Source of the DNA: Phycisphaerae bacterium
Lineage (GTDB): Bacteria > Planctomycetota > Phycisphaerae > UBA1845 > PWPN01
Length of the DNA: 54,861 nucleotides
Reading direction: 5' to 3'
Assembly: GCA_018003015.1 (NCBI GenBank)
Contig: JAGNEZ010000044.1
Span: forward strand, 1-54,861
Part shown: positions 1-54,861 of the stretch, piece after piece
How positions within the stretch are numbered: the first letter of the stretch is position 1
How the letters are laid out: each line of letters starts with the position of its first letter
Notes under the pieces: model-generated
Told to the model about the DNA's origin: nothing
Seen by the model: only the letters and a program-made list of their open reading frames with translations
Databases searched by the model: none
Made by a program: the position numbers and the translations under genes

Positions 1-112
1 GCGACAACGTGCGATACATTCGTCGAATCCGTTCGATCACTGTTGCATCCTGCATCCACCCAATATCGGAACAACGCGATCGAACCTATCAACAATTGTT
101 CAGGTTATTCTT

Positions 113-1408
113 TTGCGGGCCCTTAGCGCGGGCGGCGTCCCCGTCATTCCCGACGGACAGGTTGTGGTCCCCGCGGGACAGAACAGCGTCGAACTGGCGG
201 TGAAGGCCCTCGACCTGGGCGGTACAAACCTGGTGGCCTCGGCTCCCGAGGCGCTGTTCGGCTGCACGGCGGTCTTCCGAGTGCGGCTGGGCGACCAGGG
301 CATCATTATCGTCGACGATCACTTCGACGATAATCCCAACGGCATCCCGAGTCTGGACGCCAGCGCCTTGGCAGCCAACGACAAGGGTCCGGGCGGCGGA
401 TGGAGCCCGTACACGTCGGGCAAGAGCCAGCGTGAGCGGGGCACGAACTGGGAAACCCTGAGTGACGGCGGCGACTGGAGCCTGGCCGCTCTGAACGGGC
501 TAAACGAAGACGAGTTCAAGTTCATGACCGACCAGGGTGTTCGCCTCGAGTGGGTGATCAGCAGCGTCACCGTGACGGCGGACAACCCGACGCCGTACGC
601 TCAGCACCCTACCGGCGAGACCTCCGACGTTCGACACGAGTTCGGAATCGTCTCCGCCATCCGACCCAACAGCGGCAGCAACGAGCTGTACACCAACACC
701 TCGGGTGGTCTGTACGTGAACGTGTATTACTCGGCCATCGGTGCTCCGCCGACGCAGAACATCACCGTGACCGGAAGCGTGCGGGTGGTCAACAACACCC
801 ACACCGGCGGCGATGAGGAGACTCTCACCGGGCTCGAGACCGTGGCGACCTTCACGCTTACCGGAATCGCCAGCATCACCCCGAGTAATCCCCTGTCGGT
901 CACCATCGAGGCCGACAAGGACGGCTGGGAGATCGGCTTCTCATCGAACGCGAATCCGACCTACGTGATCAGTCCCCAGTCGCCCGGCGTCACGACGGTT
1001 CCGGTCGCGAAGTTGGCTGGGGGCTGGGACGTCAACTCGCTCAACGACGCGGAAATCACCAGCGAGTTCGTGAGCGGGGCCTTCGCCTACGCCCACTTCC
1101 AGAACATGGGCATCGGTCGCGGCTCCAGCTGGGTGGACCGCGCCAGGGTGTGCATCGGCTGCAAGCTGACTACAGACTGCCCCGACCCGTTTGCGGACGC
1201 CGATCGGGACGGCGACGTGGACCAGCTGGACTTCGGCCTCATGCAGCTGTGCTTCACGGGCGAAAACGGCGGCACGCCCCAGGGTTGCCGGTGCTTCGAC
1301 CGGGATGAGGACGGCAGCATCACCGCGATCGATTTCGGCGCTTTCCAGAACTGCGCCACGAGTAGCGGGCCGATGATCGCGGCCGACGCGACCTGCGACG
1401 ATAACTGA
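113..1408 (+). CDS. Secreted beta-sandwich protein with dockerin-like C-terminal tail, probably 5'-truncated
   Basis: The first residues read like the end of an Ig/Calx-type beta domain (VPAGQ followed by alternating beta residues). A long middle part of about 280 residues resembles a jelly-roll or LamG-like domain without a catalytic motif I recognise. The last 70 residues hold two calcium-loop repeats (DADRDGDVDQLDF and DRDEDGSITAIDF) with flanking cysteines, the dockerin-like EF-hand module frequent in planctomycete secreted proteins. The same tail ends the protein at 22758-25058. No signal peptide is visible and the frame is open back to base 2, so the true start lies upstream or was lost; TTG at 113 is only the first plausible start. 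A strong terminator follows. Cell-surface or extracellular location is inferred; function unknown. Confidence 0.7.
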   Translation: MRALSAGGVPVIPDGQVVVPAGQNSVELAVKALDLGGTNLVASAPEALFGCTAVFRVRLGDQGIIIVDDHFDDNPNGIPSLDASALAANDKGPGGGWSPYTSGKSQRERGTNWETLSDGGDWSLAALNGLNEDEFKFMTDQGVRLEWVISSVTVTADNPTPYAQHPTGETSDVRHEFGIVSAIRPNSGSNELYTNTSGGLYVNVYYSAIGAPPTQNITVTGSVRVVNNTHTGGDEETLTGLETVATFTLTGIASITPSNPLSVTIEADKDGWEIGFSSNANPTYVISPQSPGVTTVPVAKLAGGWDVNSLNDAEITSEFVSGAFAYAHFQNMGIGRGSSWVDRARVCIGCKLTTDCPDPFADADRDGDVDQLDFGLMQLCFTGENGGTPQGCRCFDRDEDGSITAIDFGAFQNCATSSGPMIAADATCDDN

Positions 1409-1462
1409 CCCAGGTAACGAGCCCCGCTCGGCGCCGGGGTTCTCGTGAGCCTGTGCAGTTCG

Positions 1463-1504
1463 GCATCTCGGCTGCTCCTGAGGGTAGCCGAGATGCTTGT
1501 TTTT
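1463..1504 (+). terminator. Rho-independent terminator after the dockerin-tailed gene
   Basis: Perfect 11-bp inverted repeat (gcatctcggct at 1463-1473, agccgagatgc at 1486-1496) with a 12-nt loop, followed by ttgttttt. It lies 54 nt after the stop codon and separates this gene from the GH89 gene. A second GC-rich nested inverted repeat at about 1506-1549 has no T-tract. Confidence 0.85.
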
Positions 1505-1627
1505 GCGCCCGGCTCGGCCGCAACACGGCCGGCCGAGGCTGCGGCCGGGCTTCGTTCCCGAAGGCTTGCCGGTGTGGTAAGGTAGGCGGCAACATGGACA
1601 TCCGTTTTCCCTCGAGGAGTCGCCGCG

Positions 1628-3826
1628 ATGAAGCGAGTCCCTGCAATCCTCCTGGTGCTCCTGGCCCTCTGCACCCCGACCGCGGCTCAAGCTGCCGGGC
1701 CGGAAGCGGCGGCCAGGGGCGTACTGACGCGGCTGCTGCCCGCCGAGGCCGAGCACTTCGAGCTGACGATCATTCCCCAGGCGGACGGCCGCGATGTTTT
1801 CGAGATTGAGAGCAGGAACGCGAAGATCGTCCTCCGCGGCTCCAGCGGGGTGTCGATCTGCTCGGCCCTCAACTGGTACTTGAAGTACCATTGCCACGCA
1901 AGCGTCTCCTGGACGGGCAACCAGCTCCGGCTGCCCACCCCGTTGCCCGTCGTCCAGGGGGTGATCCGCAGGCCCAGTCCGCACCTGTACCGCTACTTCT
2001 TCAATTACTGCGCCTTCAGCTACAGTCTCGCGTGGTGGGACTGGCCCGAGTGGGAGCGGATGATCGACTGGATGGCCTTGAACGGCGTCAACGCACCGCT
2101 GGCTATCACCGGCCAGGAGGCCACTTGGCAGGCGGTGTTCCGCGATCTGGGCCTCGCCGACACCCAGATCGCGGAGTTCATCGCCGGCCCGGCGTACCTG
2201 CCGTTCGGCTGGATGGGCTGCGTGGACGGCTGGGGCGGCCCGCTTCCGCAGCACTGGATCGACCGGCATCGCGAACTGCAGATCAAGATTCTCACCCGCG
2301 AGCGGGATCTCGGCATGACCCCCATTCTGCAGGGCTTCACCGGGCACGTTCCCAAAGCCATTCAGGAGCAGTTCCCGATGGTGCGGCTCCAGCAGGCCTC
2401 GCCCTGGTGCGGATTCCCGGCCACGTGGTTCATCGACCCGATGGACCCGTTCTTCCAGCAGGTTGGCAAGGCCTTCATCGAGGAACAGACCCGCCAGTAC
2501 GGGACGGATCATCTCTATGCGTCCGACACTTTCATCGAGATGTCCCCCCCGAGCAACGATCCGGCGTATCTGGCGGGCATGGGTCGCGCAGTTTACGGGG
2601 CCATGGCGTCTGCCGATCCCGAGGCCATCTGGTTTCTCCAGGGATGGATCTTCCCCAACAATCCGAGCTTCTGGAAACCACCCCAGGCCAGGGGGCTGTT
2701 CAGCGGCATACCCAAAGACCGACTGGTCTTGATCGAGATGACCGGCGACACGTGGAAGAAGACCGAGGCTTTTTACGGCCAGCCGTGGCTTTGGGCTCTC
2801 ATCCAGGACTTTGGCGGAGTGGTCAGCCTGCACGGCGACCTGGGCGGCTTGCTCGACCAGCTTGAGGCGGCCACGGCCGCCGACAAGGACCGCCAGCTAC
2901 GCGGGATTGGCATCATCATGGAGAGCCTGGGCTACAACGCCGTCTTCGACGACCTGCTGCTGGAAATGACGTGGCGAACGGAGAAGCCGGAGATCGGCCC
3001 ATGGCTTGCCGACTACGCCCACCGTCGCTACGGGCGGAGCACGGCCGGCGCCGAACAGGCATGGAACCTGATGTTGACCGGCCCTCACCGTCGTCCACGG
3101 GCGGCCACGGCGGTGATCTGCGATCGCCCGACCCTCCAGCGGAACGCCGCATCTACCAGCACCGATCCGAACAGCCACATGGTCGGACTGGTCAGCGCCA
3201 TTCAGCGCCTGCTGGAGTGTGAAGGGAAGATCGGTGACCAGGACACGTTCCGATTCGACTTGGTGAACATGACCCGGCAAGCCCTCAGCAACGAGAGCTG
3301 GATCCTGCACGGTCGGCTCGTCAACGCCTGCAAGGCCAAGGACCGGCAGAGGCTGGCCGACGCGGGCCGGCGATTCCTGGAGTTGATCCGCGACATGGAC
3401 GAGTTGCTGGCCACCCGACGCGAGTTTCTGCTGGGTCCCTGGCTGGCCGACGCCAAACGCTGGGCCACCCGCAGGGAGGAGCGGCGGCTTTATGAATGGA
3501 ACGCCCGAAACCAAATCACTCTCTGGGGCTCGAAAGATTCTCCGCTGAACGACTACGCCCAGAAGCAGTGGTCCGGCCTGCTCACCGGCTTCTATCTGCC
3601 GCGATGGCAACAGTTTCTGGCTCGGCTGGACAAGGCCCTGGAGGAAGGCAGGGAAACCGACATGGCCGCTTGGGAACGCGACATTCGCGCGTGGGAGGAG
3701 AAGTGGACGCGCGGTACAGAGGCGTACTCGACCGAGCCCTCGGGGGATTCGTTGGCGGTGGTCAGGAGGCTGTGCGCCAAGTGGTTCATGGATCCGTCTC
3801 GGGCGGACAGCAGGCCCCCCCGTTGA
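1628..3826 (+). CDS. Alpha-N-acetylglucosaminidase, GH89 (NAGLU family)
   Basis: The 732-residue protein begins with a signal peptide (hydrophobic run ending near AQA, residue 22). It has the NAGLU layout: a small N-terminal alpha/beta domain, the RYFFNYCAFSYSLAWWDW stretch near residue 122, then the catalytic barrel. The two carboxylates correspond to E304 (TFIEMSPPS) and E432 (IIMESLGYN). Family members remove terminal alpha-N-acetylglucosamine, in animals from heparan sulfate. The length matches the family. A GAGGAG Shine-Dalgarno sits 9 nt before ATG. The GH38 gene follows after 52 nt, suggesting joint use of an N-acetylglucosamine- and mannose-containing glycan. Periplasmic or extracellular action is inferred. 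Confidence 0.93.
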   Translation: MKRVPAILLVLLALCTPTAAQAAGPEAAARGVLTRLLPAEAEHFELTIIPQADGRDVFEIESRNAKIVLRGSSGVSICSALNWYLKYHCHASVSWTGNQLRLPTPLPVVQGVIRRPSPHLYRYFFNYCAFSYSLAWWDWPEWERMIDWMALNGVNAPLAITGQEATWQAVFRDLGLADTQIAEFIAGPAYLPFGWMGCVDGWGGPLPQHWIDRHRELQIKILTRERDLGMTPILQGFTGHVPKAIQEQFPMVRLQQASPWCGFPATWFIDPMDPFFQQVGKAFIEEQTRQYGTDHLYASDTFIEMSPPSNDPAYLAGMGRAVYGAMASADPEAIWFLQGWIFPNNPSFWKPPQARGLFSGIPKDRLVLIEMTGDTWKKTEAFYGQPWLWALIQDFGGVVSLHGDLGGLLDQLEAATAADKDRQLRGIGIIMESLGYNAVFDDLLLEMTWRTEKPEIGPWLADYAHRRYGRSTAGAEQAWNLMLTGPHRRPRAATAVICDRPTLQRNAASTSTDPNSHMVGLVSAIQRLLECEGKIGDQDTFRFDLVNMTRQALSNESWILHGRLVNACKAKDRQRLADAGRRFLELIRDMDELLATRREFLLGPWLADAKRWATRREERRLYEWNARNQITLWGSKDSPLNDYAQKQWSGLLTGFYLPRWQQFLARLDKALEEGRETDMAAWERDIRAWEEKWTRGTEAYSTEPSGDSLAVVRRLCAKWFMDPSRADSRPPR

Positions 3827-3878
3827 CGAGAAGGCAAACGGAAGCGACAACGGAGTCGAAATCGAGCGAGGTTCAAGC

Positions 3879-6026
3879 ATGATCACCGTCCATCTGGTCT
3901 TTAACGCCCACATCGATCCGGTCTGGCTGTGGCCTTGGCAGAGCGGACTTGACACCTTGCTGGCGACTTGTCGAAGTGCGTGCGACCGGCTCGACGCTCA
4001 TCCGGACCTGCATTTCGTGCGCGGGGAGGCCTGGGCTTACCGCGAGGTCGAGCGCATCGACCCGGCACTGTTCGAGCGGATCCGGGCCCACGTCAAGGGT
4101 GGGCGCTGGCACATCGTCGGCGGGTGGTGGCTACAACCCGACTGCAATGGGCCGAGCGCCGCTGGCTTCGAGCAGCAGATTGCGCTCGGCAAGGAGTTTT
4201 TCCTCGATCGTTTCGGGCAGTTTCCTCGCGAGGCCTATAACGTGGACAGCTTCGGCCACGCGGCAACGCTCCCGGCTTTCATGCGGGCCGCGGGACAGGA
4301 CCGCTACGTGTTCATGCGGCCGCAGCGACAGGAGATGGCTCTGCCGGCCCGGCTGTTCCGGTGGCGGGGCGATGCGGACAGTCCCGAGATCATTGCGTTT
4401 CGGGTCGCCCGGGCCTACACCGTTCGGGAAATCACCGTCGAGCACGTCAGGGCTTCGCTCGAAGGCCTCCCGACGGGCATTGACCACACGATGTGTTTTG
4501 TCGGGATCGGCGACCATGGGGGAGGGGCCACCGAGCAGCAGATCGCCTGGTGCCGTGAGCACCAGACCGCCATCGAAGGCTGCAGGCTGGTTTTTTCTGC
4601 ACCAAACCTGTTCTTCGACGCGGTGGCGGACCAGACAGACAAGCTGCCCCAGGTCGTCGGCGAGCTGCAGCACCACAGCATTGGCTGCTACAGCGTACAT
4701 CGGGCGGTCAAGCTCGGCGTCCACAAGGCCGAGCGCCGGCTGGCCCAGGCCGGCGTGGTACGCAAGCTGGACCCCCACCCCGAGCCGCAAGTCGACGAGC
4801 GGCTCAAGGAAGCCTGGCGATGGGTGTGCTTCGGGCACTTCCATGACATCTATGGCGGAACGTGCATTCCATCCGCCTACGAACAGGTTCATGCCCAGCT
4901 CGGATTCGCGCAGGCGGTGGCCGACGAGACCCTCCAGCGTGGTTTGCGGCGAATCGGCACCACCCTGCCCGACGACCGGATGCAGCGCATCGTTCTGCTG
5001 AACGCGTCGGATGCGCCGTTCGAAGGCTATGTGACCCACGAGCCCTTTCTCGAAGGCTCAGCCTGGCAGCCACATTGGCGACTGATCGACGAGGCCGGGC
5101 AGCTGGTGCCTCACCAGCGCGTGGCCACCGAGTGCCTGGTCCCCAACGATCCGGCGTACTTTCTCAGGATGGTCTTCCGCCTCACATTCAAGCCCGGGCA
5201 GATGCGAACGCTGCGAATCGACCCCGAAGGCGGCCTGGCCACCACCCCGGCCAACTACTCAGGAACGAAGGTCATGGGCGAACGCATCACCAACGATCGC
5301 GGCGTGTCCGTCAATCTGATCGCCGATGACGAACTGACCTTCGAAGACCGCACCGAGCTGCCGCTGCCGAAACTGCAGCTCATCTCCGATCCCACGGACA
5401 CCTGGAGCCACAACATCGATCGGTACAGCAGCGACGTCCTGGCCAAGCCGCACTGGCACGAGAGCCAGATCGTCGACGCCGGCCCGGTGATGGCCTCCCT
5501 GGTCGCGGACGGCCATGTGGCCGATAGCCGACTGCTCAGCGAGTTCCGCGTCTACGCCGGCGAACCGTTCGTCGAATGGCTGCTGCGCGTCCACTGGTGC
5601 GAACGTCGGAAACTGCTCAAACTGAACTTCCCCCTCTTGGACACGATCAGGAAGCGTTATGACGGTATCCCGGGCGGCGAGATCGTCCGGTTGCCGGACG
5701 GCAAGGAACGGCCGGTACGCGACCGCACGCTGATCGAAATGAGCGACGGGCGCAAGCTGGGGCTGGTCTTTCCCGAAGTCTTCGCCCTGGACGCAACGCC
5801 GAACCTCCTGCGACTGACCCTGCTGCGCAGCCCGATCATGGCCCACCACGCTCCCCACAACGGTCAGGATCTTCGGGCGGTGTATGCTGATCAGGGCATC
5901 CACGAGTTCCGGTTCCGGTTCTTCTGCGGACCAGACGTCAACAGCGAGCTGCTCGATGCCCACGCCATGATGATGCACCGGCCACCGCTGGCGGCGGATC
6001 TGACCCGAGGCATGGGAGTGGCCTGA
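3879..6026 (+). CDS. Alpha-mannosidase, GH38
   Basis: The 715-residue protein starts directly with the GH38 fold: metal ligands H11 and D13 in NAHIDPVW, the nucleophile D123 in NVDSFGH, and GDHGGG at 211-216. The C-terminal half is the all-beta part of the family. The family cleaves alpha-mannosides with a zinc ion bound by His and Asp. There is no signal peptide, so it is probably cytoplasmic, unlike the upstream secreted GH89 enzyme. Spacing of 52 nt to GH89 suggests one transcript. Substrate preference cannot be read from the sequence. Confidence 0.93.
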   Translation: MITVHLVFNAHIDPVWLWPWQSGLDTLLATCRSACDRLDAHPDLHFVRGEAWAYREVERIDPALFERIRAHVKGGRWHIVGGWWLQPDCNGPSAAGFEQQIALGKEFFLDRFGQFPREAYNVDSFGHAATLPAFMRAAGQDRYVFMRPQRQEMALPARLFRWRGDADSPEIIAFRVARAYTVREITVEHVRASLEGLPTGIDHTMCFVGIGDHGGGATEQQIAWCREHQTAIEGCRLVFSAPNLFFDAVADQTDKLPQVVGELQHHSIGCYSVHRAVKLGVHKAERRLAQAGVVRKLDPHPEPQVDERLKEAWRWVCFGHFHDIYGGTCIPSAYEQVHAQLGFAQAVADETLQRGLRRIGTTLPDDRMQRIVLLNASDAPFEGYVTHEPFLEGSAWQPHWRLIDEAGQLVPHQRVATECLVPNDPAYFLRMVFRLTFKPGQMRTLRIDPEGGLATTPANYSGTKVMGERITNDRGVSVNLIADDELTFEDRTELPLPKLQLISDPTDTWSHNIDRYSSDVLAKPHWHESQIVDAGPVMASLVADGHVADSRLLSEFRVYAGEPFVEWLLRVHWCERRKLLKLNFPLLDTIRKRYDGIPGGEIVRLPDGKERPVRDRTLIEMSDGRKLGLVFPEVFALDATPNLLRLTLLRSPIMAHHAPHNGQDLRAVYADQGIHEFRFRFFCGPDVNSELLDAHAMMMHRPPLAADLTRGMGVA

Positions 6027-6404
6027 GCGCCGTCAGGAAGATGCCGAGGGGGCATGCTCGGACCTCGGTGCCCGAGGAGTCAAGCGAGCCTGACCAGCCG
6101 ATCCATGGGCTACAAGCGGGCCGGCATGGCCGGGAGGAGTGGATCGGGCCAACGCTCGGGGCAACTCCAGTGGGTATCCTGCCGGCCCACTCCCAGAGCC
6201 CCCCGAAGAACTCCACCCAGAGCATGGCAAGCAGAGCGATACGTTGACCGCCTCAATAACCCCTCGGACTGCTTGCGTGACGACACGGCGGCCGGAATCC
6301 ACCGCCAGGCCCGCGACCTGGGCCGGACGCGAGCCGATGGCCGTGGAGGCCGGCCTCGGGGCCTCGGAGCAGAGAACCGCCCATCAGGCCATTCATCCGG
6401 GCGA
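6027..6404. other. Intergenic stretch between convergent genes, no gene seen
   Basis: These 378 bases lie between the 3' ends of the GH38 gene and the minus-strand ABC permease. Open frames here have no recognisable protein character. A perfect 6-bp hairpin (cctcgg-tgc-ccgagg, 6063-6077) sits just after the GH38 stop but has no T-tract, so it is at best a weak terminator. Confidence 0.5.
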
Positions 6405-7373
6405 TCAGCCGACTTCGCGCTTTTGGAAAGCGGCGATGGCAACGAGGAGGCCGGCCATTACCAGGCACATGGCATACCCGAACGACATGCCGACATAGCC
6501 CAGCGTGATCTTGGTGTCCTGGGTGAGGGCATCGGTCACCCAGAGGAAGGCTAGGTTAGGCGAAAGCCAGTAGGCGATCCGGGCCCAGAGATGGGTGTCC
6601 CGGTACTGGCCGAACATCGCGTCGGAAAACAGCCCCAGAAAGAGCACGCCGAGGCAGATGGCCAGGGTCAACACCTGGCCGCACCGGGTCGATGCGGCCA
6701 AGGCGACGGACGTCAGCATGAGGATCATGGCAAAGACGAGGGCGAGAGCCCCGAGCAACTGCCCGTCGATGAAGTCCTTGCCGAACTGCTGAAACTGCCA
6801 ATCAGGATCGATCAGAGCCACCAGGGCCAGAACCAGACCCATCAGGGGCACGGCAATGGCAATCGCGGTTGACGAGAACTGCATGTCGTACATATAGTTA
6901 CAAAAAGCCGCGATCAGGATGGACAGGACCAGGGCTCCGCACCCGAAGAGGATCACCGGCAAATCGTATTGATCGCTGGCCCGCTCCATGACTTTGTGCC
7001 GCATGGTCAGCAGGAAGACAATCCCCGTCAGGTAGAAGGCCACGGCCAGAGCGGAAGCGAGCCCGATGAACTTGGCGGTGACGAACAATGGTCTGGGCAC
7101 CGGCTTGCTGATGACCGTAAGAACGGTCTTATTCTCGATTTCGAGCGACAAAATCCCTGCGGCGCTGAAGGCGGACAAAAACAAACCGGAGATCAGCAAC
7201 GTAGAAAGGCCAAGGTCTTTCAGGAGCTTATTGTCGTCCTGTAGGGTAAATCCGCTGATTCCGACGCACAAGACAAGGGCGCCGGCGGTCACCAGGAGCA
7301 GGACGCCGTAGATCGGCTGGCGAACTGTCTCGGTGAAGCTGTTGGTGACGATACCGAGGAATTTCGTGGGCAT
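6405..7373 (-). CDS. ABC-2 type transporter permease, divergent from the SPFH operon
   Basis: The 322-residue polytopic protein has about six membrane segments and no ATPase domain. Its central stretch EIENKTVLTVISKPVPRPLF is the conserved cytoplasmic loop of ABC-2 permeases and matches the equivalent loop of the permease at 13292-14677 (EIRLHQIYMIVTKPIPRWQF), so the two are paralogues. The longer open frame upstream is not used: ATG at 7373 begins MPTKFLGIVTNSF with GGAAG 4-5 nt upstream. No ATPase is adjacent on this strand, so it may work with the ATPase at 12104-13285. Cargo unknown. Confidence 0.82.
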   Translation of the reverse strand: MPTKFLGIVTNSFTETVRQPIYGVLLLVTAGALVLCVGISGFTLQDDNKLLKDLGLSTLLISGLFLSAFSAAGILSLEIENKTVLTVISKPVPRPLFVTAKFIGLASALAVAFYLTGIVFLLTMRHKVMERASDQYDLPVILFGCGALVLSILIAAFCNYMYDMQFSSTAIAIAVPLMGLVLALVALIDPDWQFQQFGKDFIDGQLLGALALVFAMILMLTSVALAASTRCGQVLTLAICLGVLFLGLFSDAMFGQYRDTHLWARIAYWLSPNLAFLWVTDALTQDTKITLGYVGMSFGYAMCLVMAGLLVAIAAFQKREVG

Positions 7374-7441
7374 CGGGCTTCCGCTGATTGACAACCGTCG
7401 AGCAGGTCTATGACCGCCACCTGCAGGGACGTCCCGGCGGC

Positions 7442-7470
7442 TTGGCAGTCTGACCGGCTTATTGTAAAGT
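7442..7470 (+). promoter_or_regulatory. Candidate sigma70 promoter for the SPFH-ABC operon
   Basis: TTGGCA (7442-7447), a 17-nt spacer and TAAAGT (7465-7470) lie in the 206-bp divergent gap, about 110 nt before the first SPFH gene. The leader it would produce contains an 8-bp GGGGCGGA/TCCGCCCC stem near 7515-7547. The -10 is weak. Confidence 0.4.
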
Positions 7471-7579
7471 ACGACGCTCCGTCGTCCACTGGTCGGCGGA
7501 AAAAAGGGTATGGGGCGGATGAGCCTTGTGGCAGTCCGCCCCCCGTTCTGCAGCAATCTCTCATAGAGACATGTAGCGT

Positions 7580-9721
7580 ATGATGCAAGAGCGACCGGAA
7601 ACCCGAGCCCGCAGCGTAGCCTTGATCGGCATGATCTTCCAGATTGTCCTGGCCGCCTTCTACACCATCCTGGCGGTCTGGAGTCAATCCCAGGCCATGT
7701 GGGCACTGACCCTCCTCACCTCCCTCGGCATCGTCATCTGGCTCACCCTCCTACTGGTTTACCATCAGCGTGTGGCCGTCCAGGAGGAAGCCCTGGAGAC
7801 CGACCAATTGCGTCGGCAACAAGCGAGCGGCCAGGTGGGGGAGGCGATCTTCGACGTCACCAGCGAGGAAATGCTCCTGGCCCGGCGTCGGCTACGGTGG
7901 ATGTACCGCTGGCTGGTTCCCGCGGCGGCACTCGTCATCATCGTGGCCCTCGTCGGGGCCGGACTGCTGGGCTGGTCCTGGGGGCTGTTTAAGCCGATCT
8001 CGGCCACGACGTGGAAGGATGTCCAGCACAGCAACGTGCTGATGTGGTTCCTGGGCGGCGCCGCCTTTCTGAGTTTCCTCCTCTCCCGGTACGCGGTTGG
8101 CATGGCCAAGTATCTGGAGTGGCAGATGCTCCGGGCTGGAGCGAGCTACCTCATGGGGGTCACGCTGGCTTCGGTAGCCCTGGCCGCCACGCTCGGAGCT
8201 ATCCATTTTGTCCAGAACCCCTATCCTGAGCACGTTCTGGCCTATGCACTGCGGTTTCTGATGCTGGTGCTGGCGGCCGAGTTTGCCCTCAATCTGCTGC
8301 TGGACTTCTACCGCCCGCGCTCGCCGGACGAAGTACCCCGGCCCTCGTTTGACAGCCGTCTTCTGGGCCTGTTCACCGAGCCGGGTGGGATCGCCCGCTC
8401 GATCGCCGACGCGATCAACTACCAGTTCGGCTTCGAGGTCTCGTCGACATGGTTCTACAAACTCCTCGAGCGATCGGCGGTGCCTCTAGCGGGCTTCGCC
8501 GTGCTGAGTCTGGTGCTGGCCAGTTCACTGGTGTTCGTGTCGGCGGACGAGGTGGTCGTGGTTGAGCGATTCGGTCGGCGACTGCCGGGTGACCTCGAGC
8601 CGGGGCTGCACTTCAAGCTGCCCTGGCCGGTGGATCGAGCCTACTCGGTCGGCATCCACGGCGTTCACGAGTTGATTGTTGGGGTGAAGCAGCAGGAGGA
8701 TCCCAACGTCCAGGACAACCTGATTCTTTGGACCAACCAGCATGCTCAGGAGGCTCACCTGAAGGTCCTGGTCGCCACGCCCAAGCTGGCGGGTTTCATG
8801 ACCGCACCAGGTGGCGACGCGGACAGGAAGCCGGCCTCGCCGGACGCTTCGGCGAACGAGTCCAGTGCCATGAGCGAGGCCAGCGAGGCGGTATCGGTAA
8901 GTATGCTCCGCGTGGCCATGACCATCCAGTACGAGATCAAGGAGGCGTATCAGTGGATCACCACCTATCGTGATCCTGAGGCGGCCCTGAAGGCCCTCGC
9001 CCATCGGGAAATCACCCACTACTTTGCGAACGTGGACGTCATAGGGGTGTTGGGCACGCAGCGAGGACCGATCGAGAAGGCCCTCTGGGAGTCGATGCAG
9101 AAGACCGCCGATGAATCCAATCTGGGCATCAGGATCGTATTCCTGGGACTCCAGGGCGTTCACCCACCGGAGGACACCGCCGCTACCTTCCAGGAAGTCA
9201 TTGGCGCCGAGCAGAAGAAGAACGCTACCATTCGTACTGCCTGGGCGGACTACAACAAGCGGCTCTCGCAAGTGGCCGGCGATGTTGGGCGAGCGGAACA
9301 GCTCGCCAAGGCCATCGAGAAGATGAACCGCCTCGATTCGGATCCTGACGCGACGCCGGCTGACCGCGAGACCGCTCAGGACCAAGTCCAGCTCCTGTTC
9401 TTCGGAAGTGAACCGAAGAGGATTCGCCCGGTCGGAGGCAGCGCCCAGAGCCGGATCGCCCAGGCAAGGTCGGAGAGATGGAAGATGGAGAACGAGGCTC
9501 ACGCCCGGGCGGTGGCGTTTGCCCAGGAGATTGCCAACAAGCAGGCGGCGCCGGAGGCCTACTATACAAGACGCTACCTGCGAACCGTGGCCGAGTCGGT
9601 CAAGGGCATTCGAAAGTACCTCCTGGCCGCCGAAGGTGAGATTTCCACACGGGTGTTCAATCTGGATATCAAGGACCCGGCAAACGCACCCATGGACTTG
9701 GCCGTAGAGAAGCAGCCGTAA
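7580..9721 (+). CDS. SPFH/band-7 (HflK-like) protein with seven N-terminal membrane segments
   Basis: The 713-residue protein carries about seven hydrophobic segments (near 13-34, 40-62, 111-134, 154-173, 190-212, 219-243, 301-321). An SPFH domain follows, starting VSADEVVVVERFGRR near residue 320, and then a charged alpha-helical region rich in Glu, Lys, Ala and Gln. Typical HflK has one membrane segment, so this is an HflK-type module fused to a polytopic membrane part. SPFH proteins form large membrane rings that scaffold or confine other membrane proteins; HflK/HflC regulate FtsH. It starts an operon of six genes; the next SPFH gene begins 69 nt later. Tandem ATGs at 7580 and 7583 leave the start uncertain by one codon. 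Its partner is unknown. Confidence 0.85.
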   Translation: MMQERPETRARSVALIGMIFQIVLAAFYTILAVWSQSQAMWALTLLTSLGIVIWLTLLLVYHQRVAVQEEALETDQLRRQQASGQVGEAIFDVTSEEMLLARRRLRWMYRWLVPAAALVIIVALVGAGLLGWSWGLFKPISATTWKDVQHSNVLMWFLGGAAFLSFLLSRYAVGMAKYLEWQMLRAGASYLMGVTLASVALAATLGAIHFVQNPYPEHVLAYALRFLMLVLAAEFALNLLLDFYRPRSPDEVPRPSFDSRLLGLFTEPGGIARSIADAINYQFGFEVSSTWFYKLLERSAVPLAGFAVLSLVLASSLVFVSADEVVVVERFGRRLPGDLEPGLHFKLPWPVDRAYSVGIHGVHELIVGVKQQEDPNVQDNLILWTNQHAQEAHLKVLVATPKLAGFMTAPGGDADRKPASPDASANESSAMSEASEAVSVSMLRVAMTIQYEIKEAYQWITTYRDPEAALKALAHREITHYFANVDVIGVLGTQRGPIEKALWESMQKTADESNLGIRIVFLGLQGVHPPEDTAATFQEVIGAEQKKNATIRTAWADYNKRLSQVAGDVGRAEQLAKAIEKMNRLDSDPDATPADRETAQDQVQLLFFGSEPKRIRPVGGSAQSRIAQARSERWKMENEAHARAVAFAQEIANKQAAPEAYYTRRYLRTVAESVKGIRKYLLAAEGEISTRVFNLDIKDPANAPMDLAVEKQP

Positions 9722-9790
9722 GGAGTGTTGACGTGAGATCCCTGCCCCCTCTGATCGTACCAGAGGAGGCCGATATGGAGAGATGCAACG

Positions 9791-10762
9791 ATGAAACGTA
9801 GCTGGCCTTCATTGATCAGCGGCGCCGTATTGGCAAGCATGCTCATCCTGTACATGGTCGCCTTCCAAGTCCGATTCTCCGAGGTCGCGGTGGTTCGCAC
9901 CTTTGGCCAGATCAAGGAAGGCGGGGTCATCAAGGAACCTGGGCTCTACTGGAAATGGCCCTGGCCGATTCAGAGGGTGGAGCGATACGACAACCGCATC
10001 CAGACCACGTCGACCACGGGCGAGGAAACGCCCACGCGGGACGGCAAGAACGTGATCGTCACGAGCACCGTGAATTGGCGGATCGACGACCCCAAGCAGT
10101 TTAGCATCCGCTGCAAGAGCATGAAGGAAGCCGAGAACTTCGTCAAACTCCGCGTCCGTAACGATCAGAAAACGGTCATCGGAAAGTACGACTTCCGCAA
10201 TTTCGTCTCCGTCGAGCCGAGCGAGCTGAAACGCGACGCGATCGAGCTGGAAATCGGCAAAGCGGTAGCGATGGTTGCCCAGGAGCTGTACGGCCTCCGC
10301 GTCGAGCGGGTGGGCATCGAGACGTTCCAGGTGCCCCAAGAGGTCAGCAAGTCCGTCATTGAAGCGATGAAGAAAGAAAGGCAAGCCAAAGCTCAGCAGT
10401 ACACCAGCGAGGGTGAGTCGGAAGCTAAGCAGATCAAGGACACCGCTGAGAGCATCGCCGGGACTATCACCACATTCGCCGATCGCAAGGCGGCCGCGAT
10501 CGTAGCCGAGGGCCAAAAGAGAGCGGTGGAATACAACCGGGTATTCCGAGAGGACCCGGAACTGGCCAAGTGGCTGCTCCAGGTTGAGAACATCCCAGTG
10601 GCCCTGGGCGATCGAGCCACACTGGTCATTGACCAGCCGATCTTCACGGAGATATTCCGCGAGACCGGATCGGCCGGCGTGCCGTCGCCCCAACCAGCCG
10701 AGGGCCCTGCCGGCCAGACGGCCCTTCCCGCGGCGATTCCAGTCATCGTGGACAGCAAGTGA
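9791..10762 (+). CDS. SPFH/band-7 protein, HflC-like
   Basis: The 323-residue protein has one N-terminal membrane segment (about residues 8-25). The SPFH domain follows (VRFSEVAVVRTFGQ, then PGLYWKWPWPIQRVERYD), and then a helical region (EAMKKERQAKAQQYTSEGESEAKQI) typical of HflC and prohibitin coiled coils. Length and layout match HflC. It lies between two other SPFH genes; the next starts 13 nt after its stop. HflC normally pairs with HflK to form a membrane cage, so a mixed ring with one or both neighbours is likely (inference). Confidence 0.9.
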   Translation: MKRSWPSLISGAVLASMLILYMVAFQVRFSEVAVVRTFGQIKEGGVIKEPGLYWKWPWPIQRVERYDNRIQTTSTTGEETPTRDGKNVIVTSTVNWRIDDPKQFSIRCKSMKEAENFVKLRVRNDQKTVIGKYDFRNFVSVEPSELKRDAIELEIGKAVAMVAQELYGLRVERVGIETFQVPQEVSKSVIEAMKKERQAKAQQYTSEGESEAKQIKDTAESIAGTITTFADRKAAAIVAEGQKRAVEYNRVFREDPELAKWLLQVENIPVALGDRATLVIDQPIFTEIFRETGSAGVPSPQPAEGPAGQTALPAAIPVIVDSK

Positions 10763-10775
10763 ACAACGGAGCAAG

Positions 10776-12104
10776 ATGACCTTGGCTCATATTCACGACC
10801 ATCATCATGAGGATCAGCCGCTGGGCGAGTGCTGCGGCCATGGGCCGGAGAACCAAGCCTTGGCGGTGATCGAAGAACCCCTAGATCCGGCTAACCAGTC
10901 GCTCTCCGATGCGTTAAGGCTGAGCTTCTGGTTTCTCAAGCTGGTGATGTTCTGTCTGATCATCGGCTTCATGCTCAGCGGCCTGGTGTGCGTCGACCAA
11001 GGCGAGGTCGTGGTCGTCACACGGCTGGGGCAGCTAGACGGTGAACCGCGGAAGCCGGGACTGGGTTGGGCGTGGCCCTATCCGATTGGCGAGAAGACCA
11101 AGGTCAGCACCACGTTGCGCAACCTGTCGGTGGACAGTTTCTGGCTCAACCTCAGCGAGGCCGACAAGGCTAAATCCTTGAGCGAAGTTAACGCCCGTTC
11201 GCCGGGACTGGACCCGAAGGTTGACGGCGCTCTCCTGACCAACGACCTGACCGGCGATCTGGCCATCATGCACATGCAACTCAACATCCAGTACCGCGTC
11301 AGTGACGAGACGCGAATTCGAGCAGCGGAGACTGATCCCGCGCGCCGCATATCCGATGTCATTCTCTTCGTCGAGAACGTCGGCAATGAACAAGCCTTCC
11401 TGCGAACCGTGATCCAGAACGCAGCCGTAGCCGAAGCCGCCAAGACCACGGTTGACGTGTTGTGGAAGGACGCCGGTCGGGTAGCATCCGCGGTTCAGGT
11501 CCGCGCCCAGGCCATGCTCGACCAGCTGGAAACCGGCATTCAGTTGGAGAAAGTCGCGGCCCCACAGTCGTACTTTCCCCTCCAGGCTCGGGAGGAGTTC
11601 AACAGCGTAACCAACGCGATGAACCAGAAAAGCACGCTGATCAGCGAGGCCGACGGCGAGCGCACCAAGAAGCTGCTCGGCGTGGCCGGTCCGGCCTGGG
11701 AACCGCTGAGCGAGGCCATCCAGTCGCTCGACCAGGCGACCGACACCGCGGCCAGAGACAAGGCCATGAGCCAGATCGACGAGATCCTGGAAAAGAGCGC
11801 GACCGGCGAGGCGGGCGGCAAGATCAAGCTCGCCCAGCGCGACCGCGAGAAGGTCATCGCTGATACGCGGGCCGAGGTCTCCCGATTCCAGGCCTACCAG
11901 GCGGAGTACCGCAAGGACCCCGACCTGGTCCGCAAGCAGCTCCGAGCCGGGATGCTCAGGAGACTTTTTGACGATCAGGACGTCATCAAATGGTGGCTGC
12001 CGCCGGGCAACAAGCAGCTGATCATCTCCATCAACAAGGACCCCAAGGATATCCGGGACGCCGAACGGCGGAGACTGGCAGAGGAGGCGAACAAGCCCAA
12101 GTGA
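10776..12104 (+). CDS. SPFH/band-7 protein, HflK-like, with His/Cys-rich N-terminus
   Basis: The 442-residue protein starts MTLAHIHDHHHEDQPLGECC, a histidine- and cysteine-rich tail. One membrane segment follows (about 50-72), then an SPFH domain (VDQGEVVVVTRLGQ, PGLGWAWPYPIGE), a long helical region, and a C-terminal stretch with WWLPPGNKQLIISI. ATG at 10776 is preferred over the longer open frame because the upstream part overlaps the previous gene. Its TGA overlaps the ATG of the ATPase gene by one base, showing translational coupling. A metal-binding role for the tail is inference only. Confidence 0.87.
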   Translation: MTLAHIHDHHHEDQPLGECCGHGPENQALAVIEEPLDPANQSLSDALRLSFWFLKLVMFCLIIGFMLSGLVCVDQGEVVVVTRLGQLDGEPRKPGLGWAWPYPIGEKTKVSTTLRNLSVDSFWLNLSEADKAKSLSEVNARSPGLDPKVDGALLTNDLTGDLAIMHMQLNIQYRVSDETRIRAAETDPARRISDVILFVENVGNEQAFLRTVIQNAAVAEAAKTTVDVLWKDAGRVASAVQVRAQAMLDQLETGIQLEKVAAPQSYFPLQAREEFNSVTNAMNQKSTLISEADGERTKKLLGVAGPAWEPLSEAIQSLDQATDTAARDKAMSQIDEILEKSATGEAGGKIKLAQRDREKVIADTRAEVSRFQAYQAEYRKDPDLVRKQLRAGMLRRLFDDQDVIKWWLPPGNKQLIISINKDPKDIRDAERRRLAEEANKPK

Positions 12105-13285
12105 TGTCAACTGACGGAACACTCGTCGTTCACGCGGTAGGCCTGACCAAGGTCTTCAAGGACTTCTGGCTGCGCAACCGGGTCGTGGCCGTGGATCGCC
12201 TCGATTTTGAGATCCACCAGCACGAGGTCTTCGGACTTTTGGGCCCAAACGGATCGGGCAAGACGACCACGATCAAGATGATGCTCGGGCTGCTCTACCC
12301 CACACGCGGGCGAATCAGCGTGCTGGGCAAGGCTCCGACCGAGGTCGCGATCAAGTCCCGGATCGGCTACCTGCCGGAGGAATCCTATCTGTATCGTTTC
12401 CTGGATGCCCGGGAGACGCTGGATTACTATGGCCGCCTTTTCCAGCTCCCGCGTCCTGACCGCCGACGGCGGGTCGAGCAGTTGCTGGAGATGGTCGGCC
12501 TCACCCGCGAGGCCCGCCGCCGAGTGGGTGAGTACTCGAAGGGAATGGCCCGCCGTATCGGGCTCGCCCAGGCTCTGATCAACGACCCCGATCTGCTGAT
12601 CCTGGACGAACCCACCACCGGCCTGGATCCGATCGGAACGCGCGAGATCAAGGACCTGATCCTGTTCCTCAACCGCGAGAAGCGTAAGACCATCCTGCTG
12701 TGCAGCCACCTCCTGGCCGATGTGGAGGACGTCTGCCAGCGGGTCACCATCCTGTACGGCGGCCGCAAGCAGGCCGTGGGCAGTATCCACGAGTTACTCA
12801 GCCAGGAGAATCAGACCCAGATCACGACCGAGCGGTTGAGTGCCGACGCGATCGAGCGCGTCCGCCGGATCATCGAAGAAGAAGACGGCAAATCCCTGCT
12901 GAGCATCACGACCCCGACGACCAGGCTGGAGACGTTCTTCCTCCAGACGGTCCGGGCGGCACAGGTGGCCCAGACCAAGACCTCGGGGGCGACCTCCGGC
13001 GGTCGCATTGCCGGCTTCCTGGGCGGCGCCGAGAAGGCCGAAGGCGAGGCGGTGGTCAGCTCGCTCATCGCCGCCGCATCGAAGTCGGACCCCGGCCAGG
13101 AGATCCCGACCCGAGAGCCGCCTTCGCAGGCGCCGTCCTCGGAAGTGATCGATCAGCTGGTCTCTGCCACCCGGGAGCGCCCGGCCGAGACCGCGCAGGA
13201 GAAGACCGAGACACCGCCCGTCACCCAGCCCGACCGGACGGTCATCGATGATCTGCTCAAACGGGCTGACCGGCCCCGGGAGTGA
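12104..13285 (+). CDS. ABC transporter ATP-binding protein (ABC-2 exporter class)
   Basis: The 393-residue protein has Walker A GPNGSGKTT near residue 47, the signature YSKGMARRIGLAQ, and Walker B LLILDEPTTGLDP, with a switch His in LLCSHLL. Residues up to about 310 are the usual ATPase. The last 80 residues are a Pro/Glu/Ala-rich extension that repeats a VIDxL motif and is probably disordered. YSKGM in place of LSGGQ is common in ATPases that work with ABC-2 permeases. It overlaps the upstream SPFH gene by one base and precedes the permease by 6 nt. It couples ATP hydrolysis to that permease and perhaps to the one at 6405-7373. Confidence 0.95.
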   Translation: MSTDGTLVVHAVGLTKVFKDFWLRNRVVAVDRLDFEIHQHEVFGLLGPNGSGKTTTIKMMLGLLYPTRGRISVLGKAPTEVAIKSRIGYLPEESYLYRFLDARETLDYYGRLFQLPRPDRRRRVEQLLEMVGLTREARRRVGEYSKGMARRIGLAQALINDPDLLILDEPTTGLDPIGTREIKDLILFLNREKRKTILLCSHLLADVEDVCQRVTILYGGRKQAVGSIHELLSQENQTQITTERLSADAIERVRRIIEEEDGKSLLSITTPTTRLETFFLQTVRAAQVAQTKTSGATSGGRIAGFLGGAEKAEGEAVVSSLIAAASKSDPGQEIPTREPPSQAPSSEVIDQLVSATRERPAETAQEKTETPPVTQPDRTVIDDLLKRADRPRE

Positions 13286-13291
13286 CCTGCC

Positions 13292-14677
13292 ATGTCGCGG
13301 ATCTGGGCCGTCGCTCGCCACACCATCGCCGAGAGCATCCGGACGAAGACCGCGCTGGTCTTCATGGCCATGATGGTCGCTCTGCTGGTCATTCTCCCCT
13401 TCAAGTTCAACGGGGACGGCGTCACTCTGCAGAGCCGCATCCAGGGCGTCCTGGATCTGGCGATCACCGGCACGTCCGCGCTGCTGAGCATCATGACCGT
13501 CTTTCTGGCCTGCTCCTGCCTGGCCAATGAGATCCGACTGCATCAGATCTACATGATCGTGACCAAGCCGATTCCCCGATGGCAGTTCTTCCTGGGCAAG
13601 TGGCTGGGTATTTCCTTGCTGAACTTCACGCTGCTTATCCTCGCGGGAATCACGGTCTGGAGTTTCACCTGGCTCTACCTCCGTAACCTGCCCACCTTTG
13701 AGGAAGACCGAATGGCGGTCAAGTACAACGTGCTGACCGTCCGCTACGGAGCCAAAATGGAGGAGCCAGACTTCGCGAATCAGGTCGAGGAGCGGTTCCG
13801 CAAGCTGCGTGAAGAGGGCCGACTGGACAACGTCAATCAGAGCGGCCAGGCGGAGTTGCGCAGCCAGATTGACGCCGACCTTCGCAAGAGTTGGCGCAGT
13901 CTGGGGCCGGGCGAGTACAAGGATTTCACTTTCAGCAACATGCTGGTGGATCGCAGTGACGAAGAAGGCGTGCTCTACATGCGCTTCAAGCCGATGAGCC
14001 CCAGCGGCGCGGACGGGGCCGAGTTCCAGGCGGCCTGGCAGGCGGGCGACCACAACGACAAGGATACCCTGGGACCGGTCCAAACCGGCAGCTTCCGGGC
14101 CGAACGGTTTCACGAGGTCCCCATCCCGGCCTGGACGGTCAACAACGAGAACGTGCTGCATTTGCGGATCCAGAACACCAGTCAGCGGGAGACTATCCTG
14201 TTCGAGGGTGCCGACAGCTTCGAGGTCCTTTTCGATATTGGCACGTTTCACTGGAATATCACCCGAGCCTTCTCGATTGTCTGGTGCCGGCTGGCCTTCC
14301 TGGCGGTCCTGGGACTGCTGTGTTCGACCTTCCTGTCGTTCCCGGTGGCGTGCATGGGAGTCTTCATCGTCCTGTTCATCGCATCGAGCACCACCTTCCT
14401 GGGCGAGGCCATCGAGTGGTTCTCGCCCAAGCCACTCGAACAAGGAGCTTTGGCGATGCTGAAGACAGCCTTCATGTACACCGTGCAGGGGATTCTCTGG
14501 CTCATCCCTGATTTCGGCCGGTATGACCCGGCAAGCACGGTGGTCGCCGGCCGCGTCGTCCCGCTGAAGTGGGTCATCGAATCGGTGGTCGTCCTGGTGG
14601 CGATCAAGGGATTCCTGATGGGGTTGCTGGGGACCGTGATACTCACCCGGCGCGAGCTGGCTCAGGTGACGGTGTAG
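13292..14677 (+). CDS. ABC-2 type transporter permease with large extracytoplasmic domain
   Basis: The 461-residue protein has a first membrane segment at about residues 20-37 and more near 55-75 and 105-130. A hydrophilic domain of about 190 residues follows (roughly 135-325), then three or four C-terminal segments. The cytoplasmic loop EIRLHQIYMIVTKPIPRWQF is paralogous to the permease at 6405-7373. The insert probably faces the periplasm; its EFQAAWQ and beta-rich stretches match nothing I can name. It starts 6 nt after the ATPase and its stop is 2 nt before the next ATG. Export of an unknown substrate is inferred. Confidence 0.85.
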   Translation: MSRIWAVARHTIAESIRTKTALVFMAMMVALLVILPFKFNGDGVTLQSRIQGVLDLAITGTSALLSIMTVFLACSCLANEIRLHQIYMIVTKPIPRWQFFLGKWLGISLLNFTLLILAGITVWSFTWLYLRNLPTFEEDRMAVKYNVLTVRYGAKMEEPDFANQVEERFRKLREEGRLDNVNQSGQAELRSQIDADLRKSWRSLGPGEYKDFTFSNMLVDRSDEEGVLYMRFKPMSPSGADGAEFQAAWQAGDHNDKDTLGPVQTGSFRAERFHEVPIPAWTVNNENVLHLRIQNTSQRETILFEGADSFEVLFDIGTFHWNITRAFSIVWCRLAFLAVLGLLCSTFLSFPVACMGVFIVLFIASSTTFLGEAIEWFSPKPLEQGALAMLKTAFMYTVQGILWLIPDFGRYDPASTVVAGRVVPLKWVIESVVVLVAIKGFLMGLLGTVILTRRELAQVTV

Positions 14678-14679
14678 CC

Positions 14680-16713
14680 ATGGCAGACCAGGCGGTGGTA
14701 ACCGAGCAGATGCTGGAGAAGCGGATTGTCGCCCAACGGTCGGCTACGCTGGTGCAGGCCCTGGCTCTGATTGGAGCCGGTGCGTTCATCGCTCTAGGCG
14801 CCTGGCTGCAGGCCCCGATCAACCGGGCCCGCGTGGACCTGCAGTTGGTCACGCAATCCAACGTCTACAAGGAGCTGCCCCCGGTCTACGGAGCGGCCAG
14901 TGCCGCCGGCGGCGTGGTGCGCGGCATCGCGATCCTGAATCTCTGGATCACCTCGGAGAAACTGAAGGAGGAAGGCAAGTACTACGCGGCCCATCAGTAT
15001 GCCAACTGGATCTGCACGCTTCAGCCGCGCTTCCCGGCGGTCTGGAGCTTCCAGTCGTGGAATATGGCGTACAACATTTCGGTGGCTACGCACACGCCTC
15101 GCGAACGCTGGCAGTGGGTCTACAACGGCATTCGGCTGCTGCGGGACGAGGGTATCCCCAACAACCCGAAGACGGCAAGCCTCTATCATCAACTCGGCTG
15201 GACCTGGTTCCACAAGGTTGGCCAGAACACAGACGACAAGCACTGGTACTACAAGCGCAATTGGGCCGCCATGATGGAGATCCTGCTCGGACCACCCCCG
15301 GCCGGGCTGAGCAGCGCGGCGACGATCGACTGGTTTCGCCCGGTCGCCGAGGCGCCGACCACGACGACCGATCTGCTCGCAAAGCACCCGCAGCTGGCCA
15401 GCGTAATCGCCGTCCTGTCCGAGGCGGGCGTGGATCTTGCAGCCGAGACCGACAGCCAGCGGCTCTTCCATCCGCTGGAGGAGACCTTCTTCCGCCCTTA
15501 CACCGCCTGGCGCCTCGACCAACAGTTGCACGGCCTCCGTTCGCCCGAGGCCGTCAGGGAAGCAAGGGCCAAGCTGGACTCGAAACAGGAGAAGCTCTGG
15601 GGTGTTTTTGACTCCAACCCGGATGGCTTCGACACGATGCTCGCCCATCTGCGAGCCAGGGTGCTCCGCGAACAATACAAGATGGACCCGAAGTACATGC
15701 TCGCCCTGACGGGCCAGCTGAACACCGACCAGCCGATCCCGATCGATTGGCGGACGCCCTGGGCCCAGTCGCTCTACTGGACCAAGTGGGGCACGGAGCA
15801 GGCCGCCCAGTACAAGGCCACCAAGGAATTCGACATCCTCAACACCGACCGGATTCAACTGTTCTCCCTGGCTACGCTTGCGCGACAAGGGCGATACACC
15901 TTCAGACTCCGGCTCGACGAGTGGGACAAGTCGTTCCTCTGGACGTCACCCGACATCCGCTTCGTCGAGGCCATGCACCGCAAGTACCAGGAGTTAGGCA
16001 AGAAGCACGCCGAAGAGGGCGAGGAAATCGGCGAGACGGCCGGTGAGACCCTGAGGTCCGGGCATGTGAATAACCTGCACGCCGCGGTCGTCAATTTGTG
16101 GCTGGCCGGCAAGAAGGACGAGGCCGGCCGATACCTCGACTACCTCGCGAAGAACTACAAGGACCCTGGAACCACGAACACCAAGGCCATGTACCTGAAA
16201 GGTCTGGACGATTTTGCCTTCGGCGAGCTTCGCGAAATGGTGGGCAGTTTCACTGACGCCATCTACGCGATCAGCGGCCTGCTGACCTCGGCCTACGTCA
16301 GCCTGGGCAACGGTAACGGCGAAGAATATGCCGCCAATGTCCAGAACGCAGCGTTACTGTTCAAGACCTATCAGGAGGAATACAAGGACAGCGACGAAGG
16401 CCGCATGATCCTGCTGAAATTCCCCGACTTACGGGCTACCGCCCTGGCCAACTTCGTCACCGACGTTGGGTATCCGCTGCTCTACCGCTCCTTGGCCTGG
16501 AGCGGAGAGCAGAACGAGATCAAGCAGCGGTGCTACGACCTCATCTACTCGGACCTCGCCAACCAGTGCAGGATCCTGAATCTGGACGTGAACCGAGCCT
16601 TCCCCGAGCCGGAGGGCATGGCCCAGTGGCGCAAGGAGAATCCGACGCCCGAGAATCCCGAGGACGTCCAGAAGGGCATCATGAAACAGGAGAACGAAGC
16701 GAAAAGTCCTTAG
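14680..16713 (+). CDS. Membrane-anchored helical protein of unknown function, last gene of the SPFH-ABC operon
   Basis: The 677-residue protein has one N-terminal membrane segment (LVQALALIGAGAFIALGAWL, about 26-45) and a long soluble part that is mostly helical. Stretches such as YYAAHQYANWICTLQPRFPAVWSFQSWNMAYNI resemble TPR-like helical hairpins, but the repeats are too diverged to count. ATG at 14680 lies 2 nt after the permease stop, so the longer open frame upstream is rejected. Position suggests a partner of the exporter or of the SPFH cage. I do not recognise the family. Confidence 0.75.
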   Translation: MADQAVVTEQMLEKRIVAQRSATLVQALALIGAGAFIALGAWLQAPINRARVDLQLVTQSNVYKELPPVYGAASAAGGVVRGIAILNLWITSEKLKEEGKYYAAHQYANWICTLQPRFPAVWSFQSWNMAYNISVATHTPRERWQWVYNGIRLLRDEGIPNNPKTASLYHQLGWTWFHKVGQNTDDKHWYYKRNWAAMMEILLGPPPAGLSSAATIDWFRPVAEAPTTTTDLLAKHPQLASVIAVLSEAGVDLAAETDSQRLFHPLEETFFRPYTAWRLDQQLHGLRSPEAVREARAKLDSKQEKLWGVFDSNPDGFDTMLAHLRARVLREQYKMDPKYMLALTGQLNTDQPIPIDWRTPWAQSLYWTKWGTEQAAQYKATKEFDILNTDRIQLFSLATLARQGRYTFRLRLDEWDKSFLWTSPDIRFVEAMHRKYQELGKKHAEEGEEIGETAGETLRSGHVNNLHAAVVNLWLAGKKDEAGRYLDYLAKNYKDPGTTNTKAMYLKGLDDFAFGELREMVGSFTDAIYAISGLLTSAYVSLGNGNGEEYAANVQNAALLFKTYQEEYKDSDEGRMILLKFPDLRATALANFVTDVGYPLLYRSLAWSGEQNEIKQRCYDLIYSDLANQCRILNLDVNRAFPEPEGMAQWRKENPTPENPEDVQKGIMKQENEAKSP

Positions 16714-16750
16714 TCCGTCGCCCAGTCCGGCGGCGGCGCGACGAGCGTGG

Positions 16751-17995
16751 TTAGAACATCATCCCATGCTGGAACGCGGGATCCGCCGCGATTCCCTCGG
16801 GAAGCACCAATGCCGGGGCGTTGCGGGCCCGGCTCTCGAAACCCAGCTCCCAGAACAGCGAACGGTAGCTACCCCGCCCCGCGGTCGCAACCAGGTAGTC
16901 AGCATCCAGATCCACTGCGGCGCGCAGCGCGGCGATGAGCAGGGCGCGCACCAGAGGTATCTCCCCGTCTCCAGCATCCGTCGCCATCTCCTCCGCACCG
17001 CCCGGCGGAGCTTTAGATGACAACAGCGGAGAACACCGGGGGGCGGCCAGTTCCTCAACGAACGCGATACGCCGCTCATCCAGTCGCTCACAGAACACAA
17101 CCGCCCCTCCCAGGGCACGGCCATCGAACCGGCGAAGGACCAGCACGCGGGTATCTTTCCACTCCGGATGGCGAGCGTATCGCCAATCCAGATAATCGGC
17201 GGACCAGTCAATCGAGCACGTTGCACCATAGGAAAGCCGCATCGACGCGAGGTACTCCAACTCCTGAATCGCAGGCGCTTCCAGAACCTCGAGTCGGCAG
17301 CCGGCCGGTAGCGGCAGCCGCGGTCGGATCCCCAGCAGTCGGCAACATCCGCCCGCCGCACGGCCGAGTATCGCCCCTGCCTTGGCTCGTAGCAGCCGAC
17401 GGACAACCCGGCTTGCGCCCCCCAGGCAGGACCGTATCTCCTGTTCGGGCGTTGCCGGGGCACGCCACAGTTCGCGGGTCCATTCGACCGGCCGACATCC
17501 GTAGCGACCAAGCACCGCCCCGGTCTTGTCATTGGCTGTGGTCGCCAATGGCACCTGACCCTCGGCGGCGGCCATGAACGCCTGGGCCAACCTGAGCCCA
17601 GCGAAAAGACCACCACGAGCGGTCGCTTCAGGACTCACCACGTAGTCGGCGACGACCTGGCCGATGCGCCGCCCTGCTCCGACCCGCAAAGGCAAATACA
17701 CCACCCCGATATGTCCAACCACGGCCTCGCCGTCCACCAGGACCCAACCGGCGGGTCGCTGCCCACGGAAGGGATTGTCCAGACACTGCCAGCGCCAGCG
17801 GCGAAGCCAGCGCTGCAGATCGGAAAGCGTGCCGGGAATCGCGGCGCGCAGCCTGGCATGAACGGCCGGCCCGTCTTCGAGCCGGACCTCTCGGAGATCA
17901 AGTGGCGGCGCGGCTGGATGCGTAGCCGGAGCGACGCCCGAGGCGACATCGGCATTTGATTCCGGGGAGCAGGTTTCAGCAGCCAAAGCGCTCAT
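16751..17995 (-). CDS. GNAT-family N-acetyltransferase (probably two GNAT-like halves)
   Basis: The 414-residue protein contains a GNAT-like first half (residues 30-170: VLVDGEAVVGHIGVVYLPLRVG, then VVADYVVSPEATARGGLFAGLRLAQAFM for the acetyl-CoA site). The second half has RRFDGRALGGAVVFCERLD and DADYLVATAGRGSYRSLFWELGFESRA, resembling a second GNAT fold. It begins 4 nt after the deacetylase stop, so both are translated together. Similar proteins occur in exopolysaccharide gene sets, where they acylate sugars or peptides. The substrate is unknown. Confidence 0.7.
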   Translation of the reverse strand: MSALAAETCSPESNADVASGVAPATHPAAPPLDLREVRLEDGPAVHARLRAAIPGTLSDLQRWLRRWRWQCLDNPFRGQRPAGWVLVDGEAVVGHIGVVYLPLRVGAGRRIGQVVADYVVSPEATARGGLFAGLRLAQAFMAAAEGQVPLATTANDKTGAVLGRYGCRPVEWTRELWRAPATPEQEIRSCLGGASRVVRRLLRAKAGAILGRAAGGCCRLLGIRPRLPLPAGCRLEVLEAPAIQELEYLASMRLSYGATCSIDWSADYLDWRYARHPEWKDTRVLVLRRFDGRALGGAVVFCERLDERRIAFVEELAAPRCSPLLSSKAPPGGAEEMATDAGDGEIPLVRALLIAALRAAVDLDADYLVATAGRGSYRSLFWELGFESRARNAPALVLPEGIAADPAFQHGMMF

Positions 17996-17999
17996 GGCA

Positions 18000-19085
18000 T
18001 CACCGGATGAATCGCTGCCAGAGGACGAAGAGTATCCGACCGACCGATGGGCCGACGATGAGCCGCGGCAGACGCATCAGGTTCTGCTTCTGACAGTAAA
18101 CGGCGTTCTGCTCAAGCGTCAGTGCACAGTGATAGCCCATATCGAGGAGGAGCTGCTCGGTGACGGGTGACATGCTCGCTTCACGGCCATACGGATACGA
18201 GAAGTGCGGACTGTGAGGACCCACTCGCTGCATGAGCAGCTCGCGAGCGCCGACGACTTCGTGCAGAACAAGATCCGGGTCCTGAGGGGCAAGGGCTATG
18301 TGGCTCAGCCCATGACTTCCGACATCGACTCCGGCGACAATGAGATCCTTGACCTGCGCCCAGGTCATCGGACTGAAGTCGGCGTATCGGGCTCGGAGGG
18401 TCTGAAGCTCGTCGAGCGAGTACTGGTCGTAAAGTTCCTGGAGCCTGCGCACCCGCATGGGTTCGGGCAGATACCGGCAGGTTTCGCGAATCCTGAAGAC
18501 CGCGTCCTGACGCTGCTGAGGTGTGTGCAGGTCGAAACGGATCATCAGGTTGTCCCAGCGAAAACCAATCTGACGCTGGCTGCCCCGGTGAATCAACAGA
18601 TAGAGGTCGTCAGTCCACTGCCGCCCACCCGTCTCAATGAGCATGGCGGGCACGAAAGCCGACCAGGGTATTCGCATCGCGGCCATCTCGCCGGCCACAA
18701 CGCTGTGATTGGTGACGTAGCCGTCGTCAAAGGTGATGATCACGCTTCTGGGCGGTGGCGAACGCCGTTCGCGAATGGCGGCCACCAACTCGGCCAGACT
18801 GATCACGTTGAACGAGCGACGGAGGAGCTTGAGCAACCGGCGGAAGTGGTGGAGTTCCATCGCCTCCGATTCCACCTCGGGGTCACGGCTGTGCGCAATG
18901 ACGCCGTGCAGGCAGAGAATCGCGGCACGATGGGTAATATCCGGCAGGGAGTTGTGTGCTCGCGTGAGTTCCATGGCCCGACCCAGCCCCTGGCGAATGA
19001 AGCGGCCCTGCCGCGGGGGTAGGGCCGCGGCTCGACTCTCGGCTCGCCAGGACAAAGCAGAGAAGACTCGGTGTCGAAGTCGCAT
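18000..19085 (-). CDS. Polysaccharide deacetylase (NodB domain, CE4)
   Basis: The 361-residue protein has the NodB motifs TFDDGY (D120, D121) and the metal-binding SHGLSH (H258, H262), with PYGREA later as motif 3. A helical insert of about 100 residues separates the first two motifs, as in deacetylases of exopolysaccharide loci. The family removes N-acetyl groups from polysaccharides using a divalent metal. There is no clear signal peptide; the N-terminus is basic. It follows the E2 gene after 180 nt and is directly followed by the GNAT gene. Confidence 0.88.
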   Translation of the reverse strand: MRLRHRVFSALSWRAESRAAALPPRQGRFIRQGLGRAMELTRAHNSLPDITHRAAILCLHGVIAHSRDPEVESEAMELHHFRRLLKLLRRSFNVISLAELVAAIRERRSPPPRSVIITFDDGYVTNHSVVAGEMAAMRIPWSAFVPAMLIETGGRQWTDDLYLLIHRGSQRQIGFRWDNLMIRFDLHTPQQRQDAVFRIRETCRYLPEPMRVRRLQELYDQYSLDELQTLRARYADFSPMTWAQVKDLIVAGVDVGSHGLSHIALAPQDPDLVLHEVVGARELLMQRVGPHSPHFSYPYGREASMSPVTEQLLLDMGYHCALTLEQNAVYCQKQNLMRLPRLIVGPSVGRILFVLWQRFIR

Positions 19086-19265
19086 AAGGTCTTGTGAAGA
19101 CGTACGTTATACCTCGCTGGTCCAAGGCCGGCCGTCGCTGGCCGGCGATGACACACCCAAACGGCACAGACCGACCCAGGCTCCATGCTTGTTATCGGAT
19201 GATGCGGATCGAAGGTCGCGATCACGGAGGATGGAATCGACTCGTACGGAACGGTCACCCAGTTA
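19086..19265 (-). promoter_or_regulatory. Gap inside the glycan gene set with a GC-rich inverted repeat
   Basis: A perfect 7-bp stem (gccggcc 19127-19133, ggccggc 19140-19146, loop gtcgct) lies about 40 nt before the deacetylase start. TATAAC (minus) is present near 19110, but no fitting -35 is seen. It may be a processing or attenuation point within the operon. Confidence 0.3.
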
Positions 19266-20459
19266 TCAGACGTCGAGGCTCTCTAGAGCAAGCCGGGCGG
19301 CGTCCAAGGCAGCGGCAGCCTCCCAGCCGTCCATCAGACCGTGGTCGTAGGATAGGCACAAGGTCATCTCCGCCCGGACGGCGAGTTGACCGTCGCGAAC
19401 CGTGGCTGTCTGATGAACCGCTCCAGCGGTCAGGATCGCCGACTGATAGGCGTTCTGCAGCCCGACGTGGAACCTGACCGGCTGATCGGCAAGGACGGAC
19501 ACGGTCATGCATGCTCCAAGCTGGTCGGCGGGCTTGAGCTGGCCGCGGAAGACGGCCATGCTCAGAGCAACACACTGGCGAGCGAGGTCTTCAAGGGACT
19601 GGCTGTCCACCGACCGAATGACGGGCGTGAACAGGCGGCCGTCGGGACTCCGGGCCGTAAAAGCGATTGCCGGAGTATGGTAGCTGAACACCTTTCGCCC
19701 GAGCCGAAACGACGCCAGTGGGGGGACGGCGCGAACCGCGGCGGCGGCCGCATGGAGCAGGAGCGGAACAGGCCCGGTGACAAGCCCTGCCTCGCGCCCG
19801 GCGCCCAGCCAGCGTCCGGCCGCGGTCATATCCACGTCCATGTTGACGAAGGCGCTTACCAGCCGGGACTGGGTGACGGTCAGATGGCGGGCCACGGACC
19901 ACTGGTGATCCGACAGGTCGGGGCCATGATCGACGAGCGGCGCCAAGAGCGGTGGGAGTTCTCCCCTGTCCGGCCGAGTGGACTCAACCCCGGGGGCTGG
20001 GTGTTCGGCCAGGTAACGCTCGACATCCTCGCGACGGATCCTGCCCGGGGCGCCAACCTGGGCCAAGTCCACACCGTGCCGGCGAGCCAGTTCAATCGCT
20101 CCGGCTGTGGCATCAACGGGGGTTTCCAGGCCCCGAGAACCAGCGGTCAATACCTCCGGGACCCGAGGGTGGGTGGTGAGATGCTGCTCGATTGCCTCCA
20201 AGGAGGGGCCAAGGAAACCAATCGTCTGGCCAATGGCGACCACCTCGCCGACCTCCACCATGGGCCGGAAGACGCCGCTGGCCGGTGACGGCATATCCCC
20301 TACCGATTTACTGGTCTCGACCTCGCAAAGGGGCTGCCCTTCGACCGCCTGTCCCCCGTCGGGCACATGCCAGCCCAGCAGTATCACCTCCTCGTCATTA
20401 ACGTTGACCTGCGGCATGGTGACCGCGACGACGCCGGGAACCGAGTCAGCTGCGCTCAC
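19266..20459 (-). CDS. Free-standing E2 dihydrolipoamide acyltransferase-like protein
   Basis: The 397-residue protein starts with a lipoyl domain (residues 10-80, lipoylation site K51 in EVETSKS). A short E3-binding-like domain follows (AIELARRHGVDLAQVGAPGRIRREDVERYL, about 140-170), then a CAT-fold catalytic domain ending in SYDHGLMDG, which holds the active-site His (H373) and Asp (D377). GTG at 20459 overlaps the stop of the acyl carrier gene (GTGA), which rules out the longer frame. No E1 or E3 gene is nearby, and it sits with acyl carrier, deacetylase and GNAT genes. It may move an acyl group in a surface-glycan or lipid pathway rather than serve pyruvate dehydrogenase (inference). Confidence 0.85.
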   Translation of the reverse strand: MSAADSVPGVVAVTMPQVNVNDEEVILLGWHVPDGGQAVEGQPLCEVETSKSVGDMPSPASGVFRPMVEVGEVVAIGQTIGFLGPSLEAIEQHLTTHPRVPEVLTAGSRGLETPVDATAGAIELARRHGVDLAQVGAPGRIRREDVERYLAEHPAPGVESTRPDRGELPPLLAPLVDHGPDLSDHQWSVARHLTVTQSRLVSAFVNMDVDMTAAGRWLGAGREAGLVTGPVPLLLHAAAAAVRAVPPLASFRLGRKVFSYHTPAIAFTARSPDGRLFTPVIRSVDSQSLEDLARQCVALSMAVFRGQLKPADQLGACMTVSVLADQPVRFHVGLQNAYQSAILTAGAVHQTATVRDGQLAVRAEMTLCLSYDHGLMDGWEAAAALDAARLALESLDV

Positions 20460-20704
20460 TTGACCCCCTTGGCTGCCAGCCGCTCGAGGATCATGGCCAC
20501 ACTGCCCAAGGTCACGATCTCGTCGTTGTCGAAGGTGATCTTGAAGGTCTTCTCCAACTCGAGGATCAATGACAGGTGGGTCACCGACGTCCACGCGGGC
20601 AACTGGGCGGCAGTGGTCAGCTCGGTAATCGACGAGACTGCGGCAGCATCCAGCTTCATCGCGCGGGCCATGCACTGGCGGACAATGTCGAGATGAAGAG
20701 TCAT
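20456..20704 (-). CDS. Acyl carrier protein
   Basis: The 82-residue helical acidic protein has WTSVTHLSLILELEKTF, the counterpart of the WDSLxHLxLILALEEEF carrier motif. The serine that would receive phosphopantetheine is present, but the usual preceding Asp is Thr. The stop overlaps the GTG of the E2 gene by four bases. It is a specialised carrier rather than the fatty-acid AcpP, judged by its position and the altered motif. Confidence 0.85.
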   Translation of the reverse strand: MTLHLDIVRQCMARAMKLDAAAVSSITELTTAAQLPAWTSVTHLSLILELEKTFKITFDNDEIVTLGSVAMILERLAAKGVK

Positions 20705-20802
20705 GGGCAGTTCTCAGCGTTCAGCCATCAGTCATACTGGCGAACACGCGTCCACCCCGGTGGCCGTCAGTCACTGGAAGACAATTGGCCTTGGACCGCT
20801 TC

Positions 20803-21960
20803 TCAATCCAGCCACTGCTTGCGGTCCTTGATCTTCATCGGCACGTACTCTCCGGTCAAGTAAGTCAGCCGCTTGTTGAGCAGGGCTTCGACCTCCATCT
20901 TGAAGCCGTTCTGCATCATCTTGCGGATCTCCCTTTCCCAGTCGCGCTTGCCCTTGAACCAAGGATAGGAGAGGATCTGCTTGGCCCGCTTGACGTCCTG
21001 GTCGTTGAGGCCGATCTTGACGTCGTCGCTGAGACCGCATCGTTCATAGTCAAAACTGGAGACGCCGATGAAGACCGCCTGGGGCACGGCCATGCGTTGG
21101 CTCTCGTAAGCCAGGTTGATCGAGCCCTGCTTGATGACCGAGTAGATGTAGTAACCCCAGGGATCGTTATCCAGCAGGCAATACAATGGCAGCTTGAGTT
21201 CATCGTGCATCCGACGAAGAAGTCGACGCATGCCCCGCGCGGGCTGGCCGCCGCCATGGGTCACGATGCAGTGGTGCTTCTCGTGGTAGCGATCCTCGTA
21301 GAAACGGCGCCAGACGGTGTCCTTTTCGACATGGAGGATGTACTTGGCGGTACACTTTCTGAATTGAATCATGTCCGGCTCGACGATGCTTGGCACCGGG
21401 TAGCCGGCCGAGCCCATCTTCATGCAATCGAGCGTGTTGCCGTCATCGACCAGCGTAATCGGCCCGACCAGGTTGCCGCGGTTGCTGGCATAGACGTGCA
21501 GTTCCTCGCGCAGCGTGTCAATGCAGACCTCGAGATCCTCGATAATCGGATCAGACTCTTCCTGGTCGTTGAAGGTCTTCTCCTTGGTTCCCGCGACGTC
21601 GTGCTTGGCAAGGTAGTAGAGTGAACGAATCGAGGCGGTCTTGTTCTCCTCAATCAAGGTCTTGCACTGGGCGGCGATAAGCAGAGTCTGCATGAACTTC
21701 TTGGCCATGCTCTTGTCGAAGAAGTGACGCGACTGCGTGGCCCCGCCCATCTCGATAATCGCCCGCTTGGGATCGAATCGGACGTTGGAGAGAGCCCGGA
21801 TGGGGATGTCGAAGTTCGGGTCCTTCTTCCTGGCTGCGGCGGCGATGACCATCTCGGCAAGGCTCTCGATCTTCTTGGTCGTAATCCCAGCCTCGGAACG
21901 AGTACGAGCGGTGCGCCGATCCGTGCCGGTTTTCCCGGGCGTCGTCCGTTTCTTCGCCAA
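20803..21960 (-). CDS. top6A: DNA topoisomerase VI subunit A (Spo11 family)
   Basis: The 385-residue protein carries the DNA-cleaving tyrosine motif SIRSLYY (Y115/Y116) in a winged-helix domain. The Toprim metal site is formed by E212 (HVEKD) and the acidic pair in DNDPWGYYIYS (264-272). The length matches archaeal Top6A. The enzyme makes double-strand breaks and passes another duplex with subunit B. The start is TTG at 21960, fixed by an excellent AAGGAGGAG Shine-Dalgarno 4-6 nt upstream. Subunit B lies 3.2 kb away on the same strand. ACP starts 98 nt downstream. Confidence 0.93.
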   Translation of the reverse strand: MAKKRTTPGKTGTDRRTARTRSEAGITTKKIESLAEMVIAAAARKKDPNFDIPIRALSNVRFDPKRAIIEMGGATQSRHFFDKSMAKKFMQTLLIAAQCKTLIEENKTASIRSLYYLAKHDVAGTKEKTFNDQEESDPIIEDLEVCIDTLREELHVYASNRGNLVGPITLVDDGNTLDCMKMGSAGYPVPSIVEPDMIQFRKCTAKYILHVEKDTVWRRFYEDRYHEKHHCIVTHGGGQPARGMRRLLRRMHDELKLPLYCLLDNDPWGYYIYSVIKQGSINLAYESQRMAVPQAVFIGVSSFDYERCGLSDDVKIGLNDQDVKRAKQILSYPWFKGKRDWEREIRKMMQNGFKMEVEALLNKRLTYLTGEYVPMKIKDRKQWLD

Positions 21961-22136
21961 TGGGCTCCTCCTTGAGCGTTAGAGCTCCTGTCACACCCTG
22001 GGTACGTTATTGTCCGCCGTCCGTCCGGAGGGCCTCCTCGTGCCCGCTTTGGACCGCGCGTTGTGCGCTCACCGGCCACCCGAATGGTGCGGCCATCGGG
22101 CGAATCGCGATCCCGACGATCACGCTCCCGGCGGGT

Positions 22137-22164
22137 ATTATACCCACCTCATCACCAGGGTGAA
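22137..22164 (-). promoter_or_regulatory. Candidate promoter of top6A with overlapping inverted repeat
   Basis: On the minus strand: TTCACC (22159-22164), a 16-nt spacer and a perfect TATAAT (22137-22142). The -10 lies inside the inverted repeat gggtat-t-ataccc (22133-22145), a possible operator. The predicted leader to the TTG start is about 170 nt. Confidence 0.5.
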
Positions 22165-22377
22165 TGAGCCCGGAATGCCCGAGGCAGGCTCGCTCAGGAA
22201 GCACTCCTCTCCACGGCCATCAGCCCCTCCCCAGGCATGCGGACAAGGAGCGGTATCGGAGCATGTCCCGGGGGTAGTCGCGAATCCACGGTCGGGCAGA
22301 GGGCGTTCACGGGTCCGCATTCGCTCCCGCTCCTGGCGGAACAGCACCCCCCAGATGTCGAGAAAGAATGATGCACC

Positions 22378-22405
22378 TTGACTCAATCCGGTCTGGCTTT
22401 ATAAT
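22378..22405 (+). promoter_or_regulatory. Strong sigma70 promoter, discoidin-repeat gene
   Basis: TTGACT (22378-22383), a 16-nt spacer and a perfect TATAAT (22400-22405). The predicted transcription start is near 22412, leaving a long leader before the ATG at 22758. Confidence 0.7.
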
Positions 22406-22757
22406 GCGGGAAGAGTAGGCTGGCTGTTTGAGGCTGACAGCCTAAGGCGGAGATAGTGACGGCAGCGTCCTGGAGGCATTGCCGGTCCCTTGGCAGGCCG
22501 GCAAGCGAGGGGGCAGCGGCCGGCGGTCTTTCGTGCTGTTCCTGTGCGGCGTCTCGTGCTGGCCGCGTGGGGTGTTTTCTGCCAGATGGGCGGCGGCCAT
22601 GCTCGGCCACCGTCCGTGACCGGGCATGTCGAACGCGACGCCCGGGCACGGGCAGGTCTGCGCGGACGACTCGCGGCCACGGCGCCGTCCGGCAGAACTG
22701 GCCCGCCAGAGGATGGGCAACCTGCACCTCGACGACTCCCCGCGTGGAGGAGATTCG

Positions 22758-25058
22758 ATGAATGGGGCGGCAAGAACAGCCGTGTTCTGCGGTCTGATGG
22801 CTCCGCTGGCTTGTGCGGCAACTGCCTGGGCCGCACCGCTGCTAACCCCCGGCGATTTCGTCATCGCGATCGACCTTGATCCGGACGGCACGACCAGCAG
22901 GTATCCGGCCAAGGAAGCGCCGGCGATGGCGTGCGACGCCCTCCTGAACACAAAGTATCTGAACTACTCTATGGAGAACTCGGGGCTCATCATCACACCG
23001 GCATCGGGGCCGTCAGTTGTCCAGAGCATCCGATTCTCGACCGCAAACGATCATGAGGAACGCGATCCCGCCTCCTACGAGCTTTATGGGACGAATGCCG
23101 CGATCGCCAGCACCGACAACAGCGACGGTGAACAGGAAAGCTGGACATTGATCGCGTCGGGAACGCTGGTACTTCCCAGTGCAAGACAGGCGGTCGACCG
23201 GGCGATGGACTTCGCCAATACCGCCAGCTATACCTCGTACAAGGTCATCTTTCCCACACTCAAGCGCGTCACCACGCCCAACTCCATGCAGATTGCCGAG
23301 ATCGAGTTGTTTACCGGCGCCGGAGGAACGGGCACCCCTGTGCTCGGGACCGGCGGAACAGTCCTGGCCATCGACCGAGACCTCGTGCCACAGAGTTCAT
23401 ACCCGGCGGGCGAGGCTCCGGCATTCGCCATCGACAATCGCCCCAACAAGTACCTGAATTACGGCAAGGCTAACACCGGCCTGATCGTGGCCCCCTGGGT
23501 CGGTCCGACCGTGGTCACCTCTCTGCAGATCATGACCGCCAACGATGACGCCAACCGAGACCCCTCGACTTACGCTCTGTACGGCACCAACGAGGCGGTC
23601 CTGAGCACGGACAACAGCCGGGGCAACAAGGAGAACTGGACGCTGATCGCCTCGGGTGATCTGGCCCTGCCGGCCGATCGCAACGTCCTGGCGCCGGCAG
23701 TGACGTTCGAGAACGCCATGCCCTATCTCGCCTATCGCCTGGTGTTCCCCACGCTGCGCGACGCGGTGACCGCCGATTCCATGCAGATCGGCGAAGTCCG
23801 GTTCTGCGGAACAATGATCGAGGCACCGCCCATCCCTCTCCTGGCCCCCGGCGATCCGATCCTCGCAGTCGACTCCGACCCAGACACCTCGATGAGCAAT
23901 TATCCGGAGGTCGAGACGCCCGCGATGGCCTGTGACGGAGACCTCGCCACCAAGTACCTGAACTTCGCCAAGGAGAATTCCGGCCTGATCGCCGCGTCGA
24001 CGCCCGGCGCTTCCATCGTCCGAAGCCTGCGGCTGATCACCGGCAATGATGCCCCGGAACGGGACCCCGTGATTGTCGAGGTCTACGGCACGAACGCGCC
24101 GATTGCCAGTGCCGACAACAGCTGGGGGACTGCCGAACCGTGGACGCTGATCGCGTCCAGCGGACTGGAACCGCCCATCGACCGGACAACCGTCTATCCG
24201 GTGTTCAACTTCGCGAACGAAACCAGCTATAACTTCTATAAAATTCTATTTTCATCGATCAAGGACACCGCGACCGCCAACGCGATGCAGGTCACCGAAA
24301 TCGGACTCTATACCGAAGCAGACGCGGCGGGCACCAACGTGCTGCTCGGCAGTCCCGCGGTGCTGGCGGTGGACGCCGATGTCCTGCCGGTGAGCTCCTA
24401 CCCCGCGGCCGAGACACCAAGCTGCGCCATCGACCGCTCGCTGGCCAAATACCTGAACTTCGGCATGGAGAACTCGGGCTTCATTGTCACGCCTGCGGCC
24501 GGCCGGACGATCGTCAACGTGATTCGGATGACCAGCGCCAACGACTGGAACGTCCGCGACCCCATCTTGTGGACACTGTACGGTACCCTGGACGCGGTGG
24601 CCAGCACCGACAACAGCCAAGGCGACGCAGAACAATGGACGCTGATTGCATCCGGTGCCAGCGGTCTGCCGACCGACCGCAACCGCCTGGGAGCACCCGT
24701 CTCCTTCGGGAATACCGCGGCATACGACTCCTACAAGCTGGTGTTCAGCCGATTGCGCGACCCGGGGACGGCCAACGCCGTGCAGGTGGCCGAGATCCAG
24801 TTCTACGGCGCCATCCTGGGCTGCCCAGCACCTTTCGCCGATGCCGACGGGGACGGCGATGTGGATCAGGTGGACTTCGGCGAATACCAGGCCTGCTTCA
24901 CCGGCCGGGGCGGCGCCAACTCGACCTACGAATGCCGGTGCTTCGACCGGGACAACGACGGCGACATCGATCTCGTGGACTTCGCTGAGTTCCAGAAGTG
25001 CGCGACCGGACCGGCGGTCACCTGGACCCAGGATCTCCTGCCGGACTGCGCCCCGTGA
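22758..25058 (+). CDS. Secreted protein with four discoidin-like repeats and a dockerin-like tail
   Basis: The 766-residue protein begins with a signal peptide (MNGAARTAVFCGLM..., cleavage near AWA) after a GGAGGAG site, which fixes the ATG at 22758. Four repeats of about 160 residues follow (roughly nt 22839-23330, 23335-23815, 23825-24315, 24340-24820). Each has a signature such as KYLNxxxENSGxI, TANDxxxRDPxxxxLYGTN, STDNSxGxxExWTLIASG and an EIxxY end. This pattern resembles F5/8-type C (discoidin) carbohydrate-binding folds. The tail has two calcium loops (DADGDGDVDQVDF, DRDNDGDIDLVDF) and cysteines, matching the tail at 113-1408. It probably binds glycans outside the cell; no enzyme domain is present. 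It lies between the two topoisomerase VI genes on the other strand. Confidence 0.82.
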   Translation: MNGAARTAVFCGLMAPLACAATAWAAPLLTPGDFVIAIDLDPDGTTSRYPAKEAPAMACDALLNTKYLNYSMENSGLIITPASGPSVVQSIRFSTANDHEERDPASYELYGTNAAIASTDNSDGEQESWTLIASGTLVLPSARQAVDRAMDFANTASYTSYKVIFPTLKRVTTPNSMQIAEIELFTGAGGTGTPVLGTGGTVLAIDRDLVPQSSYPAGEAPAFAIDNRPNKYLNYGKANTGLIVAPWVGPTVVTSLQIMTANDDANRDPSTYALYGTNEAVLSTDNSRGNKENWTLIASGDLALPADRNVLAPAVTFENAMPYLAYRLVFPTLRDAVTADSMQIGEVRFCGTMIEAPPIPLLAPGDPILAVDSDPDTSMSNYPEVETPAMACDGDLATKYLNFAKENSGLIAASTPGASIVRSLRLITGNDAPERDPVIVEVYGTNAPIASADNSWGTAEPWTLIASSGLEPPIDRTTVYPVFNFANETSYNFYKILFSSIKDTATANAMQVTEIGLYTEADAAGTNVLLGSPAVLAVDADVLPVSSYPAAETPSCAIDRSLAKYLNFGMENSGFIVTPAAGRTIVNVIRMTSANDWNVRDPILWTLYGTLDAVASTDNSQGDAEQWTLIASGASGLPTDRNRLGAPVSFGNTAAYDSYKLVFSRLRDPGTANAVQVAEIQFYGAILGCPAPFADADGDGDVDQVDFGEYQACFTGRGGANSTYECRCFDRDNDGDIDLVDFAEFQKCATGPAVTWTQDLLPDCAP
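24822..25040 (+). repeat. Dockerin-like EF-hand tail, second copy of the module at about 1185-1370
   Basis: Both copies read C-P-x-P-F-A-D-A-D-x-D-G-D-V-D-Q-x-D-F-G, then CFTG, CRCFDRD and FQxCAT. The order and cysteines are conserved while the rest of the two proteins is unrelated. Confidence 0.8.
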
Positions 25059-25175
25059 TGATCGGGCCGGCCGACAGCGGCTCGGCGGGCAGACGAAAGA
25101 TCACCGGCGGTGTGTGCCTCCCGTGGCTTGTCATCATGGTCTTCGATCACCGAATCGGGGTACCCGCACCCGGCT

Positions 25176-27233
25176 TCAGCCGGCTCGCTGGAACAACTCG
25201 CCGGCCGTCTCGACGTCGCGGTTGACGACCACGGTGTGCTCGCCGAGGTCTTCGCCGTCGTCGTCATCTCGGATCGGCCGGCCGTGCTCATCCAGCCGCT
25301 CGTCCGCCCGGCAGGTCACCTTCTGAGCGATGGCCACGAGATTGCCGGTCAGTTCCTCGCGATTGATCCGCTTGATGACCGCGCAGGCATCGACTACTTC
25401 CTTGATGTAGCGCTCGAAGACGCTTCGCCGTTCGCCCTCGTACTTCTGCTTGCGCCGGCGGTTGAGGTAGCTCGAGAGTTTCCGCCCGCACTCCTGCAGG
25501 CCGAGCCTGATCTCCTGGCGAATCTCGTCGTAGTCGGCAATGGCCTCCTTGGACTCGGAAGTGAACGGCACCCAGACGCTGGCCATGTGGACCATGACCA
25601 CCAGGGGAGCCTGGGGCAGAGCCCCGCTGCTCTGCGACAGGCCGTAGCGCCGCCAGTCAAGGTCGAGCACGGCCTTGTAGATGCAGCACGCCGACTGCTG
25701 ATAGAGCAACGGCACGCGATTGGCGAACCGGATCACTCGGGTGGTGGGAACGTTGCGCGAATCGTTGCCGTTGACGACCTTGCCTCGGCTGACCTTGACT
25801 TCTTCGACCGGGGCCGCCTCCGCTTGTTTGGGATCGGCCCCCAACTCGCCGCCGTAGGCCAGACCGACTTCCATCTGGAACGGGTTGCCCCGATAGACGG
25901 CCGGCGGACGGGTCGAGGCGGTGAAGAACTCGGCTCTCACGCCCTTGAGCAGGCCGGCCAGGATCTGCTCCGCCCCGATCGGCGAGAGGCAGTTGGTCGG
26001 GGGGCCCATGAACCTGGTCTTCTGAACGGCTTCGTACAGCTTCTCCGCCTCCTGGCGGGCAATCCGCTTGGGGTGTGCCCGGGGATTGAGCTTGGCGGCA
26101 TGACAGATCTGTTCGGCGGTCTGAGACCCGACTCGACAGAACTCGCTCTGCAGGAAACCGCTCAGCCAGTGCGAACCCGTCTCGTGAAGCATCTTGATGA
26201 GCATGCCCAGCTCCACCCCCAACGGATGTGGCTTGATCTCGGTGGGCTGAGTGGGAACGGTGAGCGTTCCCCGGTCGAAGAGCTGGCGCTCGCCAACCGG
26301 GGGCGTGTAGATGAACTTCGCGTGGGGGTTGGCAATCGCGGTCTGTTCCATGTACTCTTCGACCGACTGGCGGCCCTTGTTGTAGGAACCGACCAGCTCG
26401 ATCTCGACCTGGGTGCCGTGGTCCCATTCGACCTGCCGGTTCTCGTCCTTGACGATGTTGGGCTCGTTCTTCTTGGTGTCAATCTGAATTTCGTAGTAAT
26501 GAGCCTCCTTCTTCGGTGAGGTCCGCGAGGTCACCTTGATGCTCTTGCCGGTGGTCAGCAGGCCGTACATGCCCGCCGCGGAAATACCGATGCCCTGCTG
26601 GCCGCGCGACATCTTGAGGCGGTGGAACTTCGACCCGTACAACAGCTTGCCAAACACGTTGGGGATCTGCTGTTTGACGATGCCCGGGCCGTTATCCTTG
26701 ACGACGACCCGGTAGCGTTCCTCCGCGGTCTGAACGAGGGCCACCTCGATCTCGGGCAGAAAACCGGCCTCCTCGCAGGCGTCCAGGGCGTTGTCCACCG
26801 CCTCCTTGACGCACATCAGCAGGGCCTTCCGCTTGTTGTCGAAGCCGAGCAGGTGCCGGTTCTTGGCGAAGAACTCGGAGACGCTGATGTTCCGCTGTTG
26901 CTTGGCCATACTCTCGGCCGTCGCCCGGGCAGCGCCCGCCTTGCCGGACCGGGCCAATACCGACTCGACGGTCAGGGTCTCAGGTGAGGTGGATGCAGGC
27001 GAAGTGGACCCGGTCGCGGCAACGGCATTGGAAGCTGTCGCCGACTTGCCCGAGGTCGGGCCACTCCTCGCCGGCGCCGCAGCCGGCTTGCCGGCGGGCC
27101 TGACCGGCATCTTCTTCTCGGGCTTCTTTGCGGATGCCGTGGACCTGGAGCCGGCCGATTTCCCGGCCCTCTCCCCCCCTGTAGCGAATGAAAACGACAA
27201 CTGTTTACCTTCGGTGGATGCCATCTCTGTCAT
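25176..27233 (-). CDS. top6B: DNA topoisomerase VI subunit B (GHKL ATPase)
   Basis: The 685-residue protein contains the Bergerat ATP fold with N box KEAVDNALDA (E144, N148), G1 DNGPGI (180-185) and G2 GQQGIG (211-216). The H2TH-like middle region and transducer domain follow. The extra 110 residues at the start are rich in Ala, Ser, Lys and Pro and likely disordered; archaeal subunits lack them. ATP binding closes the B dimer to capture the DNA passed through the break made by subunit A. ATG at 27233 or 27224 could be used. Confidence 0.93.
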   Translation of the reverse strand: MTEMASTEGKQLSFSFATGGERAGKSAGSRSTASAKKPEKKMPVRPAGKPAAAPARSGPTSGKSATASNAVAATGSTSPASTSPETLTVESVLARSGKAGAARATAESMAKQQRNISVSEFFAKNRHLLGFDNKRKALLMCVKEAVDNALDACEEAGFLPEIEVALVQTAEERYRVVVKDNGPGIVKQQIPNVFGKLLYGSKFHRLKMSRGQQGIGISAAGMYGLLTTGKSIKVTSRTSPKKEAHYYEIQIDTKKNEPNIVKDENRQVEWDHGTQVEIELVGSYNKGRQSVEEYMEQTAIANPHAKFIYTPPVGERQLFDRGTLTVPTQPTEIKPHPLGVELGMLIKMLHETGSHWLSGFLQSEFCRVGSQTAEQICHAAKLNPRAHPKRIARQEAEKLYEAVQKTRFMGPPTNCLSPIGAEQILAGLLKGVRAEFFTASTRPPAVYRGNPFQMEVGLAYGGELGADPKQAEAAPVEEVKVSRGKVVNGNDSRNVPTTRVIRFANRVPLLYQQSACCIYKAVLDLDWRRYGLSQSSGALPQAPLVVMVHMASVWVPFTSESKEAIADYDEIRQEIRLGLQECGRKLSSYLNRRRKQKYEGERRSVFERYIKEVVDACAVIKRINREELTGNLVAIAQKVTCRADERLDEHGRPIRDDDDGEDLGEHTVVVNRDVETAGELFQRAG

Positions 27234-27294
27234 AGTGTAAACCCGCCATCCATGGTCACCGGGCCCAGCCTTCCTGGCACGCCGTCAAGACACT

Positions 27295-27322
27295 ATGATA
27301 CGCCCGGCCGGGCAGTGTGCAA
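27295..27322 (-). promoter_or_regulatory. Candidate promoter of top6B with palindrome in the spacer
   Basis: On the minus strand: TTGCAC (27317-27322), a 16-nt spacer and TATCAT (27295-27300), giving a leader of about 55 nt. The spacer holds the perfect 12-bp palindrome gcccggccgggc (27302-27313), well placed for an operator. Confidence 0.5.
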
Positions 27323-27458
27323 AGGCCAGGCACGAGCGCCACGGACGAACAGGGAGCACCCGGTCTCCCCCGGAATGTCGCGAACACATCCGGTTCTATA
27401 TCGTCCGTAGGGTGCTCTCCGCTTGACCCTCTTCCTGCCCGCGGAAAGGCGCCCCTCG

Positions 27459-29165
27459 ATGCGACCTGTGGCTCCCTCTCTCGTGCTGTTCTGCGGTTCG
27501 TTACTGCTCCTGCCCTCTTCAGCCACCTTGCTGGCCCAAGACCCCGCCACCATCCCGACGATTTCCTGGAAAGACGCGGGCAATTACGTGGACCAAGAGG
27601 TCGACGTCATCGGCCGGGTCGTTCGAGCGACGCGCGGTCGTTCCGGGCAGTACTACCTGAACTTCGTGGAAAACTGGAAGGGCACGCTGTCCATCTACAT
27701 TCCCAGAAACGCGGCCGCCCGATTCGACCCCAACCCGGAGGACCTCTTCAAGGGCAAGACCATCAAGGTGCGCGGGCTCATCTACCTGTTCAAGGAGAGC
27801 AACACCGAGGATCTGAATCTCAGGGTCGAGGACCCCAAGGCCATCGTGGTCGTCCCCGACGACACTCCCTCGGCCAGTGAACCGGCGGTAGCGGCTCGTC
27901 CCTCCAATGGATCCTCCAGCGCGAACACCCCCGCCTCCGCTGGCAGCAGCCAAGCGATTCGGGCTGAGGAGTACCTGCCGACGATCGGCGTGGCCCATGC
28001 GGGCGACTTCCTGGAACAGGAGGTTTTCGTCGTGGGCAGGATCGGGGGCGGCAGACAGGTCGCGGCCGGCCATCTCAACCTGCACCTTCATGACGAGCAA
28101 GGCCACACCCTGAAGGTGTTCATCCGCAGGCAGTATCTGCCCAACTTCCCCGCGTCCCCCACCCAGCTGTACACGGGCAAGATGGTGAGGATCCGCGGAC
28201 GGCTGTATCTGTTTGAGAACAAACCGGACCTTCCGATCACCCATCCCGGCCAGGTAAGGGTCTTGCCTGACGATGCCAAGCCGCCCACCGAACCGCAATG
28301 GCCCATTCGTATCAAGCCCACAATCAGCACCGTGCCCGGCACGGAGATCACCGTCGGCTCCTACAACCTGCTGAACCTGTTCGACGACGTGGACGACCCC
28401 TACTACGCGGATGACATCCTTGACGCCAAGCCCCGTCATGAGCTGGAAGCCCTGGCCACATCGATCCGCAAACTCAACGCCGATGTACTTGCGGTGGCTG
28501 AGGTCGAGAACCGCGGCATCCTGGAGACCTTCGCACGGAGGTTCCTGCCGGACATGGGCTACGAACCGGTATTGATCGAGGGCAACGACGACCGGGGTAT
28601 CGACGTCGGCGTCCTGTCGCGGCTTCCCGTCGGCCGAGTCATCAGCCACCGCCATCTGCGATTCAAGGAAGCCGACGGCAAGGCCTCCCGATTTCGACGC
28701 GATCTGCTGCAAGTGCGGATCGAGCCACCGGGCGGCACACCGTTCGACGTGTTCGTCGTCCACCTCAAGAGCAAGGGCGGTGTGGAGGAGGGTGGAATCG
28801 AGACCCGGACGGCCGAGGCCCGCGAGATCCGACGGATCCTCGATGACCTGCTCAAACGCGACCCGCAGGCCCTCTTCGTGCTCTGCGGCGACTTCAACGA
28901 TACCCTCGGTAGCGAGCCACTCATGAGTATCCTCGGCAAGGGCACCACCCAGTTGGCGAACTTCGTCAACGATCTGCCGCCAGACAACCGTGTGACCTTC
29001 AACCAGATGCCCCACCTGTCGATGATCGACTTTATCCTGGCTTCGCCGGGCATGGCCGGCCAGTACGTCGCCAAATCGTACGGCATATTGCCGGGGAGCC
29101 CTGAGACTAGCGGATCGGACCACAACCCGGTGTTCGCCCGCTTCAGGGTCGGACACCCCAGGTGA
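27459..29165 (+). CDS. Secreted endonuclease/exonuclease/phosphatase-family protein with two OB-like domains
   Basis: The 568-residue protein has a signal peptide (cleavage near LLAQD). Two related OB-like domains follow (about 30-130 and 175-285; both read ...G-Y-Y/H-L-N...F/I-Y-I-P/R...G-K-x-x-x-R-G-x-x-Y-L-F). The EEP domain comes last: SYNLLNLFD, VAEVENR, VVHLKSK, CGDFND and GSDHNPVFARF supply the metal and catalytic residues. EEP proteins cut nucleic acids or phosphoesters. ATG at 27459 is preferred because the signal peptide begins there. The TGA overlaps the next gene's GTG (GTGA). Extracellular DNA or phosphate scavenging is inferred. Confidence 0.85.
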   Translation: MRPVAPSLVLFCGSLLLLPSSATLLAQDPATIPTISWKDAGNYVDQEVDVIGRVVRATRGRSGQYYLNFVENWKGTLSIYIPRNAAARFDPNPEDLFKGKTIKVRGLIYLFKESNTEDLNLRVEDPKAIVVVPDDTPSASEPAVAARPSNGSSSANTPASAGSSQAIRAEEYLPTIGVAHAGDFLEQEVFVVGRIGGGRQVAAGHLNLHLHDEQGHTLKVFIRRQYLPNFPASPTQLYTGKMVRIRGRLYLFENKPDLPITHPGQVRVLPDDAKPPTEPQWPIRIKPTISTVPGTEITVGSYNLLNLFDDVDDPYYADDILDAKPRHELEALATSIRKLNADVLAVAEVENRGILETFARRFLPDMGYEPVLIEGNDDRGIDVGVLSRLPVGRVISHRHLRFKEADGKASRFRRDLLQVRIEPPGGTPFDVFVVHLKSKGGVEEGGIETRTAEAREIRRILDDLLKRDPQALFVLCGDFNDTLGSEPLMSILGKGTTQLANFVNDLPPDNRVTFNQMPHLSMIDFILASPGMAGQYVAKSYGILPGSPETSGSDHNPVFARFRVGHPR

Positions 29166-30487
29166 CGGCCGCGAAAGTGCGCAGTGAAGTGACGATGAAA
29201 GCGAACCGGCCTCTGAGACTCGCCTGCATCGGGTGCGGCGCCCGCGCCCAGACGTACACGCAACTGGCCGCGGGCCATCCCAACCGGTTTCAGATCGTCG
29301 CTGCCGCGGATCCGGTGCCGGAACGCGTTGAGAAGATCCGGCGCACGTCGGCCAACCCGGCATTCCGCGGCTTCCCCAGCGCCGAGGCAATCCTGGCCGC
29401 CGGCAAACTCGCCGACGTCATGATCGTCGCCACGCAAGACAACTCCCATTTTGAATACTGCCAAGGCGCCCTGCAGCTCGGCTACGACGTGCTCCTCGAG
29501 AAGCCCATTGCCACCCGAGCGGCCCAGGTTCTCGCCATCGAACGGCTGGCCAGCCAGGTTCGCAAGCGCGTGATGGTCTGTTTCGTCCTGCGCTTTGCCG
29601 CGTTCTATCGCAAAGTGAGGGACATCATCGGCTCGGGCGCACTGGGCGAGCTGGTCTCCATCCAGGCCAACGAAGGCGTCAATCCGTGGCACCAGGCACA
29701 CTCTTTCGTGCGCGGGCACTGGTCGGTCGTGGACAAGAGCTCGCCGATGATTCTCTCCAAGTGCTGCCACGATACCGATATGGTTCACTGGCTGGCGGGA
29801 CGGCGTTGCACCCGGGTTGCGAGCTTCGGCAGTCTGGAGTTCTTCCGTCGGGAACGCGCGCCCGCCGGGGCACCCGCCCGATGCACCGACGATTGCCCGG
29901 CAGGCGACTCCTGCCCCTACAACGCCCTCCGCTATACCAGCGACCTGCGCTTCCCCTGGCTGCCGATGGTGTATGACCGGGCACAGGAAGCGAGTGTCGA
30001 GGAGATCACCGCCTGGCTGCGGACCAGTCCGTGGGGCCGCTGCGCGTATCGCTGCGACAACGACGCGGTGGACCGGCAGGTCCTGGCGATGGAGTTCGGC
30101 GGCGGCGTCACCGGCACGTTCACGATGACGGCGTTCGCCACCGGGCGGCATGTCGAGATCTGCGGCACACGCGGCGTACTGAAGGGTGGTGAGAGCTATC
30201 GGCAGCATTTTGGAACCCACCTCGTCCTGCTGCCGCATGAAGGCGAACCGGTGCGGTACACCGTGCAGGCCGAGGACGGTGGTTATGAGTTGCACGGCGG
30301 CGGCGACGCGGGGCTGGTCAATGCCCTTTACGACGAGATGACCAAGCCGCGCGACGCACCGCTGGAGGCCGGGCTCGATTCGACCGTCCACAGCCACATG
30401 ATCGCCTTCGCGGCGGAGGAATCGCGGCTCGCAGGGCGAGTTGTGAATCTGGAGGAGTTCGAACGGACCCACGGCAAGGATGCATGA
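29162..30487 (+). CDS. Gfo/Idh/MocA-family oxidoreductase
   Basis: The 441-residue protein has an N-terminal Rossmann fold (ACIGCGARAQTY), the family motif EKPIA with its catalytic-site lysine, and CCHDTDMVHWL in the C-terminal domain. A cysteine cluster CTDDCPAGDSCPYNALRY lies at about residue 240, a feature of one subfamily. Members oxidise or epimerise sugars and inositols with NAD(P). The GTG at 29162 overlaps the previous stop; ATG at 29195 gives a more usual N-terminus. The stop overlaps the next ATG by four bases. Sugar substrate unknown. Confidence 0.88.
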   Translation: MTAAKVRSEVTMKANRPLRLACIGCGARAQTYTQLAAGHPNRFQIVAAADPVPERVEKIRRTSANPAFRGFPSAEAILAAGKLADVMIVATQDNSHFEYCQGALQLGYDVLLEKPIATRAAQVLAIERLASQVRKRVMVCFVLRFAAFYRKVRDIIGSGALGELVSIQANEGVNPWHQAHSFVRGHWSVVDKSSPMILSKCCHDTDMVHWLAGRRCTRVASFGSLEFFRRERAPAGAPARCTDDCPAGDSCPYNALRYTSDLRFPWLPMVYDRAQEASVEEITAWLRTSPWGRCAYRCDNDAVDRQVLAMEFGGGVTGTFTMTAFATGRHVEICGTRGVLKGGESYRQHFGTHLVLLPHEGEPVRYTVQAEDGGYELHGGGDAGLVNALYDEMTKPRDAPLEAGLDSTVHSHMIAFAAEESRLAGRVVNLEEFERTHGKDA

Positions 30488-31551
30488 CGTCTCTCTGCCG
30501 AAGCCGAACCGGCACCATGAGCAGCGAGCGACTCACCTCGAAACAGCTCGTCCAGCGCGTCCTGCAGGGCCTCGAAACCCCGCGCGTGCCAACCGGGCCG
30601 CTGGCGGTGCATTTCTGCGCCGCCCAGGCAGGTTACACGCTCCGGCAATACACAACCGACCCACGGGCCCTGGCCGGCTCGGTCATTCGCTACCACGAGC
30701 GATTCCGACCGGACGCCGTCTGGCTTTCCGCCGACACCTGGGTCAGCGCCGAGGCCATGGGCGCACGGGTGGGCGCAGCCAGCGACGACCAACCCTTCGG
30801 CGGGATGGGCGAACCACGAATCCGAACAGCGGCTGACCTCGACCGCATCCCGGCGCCGAATGTCGCAGCGCAGGGCCGTTATCCGCTCATGCTCGAGGCC
30901 CTGACCCGCATTCGCGACACGCTCGGCGATCGAGTGTTCCTTGTCGCCTGTCTCGATCAGTTTCCCTTTTCGCTTGCCTGCGCGCTCATGGGCCTTGAAC
31001 GGGTCCTGCTCATGCTGAAGGACGATCCGCGTATGGTCGAGGCCCTGTTGGAACGATGTCTGGAATACGGCTTGGCCTACGGGCGTGCCATCAGCGATGC
31101 CGGCGCCGACCTGCTCAGCGGCGGGGATTCGCCGGCCGGGCTGCTGGGACCCAGGCTCTACCGCGAGTTCGCCCTGCCCTACGAGCGGCGGCTGATCGCC
31201 AGGCTGAAATCGGCGACCGGAAAACCCGTCTCGCTCCACATCTGCGGCGATGCCACGCCGATCCTGGCCGACATGGCCGCGTCGGGGGCTGACGTGCTGG
31301 AGATTGACCATCGGGTAGACCTGGCCAACGCGTGCCGGATCGTGGGTCCCGACATGGCGTTGTGGGGCAATCTCGATCCGGTCGGCGTGCTCTTGCAGGC
31401 CAGCGCGGAGCAAGTCCGGCAGGCCGGCCGCCGGGCGGTGGACGCAGTTCGGGCTTGCGGGCATCGGCGCTTCGTGCTGAGTTCGGGCTGCACGCTGGCG
31501 CCAGGGACGCCCAGCGAGAACCTCCACGCCATGCTGCATCGGATCGCTTGA
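30484..31551 (+). CDS. Uroporphyrinogen decarboxylase-fold methyltransferase (MtaA/URO-D superfamily)
   Basis: The 355-residue protein has the URO-D barrel. It keeps the zinc ligands typical of MtaA/MtbA methyltransferases rather than those of heme synthesis: H252-x-C254 (LHICGDATPIL) and C336 (LSSGCTLAPGTP). It also has the ADLLSGGD-SPAGLLGP stretch. Family members transfer methyl groups between a corrinoid protein and a thiol. No corrinoid protein gene is in the window, so the partner is unknown. ATG at 30484 overlaps the previous stop (ATGA); ATG at 30517 is an alternative start. Confidence 0.85.
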   Translation: MTSLCRSRTGTMSSERLTSKQLVQRVLQGLETPRVPTGPLAVHFCAAQAGYTLRQYTTDPRALAGSVIRYHERFRPDAVWLSADTWVSAEAMGARVGAASDDQPFGGMGEPRIRTAADLDRIPAPNVAAQGRYPLMLEALTRIRDTLGDRVFLVACLDQFPFSLACALMGLERVLLMLKDDPRMVEALLERCLEYGLAYGRAISDAGADLLSGGDSPAGLLGPRLYREFALPYERRLIARLKSATGKPVSLHICGDATPILADMAASGADVLEIDHRVDLANACRIVGPDMALWGNLDPVGVLLQASAEQVRQAGRRAVDAVRACGHRRFVLSSGCTLAPGTPSENLHAMLHRIA

Positions 31552-31596
31552 GCGACCGCGACGCACGCACAATCAGAGCCGATGAGTGTCCTGTCG

Positions 31597-31616
31597 GATC
31601 TGCGCGTCCGCAGATC
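31597..31616. terminator. Hairpin between convergent genes, possible bidirectional terminator
   Basis: Perfect 8-bp stem (gatctgcg / cgcagatc) with a cgtc loop in the 102-bp gap between the URO-D gene and the GT-C gene. No T-tract on either strand, so termination is only plausible. Confidence 0.3.
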
Positions 31617-31653
31617 GGGCCCGCTCCTGAGCGCATAGTGCGATCGAACGTAT

Positions 31654-33501
31654 CTACTGGACTGCGTCGCGAGGGGAGAGAACCATGGATGCGTCACGAG
31701 TCGCACATTGATCGCCCAGGAAATAGACGAAGAAGTCGCTCTTGCCCACTTGCCGCCATCCGGACGGAAACTCCGCCGGCTGGCCCCAGGGGCTCTCCGA
31801 TGATCTGAATCGCCGGGTAACGATCGCGGAGGCGCCCGCCTTGGCGAAAGCACCGTTGATTCTTGATCGCACGCTGTCACCAGCCAGCCAGTAACTGTCG
31901 CGGGGTCGGACCTCGGCGATGATGCGTGCCTGGGCCAGTCGAGCCCAGTAGGAGTACCACGCGATCGACGAGCCCACGTGGGCCACCCGGTCTCCCGGCC
32001 GGAGACCCATCGCCTGCAGACCCTGAGCGACGTGCCATTGCGAATGAGCGATCGCACCGCCATCCCCTCTCAGATCACCCAGCGCCGATTTGAACGGAAC
32101 CACGGACCGCCAGCCCAGGCCGATGCCGAGCACCACCAGAGCCAGCACGCACACCACTCGAACCAGGCTTCTGGGGAGACACGAATCCCTGAGGCTGATT
32201 ACCACAAACAACCCACCCCACAGCAGCATCACGAACCCGCCCAGATACCGCGTCTCGACCACGACCAGTCCATACATGGCCATGGCCGCCAACGGCGGAG
32301 CCAGAATCCACCACTGCCGGATCAGGCTTCTCACCACCGCCAGACCGGTCGAAGACAAAGCCAGCAATACGATGACGCCGAACGTTACCACTCCCATCTG
32401 AGCCACGAACATGTCCGCATAGGTCTCAAGCGATGCCTTCAGCGTCGCGATTTGACCGGCCACGTTGACGAAGGGAACGACTCCGCCCCACCAATGCGAG
32501 GGATCGTACCATAACGGAAACGAGCCGGGCAGTGGGGTAGCGAACTCGTAGGCCACGAGCCGGCAGTCCCCCGGCCGCGCAGGCGGCCGATCGTAGATCA
32601 GACGCGGCGCCTCCGGCACTTCCGACGACGCCGAGTGGCCGTGCCAGAAGTCCCATGAGGGCACGTTGTCCACATAAAGGACGTAGCTGGTTCGGCCGGC
32701 ATCGCCCCAGGAAAGCCGCCCCTTGGCGCTCGACAAGCCCCAGATCCAGGGCCCGGCGACGAGCACGAGTCCGAGCAGGCCGACCGCGACGCGCGGAAAG
32801 ACCCGCCGCCGCGGCCGAGCGCAGAACACCGCGGCCACCAAAAACACGACCGCGAGGGGCAGCATGGCCGCCTTGGTCAGGTACCCGAGACCGAGGAGAA
32901 TGCCCAGAACCAGAAACCGGGCGATGCTGCCCCCGCCGTCGCGAATCCGAACGAGGACGCCGGCGGCCAGGTAGATCCACACGGTCAGACACAGATCGGG
33001 TGTCACGCGGTGCATCCCGATCAAGACCAGGGAACACCAGATAAACAAGGTGTAGCCGAGGGTCCACCAGGCCCAATCTGGCAAACCATCGTCCTGGCCG
33101 ATAGGCTTGGCCGAGCACCTCGCCTGACCGTGGCGCACCAACCCGGCCCAGAAGTAGTGAAATCCACCCATCGAACAGGCCAGGAGCACCACGCCGAGCA
33201 GGTGGGCCAGGGTTGCCTCCGCGTACAGCGACGGCCGCATGATCCACTTGGTGATGGCGATCAGCCAGGGGTAGAAGGGGCTCCAATGACCAGTCCAGAT
33301 GTGGGCCCAGTCGCGACGGAGATAGGTGTCGGCGATCTCCATGTAGGAGATGCTGTCGGTGTCCATGGCATGGCGAACGGACCAGGCGTGGACTGCGCCC
33401 AGGGCCAAAGTGACGATCCATATCGGGATGACGTATGGCCAGCAGCGGGCCCACGATGCTGCGGGCAATGACGGCCTGGTCGGGTTGACGGGATCCGTCA
33501 T
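31654..33501 (-). CDS. GT-C family membrane glycosyltransferase (GT39/ArnT-like)
   Basis: The 615-residue protein has ten or more membrane segments and, after the first one, an acidic loop MDTDSISYMEIADTYL. This is the position where GT-C enzymes carry the DxD-type residues that bind a polyprenyl-phosphate sugar. A large periplasmic C-terminal part follows. ATG at 33501 has GGAG 5 nt upstream; GTG at 33507 is possible. It is divergent from a polyprenyl-phosphate glycosyltransferase-like fusion that could supply its donor (inference). Acceptor unknown. Confidence 0.78.
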   Translation of the reverse strand: MTDPVNPTRPSLPAASWARCWPYVIPIWIVTLALGAVHAWSVRHAMDTDSISYMEIADTYLRRDWAHIWTGHWSPFYPWLIAITKWIMRPSLYAEATLAHLLGVVLLACSMGGFHYFWAGLVRHGQARCSAKPIGQDDGLPDWAWWTLGYTLFIWCSLVLIGMHRVTPDLCLTVWIYLAAGVLVRIRDGGGSIARFLVLGILLGLGYLTKAAMLPLAVVFLVAAVFCARPRRRVFPRVAVGLLGLVLVAGPWIWGLSSAKGRLSWGDAGRTSYVLYVDNVPSWDFWHGHSASSEVPEAPRLIYDRPPARPGDCRLVAYEFATPLPGSFPLWYDPSHWWGGVVPFVNVAGQIATLKASLETYADMFVAQMGVVTFGVIVLLALSSTGLAVVRSLIRQWWILAPPLAAMAMYGLVVVETRYLGGFVMLLWGGLFVVISLRDSCLPRSLVRVVCVLALVVLGIGLGWRSVVPFKSALGDLRGDGGAIAHSQWHVAQGLQAMGLRPGDRVAHVGSSIAWYSYWARLAQARIIAEVRPRDSYWLAGDSVRSRINGAFAKAGASAIVTRRFRSSESPWGQPAEFPSGWRQVGKSDFFVYFLGDQCATRDASMVLSPRDAVQ

Positions 33502-33876
33502 ACTCACTCCGCCGCCTCTCCCATGACCTCGTGCGCGGAACGTGGAACCATGCAGACTTTATCGGCCGGACGCCTGAATCACCGCACCTGCCGCAGTCTC
33601 GCAACACACGGCCCACTCTCTGGCCGGCAGGCAACCCTCTCGAAAGCATAGTCCGATAATGGATCGCCTCGCGCGAGACAAGACAAGCGTTAAACTGCGG
33701 GCCTTCCGATGATCGCCCGGCGGCCGGCGCCTTCGGGCTTGCCGTCCAAGGTCCGTTAACTCAAGTCGGCGATCGCCCTTTCCGACAGACTACGCACGCT
33801 TGCTGCGCGCGCTGCATGGCCGGGCCGAGGATCACTCGGGAAACGTCGTTTGCGGCACCAAGTGCACCGCGGAACC
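33502..33876. other. Divergent intergenic region of two glycosyltransferase genes
   Basis: 375 bases with no gene of recognisable character. GATAAT-like -10 boxes exist on both strands (near 33565 minus and 33653 plus), but neither has a convincing -35 partner. Confidence 0.4.
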
Positions 33877-35343
33877 ATGATGTCAGTCGGTACCGTTGCC
33901 AATGTCACCCTGTTCGATCCGGCTCGCGGAGCGCCCTCCGTGATCAGGAGCGAGCAGCTCGAAAGCGGGATTCGAAGCCACCGCGCCTGGGATGCTCGAA
34001 GTCGCTACTATCATCAACAGCTGCACCGCCTCTTCCAGACGCATATCCCTCCCGGATCGCGTGTTCTCGAGATTGGCTGCGGTATCGGTGACCTCCTGGC
34101 CGACCTGAGGCCGGCATGCGGTGTGGGCGTCGAGTTCTCTCCGGTGCTGGTCGATTGTGCCCGCAGGGCCCATCCCGAGCTCGACTTTTGTCTCGCATCT
34201 GAGGATCGGCTCGAGTTCTCCGAGCAATTCGACTACATCGTCCTGGCGAACTCCATCGGATCGCTTAAGGATATCCAGTCCGTGCTGGGCCGGCTCCGAT
34301 CGGCATGCGGTCCTCACACCCGGCTCGTCATCGCCTACTTCAACGCCCTCTGGGAGCCGATCCTCAACCTTGCGACTCTCCTCGGTCTCCGCCGGAAAGC
34401 CAAGGGGCTCAACTGGCTGTCGGTTCAGGATGTCCGCAACCTGTGCGGACTCAGCGGTTTCGATATCACTCGCGAAACGACCGAGATCCTGATCCCCAAG
34501 GGAATCCCGCTCCTCTCGACACTGGTCAATCGCGTCCTGGCACGGCTGTGGCCACTGACCTGTGTGAATCTGGTAACGGTGTTTGTCGCCCGCGCGGTGA
34601 TGCCGCCGGAACACGCCGACCGGTTGACCGTCAGCGTGATCATTCCAACCCGCGACGAGCGCGGCAATATCCGCGACGCCGTAGAGCGAACTCCCGACAT
34701 GGGTGCGCACACCGAACTGATCTTCGTCGACGGCGGCAGCACCGATGGAACGGTCGCGGAAATCGAGACCCTGCGGGCCGGCCATCCCGACCGAGACATC
34801 AAGCTGATCTATCAGGGCTCAGGGCGCGGCAAAGGGGACGCGGTCCGCAAAGGCTTCGCCGCCGCCCGCGGCGACGTCCTCATGATTCTCGACTCCGATC
34901 TGACCGTCGCCCCGGAAGACATGCCCAAGTTCTTCGAGGTCATCGCCTCCGGCCAGGCCGAGTTCGTCAATGGCAGCCGGCTCGTCTATCCGATGGAAGC
35001 CCAGGCCATGCGCTTCCTCAACAAGTGCGCGAACCGCTTCTTCGGCATCCTGTTCTCGTGGCTGCTGAACCTGCGTATCCGCGACACCCTCTGCGGGAGC
35101 AAAGCCCTTCTGCGACGCAACTACCAGACCATCGCCCGCAACCGCCACTATTTCGGCGAGTTCGATCCCTTCGGTGATTTCGACCTGATCTTCGGAGCAA
35201 CCAAGGCGGGCCTGAAGTTCATCGAAGTGCCGGTACGTTACGGAGCACGGCGCTACGGCCAGATCAAGATCCGTCGGTTTCGCGACGGTTTTCTGCTCCT
35301 GAGGATGAGCCTGGTGGCCCTCAGGAAACTCAAGATGTACTGA
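33877..35343 (+). CDS. Methyltransferase-GT2 glycosyltransferase fusion
   Basis: A single frame of 488 residues joins two enzymes. Residues 1-240 are a class I SAM methyltransferase (motif I VLEIGCGIGD, then GVEFSP and FDYIVLANSIGSL). Residues 250-488 are a GT2 glycosyltransferase of the dolichol-phosphate-mannose-synthase type (VSVIIPTRDERGNI, FVDGGSTDGTV, catalytic DSDL, GSRLVYPM, RDTLCGSKALLRR). There is no membrane segment at the C-terminus. TTG at 33850 could start it, but ATG at 33877 or 33880 is more likely. The next gene, another methyltransferase, follows after 26 nt. It likely makes a polyprenyl-phosphate sugar and modifies it or its product. Confidence 0.88.
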   Translation: MMSVGTVANVTLFDPARGAPSVIRSEQLESGIRSHRAWDARSRYYHQQLHRLFQTHIPPGSRVLEIGCGIGDLLADLRPACGVGVEFSPVLVDCARRAHPELDFCLASEDRLEFSEQFDYIVLANSIGSLKDIQSVLGRLRSACGPHTRLVIAYFNALWEPILNLATLLGLRRKAKGLNWLSVQDVRNLCGLSGFDITRETTEILIPKGIPLLSTLVNRVLARLWPLTCVNLVTVFVARAVMPPEHADRLTVSVIIPTRDERGNIRDAVERTPDMGAHTELIFVDGGSTDGTVAEIETLRAGHPDRDIKLIYQGSGRGKGDAVRKGFAAARGDVLMILDSDLTVAPEDMPKFFEVIASGQAEFVNGSRLVYPMEAQAMRFLNKCANRFFGILFSWLLNLRIRDTLCGSKALLRRNYQTIARNRHYFGEFDPFGDFDLIFGATKAGLKFIEVPVRYGARRYGQIKIRRFRDGFLLLRMSLVALRKLKMY

Positions 35344-35369
35344 ACTGATCACCGGCTTTGGACCCCGTC

Positions 35370-36164
35370 ATGGCGTGCACGTGTACAGAGAATCGGTCCT
35401 CCGCCGAAGCGCTGCCCGCTCTTGCCTCCGGCCGTCTGTACCTCGACCAGCTTCGCCGACATCGCCGGATGTGGGACGGCAAGCCCGCCGTGCGGGCCCA
35501 GTATCGCTACTGGTATCGCCTGGTCACGAGCCAGCTGGCCGACCTGTCACCTTCCATCGAGTTGGGCTGCGGGTGCGGCAACTTCAAGGAATGTCATCCG
35601 GAGGTGCTGGCCACTGATGCTATACCCACGCCATGGTGCGATCGCGTGGTCGACGCCTGCCGCATGCCCTTCGAGGATGATTCGGTCGGCAATCTGGTGA
35701 TGTTCGACGTCCTGCATCACATCCCCGAACCGCTCCGGGTTTTCATGGAAGCGTCGCGCTTGCTGCGGCCCGGCGGACGAATCATTGTCGTCGAACCGCT
35801 CCTGACCGCCTGGTCGCGCATCGTCTACCGTTGCCATCATGAGGCCATCGATGAGACCGGCGATCTGTTCAACGTGCCCACCCCACCCCCCTCGTCTGCC
35901 GACTACGCAAACACCGCAACGGCCACCCTTCTCTTCCACAGACACCGCAAGGCCTTTCTGCAACGCGTCCCACGACTCCGCTGGGTCTTTGACCAGGAGT
36001 TCTCCTGCCTGGCCTATCCCCTGACCGGAGGTTTCCAGCCGTTCTGCCTCATCCCGGCATTTGCGGTGAACACCCTGAGCCGAGCCGAGGATTTTGTGAT
36101 CTCGCGCTGGCGCTGCCGCTTCCTGGCACTCCGAACCTTGATCGTGCTGGAGAAGCGGGAATGA
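35370..36164 (+). CDS. Class I SAM-dependent methyltransferase
   Basis: The 264-residue protein has motif I SIELGCGCGNFK, the acidic motif LATDAIPTP and FDVLHHIPEPLRVFMEASRLLRPGG, typical of UbiE-like Methyltransf_11 enzymes. It follows the fusion gene closely, so it probably methylates the same glycan or lipid. ATG at 35370 is chosen over TTG at 35358. Confidence 0.85.
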   Translation: MACTCTENRSSAEALPALASGRLYLDQLRRHRRMWDGKPAVRAQYRYWYRLVTSQLADLSPSIELGCGCGNFKECHPEVLATDAIPTPWCDRVVDACRMPFEDDSVGNLVMFDVLHHIPEPLRVFMEASRLLRPGGRIIVVEPLLTAWSRIVYRCHHEAIDETGDLFNVPTPPPSSADYANTATATLLFHRHRKAFLQRVPRLRWVFDQEFSCLAYPLTGGFQPFCLIPAFAVNTLSRAEDFVISRWRCRFLALRTLIVLEKRE

Positions 36165-36274
36165 AGCCACCCACGGCGGACAGCGACCCGAGTCTTACTG
36201 CACCTTCAGCGCTTTCAAGCCAGAAACGCTGTTCCGCGAGGACCGCGACCCGGCGGCGATCCCAGAAGCTGTAA
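36161..36274 (+). CDS. Small open frame coupled to the methyltransferase stop
   Basis: ATG overlaps the methyltransferase stop (ATGA) and encodes 37 residues: a Pro/Ser/Thr-rich start and an Arg/Lys-rich end (RTATRRRSQKL). The overlap is typical of coupled genes, but the composition is also what chance gives in GC-rich DNA. No function is proposed. Confidence 0.15.
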   Translation: MKPPTADSDPSLTAPSALSSQKRCSARTATRRRSQKL

Positions 36275-36422
36275 TCCATTTCCGCACATGATCTTAGGAG
36301 GAAACGAATCCCCCCCGACCAAGGGATGTCGTCCGGCCGCAGGCCTCCCCGCCCGCAAACATTGCCCTCCCCGACGGAAAGCGGTATAGCCATGGACAAG
36401 CCCTGTTCAAGGAGGAACACCC

Positions 36423-39400
36423 GTGGCTCAACGATCGTTCAAGGCACTTGCCGTCGCGCTCATCATTCTGAATGGTCTGGGACTGCTCTGGATCCGGCAC
36501 GAGCTGCTCGGGCGCGGCTCCGGCCGGGCCCGGATCCTGTCCGCTCTGCCCGGACGGGACGTGGCCAAGGCCGACCGGCTCAGTCTGGTTTTCGATGAGC
36601 CCATCGCGGTGGCCGCGCTCCTCGGGCAACGACTCGAGCGGCAGCCGTTCGCGATCTCGCCACCGGTCGCCGGGCACTGGACGTGGTCACAGCCGGACCG
36701 GCTCGACTTCGTGCTGGATAAACCTCTGGCACCCGGTCGGGTGTTCAAGGTCAAGGCGGCGAGCGACCTGGAGAGCCAGATCGGCCGCCGGATCATCGGA
36801 CCGACAGAATTCCGCTACGAGACCGGGGCACTCGTGGTCACCTCCTGCGACTTCTACAGCGCGGACAAGGACAGTGTCTCGCTGCAGCTGACTTTCAACC
36901 AGCCGGTGAATCCGAAAGACCTGGCCAGGTACCTGCAGCTCAAGCCGGTCGGCAGTCTGAATCCGTACGCGGCGAGGTCGGAACTGCCCGGCGCGCCTGG
37001 CGAGGCGATGAAGCTGACCATGCTCACTCGCGAGACCACCGATCGGATCATCGTGCGCTGCCCGCGCTCGCGAATGGACAAGATCGAGGCATCGGTGAGA
37101 GCGGGATTGACCGGCTCAGGAGGGGAGTTGCCGCTGGCCGCGAACTTCACCCGCCAAGTCGATATTCCTGCCGTCTTCGCTCTCATGCGGGCAGAGGCTG
37201 GCACACCCACGCTGGACAATGCACCCAGCGTGCGGCTCGATTTCTCCTCGCCGCTGGCCCGGCGCCAGCCGACGCCCAAAGTCCACCTCGAACCACCAGT
37301 CCCCGACCTGCGGGCGAGAATCAACTCCTATGGCGGAGGGATGCTGCTGACCGGTTCATTCCAGTGCGGCACACCATACCGGGTCACGGTTGGCGCCGAG
37401 GCTCAATCTGAGAACGGCCTCCAACTCGGCCACAACCAGACGGTCTCATTCCAGATCCCCGAGTATGAACCCGGCGTGGTCTTCGCAAGAACACGCGGCA
37501 TTCTGGCCCCCGGCGGCAACCTGGAACTCGATCTCGAAGCGGTCAATGCCGCAAATCTCGACATTGCCGTCACCCGTGTCTACCAGAACAACCTCGTGAG
37601 CCACGCCCGCGGCGACAACCGGGACGCGACCTCCAAGAGCGTGGCCCGTAAGACGCTCGCCCTTCAACTCGAACGTAACAAGCCCACCAAGCTGGCCCTG
37701 GAACTCCGGGCCCTCATCGACGGATGGCCGGGTGTATACTGGATCTCGGCCACCGTCAAGGAACGCGCCTGGTCACATGCGTCCAGCATCGTGGCGATCA
37801 GCGACTTGGGATTGACCCGCAAACGGGACCGTGACGGCTACCTCGTCTGGGTCACTTCGCTTCAGACCGCTCGGCCGGTGCCCGGGGCCGAGATCGCGGC
37901 CATGACCTACAACAACCAGGTGCTGGCCACGGCCACGACCGGCCCCGACGGTCTCGCTCGACTATCCATCAAGGAGAATCACCCCGACGGACAACCCTGG
38001 CTGCTCACCGCCCGACTCGGCGATGACCTCAACTTCATGACCCAGGATGACCATGACTGGCTGCTCGAGCAGGCCGATACCAGCGGGCGCGAATACCCGG
38101 TCAACTACGACGTCATGATGTACACCGAGCGAGGCGTCTACCGGCCGGGCCAGACCGTCCACCTTACCGGCCTGGTTCGTGACGAATCCGGCCAGATACC
38201 GCCACCGTTTCCCCTCGATGTCACCGTCAAACGCATCGATGGCAAGGTTGTCAAGGTGCTCAGGGTGACTCCCGACCCGCAGAAGCAGGGCTTCTTCCAA
38301 GTGGACTTCGTCACCCGAGATGACGGCATGCTCGGCAGGCACACGTTCACGGCCACCTTGCCGGGAGCCGCCAAGGCCCTGGGGCAGGCCGACACCATTG
38401 TCGCAGACTTCGCCCCGGTCCGGATGGAGGTCACCGCCCGACCATCCAAAGAGACCTTCCTCGCTAATGACGTGCCCACCATCGAGGCCCGGGCCCGCTA
38501 CTTGTTCGGCCAGCCGGCCTCCGGTCTGCCGATCACCACATCCGGCGAATACCGCCGCGTATCATTCCGGTCCAAGAGTATGCCCGATTACACGTTCACC
38601 GACCCGAACGAGGGCAGAGAGATGCGAGCCCGCGAGATCGAGGCCCATCTCGACAAGGAGGGACAAGCCAGAATCGAAGTGCCCCTCTCACGCCGGAAAC
38701 CCGTTGCGGCCACGTCACCCGCGATTTCGCCGCCCGCCGATCCAGGCGACACGGCAGCCGGTGACCCCGCAGAGGACAGGGAGACCGAGCCATCCGACGG
38801 TGACGGGGGTGACTCCACAGATCCTGATACCGAAGACAAGTCCGACAGCGAGGGAGGGGATCAGGCCGGGCCAGGCTTGATCGCCGGCCTGTGGGAAGGC
38901 TCCTTCGCCGTGACCGTCACTGAACCCGGGAGCCGCTCCGTTTCCGAGCACGTCACCCTGCGGCTCAACACGGTCAACCGGCACCTCGGCCTCAAGCTGC
39001 CCGGCAAGCTGGTGCCGACCGGCAGGCCGGTTCCGGTCAGCTACGTTCTGATGACCGGCGACGACAAGCCCGCCGAGCCTGCCCCTCTCCGCTTCACGCT
39101 CCATCGCATCGAGCGCGACTACGCCCTGAAGATTGTCAATCACCGGACTGTCTGGCAAACGACCGAGCATCTCATCCAGGTAGCCGAGGGCGAGATCGAC
39201 CCGTCCAAGGGTGAGCCGAACGACTCGAGCTTCTCGATCACCTGCGCGTCGCCAGATCCCCACCGGCTCATCGTCGTCGACAGCCGCTCAGGTTCCACCA
39301 CGCGGCTCGATTTCCACGCCACCGATAGCGCCTCCGCGGATCAAGTCATCACCAACGCCAACCCCGAGCAGCTCGATATCGTGCTCGATCGGCCCGACTA

Positions 39401-42050
39401 CACGCCCGGCAGCGAGGCCCGGATCCTGGTCAAGAGCCCGTTCACCGGAACAATGCTCATCACCCTCGAAACCGACCGCGTTGTCCGCCAGCAGGTCATG
39501 ACCATGGCCAGCCCGAGGGCAGAAATCCGCTGGCAGATCCCGACCGACGTGCGCGGAGGAGCCTTCGTGACCGCCACGGTCATTCGACCGATCGATCCGT
39601 TCCGAGCGCAATGGCTCCCCCACCGGGCGATGGGCATGGCCCGACTACTCACCGACCACCAGATGCAGGAACTGCCCGTGGCCATCGACGCCCCCGCCGA
39701 GATCTTGCCCGCCGCCACGACCACCGTGACCGTGAAGTCACCCACCTCGACCGATCCGTCGCGGCCGGCCATGCTGCATCTCTGGGCGGTGGACGAGGGC
39801 ATCCTCCTGGCCACGAAGTACGAGACACCCGATCCGCTGATGCACTTCTTCGAGCCGCGAAGAACGGCCATCGCCTCCGCTGACCTCTTTGACCAACTGA
39901 TGCCGGATCACCGGCGAGCGGCAAGCGTCCTCCGCATCGGCGGCGACGGGCATCCGAACCCCCTGGAAAAAGACGCCGCATCTGCACCCCTTCCCCTGCG
40001 GACGGCGGATGTGCGGTCCAAGACTCCTGCCGTCGTCTGGCGGACGGTGGCCTCTGTAGGCCCGGATGGTCTCACCCGCGTGGAGATGGACACCCCCGAC
40101 CTGACCGGCGAACTCCGCCTGATGGCCGTCGTGGTCGATGGAGACCGCTACGGCAGTGCCGAGCGTGGACTGAGACTTGCCGCCCCGGTTCTGGTCGAGA
40201 CCGGCTGGCCGCGATTCGTGGCTCCGGGTGATCGCTTCGCCGTGCCCGCCAAGATCTTCAACTCGACGGGCAAGCCGATGAAGGTCGATCTCGAAGTCAC
40301 ACCGGCCGACGGCCCGATTGCGGTCGCCCAACCCAAACAGCCGGCTATCATGGTACCCGCGAGCCAGCCGGTGACGATTTGGCTCGACGCCGAAGCCAGG
40401 AGCATCGGCCAAGCCGCCATCCAGGTGCGAGCCGCGGGCGCCACCGAGGACGGCCAGACTCTCACCGCCGAGAGCAAGTCCGAGTTCACCATCCGCCCGG
40501 CAGCCGCATTCCACAGCCAGTCGCAGCTGCGGAGGATCAGGGCGGGCGAGACTGTGAGCCTCAGCCCACCGAAGGAACTCATCGTTGGCTCGGTGCGAGC
40601 CATGCTGGGGATAGACGCCCGCCCGTCGGTGCAGCTGCAACCCGCGCTTGAACAGCTCATCCAGTATCCCTACGGCTGCCTCGAGCAGGTCACCAGCCAA
40701 CTCTACGCTTTGCTCTACCTGCCTGATCTGCTCGCCCAAAACGACCGGGGCGGCGAGCGTGTCCAGGAGGTCGGCCGGATGATCGATGCTGGTATCGCCC
40801 GCCTGTGGTCGATGCAGACCGAATCCGGCGGCCTGGCCCTCTGGGCGCGCGAGATGGACCCCTATCTGTGGGGCAGCGCCTACGTGGGCACCTTCCTGCT
40901 CCAGGCCCGCCGCACGGGAGTCAAGGTGGACTCCCAGTTCACCGATGCCCTGGTCAGCTACCTCCAGCAGGAGTTGCAGCAGCCTTCAGGCGAGCAGGGA
41001 CCAAACATGGATGACAACATGCGTGCATTGCTCTGTCATGTCCTGGCCGGCTTCGAGCGGCCCCCTCAGGGCTGGATAGCCCGCTTGACCGAGAAAGCCC
41101 CAAGCCTGGGCATGGCCGGCCGGGCCGATCTGGCCGCCGCCTGGATGCACAACGGCCACAAGGATCGGGCCAGGACCATCCTGCTCGACGGCACGATGGA
41201 CCAGGTCGTCACCCTCAGCACCGGCGGACGGCTCACGTCCCAAGTCCGCGAGCAGGCCGTCCTGCTCAACGTGCTGATGGACCTCGATCCCAGTCATCCA
41301 TGGATCCCCACGCTCGCCCAGAAGCTTGAAGCCGCCCGACGGGAGGGAACCTGGGGCACGACATTGGAGAACGCCAGCGCCCTGGCCGCCCTGGCCCGAT
41401 ACCAGTCACAAAACAAGCACGAGGAGACGAGCTTCGAGGGAACGCTGCGAGTCGGCAGCGACAGGGAAACGGCATTCAGCCACCGCAGGCCCCTGGCGAT
41501 GAGGGTTGACGAGAACGGATGGCCGGTGCAGATCATCACCCAAGGCAAGGGCGAGGTCTATCTGTCTGTGGTATTCGAGGGTCTGCTGCCGCCAACCGAA
41601 ATCAAACCGTTCGATCGACAACTCACCGTCCGCCGCAAATGGCTGAATCGTGATGGCAAGCCGCTCGACGTTAAGACACTGAAGGTCGGCGATCTGATTC
41701 ACGTGGAGGTCGAACTGGCGGCCCCAACGCTCACACACGGCGAGAGAATCGAGAACGTCTGTGTTGTCGATGCCCTCCCGGGCGGCACCGAGGCCGAGGA
41801 CCCGCAGCTGGCCACGTCCGCCGTGTCAAGCGCCGACCAGGACAAGGAGGAGGCCGAGTGCCGCACTGAGATCCGCGACGATCGTGTGCTGCTGTTCACG
41901 ACCGCCAGCAAGAAACCAACGGTGCATCACTACGCCGTACGCGTCGCCACCGCCGGCACGTTCGTCGTTCCTCCAATCGAGGCGTCCTGCATGTACGATC
42001 CGCGATTCGGATCACTGAACGGAGGTGGAACGATCACGGTGCGGAAATGA
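36423..42050 (+). CDS. Bacterial alpha-2-macroglobulin family protein (YfhM type)
   Basis: The 1875-residue protein has an N-terminal membrane anchor (about 8-24, no lipobox cysteine, unlike E. coli YfhM) and many MG-like beta domains. The bait/receptor-side layout of the family is present, with an intact thioester motif YPYGCLEQ (C1419 to Q1422). The thioester reacts with attacking proteases and the protein traps them in the periplasm. An acidic Asp/Glu/Gly/Pro stretch of about 55 residues (near 760-815) is probably a disordered linker. GTG start with AAGGAGG 6-7 nt upstream. PBP1C follows after 90 nt, the classic yfhM-pbpC pairing: repair of peptidoglycan next to protease defence. Confidence 0.93.
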   Translation: MAQRSFKALAVALIILNGLGLLWIRHELLGRGSGRARILSALPGRDVAKADRLSLVFDEPIAVAALLGQRLERQPFAISPPVAGHWTWSQPDRLDFVLDKPLAPGRVFKVKAASDLESQIGRRIIGPTEFRYETGALVVTSCDFYSADKDSVSLQLTFNQPVNPKDLARYLQLKPVGSLNPYAARSELPGAPGEAMKLTMLTRETTDRIIVRCPRSRMDKIEASVRAGLTGSGGELPLAANFTRQVDIPAVFALMRAEAGTPTLDNAPSVRLDFSSPLARRQPTPKVHLEPPVPDLRARINSYGGGMLLTGSFQCGTPYRVTVGAEAQSENGLQLGHNQTVSFQIPEYEPGVVFARTRGILAPGGNLELDLEAVNAANLDIAVTRVYQNNLVSHARGDNRDATSKSVARKTLALQLERNKPTKLALELRALIDGWPGVYWISATVKERAWSHASSIVAISDLGLTRKRDRDGYLVWVTSLQTARPVPGAEIAAMTYNNQVLATATTGPDGLARLSIKENHPDGQPWLLTARLGDDLNFMTQDDHDWLLEQADTSGREYPVNYDVMMYTERGVYRPGQTVHLTGLVRDESGQIPPPFPLDVTVKRIDGKVVKVLRVTPDPQKQGFFQVDFVTRDDGMLGRHTFTATLPGAAKALGQADTIVADFAPVRMEVTARPSKETFLANDVPTIEARARYLFGQPASGLPITTSGEYRRVSFRSKSMPDYTFTDPNEGREMRAREIEAHLDKEGQARIEVPLSRRKPVAATSPAISPPADPGDTAAGDPAEDRETEPSDGDGGDSTDPDTEDKSDSEGGDQAGPGLIAGLWEGSFAVTVTEPGSRSVSEHVTLRLNTVNRHLGLKLPGKLVPTGRPVPVSYVLMTGDDKPAEPAPLRFTLHRIERDYALKIVNHRTVWQTTEHLIQVAEGEIDPSKGEPNDSSFSITCASPDPHRLIVVDSRSGSTTRLDFHATDSASADQVITNANPEQLDIVLDRPDYTPGSEARILVKSPFTGTMLITLETDRVVRQQVMTMASPRAEIRWQIPTDVRGGAFVTATVIRPIDPFRAQWLPHRAMGMARLLTDHQMQELPVAIDAPAEILPAATTTVTVKSPTSTDPSRPAMLHLWAVDEGILLATKYETPDPLMHFFEPRRTAIASADLFDQLMPDHRRAASVLRIGGDGHPNPLEKDAASAPLPLRTADVRSKTPAVVWRTVASVGPDGLTRVEMDTPDLTGELRLMAVVVDGDRYGSAERGLRLAAPVLVETGWPRFVAPGDRFAVPAKIFNSTGKPMKVDLEVTPADGPIAVAQPKQPAIMVPASQPVTIWLDAEARSIGQAAIQVRAAGATEDGQTLTAESKSEFTIRPAAAFHSQSQLRRIRAGETVSLSPPKELIVGSVRAMLGIDARPSVQLQPALEQLIQYPYGCLEQVTSQLYALLYLPDLLAQNDRGGERVQEVGRMIDAGIARLWSMQTESGGLALWAREMDPYLWGSAYVGTFLLQARRTGVKVDSQFTDALVSYLQQELQQPSGEQGPNMDDNMRALLCHVLAGFERPPQGWIARLTEKAPSLGMAGRADLAAAWMHNGHKDRARTILLDGTMDQVVTLSTGGRLTSQVREQAVLLNVLMDLDPSHPWIPTLAQKLEAARREGTWGTTLENASALAALARYQSQNKHEETSFEGTLRVGSDRETAFSHRRPLAMRVDENGWPVQIITQGKGEVYLSVVFEGLLPPTEIKPFDRQLTVRRKWLNRDGKPLDVKTLKVGDLIHVEVELAAPTLTHGERIENVCVVDALPGGTEAEDPQLATSAVSSADQDKEEAECRTEIRDDRVLLFTTASKKPTVHHYAVRVATAGTFVVPPIEASCMYDPRFGSLNGGGTITVRK

Positions 42051-42140
42051 ACGCGTCTTCGGGCATTGGGGGGTGGCGCCGGCATTCCGCCGGGGGTTCC
42101 CCGTGGCTTCGGGACACCCTTCCAGTAAAGGACGATCACC

Positions 42141-44147
42141 ATGATCCGGCGGCTCAAGCGGTTTCTGATGGCGGCGGTGGTGCTCAGCACCTGCGGCGTG
42201 CTGCTCATAGCCGCGGGGTGGGTGCTCTGCCCCTTCCCGCTGAAACGGCTGGAGCGATGGCCAGCCAGCCCCCTGGTCACCGATCGCCATGGCCGGGAAA
42301 TGCTCCGCGTGGTCGGCGACGACGAGCAGTGGCGATTCGTCGTTCCATTGGAGCGGATCTCGCCTCAGCTGATCCAGGCCACCATCGCCGTCGAGGACGA
42401 GCGGTTCCTGCTGCACGGCGGCATTGACCCGTTGGCCGTGATCCGGGCAATCGGCCAGAATCTGGGTAGCTTGCGGGTCGTCTCCGGGGCAAGCACACTG
42501 ACCATGCAGATCTGCCGGATGCTCGACGATCGGCCGCGCACCTTCGCCGCCAAGATGATCGAGGCACTCCGGGCCCTGCAGTTGGAGTCGGTCTACCCCA
42601 AGCAGCGGATCCTCGAGACCTACCTGAACATCGCCCCCTACGGCCACAACATCCGCGGCGTTGAGGCTGCGGCCCGAGCCTACTTTGGCAAGTCGGCCGA
42701 ACAGCTCTCGCTCGGCGAGGCGGCTCTGCTGGCCGGCTTGCCGCAATCGCCCAATCGCTTCCGGCCGGACCGCTCCCCGGAAAAGGCACGGGGCCGGCGC
42801 GAGGTCGTCCTGCGGCGCATGGCCGAGCTTGGCATGATCGACGACCGGCAGCGTGCCCTGGCTTCGTCGGAGCCGATGCCGACGACGCGGTGCAAGGTCC
42901 CCAAGGCCGCCCCCCATGCCGCGTGGATGAGCCTCCAGCGACGACTGGGCGGGGGGCGAACGACCCTCGACCTGAGCTTGCAGTCGGAGATGGAGCGGAT
43001 CGCCGCCCGACACCAGCCCAAGCTGCCGTCCGGCTGCGACGTGGCCATGGTGGTGATCGACATTCCCAGCGGCGATATCCTGGCCATGGTCGGCTCGGCC
43101 GATGTAAACCACCTCCGCCACGGCCAGGTCAACGGGTGCACGGCCAAGCGCAGCCCTGGTTCGACGCTCAAGCCCTTCATTTACGCCGCGGCCTTCGAGG
43201 AACGCCGGCTGTCGCCCCAATCCATCGTCCACGATATCCCGATCGAGCGGGCTGGCTGGTCGCCCTCCAACTTCGACAAGACCTTTGTCGGCGATCTGCC
43301 CGTCGCGGATGCGCTCCGCCGGTCGCTTAACGTGCCGGCCATCCTGGTGGCGGAAGGCGTGGGCCTGCCCCGCTGCCTGGGACTCATCGAAGCCGCCGGC
43401 GTCCGACTGCCCGCCAACACGCTGGCACGCGGCGGACTGGCCGTTGTCGTCGGGTCCGTCGAAATCACGCTCCTCGACCTGGCCAACGCCTACGCGACGA
43501 TCGGCCGGGGCGGCGTCCGACGCTCGCCACGCCTGCTCATGGATGACCCGATCGACGAGAGCCCCGCGATCGAAGCCAACGTGTGCACGGCCATTGACGA
43601 GATCCTCTCCTCGCGGGTTCGAAGGCCACAGGGCATGGCCGAGTGGCCAGCTCATCAGGTCCCCTGGTTCGCATGGAAAACCGGCACCAGCTCCGGCCGT
43701 CGCGACGCCTGGGCCGTGGGCCACAACCGGCGATTCGCGGCCGGCGTGTGGGCCGGCCTGTTCAGCGGCGCGGGGAAGAGCAGCTTGGTCGGCGCCGGGG
43801 CGGCCGAGCCTCTGCTGGCGGACATCTTCGCGCTGCCCGCAATCCGCACAGACAAGGATCCCCTGCCCGCCAGGCCCTGGCTCGTGGAACGTCCTCTGCC
43901 GCCACCGCGCGAACTCCGCGCAGAGCTGGCCATCACATCCCCGCGGAACGGAGCAACATTCCTGGCCATGACCGGCCAGGCCGTCATTCACCCCCGGGTG
44001 AACCGCAAGGAGAACATGACCTGGTTCCTCAACGGACGGCTCATCGGCGAGAGCGTCAAACGGCTGATCCTGAATCCCGGTCGGTACGAGCTGCGTTGCG
44101 TGGATGCTTCCGGCAAGTACAGCGCGGTGGAATTCACCGTGCGATAG
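42141..44147 (+). CDS. pbpC: Penicillin-binding protein 1C (glycosyltransferase/transpeptidase)
   Basis: The 668-residue protein has an N-terminal anchor (7-27) and the GT51 glycosyltransferase motifs VEDERF (E85) and GASTLTMQICRM. The penicillin-binding transpeptidase domain follows with STLK (S341, K344), SLN and KTGTSSGRRDAW. The last 75 residues (ITSPRNGATFL... NGRLIGES) form the BiPBP_C domain that marks PBP1C. It builds and cross-links peptidoglycan. ATG at 42141 has AAAGGA 7 nt upstream. It confirms that this lineage keeps peptidoglycan-making enzymes, a matter once disputed for planctomycetes. Confidence 0.95.
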   Translation: MIRRLKRFLMAAVVLSTCGVLLIAAGWVLCPFPLKRLERWPASPLVTDRHGREMLRVVGDDEQWRFVVPLERISPQLIQATIAVEDERFLLHGGIDPLAVIRAIGQNLGSLRVVSGASTLTMQICRMLDDRPRTFAAKMIEALRALQLESVYPKQRILETYLNIAPYGHNIRGVEAAARAYFGKSAEQLSLGEAALLAGLPQSPNRFRPDRSPEKARGRREVVLRRMAELGMIDDRQRALASSEPMPTTRCKVPKAAPHAAWMSLQRRLGGGRTTLDLSLQSEMERIAARHQPKLPSGCDVAMVVIDIPSGDILAMVGSADVNHLRHGQVNGCTAKRSPGSTLKPFIYAAAFEERRLSPQSIVHDIPIERAGWSPSNFDKTFVGDLPVADALRRSLNVPAILVAEGVGLPRCLGLIEAAGVRLPANTLARGGLAVVVGSVEITLLDLANAYATIGRGGVRRSPRLLMDDPIDESPAIEANVCTAIDEILSSRVRRPQGMAEWPAHQVPWFAWKTGTSSGRRDAWAVGHNRRFAAGVWAGLFSGAGKSSLVGAGAAEPLLADIFALPAIRTDKDPLPARPWLVERPLPPPRELRAELAITSPRNGATFLAMTGQAVIHPRVNRKENMTWFLNGRLIGESVKRLILNPGRYELRCVDASGKYSAVEFTVR

Positions 44148-44367
44148 CGATGACTACCCAGCTACGGATGCGAAGCCACCCCAGAGCCTGTTGGCCAGTC
44201 TGGAGAGGTCGGCGCCGACGAAGCCCGAACAGGATCGTGGGTCCCAGCTTAACGAAAGGAAATCGAACCATCAGCTGGCCGGGAAAGGGTAGCCTGCCCT
44301 GCTGGCGAACTCAAACCAGATTCCGAGTGCCTGAGAATGCCGGCGCCGCTCGCCCCCGACCTCGCCG

Positions 44368-45876
44368 TTACCGTCGGTCGTTTTCCCCCCTACCATGGGT
44401 TCCGTTGGTTCCGCGTTTTGCGGCGGGCGGACGCTTCCCCGCGGCCACGTCCTCCTCAAAGACCTTCTTGCGGCGAAGGATGTGGTGATAGTGTTGAGCG
44501 AACCGGTGAGCTTCATCGCGCACCTGCTGGAGAAGGCGCAGGGCGGGATCATGGCGCCGCATGCGGACAGGCTGGCTCCGGGCCTGGATGAACAGCTCCT
44601 CGTCCCGCTTAGCCAGAGACACAACCATCGGCGGGCGGATGTCCATGTCGGCGAAGGCGGCCTGGGCAGCGTGAAGCTGGCCGAGCCCACCGTCGATCAG
44701 GATCACATCCGGGTACAGCTCCTCGCCCATGGCCGCATATCGGTAGCGGCGGCTGATGACCTCTCGAATCATCGCGTAGTCGTCGATGCCTTCGACGGTC
44801 TTGATCTTGAACCGCCGGTATCCGCTCTTGAACGGCTTGCCGTCGATAAAACAGACCAGTGAACCGCATGATTCGCCACCCTGCAGGTTGGCGATGTCGA
44901 TCCCTTCGATGGTCCGCACCGACCGCTCCAGTTCGAGGATCCTGGTCAGCTTGGCCAGCCCGTCTCGAGGATCGACGTGAAAGACCTCCGGCTGAACGTG
45001 GGTCTCGGGATCTCCGGCCAGCGACAGCGACTCCATCGCCCGGAGTTGATCGCGAAGTCGAGCTGCCTTCTCGTACTCTCGATTAGTGGCCGAATCTTCC
45101 ATATCCTTCTTAAGCTGCCGCACAACCACGCTTCGTTTGGAGGCCAGGAACTTCTTGAAACGCTCGATGTCCTGGCGATAGTCCTCCCTGGACACCAGGG
45201 CGGCGCACGGGGCGGAGCATCGCTTGATCGCGTGCAGCAGGCAGGGACGAAAATGACGGCGGCTTTCATCGCCCTCCACGATGTCCATCTCGCAAGTCCG
45301 AAAACGAAAAACCTTCTGCAGCCCATTGACCGCTTCGCGCAGACCGGCCGTTCCAACGAAGGGCCCGTAGAGCTTGCTGCCCTTAAGGTGGGGTTTGCGG
45401 GTAATGTAGATCCCTGGGAAGTCTTCAGAGGTGGTAATCTCGAGATACGGGAACGTCTTGTCGTCACGGAGGCATTCGTTGTAGTACGGTTGAATATCCT
45501 TGATCAGCCGGCTCTCGGTTAGAAGGGCGTCAACCTCGGTCTCGCAATCCAGGAAATCGATGTCCGCCACCAGGCCGACCATCTGGACGATTTGCGGCCC
45601 GCGTGTGCGGAGCAGGTCGGCCGAACCCTGGAAGTAACTGCTCACCCGGCTGCGAAGGTCCTTGGCCTTGCCCACATAGAGGACCCGGCCCTGGACGTCT
45701 TTGAACAGATACACCCCCGGCGTTTTCGGAAGATGCCGGATCTTGGCCAGGAACGAGCCGCCCGCAGGCGCGTTCGCCCCCTCCGGGTCACCGGCCCGGG
45801 ACCGGCCGATCCGACCGTCCGTCCCGCCTGGCCCTTCCCGGGGAGCAGGTTTCCGGTCGTCACACGATTCGCCCAT
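44368..45876 (-). CDS. uvrC: UvrC, excinuclease ABC subunit C, lacking the C-terminal HhH domain
   Basis: The 502-residue protein has an N-terminal GIY-YIG nuclease domain (GVYLF 54-58, YVGKAKDLRSRV), the cysteine-bearing middle, and a UVR domain (NREYEKAARLRDQLRAM). The RNase H-like nuclease domain follows with IDIANLQG, VILIDGGLGQL and EAHRFAQHYHH. E. coli UvrC has 610 residues; here the protein ends about 35 basic residues after the nuclease domain, so the (HhH)2 DNA-binding domain is absent. UvrC cuts on both sides of a lesion in nucleotide excision repair. The first 45 residues are a low-complexity extension. Confidence 0.92.
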   Translation of the reverse strand: MGESCDDRKPAPREGPGGTDGRIGRSRAGDPEGANAPAGGSFLAKIRHLPKTPGVYLFKDVQGRVLYVGKAKDLRSRVSSYFQGSADLLRTRGPQIVQMVGLVADIDFLDCETEVDALLTESRLIKDIQPYYNECLRDDKTFPYLEITTSEDFPGIYITRKPHLKGSKLYGPFVGTAGLREAVNGLQKVFRFRTCEMDIVEGDESRRHFRPCLLHAIKRCSAPCAALVSREDYRQDIERFKKFLASKRSVVVRQLKKDMEDSATNREYEKAARLRDQLRAMESLSLAGDPETHVQPEVFHVDPRDGLAKLTRILELERSVRTIEGIDIANLQGGESCGSLVCFIDGKPFKSGYRRFKIKTVEGIDDYAMIREVISRRYRYAAMGEELYPDVILIDGGLGQLHAAQAAFADMDIRPPMVVSLAKRDEELFIQARSQPVRMRRHDPALRLLQQVRDEAHRFAQHYHHILRRKKVFEEDVAAGKRPPAAKRGTNGTHGRGENDRR

Positions 45877-46006
45877 AACCGCTCATTATAGCTGGTCGCT
45901 CTCCCACCGCCCGGTCCCAGACAAACCAGCCTCAACGAACACCTCGACCCGGGGCGGCGGCCATATCGTACACTCCCTGAGCCACTACTCCGGAGGTCGA
46001 TACACA

Positions 46007-46378
46007 GTGCCCGAGGACCCCGTCATCCTGCTGGCCTGCCCTTGCGAGGTCGAACGCAAGCTGCTGCAGCATCTGTTGGACAACGATGGCTTCAGCATTC
46101 GCGAGGCGATCGGGGCCACAGATACCTTGTCCGACGCGGTCAACCGGCCGGATCTCATCCTGCTGGACACGCTGCTCTGAGAGAAGGCCGCCATCGGGAC
46201 CGCCGCGACCCTTCGCCGCGATCCTCGCACCAGCACGATTCCCCCTATCCTCTTCGGCGACCCTCCGCCGGAAGCATACGGGTTGATACACGGCGGTTCG
46301 ATCGGATTGACCGTGAGCTTCGGCCCTCCGGTGATGAACTACGCGACGCCGGACTTGACTCTGACCAACTCAGCCTGA
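46007..46378 (+). pseudogene. Receiver-domain-like gene interrupted by an in-frame TGA
   Basis: GTG at 46007 (GGAGG 10 nt upstream) opens a 123-residue frame with a single TGA at 46178-46180. It resembles a response-regulator receiver: VILLACPCEVERKLL, RPDLILLDTLL with the phosphorylation-type Asp at residue 54, then, after the stop, ATLRRDPRTSTIPPILFGD. The stop falls 4 residues after Asp54, where receivers usually have Pro. The acidic pair before position 14 is also lost (ACPC). A decayed gene is most likely; a sequencing error or read-through is possible. Confidence 0.55.
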
Positions 46379-46414
46379 GTCGCACCTCCGAGTTGCCACA
46401 CATGCTCGGCGCGC

Positions 46415-46449
46415 AAAAAAGACGAGCCGGCCGCAAAGCCGACTCGTCT
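46415..46449 (-). terminator. Rho-independent terminator of the 16S unit
   Basis: On the minus strand: a 12-bp stem (one G-U pair, positions 46420-46431 with 46438-46449), loop uuugcg, then a run of 6 T. It lies about 145 nt after the 16S 3' end, so no 23S gene is cotranscribed. Confidence 0.9.
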
Positions 46450-46454
46450 CGATA

Positions 46455-46473
46455 TCAAGTAACAGTGTGTGCC
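46455..46473 (-). promoter_or_regulatory. 3' strand of the 16S precursor processing stem
   Basis: The trailer stretch 46456-46471 is complementary to leader positions 48375-48391: 16 base pairs with one bulged base. It would close a stem around 16S as in RNase III processing of rRNA precursors. Confidence 0.75.
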
Positions 46474-46590
46474 ACCGGCCGGGGGATTGCTCCGTCCGGC
46501 GTTTCGGGCGACAAGCCGTCCGATCCTGTAAACGTTCTGACCTGAAATCCACAGCGGCTCGAGGCCGCTTTGGAGATCTAGGTTATCCCC

Positions 46591-48167
<1,577 letters not shown>

Positions 48168-48374
48168 ATATCGTTGCATCAGGCTGAACCCCTCGGACCC
48201 GTTAAGGCCCCAGTTCGCCAACCCGCTTGCTTCGATGGGTCTCTACACACCTTGCCAACCGTTCTGTCTGGCTAGACCAGTTCGGTCGACTTGCGTTGCT
48301 TGAGCTGATCGCACGCCCCGTGGCAAACCACGCGACGCCGATCGCTCGTACGTTTACACGGCGGTTGTTTGTGT

Positions 48375-48401
48375 CACACACTGTTCACTTGTCAAAGAGC
48401 T
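48375..48401 (-). promoter_or_regulatory. boxA antitermination element and 5' strand of the processing stem
   Basis: GCTCTTTGACAA (48390-48401, minus) matches the rRNA boxA TGCTCTTTAACAA. The adjoining 48375-48391 pairs with the trailer at 46456-46471. Confidence 0.8.
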
Positions 48402-48455
48402 TGCGGTCTTCTCGCCCCGCGAGCGGCTTTCGCCTTCCCTCGACGCGAGCCCCTT

Positions 48456-48483
48456 ATGATAACAACCTTCAAAGGGCTGTCAA
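48456..48483 (-). promoter_or_regulatory. 16S promoter P2
   Basis: TTGACA (48478-48483), a 16-nt spacer and TATCAT (48456-48461) on the minus strand; predicted start near 48449, upstream of boxA. Confidence 0.8.
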
Positions 48484-48712
48484 CCCCTTCCGCCGGCAGT
48501 TTTTCGGGATTCTCGAGATTATCCCAAGCCCTTAACTACCAGCGACTTAGTCGGGCTGTGGCGAAAAAAAAGCCGGTTCGCTTCGCCTTGCCGCGACACC
48601 TTCTCAGGGCCAGTTCCAAACCCGGGTGTCTCACCCGAGCACCACCCCAAGCCGCGGGACCAAGTAAAAACCAACCGGTTCGTCCACCCACAACACCCAC
48701 TGGGCAAGAGTC
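48484..48712 (-). other. Leader region between 16S promoters P1 and P2
   Basis: 229 bases, no gene seen. It contains a CGGGTG-aga-CACCCG hairpin near 48624-48640 and a run of 8 T (minus) at 48564-48571 that is not preceded by a convincing stem. Confidence 0.5.
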
Positions 48713-48741
48713 TATATATCACCAGTTCCCACGCCTGTCAA
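48713..48741 (-). promoter_or_regulatory. 16S promoter P1
   Basis: Perfect TTGACA (48736-48741), an ideal 17-nt spacer and TATATA (48713-48718) on the minus strand. An AT-rich 10-bp palindrome ccattaatgg (48752-48761) sits 10 nt upstream of the -35, the position of an UP element or activator site. P1 and P2 are 257 nt apart. Confidence 0.8.
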
Positions 48742-48878
48742 GTCGGAACAGCCATTAATGGGCACGCCCCTCGCCCCACCCGTCCGCGACGACCAAAACC
48801 CTTCGCCCGCTCCCTGCTGTTCCACCCTCCCCCGCGCTTCCCGCCGGCGACTCCAGCCAGACACCAACCCGGCGCTGG

Positions 48879-50024
48879 TCACGGATGAACCGTAAGCGAC
48901 ACGTGGGTGTTGGGTCGCAACTGACGAGAAACCACCTGGGCAACGATGGCTGTCACCATTCCATCGACGGCCATGGCTACCCCTTCCGGATTCCGTTCGA
49001 AAACGTCCTCCGGCGTACCCGCATCCCCGCTGATCCGGATGGCCACGTTGACCGGAATCGAGCCCAGAAACGGGACCCCCAGGCCGGCTGCAGCTCGCTC
49101 CGCTCCGCCCTTGCCGAACAGGTCGTACGCCTTGCCAGTGTCGGGGGCGATGAAGTAGCTCATGTTCTCAACCACACCGAGAACCTCGACGTTCAGCTGC
49201 TGATACATGCGCGCCGCCCGGACCGCGTCCAGCAGGGCCACCTCCTGCGGCGTGCATACCACCACCGCACCGGTCATCGAAATCGACTGCGACAAGGTCA
49301 GCGGCACGTCGCCCGTACCCGGCGGGAGATCCACGATGAGGTAGTCGAGTTCGCCCCACTCGACCTGGCCGAGAAACTGGCGAATGGTGCCGTGGATCAT
49401 CGGCCCGCGCCAGACAACGGCCTGCTGCGGCCCGATGAGAAAGCCGATGCTCATAACCTTGAGCCCGTGAACCCGGACCGGCTGAATGCGATCGCCGACC
49501 AGTGCCGGGCGCTGGTCTTCGACGCCGAGCATCTTGGGGATCGAGGGCCCGTAGACGTCCGCGTCGAGCAGGCCGACTTTGGCCCCTCGGCGAGCCAACC
49601 CCACGGCGACCAGCACGCTGATCGTACTCTTGCCCACACCGCCCTTGCCCGCGCCGACGGCCACCACGCTGTGGACATCCGGCAAGCTGACCTGCTCGGC
49701 AACGCTCGCCACCCGGTGACCCGCTGCAGAGCTATGAGCATGCCCGCAGGTCTGCCCGCCGCCGGGAGCACTGAACTCCACCGCCACCCCTCTGACGCCG
49801 CTAAGGGTGCGCACGGCGGCCTCGATGTCGCTGCGGATACGGTCCTTGAGGGGACAGGCCGGCGTGGTCAGCTCGACATGCACTCGCACCTCACCGTCGA
49901 CCACAGTCACATCCCTGACCATGTCGAGCGATACGAGGTCCTGGTGCAGTTCGGGATCGTTCACTGCGCGCAGAACGTCAACCACCCGCTCGCGCGTCAC
50001 CACATTGCTCTTGAACAACGCCAT
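48879..50024 (-). CDS. Mrp/ApbC/NBP35-family P-loop protein (iron-sulfur carrier type)
   Basis: The 381-residue protein has an N-terminal MIP18/DUF59 domain (about 5-75) and the deviant Walker A GKGGVGKST with a second Lys. Switch motifs DADVYGPSIP and DLPPGTGD and VVENMSYF follow. Mrp proteins carry and transfer Fe-S clusters using ATP. The CxxC pair that usually follows ENMSYF is missing (IAPDTGKAYDLF), so cluster binding must use other residues or may be lost. ATG at 50024 gives the standard start MALF; the longer frame upstream is rejected. Confidence 0.92.
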   Translation of the reverse strand: MALFKSNVVTRERVVDVLRAVNDPELHQDLVSLDMVRDVTVVDGEVRVHVELTTPACPLKDRIRSDIEAAVRTLSGVRGVAVEFSAPGGGQTCGHAHSSAAGHRVASVAEQVSLPDVHSVVAVGAGKGGVGKSTISVLVAVGLARRGAKVGLLDADVYGPSIPKMLGVEDQRPALVGDRIQPVRVHGLKVMSIGFLIGPQQAVVWRGPMIHGTIRQFLGQVEWGELDYLIVDLPPGTGDVPLTLSQSISMTGAVVVCTPQEVALLDAVRAARMYQQLNVEVLGVVENMSYFIAPDTGKAYDLFGKGGAERAAAGLGVPFLGSIPVNVAIRISGDAGTPEDVFERNPEGVAMAVDGMVTAIVAQVVSRQLRPNTHVSLTVHP

Positions 50025-50141
50025 GGTGAGATCTTCCCGCCTGGTTGCTCGACCCCGCCGGGGCCGACGACGCTCGCCGGCCTGCACCTCCGGCAGAGCG
50101 ACTGTAGGGGGCGAATGCGAGGGTTTCAATCGGCCGGCCCG

Positions 50142-51089
50142 CTACTTCGCGACCGGAGCGCGAGCCGCCCGGGCGATCCCCCGAAGCCGCAACCAGTCGG
50201 CGCAGTGCCCCGGCCAAGTGGCGAGCACCGGGTCGCGCGGACCCTTCATCGCTCCCAGACCGAATCCGTGGGGACCCTTCTCGTAGATGTGCATCTCCGC
50301 GGGCACGCCAGCCTTGCGCAACGCCAGATAGAAGTTAATACTGTTTTCAGGGGGTACACCCGTGTCCTCGTTGCTGTGAACCAGGAACGTGGGTGGCGTC
50401 CGGGCGGTTACCTGCTTCTCGTTGGACAGGCTCTCGACCAGCTTCGGATCCGGATTCTCGCCCAGCAGGTTGCGCTTCGAGCCGCTGTGCATCGTCGGCT
50501 CGGTGAAGGTGATCACCGGATACACCAGGATCGCGGCGTCCGGCCGGCAACTGACCCGCTCGATCGGATCGGAGGCCTGGGGGTCGCCGTCGTCGAAGTG
50601 CGTGGCCACCGTCGAAGCCAGATGCCCGCCGGCCGAGAAGCCGATCACGCCGATCTCCTTCGCGTCGACGCCCCACTCCGCACCACGGGCCCGCACCGTG
50701 CGAATGGCCCGCTGGACATCCTGCATCATGGCCGGGTGACGATAGCGCGGGGCAAGCCGGTACTTCAGGATGAAAGCGGCCACGCCCATGCAGTTGAGCC
50801 ATTCGGCCACCTGCTTGCCCTCATGGTCCATGGCCAGCATCACATACGCCCCGCCCGGGCAGACGACCACCGCCCCGCCAGTTGCCATGTCCCGGGGCGG
50901 CAGGCAAACGGTCAGCGACGGCTTGTCGGCGTCTTCCATTCCCACCGCTCCTGGAGCGCCGTGCGGCCAGAGAAGCTCGACTCTGGGCTCTGCCGGGACC
51001 GAGGAGGTCGGTTCCTGGGCCCACGCCCGGTGAGAACCGCCAAGAGCTACCAGACCAACCACAACCATCCGCGCAATGTTCGTTCGCAT
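50142..51089 (-). CDS. Secreted alpha/beta hydrolase (esterase/acetyl-xylan-esterase-like)
   Basis: The 315-residue protein has a signal peptide (cleavage near AWA), an oxyanion-hole region VVCPGGAY, nucleophile GFSAGG, the acid in HSNEDTGVP and the His in KGPHGFG. This layout is found in BD-FAE-like carbohydrate esterases of planctomycete glycan loci. It probably removes acyl groups from polysaccharides outside the cytoplasm. ATG at 51089 is chosen because the signal peptide starts there; GAGAGG lies just upstream. It follows the membrane protein gene after 54 nt. Confidence 0.85.
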   Translation of the reverse strand: MRTNIARMVVVGLVALGGSHRAWAQEPTSSVPAEPRVELLWPHGAPGAVGMEDADKPSLTVCLPPRDMATGGAVVVCPGGAYVMLAMDHEGKQVAEWLNCMGVAAFILKYRLAPRYRHPAMMQDVQRAIRTVRARGAEWGVDAKEIGVIGFSAGGHLASTVATHFDDGDPQASDPIERVSCRPDAAILVYPVITFTEPTMHSGSKRNLLGENPDPKLVESLSNEKQVTARTPPTFLVHSNEDTGVPPENSINFYLALRKAGVPAEMHIYEKGPHGFGLGAMKGPRDPVLATWPGHCADWLRLRGIARAARAPVAK

Positions 51090-51143
51090 GATCCTCTCGC
51101 TTGGCAATGAAAACCCTCAACCTGGCATTCGTGTCCACACGAC

Positions 51144-53735
51144 TCAGCCACCCACCGCCGGCCGTGTGGCCAGATCTCCTTCGATGATCGAACGCAGCAG
51201 GACGAACTCGAGTTCGAAGACCCGCCTCAGTTCGGCGTTCGGCACGACGTCGCCGGTGACACCCATCTGGGCATCGCTGAAGCGCGAACCGAAACCGACA
51301 ACCGTCACCGTGCCCCGACCGTAGCTTACACGGGCGGCGACCGGCCTGCCATGGAGCGTGACGAACGGCTCACCGCCAGCTACCGCGACCGCAGATTGGA
51401 CGGCGACTTCGGCGGGCCAGCCCTTGGGAGTCACCAGCGTCCCACGGCCCACGTCCGCGTGAACAACCTCCATCTTGTACGGCCCCATGAGCCGGTTGGC
51501 GGTGGAGTTCGTGTTCTCCGGGGAATCGATGATGAGCAGCTTGCCACCGTTGCGCACGTAACTGCTGAACTGGTCCTGGACCCGGCGGCTCACCTGGACG
51601 TGGGGATAAAACAGCACAACCAGGTCACCGTCGAAGACGTCGTCTCGCGTGGTTCGTTGCGTGAAGTATCCCAGTCGTAGTATCCATCGCTCGAAAATGC
51701 CGAAACCGTCATCCGCAGCACTGATGAAGCCTCCCTTCGAGAGCGGCCCCCTGCAGTAGGTACGATCGATGGCTACTCGTACCATTGGCCCCACCGGCTT
51801 GGGCAGCGGCATCTGCCCACGATGCACAACGCCAACCACAGTTCCGGTGGCCGCCCAGCTCAGCATGCCGGCCGCAACGAGCGGCAGCCAGGTGCCCGAC
51901 CGACCCCGAACCAGGAGAACACAGATGACCGCCGAAACCGCGCCGCCCAGCGTCAGCGGCCACCGGGGATCGGGTTGCGTGTCGCGGTGATTCAACCATT
52001 CGACCATCCCCAGCATGAGCTCCGGCTTGCCTCGCTCGAAGGCTGCGAAGTTGGAGAAGATGGTTGAATCTGTGAATGCCAGGACCCGCCCAGCGCCGCT
52101 TCTTGTCGACCAGAGTTGGATAAAGGCCCCGTAGCGGGCCTCGGCCCGGTCTTCGATCTGCGGGTAGAAGTTGCTGGCGTGGTAGTCGGCCGGCAGACTC
52201 TTCAGGCCGGTCGAGCGAATGACCGCTCGGCCGCCGCTTCCGGACGGCTCGATCGAACACGAGACGGCGAAATCCATCTCCCTGAGGCGCTGAACAACGG
52301 GATGCGGAAAAACGGATGGAACGTAGCCCTGCTCGAATGGACTCGCCGAAATGCGAAACAGGCAGTCGTACCGATAGCGGAATCCGAACCGCTCGGCGAC
52401 TTGATTCAGGTACATGCCGGTCCCGAACACGTTGGTGTGCTCGCCGATGAGCAACACGCCGCCGCCGCGCTGCACGAATCGGCCAATCGCGTCCACTTCG
52501 CGCGGATTCCCCTTGTCCGCGTACGACTTGGTCGGCGTCTTGAGCACCAGGACATCGCAGTTCCGCAGCGTCTCGTCGCTGATCGGCGACTCGAGGCGAC
52601 CCATGTCATAGAACCGGGAGAGATAGTCGTAGACACACGCATAGTTGTAACCTGACTCGTGGCCATACCATTCGGTGTCGTAGGGCCGGTCGGTACGCTC
52701 CCATTCAGAGTGATACTCGTCGACCAGAACACGGCCGGCCTTGCGCTCGCCGACAGGGCTCCAGACCGTCGCGGCCGTCAAGAGAATCACCGATACGATG
52801 CCGAACAGAACGGCCCCGAGACCACGCGGCCAGCCAGCACCGGGCCCCTTGGCCGGGGCAATCCCTGGACGATCCTGCCTGGCCAGCTCGGGGCGGACAT
52901 CCACGAAGCACCAGAACAGCACGACGGGAGGAATGAGCAGCAGCACATGCACCCAGCGGCTCCAGAACTGCGTGGTTAGACCCAGGTCGGTGTCGTAGTC
53001 GGTACGCAGCGCTCGATGGAGAAAGAGCGCCATCAGCAGGCCGGCCCGCACCGGCAGCCAGACGGCCAGACACGCAGCCAGCCTCAACATGGCCGAGGCC
53101 AGACCCTTGCCGCGCGTGCCGGCCTCAAGTCGCCCCGACCTCACAGCCAACAGCGCGAAGCCACCTGCCAGCAGACACAGGGTGGCAGGGTCGATCAGCA
53201 GCTCCCACGTCGCCCCGAGCATGTGCGTCCGCCGCATCGTGCCCAACGCAACGTCCGCCTGGGTGGCCGCCGCATCTGCCCCGGCCAGTGATGCGATCGC
53301 AGCCAGTACTCGCGGCAGAGGCGACGGAAGATCGTGCGAGCGCGAGGTCAGGACTTCGTATCCCAGCATGACGAGTTGCTGGGTGAGCACGATAAGCCCC
53401 GCTGTGAGTCCGGCGCCGCCCAGGCCTCGCCGGACAACACCGGGCAACGGAAGCAGAACGAATACCGAGCCCACGACCAGCAGGATCGGAGCCAACCCAA
53501 GCGGGAGCGGGCTGCTCTGCAAGCACGGCAGCAGCAGCCCGAGGCACACCAGGAGCATGAGCAGCGCCAGTGCGGCCTGTCCCCGCCGCGGGATTCGATC
53601 GGCCCCTCCAACCAGGAACAGCGAACCCAACACCACGGCACACAGCCAAGAGAGCGGACGCACCGATTCATAGTACTCCTGGCCCAGCAGCCAGGAGCCG
53701 CTCAGTACGGCCAGGCCGACCCAAGCCAGTCTCAT
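51144..53735 (-). CDS. Large membrane protein with two GATase-like (DUF4350-type) domains
   Basis: The 863-residue protein has about nine N-terminal membrane segments. An alpha/beta domain follows (VDEYHSEWERTDRPYDTEWYG..., RFVQRGGGVLLIGEHTN), then two more membrane segments. A second domain of the same kind ends the protein (VAIDRTYCRGPLSKGGFISAADDG, SYVRNGGKLLIIDSPEN). Such domains resemble class I glutamine amidotransferases without the catalytic Cys and occur in GldG/DUF4350 membrane proteins. ATG at 53735 overlaps the previous stop (ATGA) and has GGGAGGGCGG upstream. Function unknown; coupling implies a complex with the next entry. Confidence 0.75.
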   Translation of the reverse strand: MRLAWVGLAVLSGSWLLGQEYYESVRPLSWLCAVVLGSLFLVGGADRIPRRGQAALALLMLLVCLGLLLPCLQSSPLPLGLAPILLVVGSVFVLLPLPGVVRRGLGGAGLTAGLIVLTQQLVMLGYEVLTSRSHDLPSPLPRVLAAIASLAGADAAATQADVALGTMRRTHMLGATWELLIDPATLCLLAGGFALLAVRSGRLEAGTRGKGLASAMLRLAACLAVWLPVRAGLLMALFLHRALRTDYDTDLGLTTQFWSRWVHVLLLIPPVVLFWCFVDVRPELARQDRPGIAPAKGPGAGWPRGLGAVLFGIVSVILLTAATVWSPVGERKAGRVLVDEYHSEWERTDRPYDTEWYGHESGYNYACVYDYLSRFYDMGRLESPISDETLRNCDVLVLKTPTKSYADKGNPREVDAIGRFVQRGGGVLLIGEHTNVFGTGMYLNQVAERFGFRYRYDCLFRISASPFEQGYVPSVFPHPVVQRLREMDFAVSCSIEPSGSGGRAVIRSTGLKSLPADYHASNFYPQIEDRAEARYGAFIQLWSTRSGAGRVLAFTDSTIFSNFAAFERGKPELMLGMVEWLNHRDTQPDPRWPLTLGGAVSAVICVLLVRGRSGTWLPLVAAGMLSWAATGTVVGVVHRGQMPLPKPVGPMVRVAIDRTYCRGPLSKGGFISAADDGFGIFERWILRLGYFTQRTTRDDVFDGDLVVLFYPHVQVSRRVQDQFSSYVRNGGKLLIIDSPENTNSTANRLMGPYKMEVVHADVGRGTLVTPKGWPAEVAVQSAVAVAGGEPFVTLHGRPVAARVSYGRGTVTVVGFGSRFSDAQMGVTGDVVPNAELRRVFELEFVLLRSIIEGDLATRPAVGG

Positions 53736-54727
53736 GATCCGCCCTCCCCACCGGAGCCGGGAGGTGATGTCAGAATCCTCTGCGTGGCCGGGAAAGTCGA
53801 AGAAGATGTTCTCTGTCCTTGCAATGGGGGAGCGGACCCGCCAACGGCCGAGCGTGGATTCGGAGGAACCCGGAGTGGCTGGCCCGTCCAGTAGGTTATC
53901 GCCCATCGCCAGAAATCAGCGTTCTCGCGCATGCCTTCGAACGGCTCGCCGCCTTCACGCTCGAGGTTCTTGTTCTCCGCGAAGCACGTGTCACCAACCA
54001 GGACGACCTTGCCCTTGCCGATCCGGCGCATGATCATCACATTCCTGTCGCCCGGGCCGTAGGCCATCACCCGGGCGTCGGGCTCGGTGCTCACCACCGG
54101 CCAGGCAGCATGGAACCGCACGTAGTTCATGAAACTTCCGGCGTTGTAGTACGGCGACTTGAAGTGCCCGAGCGGCGGCGATTCGGGAATGCGGCCCTGC
54201 GCATCCGGCGGATGCTCACCCAGGTATAGACCGTACTCGGCCATCAATGCCGGCAGGGCGGGCTTCCGCGGGTCCTCGTCGCCCACCGTGCCCACCAGGA
54301 TACCCCCGTTCTCCACAAACTTGCGGATCGCCCGCCGCTCATCGGCGCTGTAGTCCCGCGAAGGCCCAATCGTGATCAGCAGGCCCGCGAAGCAGAAATG
54401 GATGAGGGCACCTGCGACCGGCATGTTCCAGGGTATCGCCAGGTGGATCACTTCCGACCAAGACCACGCCGGCAACCGGCCGAACGGCGTCTCCCCCGCC
54501 GGTGGCGGCCCCAAGCGTCTGTCCACCAAGCTCAGAATCGCTGGAGAACAATCGAGCAGCACCAAGTAGCAGAGATGGCCAACGAGGATCGCCAACAGGC
54601 CGAATGCGGCCCGAGCCAGCCGGCGGGACGGCGAGCTCGCAATCCAAAAAGCCAGCAACGCGAGCATAAGCGCCAAATAGTCCAGCCCGGCAAAGGTCGC
54701 TCCGACCTGCAGAGGAGTTCCGGTCAA
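53732..54727 (-). CDS. Membrane protein with one GATase-like domain, coupled to the large one
   Basis: The 331-residue protein has three or four membrane segments (about 15-32, 38-60, 100-120). An alpha/beta domain of the same type as its neighbour follows (IGPSRDYSADERRAIRKFVENGGILVGTVGDED, then GKGKVVLVGDTCFAEN). The frame is open upstream to a TAA at 54776-54778 with no ATG; TTG at 54727 is the only standard start and lacks a good Shine-Dalgarno. Its stop overlaps the ATG of the 51144-53735 gene. Domain family inferred from pattern only. Confidence 0.7.
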   Translation of the reverse strand: MTGTPLQVGATFAGLDYLALMLALLAFWIASSPSRRLARAAFGLLAILVGHLCYLVLLDCSPAILSLVDRRLGPPPAGETPFGRLPAWSWSEVIHLAIPWNMPVAGALIHFCFAGLLITIGPSRDYSADERRAIRKFVENGGILVGTVGDEDPRKPALPALMAEYGLYLGEHPPDAQGRIPESPPLGHFKSPYYNAGSFMNYVRFHAAWPVVSTEPDARVMAYGPGDRNVMIMRRIGKGKVVLVGDTCFAENKNLEREGGEPFEGMRENADFWRWAITYWTGQPLRVPPNPRSAVGGSAPPLQGQRTSSSTFPATQRILTSPPGSGGEGGS

Positions 54728-54861
54728 ACGCGTGGCTAGTACTACAACGCTAAGGATTCGGCCATCGGCAAGGCGTTATTTCGGCCAAGTATATGCCAAT
54801 CCTGTGTAAACGACGCAGTGTTCGCTTGCGGTGCGAGCATCGGGCTGCCGCATTGCGGGCT

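Follow-up and report, generated by a model that had tools for sequence, protein, structure and literature searches.

Priming of a carrier protein from lipoamide is described for QncL/M/N and inferred for SclQ1–4 in excerpts of one source (PMC6335953), in which SclQ1–4 are separate ACP, ThDP, pyrimidine/TK-C and lipoyl-acyltransferase proteins and residual scleric acid persisted after deletion of sclQ1–4. Like the gene set analysed here, the QncN/QncL/QncM (quinocarcin) and SclQ1–4 (scleric acid) glycolyl-carrier modules join a ThDP E1, a lipoyl E2 and a dedicated carrier (excerpts of PMC6335953 and PMC7570522). For pepteridine, excerpts of PMC5384830 propose that the acyl group is loaded onto a carrier arm rather than CoA, and that the host supplies the E3. 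An earlier note on this DNA, which suggested acyl transfer from lipoamide to a carrier and on to a deacetylated sugar, knew of no described pathway of this form; its loading step has already been described, inferred or proposed (excerpts of PMC6335953 and PMC5384830).

A carrier and acyltransferase gene set

The window, the whole stretch of 54,861 nucleotides that was analysed, carries four minus-strand open reading frames where the earlier note had placed a carrier protein, an E2, a deacetylase and a GNAT enzyme (Table 1). The carrier stop and the E2 start overlap by four bases (GTGA on the minus strand), as had been read. A promoter scan found 0, against 0.9 expected by chance, and is uninformative.

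Table 1 Features of the gene set at positions 16751-20704 of the window
Feature	Position	Strand	Evidence
Small acyl carrier protein, 82 aa	20456-20704	-	ORF; orthologues; profile match to 2lml
E2-type acyltransferase, 397 aa	19266-20459	-	Pfam 2-oxoacid_dh, Biotin_lipoyl, weak E3_binding; Foldseek; orthologues
Lipoyl domain of E2 (residues 13-80)	20220-20423	-	Pfam; Lys51 invariant
E3/E1-binding-like small domain of E2 (~residues 117-151)	20007-20111	-	Sub-cut-off E3_binding; invariant columns
Catalytic domain of E2 (residues 185-394; Ser321, His373, Asp377)	19278-19907	-	Pfam; alignments
NodB-type polysaccharide deacetylase, 361 aa	18000-19085	-	Polysacc_deac_1; invariant Asp/His; orthologues
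Putative tandem-GNAT acyltransferase, 414 aa	16751-17995	-	AlphaFold2 model fold matches; orthologues

The carrier has W-T-S-V-T-H around its modified serine (Ser40), where usual carriers have D-S-L, and W38, T39 and S40 are invariant in all seven aligned sequences. It scores 16.5 bits with PF00550, below the cut-off of 20.8, but a profile built from its family finds 2lml, a carrier protein of solved structure (E 3e-7). Judged by this match and by the retention of Ser40 in 7/7 sequences, the set has a dedicated carrier with a modifiable serine, as the Qnc and Scl modules do.

Pfam assigns the E2 a catalytic domain (2-oxoacid_dh, PF00198; 93.2 bits, cut-off 23) and a lipoyl domain (Biotin_lipoyl; 32.2 bits, cut-off 22.1), and its model matches E2 cores in Foldseek. 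His373, Asp377-Gly378, Ser321 and the lipoyl lysine Lys51 (codon 20307-20309) are invariant in 10/10 aligned sequences, which bears out the earlier reading of a lipoyl domain and a catalytic domain with intact His/Asp. The E3-binding-like domain of that reading is less secure, scoring 22.5 bits, slightly below the cut-off of 23.7; its residues A117, A121, A125, G129, G139, D145, V146 and E147 are invariant in 10/10. Lys51 lies in the motif ETSK rather than ETDK, and alignment to other E2s shows an altered loop after Ser321 relative to ordinary PDH/BCKDH E2s. The residue before the lipoyl lysine is Ser in 18/18 E2s that go with an E1 of the non-ordinary, RenH-like kind considered below, and Asp in 10/10 E2s without a carrier found nearby.

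The deacetylase matches Polysacc_deac_1 with 46.4 bits (cut-off 23.1), and its Asp120-Asp121, His258 and His262, the metal-binding motif of NodB-type (CE4) enzymes, are invariant in 5/5 aligned sequences; a simple hydropathy count found no hydrophobic stretch in it. Pfam, searched up to E 10, NCBIfam and the sequences of the PDB all gave no match for the 414-aa product. It models as a tandem-GNAT acyltransferase: an AlphaFold2 model with a pLDDT of only 66 and a pTM of 0.66 matches N-myristoyltransferases and a mycobacterial tandem GNAT at Z about 17 over 281–301 residues, among them the N-myristoyltransferase 4cax (Z 17.2, 288 residues, rmsd 3.9) and the tandem GNAT 7q3a (Z 17.0, 281 residues, rmsd 3.8).

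Joint occurrence and glycan neighbourhoods

Among the relatives compared, one fixed draw of 101 genomes, the carrier has orthologues in nine, each at no less than 123 bits (next match 49). The same nine hold the deacetylase, at 486 bits or more (next 143), and the GNAT, at 290 bits or more (the runners-up are a fragment in G299 with 105 bits and a match with 33). The E2 is found in eight of the nine, at 390 bits or more (next 85), G305 being the sole set genome in which none was found. E2 and carrier, whose pairing the earlier note had singled out, are thus conserved together in 8/9 set genomes and lie side by side in 7/9; deacetylase and GNAT also adjoin in 7/9 (the window's own genome, G294, G295, G296, G302, G297 and G305). 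Linkage varies, with the deacetylase alone in G301 and G303, deacetylase and GNAT away from the E2 in G297, and the carrier away from the E2 in G303. Joint occurrence with large score gaps, even where the genes are unlinked, argues that the four are no chance neighbours; the full set is confined to one family, so that its joint occurrence may stem from few events, and in fragmented assemblies a different contig does not prove distance between genes.

Glycosyltransferase or export genes lie near the deacetylase in five genomes; the earlier note had proposed to look for glycosyltransferase or exosortase genes near homologues. The order in G302 is GT2, membrane protein, GNAT, deacetylase, E2, carrier, and a GT2 and the membrane protein stand within a few genes of the deacetylase and GNAT in G302, G297 and G305. 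Orthologues of the G302 membrane protein occur in 8/9 set genomes (none was found in G295), and the other 92 genomes hold nothing comparable (next match 46 bits). In the window's own genome the link to glycans is indirect, this membrane protein and an amino-sugar operon sitting on contigs other than that of the set. In NCBIfam the amino-sugar operon and the GT2 score below the cut-offs of the models they match. A gene near the G303 deacetylase, taken by eye for a polysaccharide chain-length gene, has no Pfam match, and that reading was dropped.

An unlinked candidate E1 for the window E2

Neither the E3 of the genome nor either of its two E1s gave a tblastn match in the window, so that the description of the E2 as an orphan holds for its neighbourhood. 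It fails for the genome: an E1 alpha–beta fusion lies at G000:C33:15943-18051 with no E2 beside it, which rules out an E2 truly without a partner. The earlier note had counted an E1 lacking its E2 elsewhere in the genome against its own idea; here that E1 supplies the missing partner, and the idea is kept. Besides the E2 in the window, the genome encodes only one more, which is flanked by an AceE-type E1 and an E3. Its remaining PF00676 matches are the E1 fusion, a transketolase and a DXS, the last two being candidate E1s on C85 and C71 that Pfam reassigned. With one E2 placed with its own E1 and E3 and one E1 fusion left, the window E2 and the E1 fusion form an unmatched pair.

Orthologues of the E1 fusion occur in the nine set genomes and G299, at 810 bits or more, and in three sister-family genomes at 572–717 bits (next match 240). 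The E1 lies on a contig other than the set's in 9/9 genomes, unlike the single clusters of the Qnc and Scl kind, and no E2 was found in the 3.2–18 kb around it in 10/10 f1 genomes. In an E1 tree of 28 taxa and 575 columns, 17 E1s (nine from f1, two from f100, L089, L090, RenH and three from actinomycetes) separate from 11 ordinary dehydrogenase E1s with support 100, and within the 17 the f1, f100 and RenH sequences separate from the rest, again with support 100; these values, and those quoted for the E2 tree, come from unrooted newick strings, since rerooting can shift values along the root path. The tree omits, as partial or broken, the rows of L091, G145, G388, G295, whose contig is truncated, and G356, whose alpha part is split over two frames; where a few segments of ordinary E1s contained stop codons, these entered the alignment as X. 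Identity to the E1 fusion in the trimmed alignment is 48.5% for RenH, 43.6–46.0% for the actinomycete E1s and 30.6–41.2% for the 11 ordinary E1s. Judged by RenH and the Streptomyces E1s, which stand in here for the Qnc and Scl sequences, the genome holds a non-ordinary E1, as expected of a module of that kind.

Related modules elsewhere

Among distant relatives, L089 and L090 carry ACP, E2, E1a and E1b in a row, with the four-base carrier/E2 overlap recurring in L089, and Streptomyces NBC_01136 carries ACP, E1a, E1b and E2 beside a condensation-domain gene. In the distantly related G323, G326 and G356 an E1 and E2 precede a protein that has an AcpS (phosphopantetheinyl-transferase) domain, and L091 has an E2 plus an AcpS-domain protein; Pfam matched no carrier domain in these AcpS fusion proteins, in which a carrier-like part was seen by eye only. 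Among further E1s at 50% or more, that of G004 is adjoined by a lipoyl protein only and that of G286 by a contig end.

A profile of the window's own carrier type had suggested that E2–ACP pairs are absent from other Planctomycetota. The pairs of G247 and G120 rule this out: in a second scan ordinary DSMD carriers adjoin the E2 in both, and the absence is therefore limited to the WTS-type carrier (phylum searches scored up to six candidates per genome in one case and up to two in another). Ordinary-clade E1s also stand beside E2–ACP pairs, in Leisingera, G247 and G120, so that neither the kind of E1 nor the acyl group can be read from the presence of a carrier. That a non-ordinary E1 always has a carrier alongside is likewise unsupported: tblastn, a weak search that missed the kinship of the Streptomyces and window carriers, found none near seven such E1s (S. 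cattleyicolor, Nonomuraea, RenH, G171, G098, G010 and G420).

Proposed route and alternatives

Reading these sequences together, we give a probability of roughly 0.55 to the explanation that E1 and E2 prime the carrier, and that deacetylase and GNAT exchange the N-acyl group of an amino sugar in a surface glycan. We infer an acyl-transfer route of five proteins, four of them encoded by the set in the window, in which a sugar would be the acyl acceptor, as the earlier note had it. The ThDP-dependent E1 fusion would charge the lipoyl arm of the E2 with a short acyl unit, for which the likeliest candidate is glycolyl, a two-carbon group drawn from a ketose phosphate. The E2 would hand this unit on to the carrier's phosphopantetheine arm, not to CoA, and the lipoyl arm would be reoxidised by the E3 that adjoins the ordinary pyruvate dehydrogenase. 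The deacetylase would then strip N-acetyl from an amino sugar, and the tandem GNAT would install the carrier-borne acyl group instead, on a surface-glycan sugar. Counting against this route, the E2 tree groups the window E2 with L089 and L090 (support 100) and puts RenI, f100 and L091 in another group (100), whereas the E1 tree places the E1 with f100 and RenH. More tentatively, and with the odds leaning against it, the lipoyl-to-carrier shuttle may feed bacterial glycan N-acylation in such a way that ketose-derived glycolyl replaces N-acetyl and an N-glycolyl sugar arises with no need of a hydroxylase.

The same route could instead carry acetyl or another acyl group derived from a 2-oxo acid (branched or hydroxy), which we consider quite possible, if short of an even chance. 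The best NCBIfam score of the E1, 213 bits, is with a pyruvate dehydrogenase E1 alpha model (cut-off 394, which it does not reach), and excerpts of PMC5384830 propose 2-oxo acids for pepteridine and cite branched-chain acyl carriers; against this, the E1 is nearer to RenH and the actinomycete E1s than to ordinary E1s, with the split between them fully supported, and an acetyl-for-acetyl exchange would be pointless for a deacetylase–acyltransferase pair. Alternatively, the acyl-carrier might be made as proposed and used by the GNAT on the amine of a lipid, peptide or amino acid in place of a sugar, with the deacetylase acting in another step. Some GNAT-fold enzymes acylate amino acids from acyl-ACP, and the top fold matches of the GNAT model are N-myristoyltransferases, which acylate peptides, but the adjacency of deacetylase and GNAT in most set genomes, and the GT2 and membrane protein genes near them in three, make a non-sugar acceptor unlikely.

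Less probable still is that the window E2 and the unlinked E1 are an ordinary second 2-oxoacid dehydrogenase making acyl-CoA, with the carrier a mere neighbour. The architecture and active site of the E2 are indeed ordinary, yet the carrier overlaps it here and in L089 and is present in 9/9 set genomes, and the serine before the lipoyl lysine sets E2s with this E1 kind apart from those with no carrier found near. We regard unrelated adjacent genes or a decaying remnant as very improbable: GC3 of the three larger set genes (0.70–0.73) does fall short of the roughly 0.8 seen in most larger genes flanking the set, but catalytic residues are conserved and joint occurrence despite changes of linkage contradicts such an origin.

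Comparison with known systems

The window E2 shares domains and active site with ordinary PDH/BCKDH E2s and differs from them in having no adjoining E1 or E3, in the carrier overlap, in ETSK and in the loop after Ser321. If the five-protein route is correct, some E2s that resemble second-copy pyruvate dehydrogenase E2s would serve a carrier, not CoA, and ETSK instead of ETDK together with an adjoining carrier gene would flag further cases. In the making of rhizobial Nod factor, NodB, NodA and NodF (deacetylase, N-acyltransferase and special acyl carrier) act on an amino sugar, with a fatty acid as the acyl group. The window set offers a similar enzyme trio, as a working analogy only, its deacetylase scoring 13.1 bits with the NodB equivalog model against a cut-off of 240.

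Pepteridine of Photorhabdus involves an E1-like protein and an E2 fused to carrier and condensation domains, with the carrier arm proposed to be primed in the way suggested for the window set; unlike in the route suggested for that set, its acceptor is a pterin, reached through the condensation domain (excerpts of PMC5384830). Also close, besides Qnc and Scl, are NapB/C/D (naphthyridinomycin) and DinS/T/U (dnacin); among the known systems of this kind, the comparison by sequence covered RenH. RenH, from the renieramycin NRPS cluster, whose role we take to be glycolyl transfer, groups with the E1 fusion of the window's genome in the E1 tree. The Streptomyces NBC_01136 module resembles SclQ1–4 in gene order and sizes, and its carrier has W-T-S as in the window. 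Qnc, Scl, Nap, Din and Ren lie in NRPS clusters, whereas the window set has an unlinked E1 and a deacetylase and tandem GNAT as neighbours. In the literature searched, where the carrier-loading papers among those listed concern NRPS or pterin products, we found no description of a lipoamide-charged carrier feeding glycan enzymes. The proposed route, if true, would extend the lipoamide charging of carriers from antibiotic assembly lines to cell-surface sugar chemistry: its loading half is known from antibiotic makers, and the pairing with sugar enzymes looks new.

The four-gene set and its distribution

Orthologues of the carrier protein, the NodB-type deacetylase and the tandem-GNAT acyltransferase (GNAT) occur in the same nine of 101 relatives (the window's own genome, G294, G295, G296, G297, G301, G302, G303 and G305). 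The E2 orthologue is present in eight of the nine; none was found in G305, an assembly of 940 contigs that is 77% complete. The four-gene block is whole in the window's own genome, G294, G295, G296 and G302. G301 keeps carrier, E2 and GNAT together with the deacetylase elsewhere, G303 keeps E2 and GNAT together, carrier and deacetylase being at other places, G297 has carrier and E2 at one place and deacetylase and GNAT at another, and G305 has deacetylase and GNAT together with the carrier elsewhere. Genes that are unlinked on the chromosome yet co-present in genomes argue for one common function. The pattern thus points to a function shared by carrier, E2, deacetylase and GNAT, with the caution that the nine genomes represent one family and that the assemblies are fragmented.

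The window's carrier and E2 genes overlap by four bases; gaps of 180 and four bases separate E2 from deacetylase and deacetylase from GNAT. GC3 is 0.70–0.73 in the E2, deacetylase and GNAT genes and higher, about 0.8, in most larger flanking genes. Both topoisomerase VI subunits are encoded in the window, in a bacterium, and the A gene adjoins the carrier gene in seven of the nine set-bearing genomes (G303 judged by eye). The 810-aa ORF with repeats between the two subunit genes has a relative in G294 that aligns in two registers.

Features of the window and of related loci
Feature	Position	Strand	Basis or remark
Carrier protein gene	20456-20704	-	ORF
E2-type acyltransferase gene	19266-20459	-	ORF
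NodB-type deacetylase gene	18000-19085	-	ORF
414 aa protein (GNAT) gene	16751-17995	-	ORF
Topoisomerase VI A	20803-21960	-	Pfam; upstream of carrier gene, same strand
Topoisomerase VI B	25176-27233	-	Pfam
810 aa ORF with internal repeats	22626-25058	+	Between topoisomerase VI A and B genes
E1 alpha-beta fusion, own genome	G000:C33:15943-18051		
AcpS-type fusion protein directly after E1-E2 or E2	L164:8475-13813, L165:8398-13577, L070:7318-12411 (planctomycetes); L091:656-2733 (Bacteroidales MAG)		
E1 of C33 kind, then 146 aa protein with lipoyl-type domain only (G004)	L270:6073-8470		
E1 alpha part in two frames (G356)	L166:7190-8085		Frameshift or sequencing fault
AMP ligase-E1-E2-DSMD carrier operon	L080:9552-14598, L081:10118-15227, L179:2229-7366		Two planctomycete genomes and a Leisingera plasmid

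The window E2 comprises lipoyl, weak E3-binding and catalytic domains, and His373, Asp377, Ser321 and Lys51 are invariant across ten aligned sequences. Its predicted model matches E2 cores by Foldseek, among them an Azotobacter E2 whose PDB title refers to a study of its catalytic residues Ser558, His610 and Asn614. The carrier scores under the PF00550 cut-off, and its family profile picks up the solved carrier structure 2lml, which we take to be GmACP3 of Geobacter. GmACP3 is termed atypical in a paper citing its structure, and the title cited there names a putative role in lipopolysaccharide synthesis (PMC4847154). Domain-family and PDB sequence searches returned no family match for GNAT; its model (pLDDT 66, pTM 0.66) aligns with N-myristoyltransferases and with a tandem GNAT from a mycobacterium, at a Z score of about 17 over 281–301 residues.

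An unlinked E1 fusion as the probable partner of the E2

Within the window's own genome (6.86 Mb, 98.7% complete), PF00198 matches just two places: the window E2 and an E2 on contig C51 that is flanked by an 890-aa E1 with a PDH_E1_M domain and by an E3. PF00676 identifies one full E1 alpha-beta fusion, on contig C33, with no E2 in the surrounding 18 kb; two weaker matches were ruled out as further E1s, being a transketolase and DXS. The C33 E1 fusion and the window E2 are each left over and therefore form a natural pair. The fusion is present in the nine set-bearing genomes and in G299.

A tree of 28 E1s (575 columns) contains a split with support of 100 between 17 E1s and 11 ordinary E1s, the 17 being nine from the window's family (f1), two from f100, L089, L090, RenH and three from actinomycetes. 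At nine alignment positions all 17 share a residue that none of the 11 has, and a second split with support of 100 unites f1, f100 and RenH. RenH, encoded on the renieramycin plasmid, is also the best match among plasmid records (44.8% over 92% of the query). The next protein on that plasmid, RenI, contains the lipoyl and catalytic domains of an E2. RenH has a glycolyl role. The match in Streptomyces NBC_01136 belongs to a locus with carrier, E1alpha, E1beta and E2 in that order, of 89, 311, 334 and 359 aa; upstream of them are genes for a condensation domain and MbtH.

In a published account SclQ1-4 are 76, 305, 338 and 386 aa long; it proposes that SclQ1-4 draw on a ketose phosphate, records that residual scleric acid is still made after sclQ1-4 deletion, and describes QncN, QncL and QncM as shown to direct the making of a C2 glycolicacyl unit and its attachment (PMC6335953). 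NapB and NapD homologues are assigned the production of a hydroxyethyl unit from xylulose-5-phosphate and its passing on to the carrier DinT (PMC7570522), and for pepteridine a carrier arm is proposed to be primed instead of CoA, using the host's E3 (PMC5384830).

Fuller modules in other genomes

Scanning genomes with the E2 alignment yielded ten loci, seven of them within the window's planctomycete group; the other three were L089 (Actinomycetota MAG), L090 (Acidobacteria MAG) and the weak L091 (Bacteroidales MAG). Carrier, E2, E1alpha and E1beta are consecutive in L089 and L090, and the four-base carrier/E2 overlap recurs in L089. In a sister family (G323, G326 and G356), the gene after E1 and E2 encodes a protein carrying an AcpS-type phosphopantetheinyl transferase domain (43.6–49.7 bits), and L091 has an E2 plus a protein with such a domain. 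The stretch N-terminal to this domain looks carrier-like by eye and has no Pfam match; the G356 protein has one hydrophobic stretch by simple count. AcpS-type enzymes arm carriers, and the presence of one as a fusion within an E1-E2 operon is in keeping with carrier-serving E2s.

The window's own E2 scores 869 bits, and none of the others in 294 phylum genomes scored above 89 bits. A search of 392 phylum genomes found three further full-length E1s reaching 50%, lying beside an E2 (G171), a lipoyl protein only (G004) and a contig end (G286). The E1s of G420, G098 and G010 match at 45–52% in pieces, with E2-like matches alongside, and no E2 match directly adjoins the five more distant E1s examined (G436, G208, G463, G056 and G141; 36–41%). 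A second, separate kind of carrier-linked dehydrogenase is encoded by an operon that combines an AMP ligase with E1, E2 and a carrier of the ordinary DSMD type; the ligase is annotated acsA in Leisingera and was identified by eye in the two planctomycete genomes.

Among 31 aligned E2s, Ser precedes the lipoyl lysine in 18 of the 18 whose E1 is of the C33 kind (those of L091, G295 and G356 being assigned by identity, not tree). Ser or Gln takes this position in the three E2s beside an ordinary DSMD carrier (G247, G120 and Leisingera). The other ten have Asp, and a scan of frames of 60–200 codons found no carrier near them. Outside the 31, G171 fits the pattern (ETSK) and G004 does not (ENAK).

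Glycan-side neighbours

A GT2 glycosyltransferase and a 613-aa membrane protein adjoin GNAT in G302, and counterparts of both are close to the deacetylase–GNAT pair, no more than a few genes away, in G297 and G305. For the G302 GT2, the top NCBIfam model is PgfS (247 bits) and the ArnC type (177) comes second; neither score reaches its cut-off. Profile searches gave no family match for the membrane protein, which has six hydrophobic stretches by simple count and, judged by eye only, resembles a GT-C-type glycosyltransferase. Every set-bearing genome except G295 has an orthologue of the membrane protein (eight of nine), and nothing comparable was found in the other 92 of the 101 relatives. The genes next to it in G294 encode a Gfo/Idh dehydrogenase, whose best model (UDP-GlcNAc 3-dehydrogenase) scores below cut-off, along with a hexapeptide acetyltransferase, a GT2 and a DegT aminotransferase; contig C20 of the window's own genome carries the same four genes by eye, with the membrane protein gene cut by contig ends. 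The 2,3-diamino sugar pathway uses this kind of enzyme set, and the neighbours fit such a sugar. The deacetylase adjoins an ABC-2 type transporter gene in G303, and in G301 it is separated by about 2.5 kb from a GT2.

Discussion

The E1/E2 bookkeeping, the kinship of the E1 and the fuller modules elsewhere make it likely, with a probability of roughly three in four, that E1 and E2 prime the carrier by lipoyl-to-carrier transfer. Several results run against the proposed route, among them the further E1s of the phylum beside which there is only a lipoyl protein (G004), a contig end (G286) or no E2 match. In the E2 tree, the window E2 groups with L089 and L090 (support 100), and RenI, f100 and L091 group separately (100); this is at odds with the E1 grouping, so the E1 and E2 histories differ. 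Moreover, E1s of the ordinary clade are also found beside E2–carrier pairs. That lipoyl-to-carrier priming is linked to amino-sugar N-acylation is a weaker claim, which we favour by a little over even odds; glycolyl as the acyl group is weaker still, a tentative suggestion.

The open-licence literature yielded no description of E1-E2-carrier loading paired with a deacetylase and a tandem GNAT. Carrier loading from a lipoyl E2 is already a known kind of reaction; the variant part here is the unlinked, fused E1 and the pairing of the loading half with a deacetylase and a tandem GNAT.
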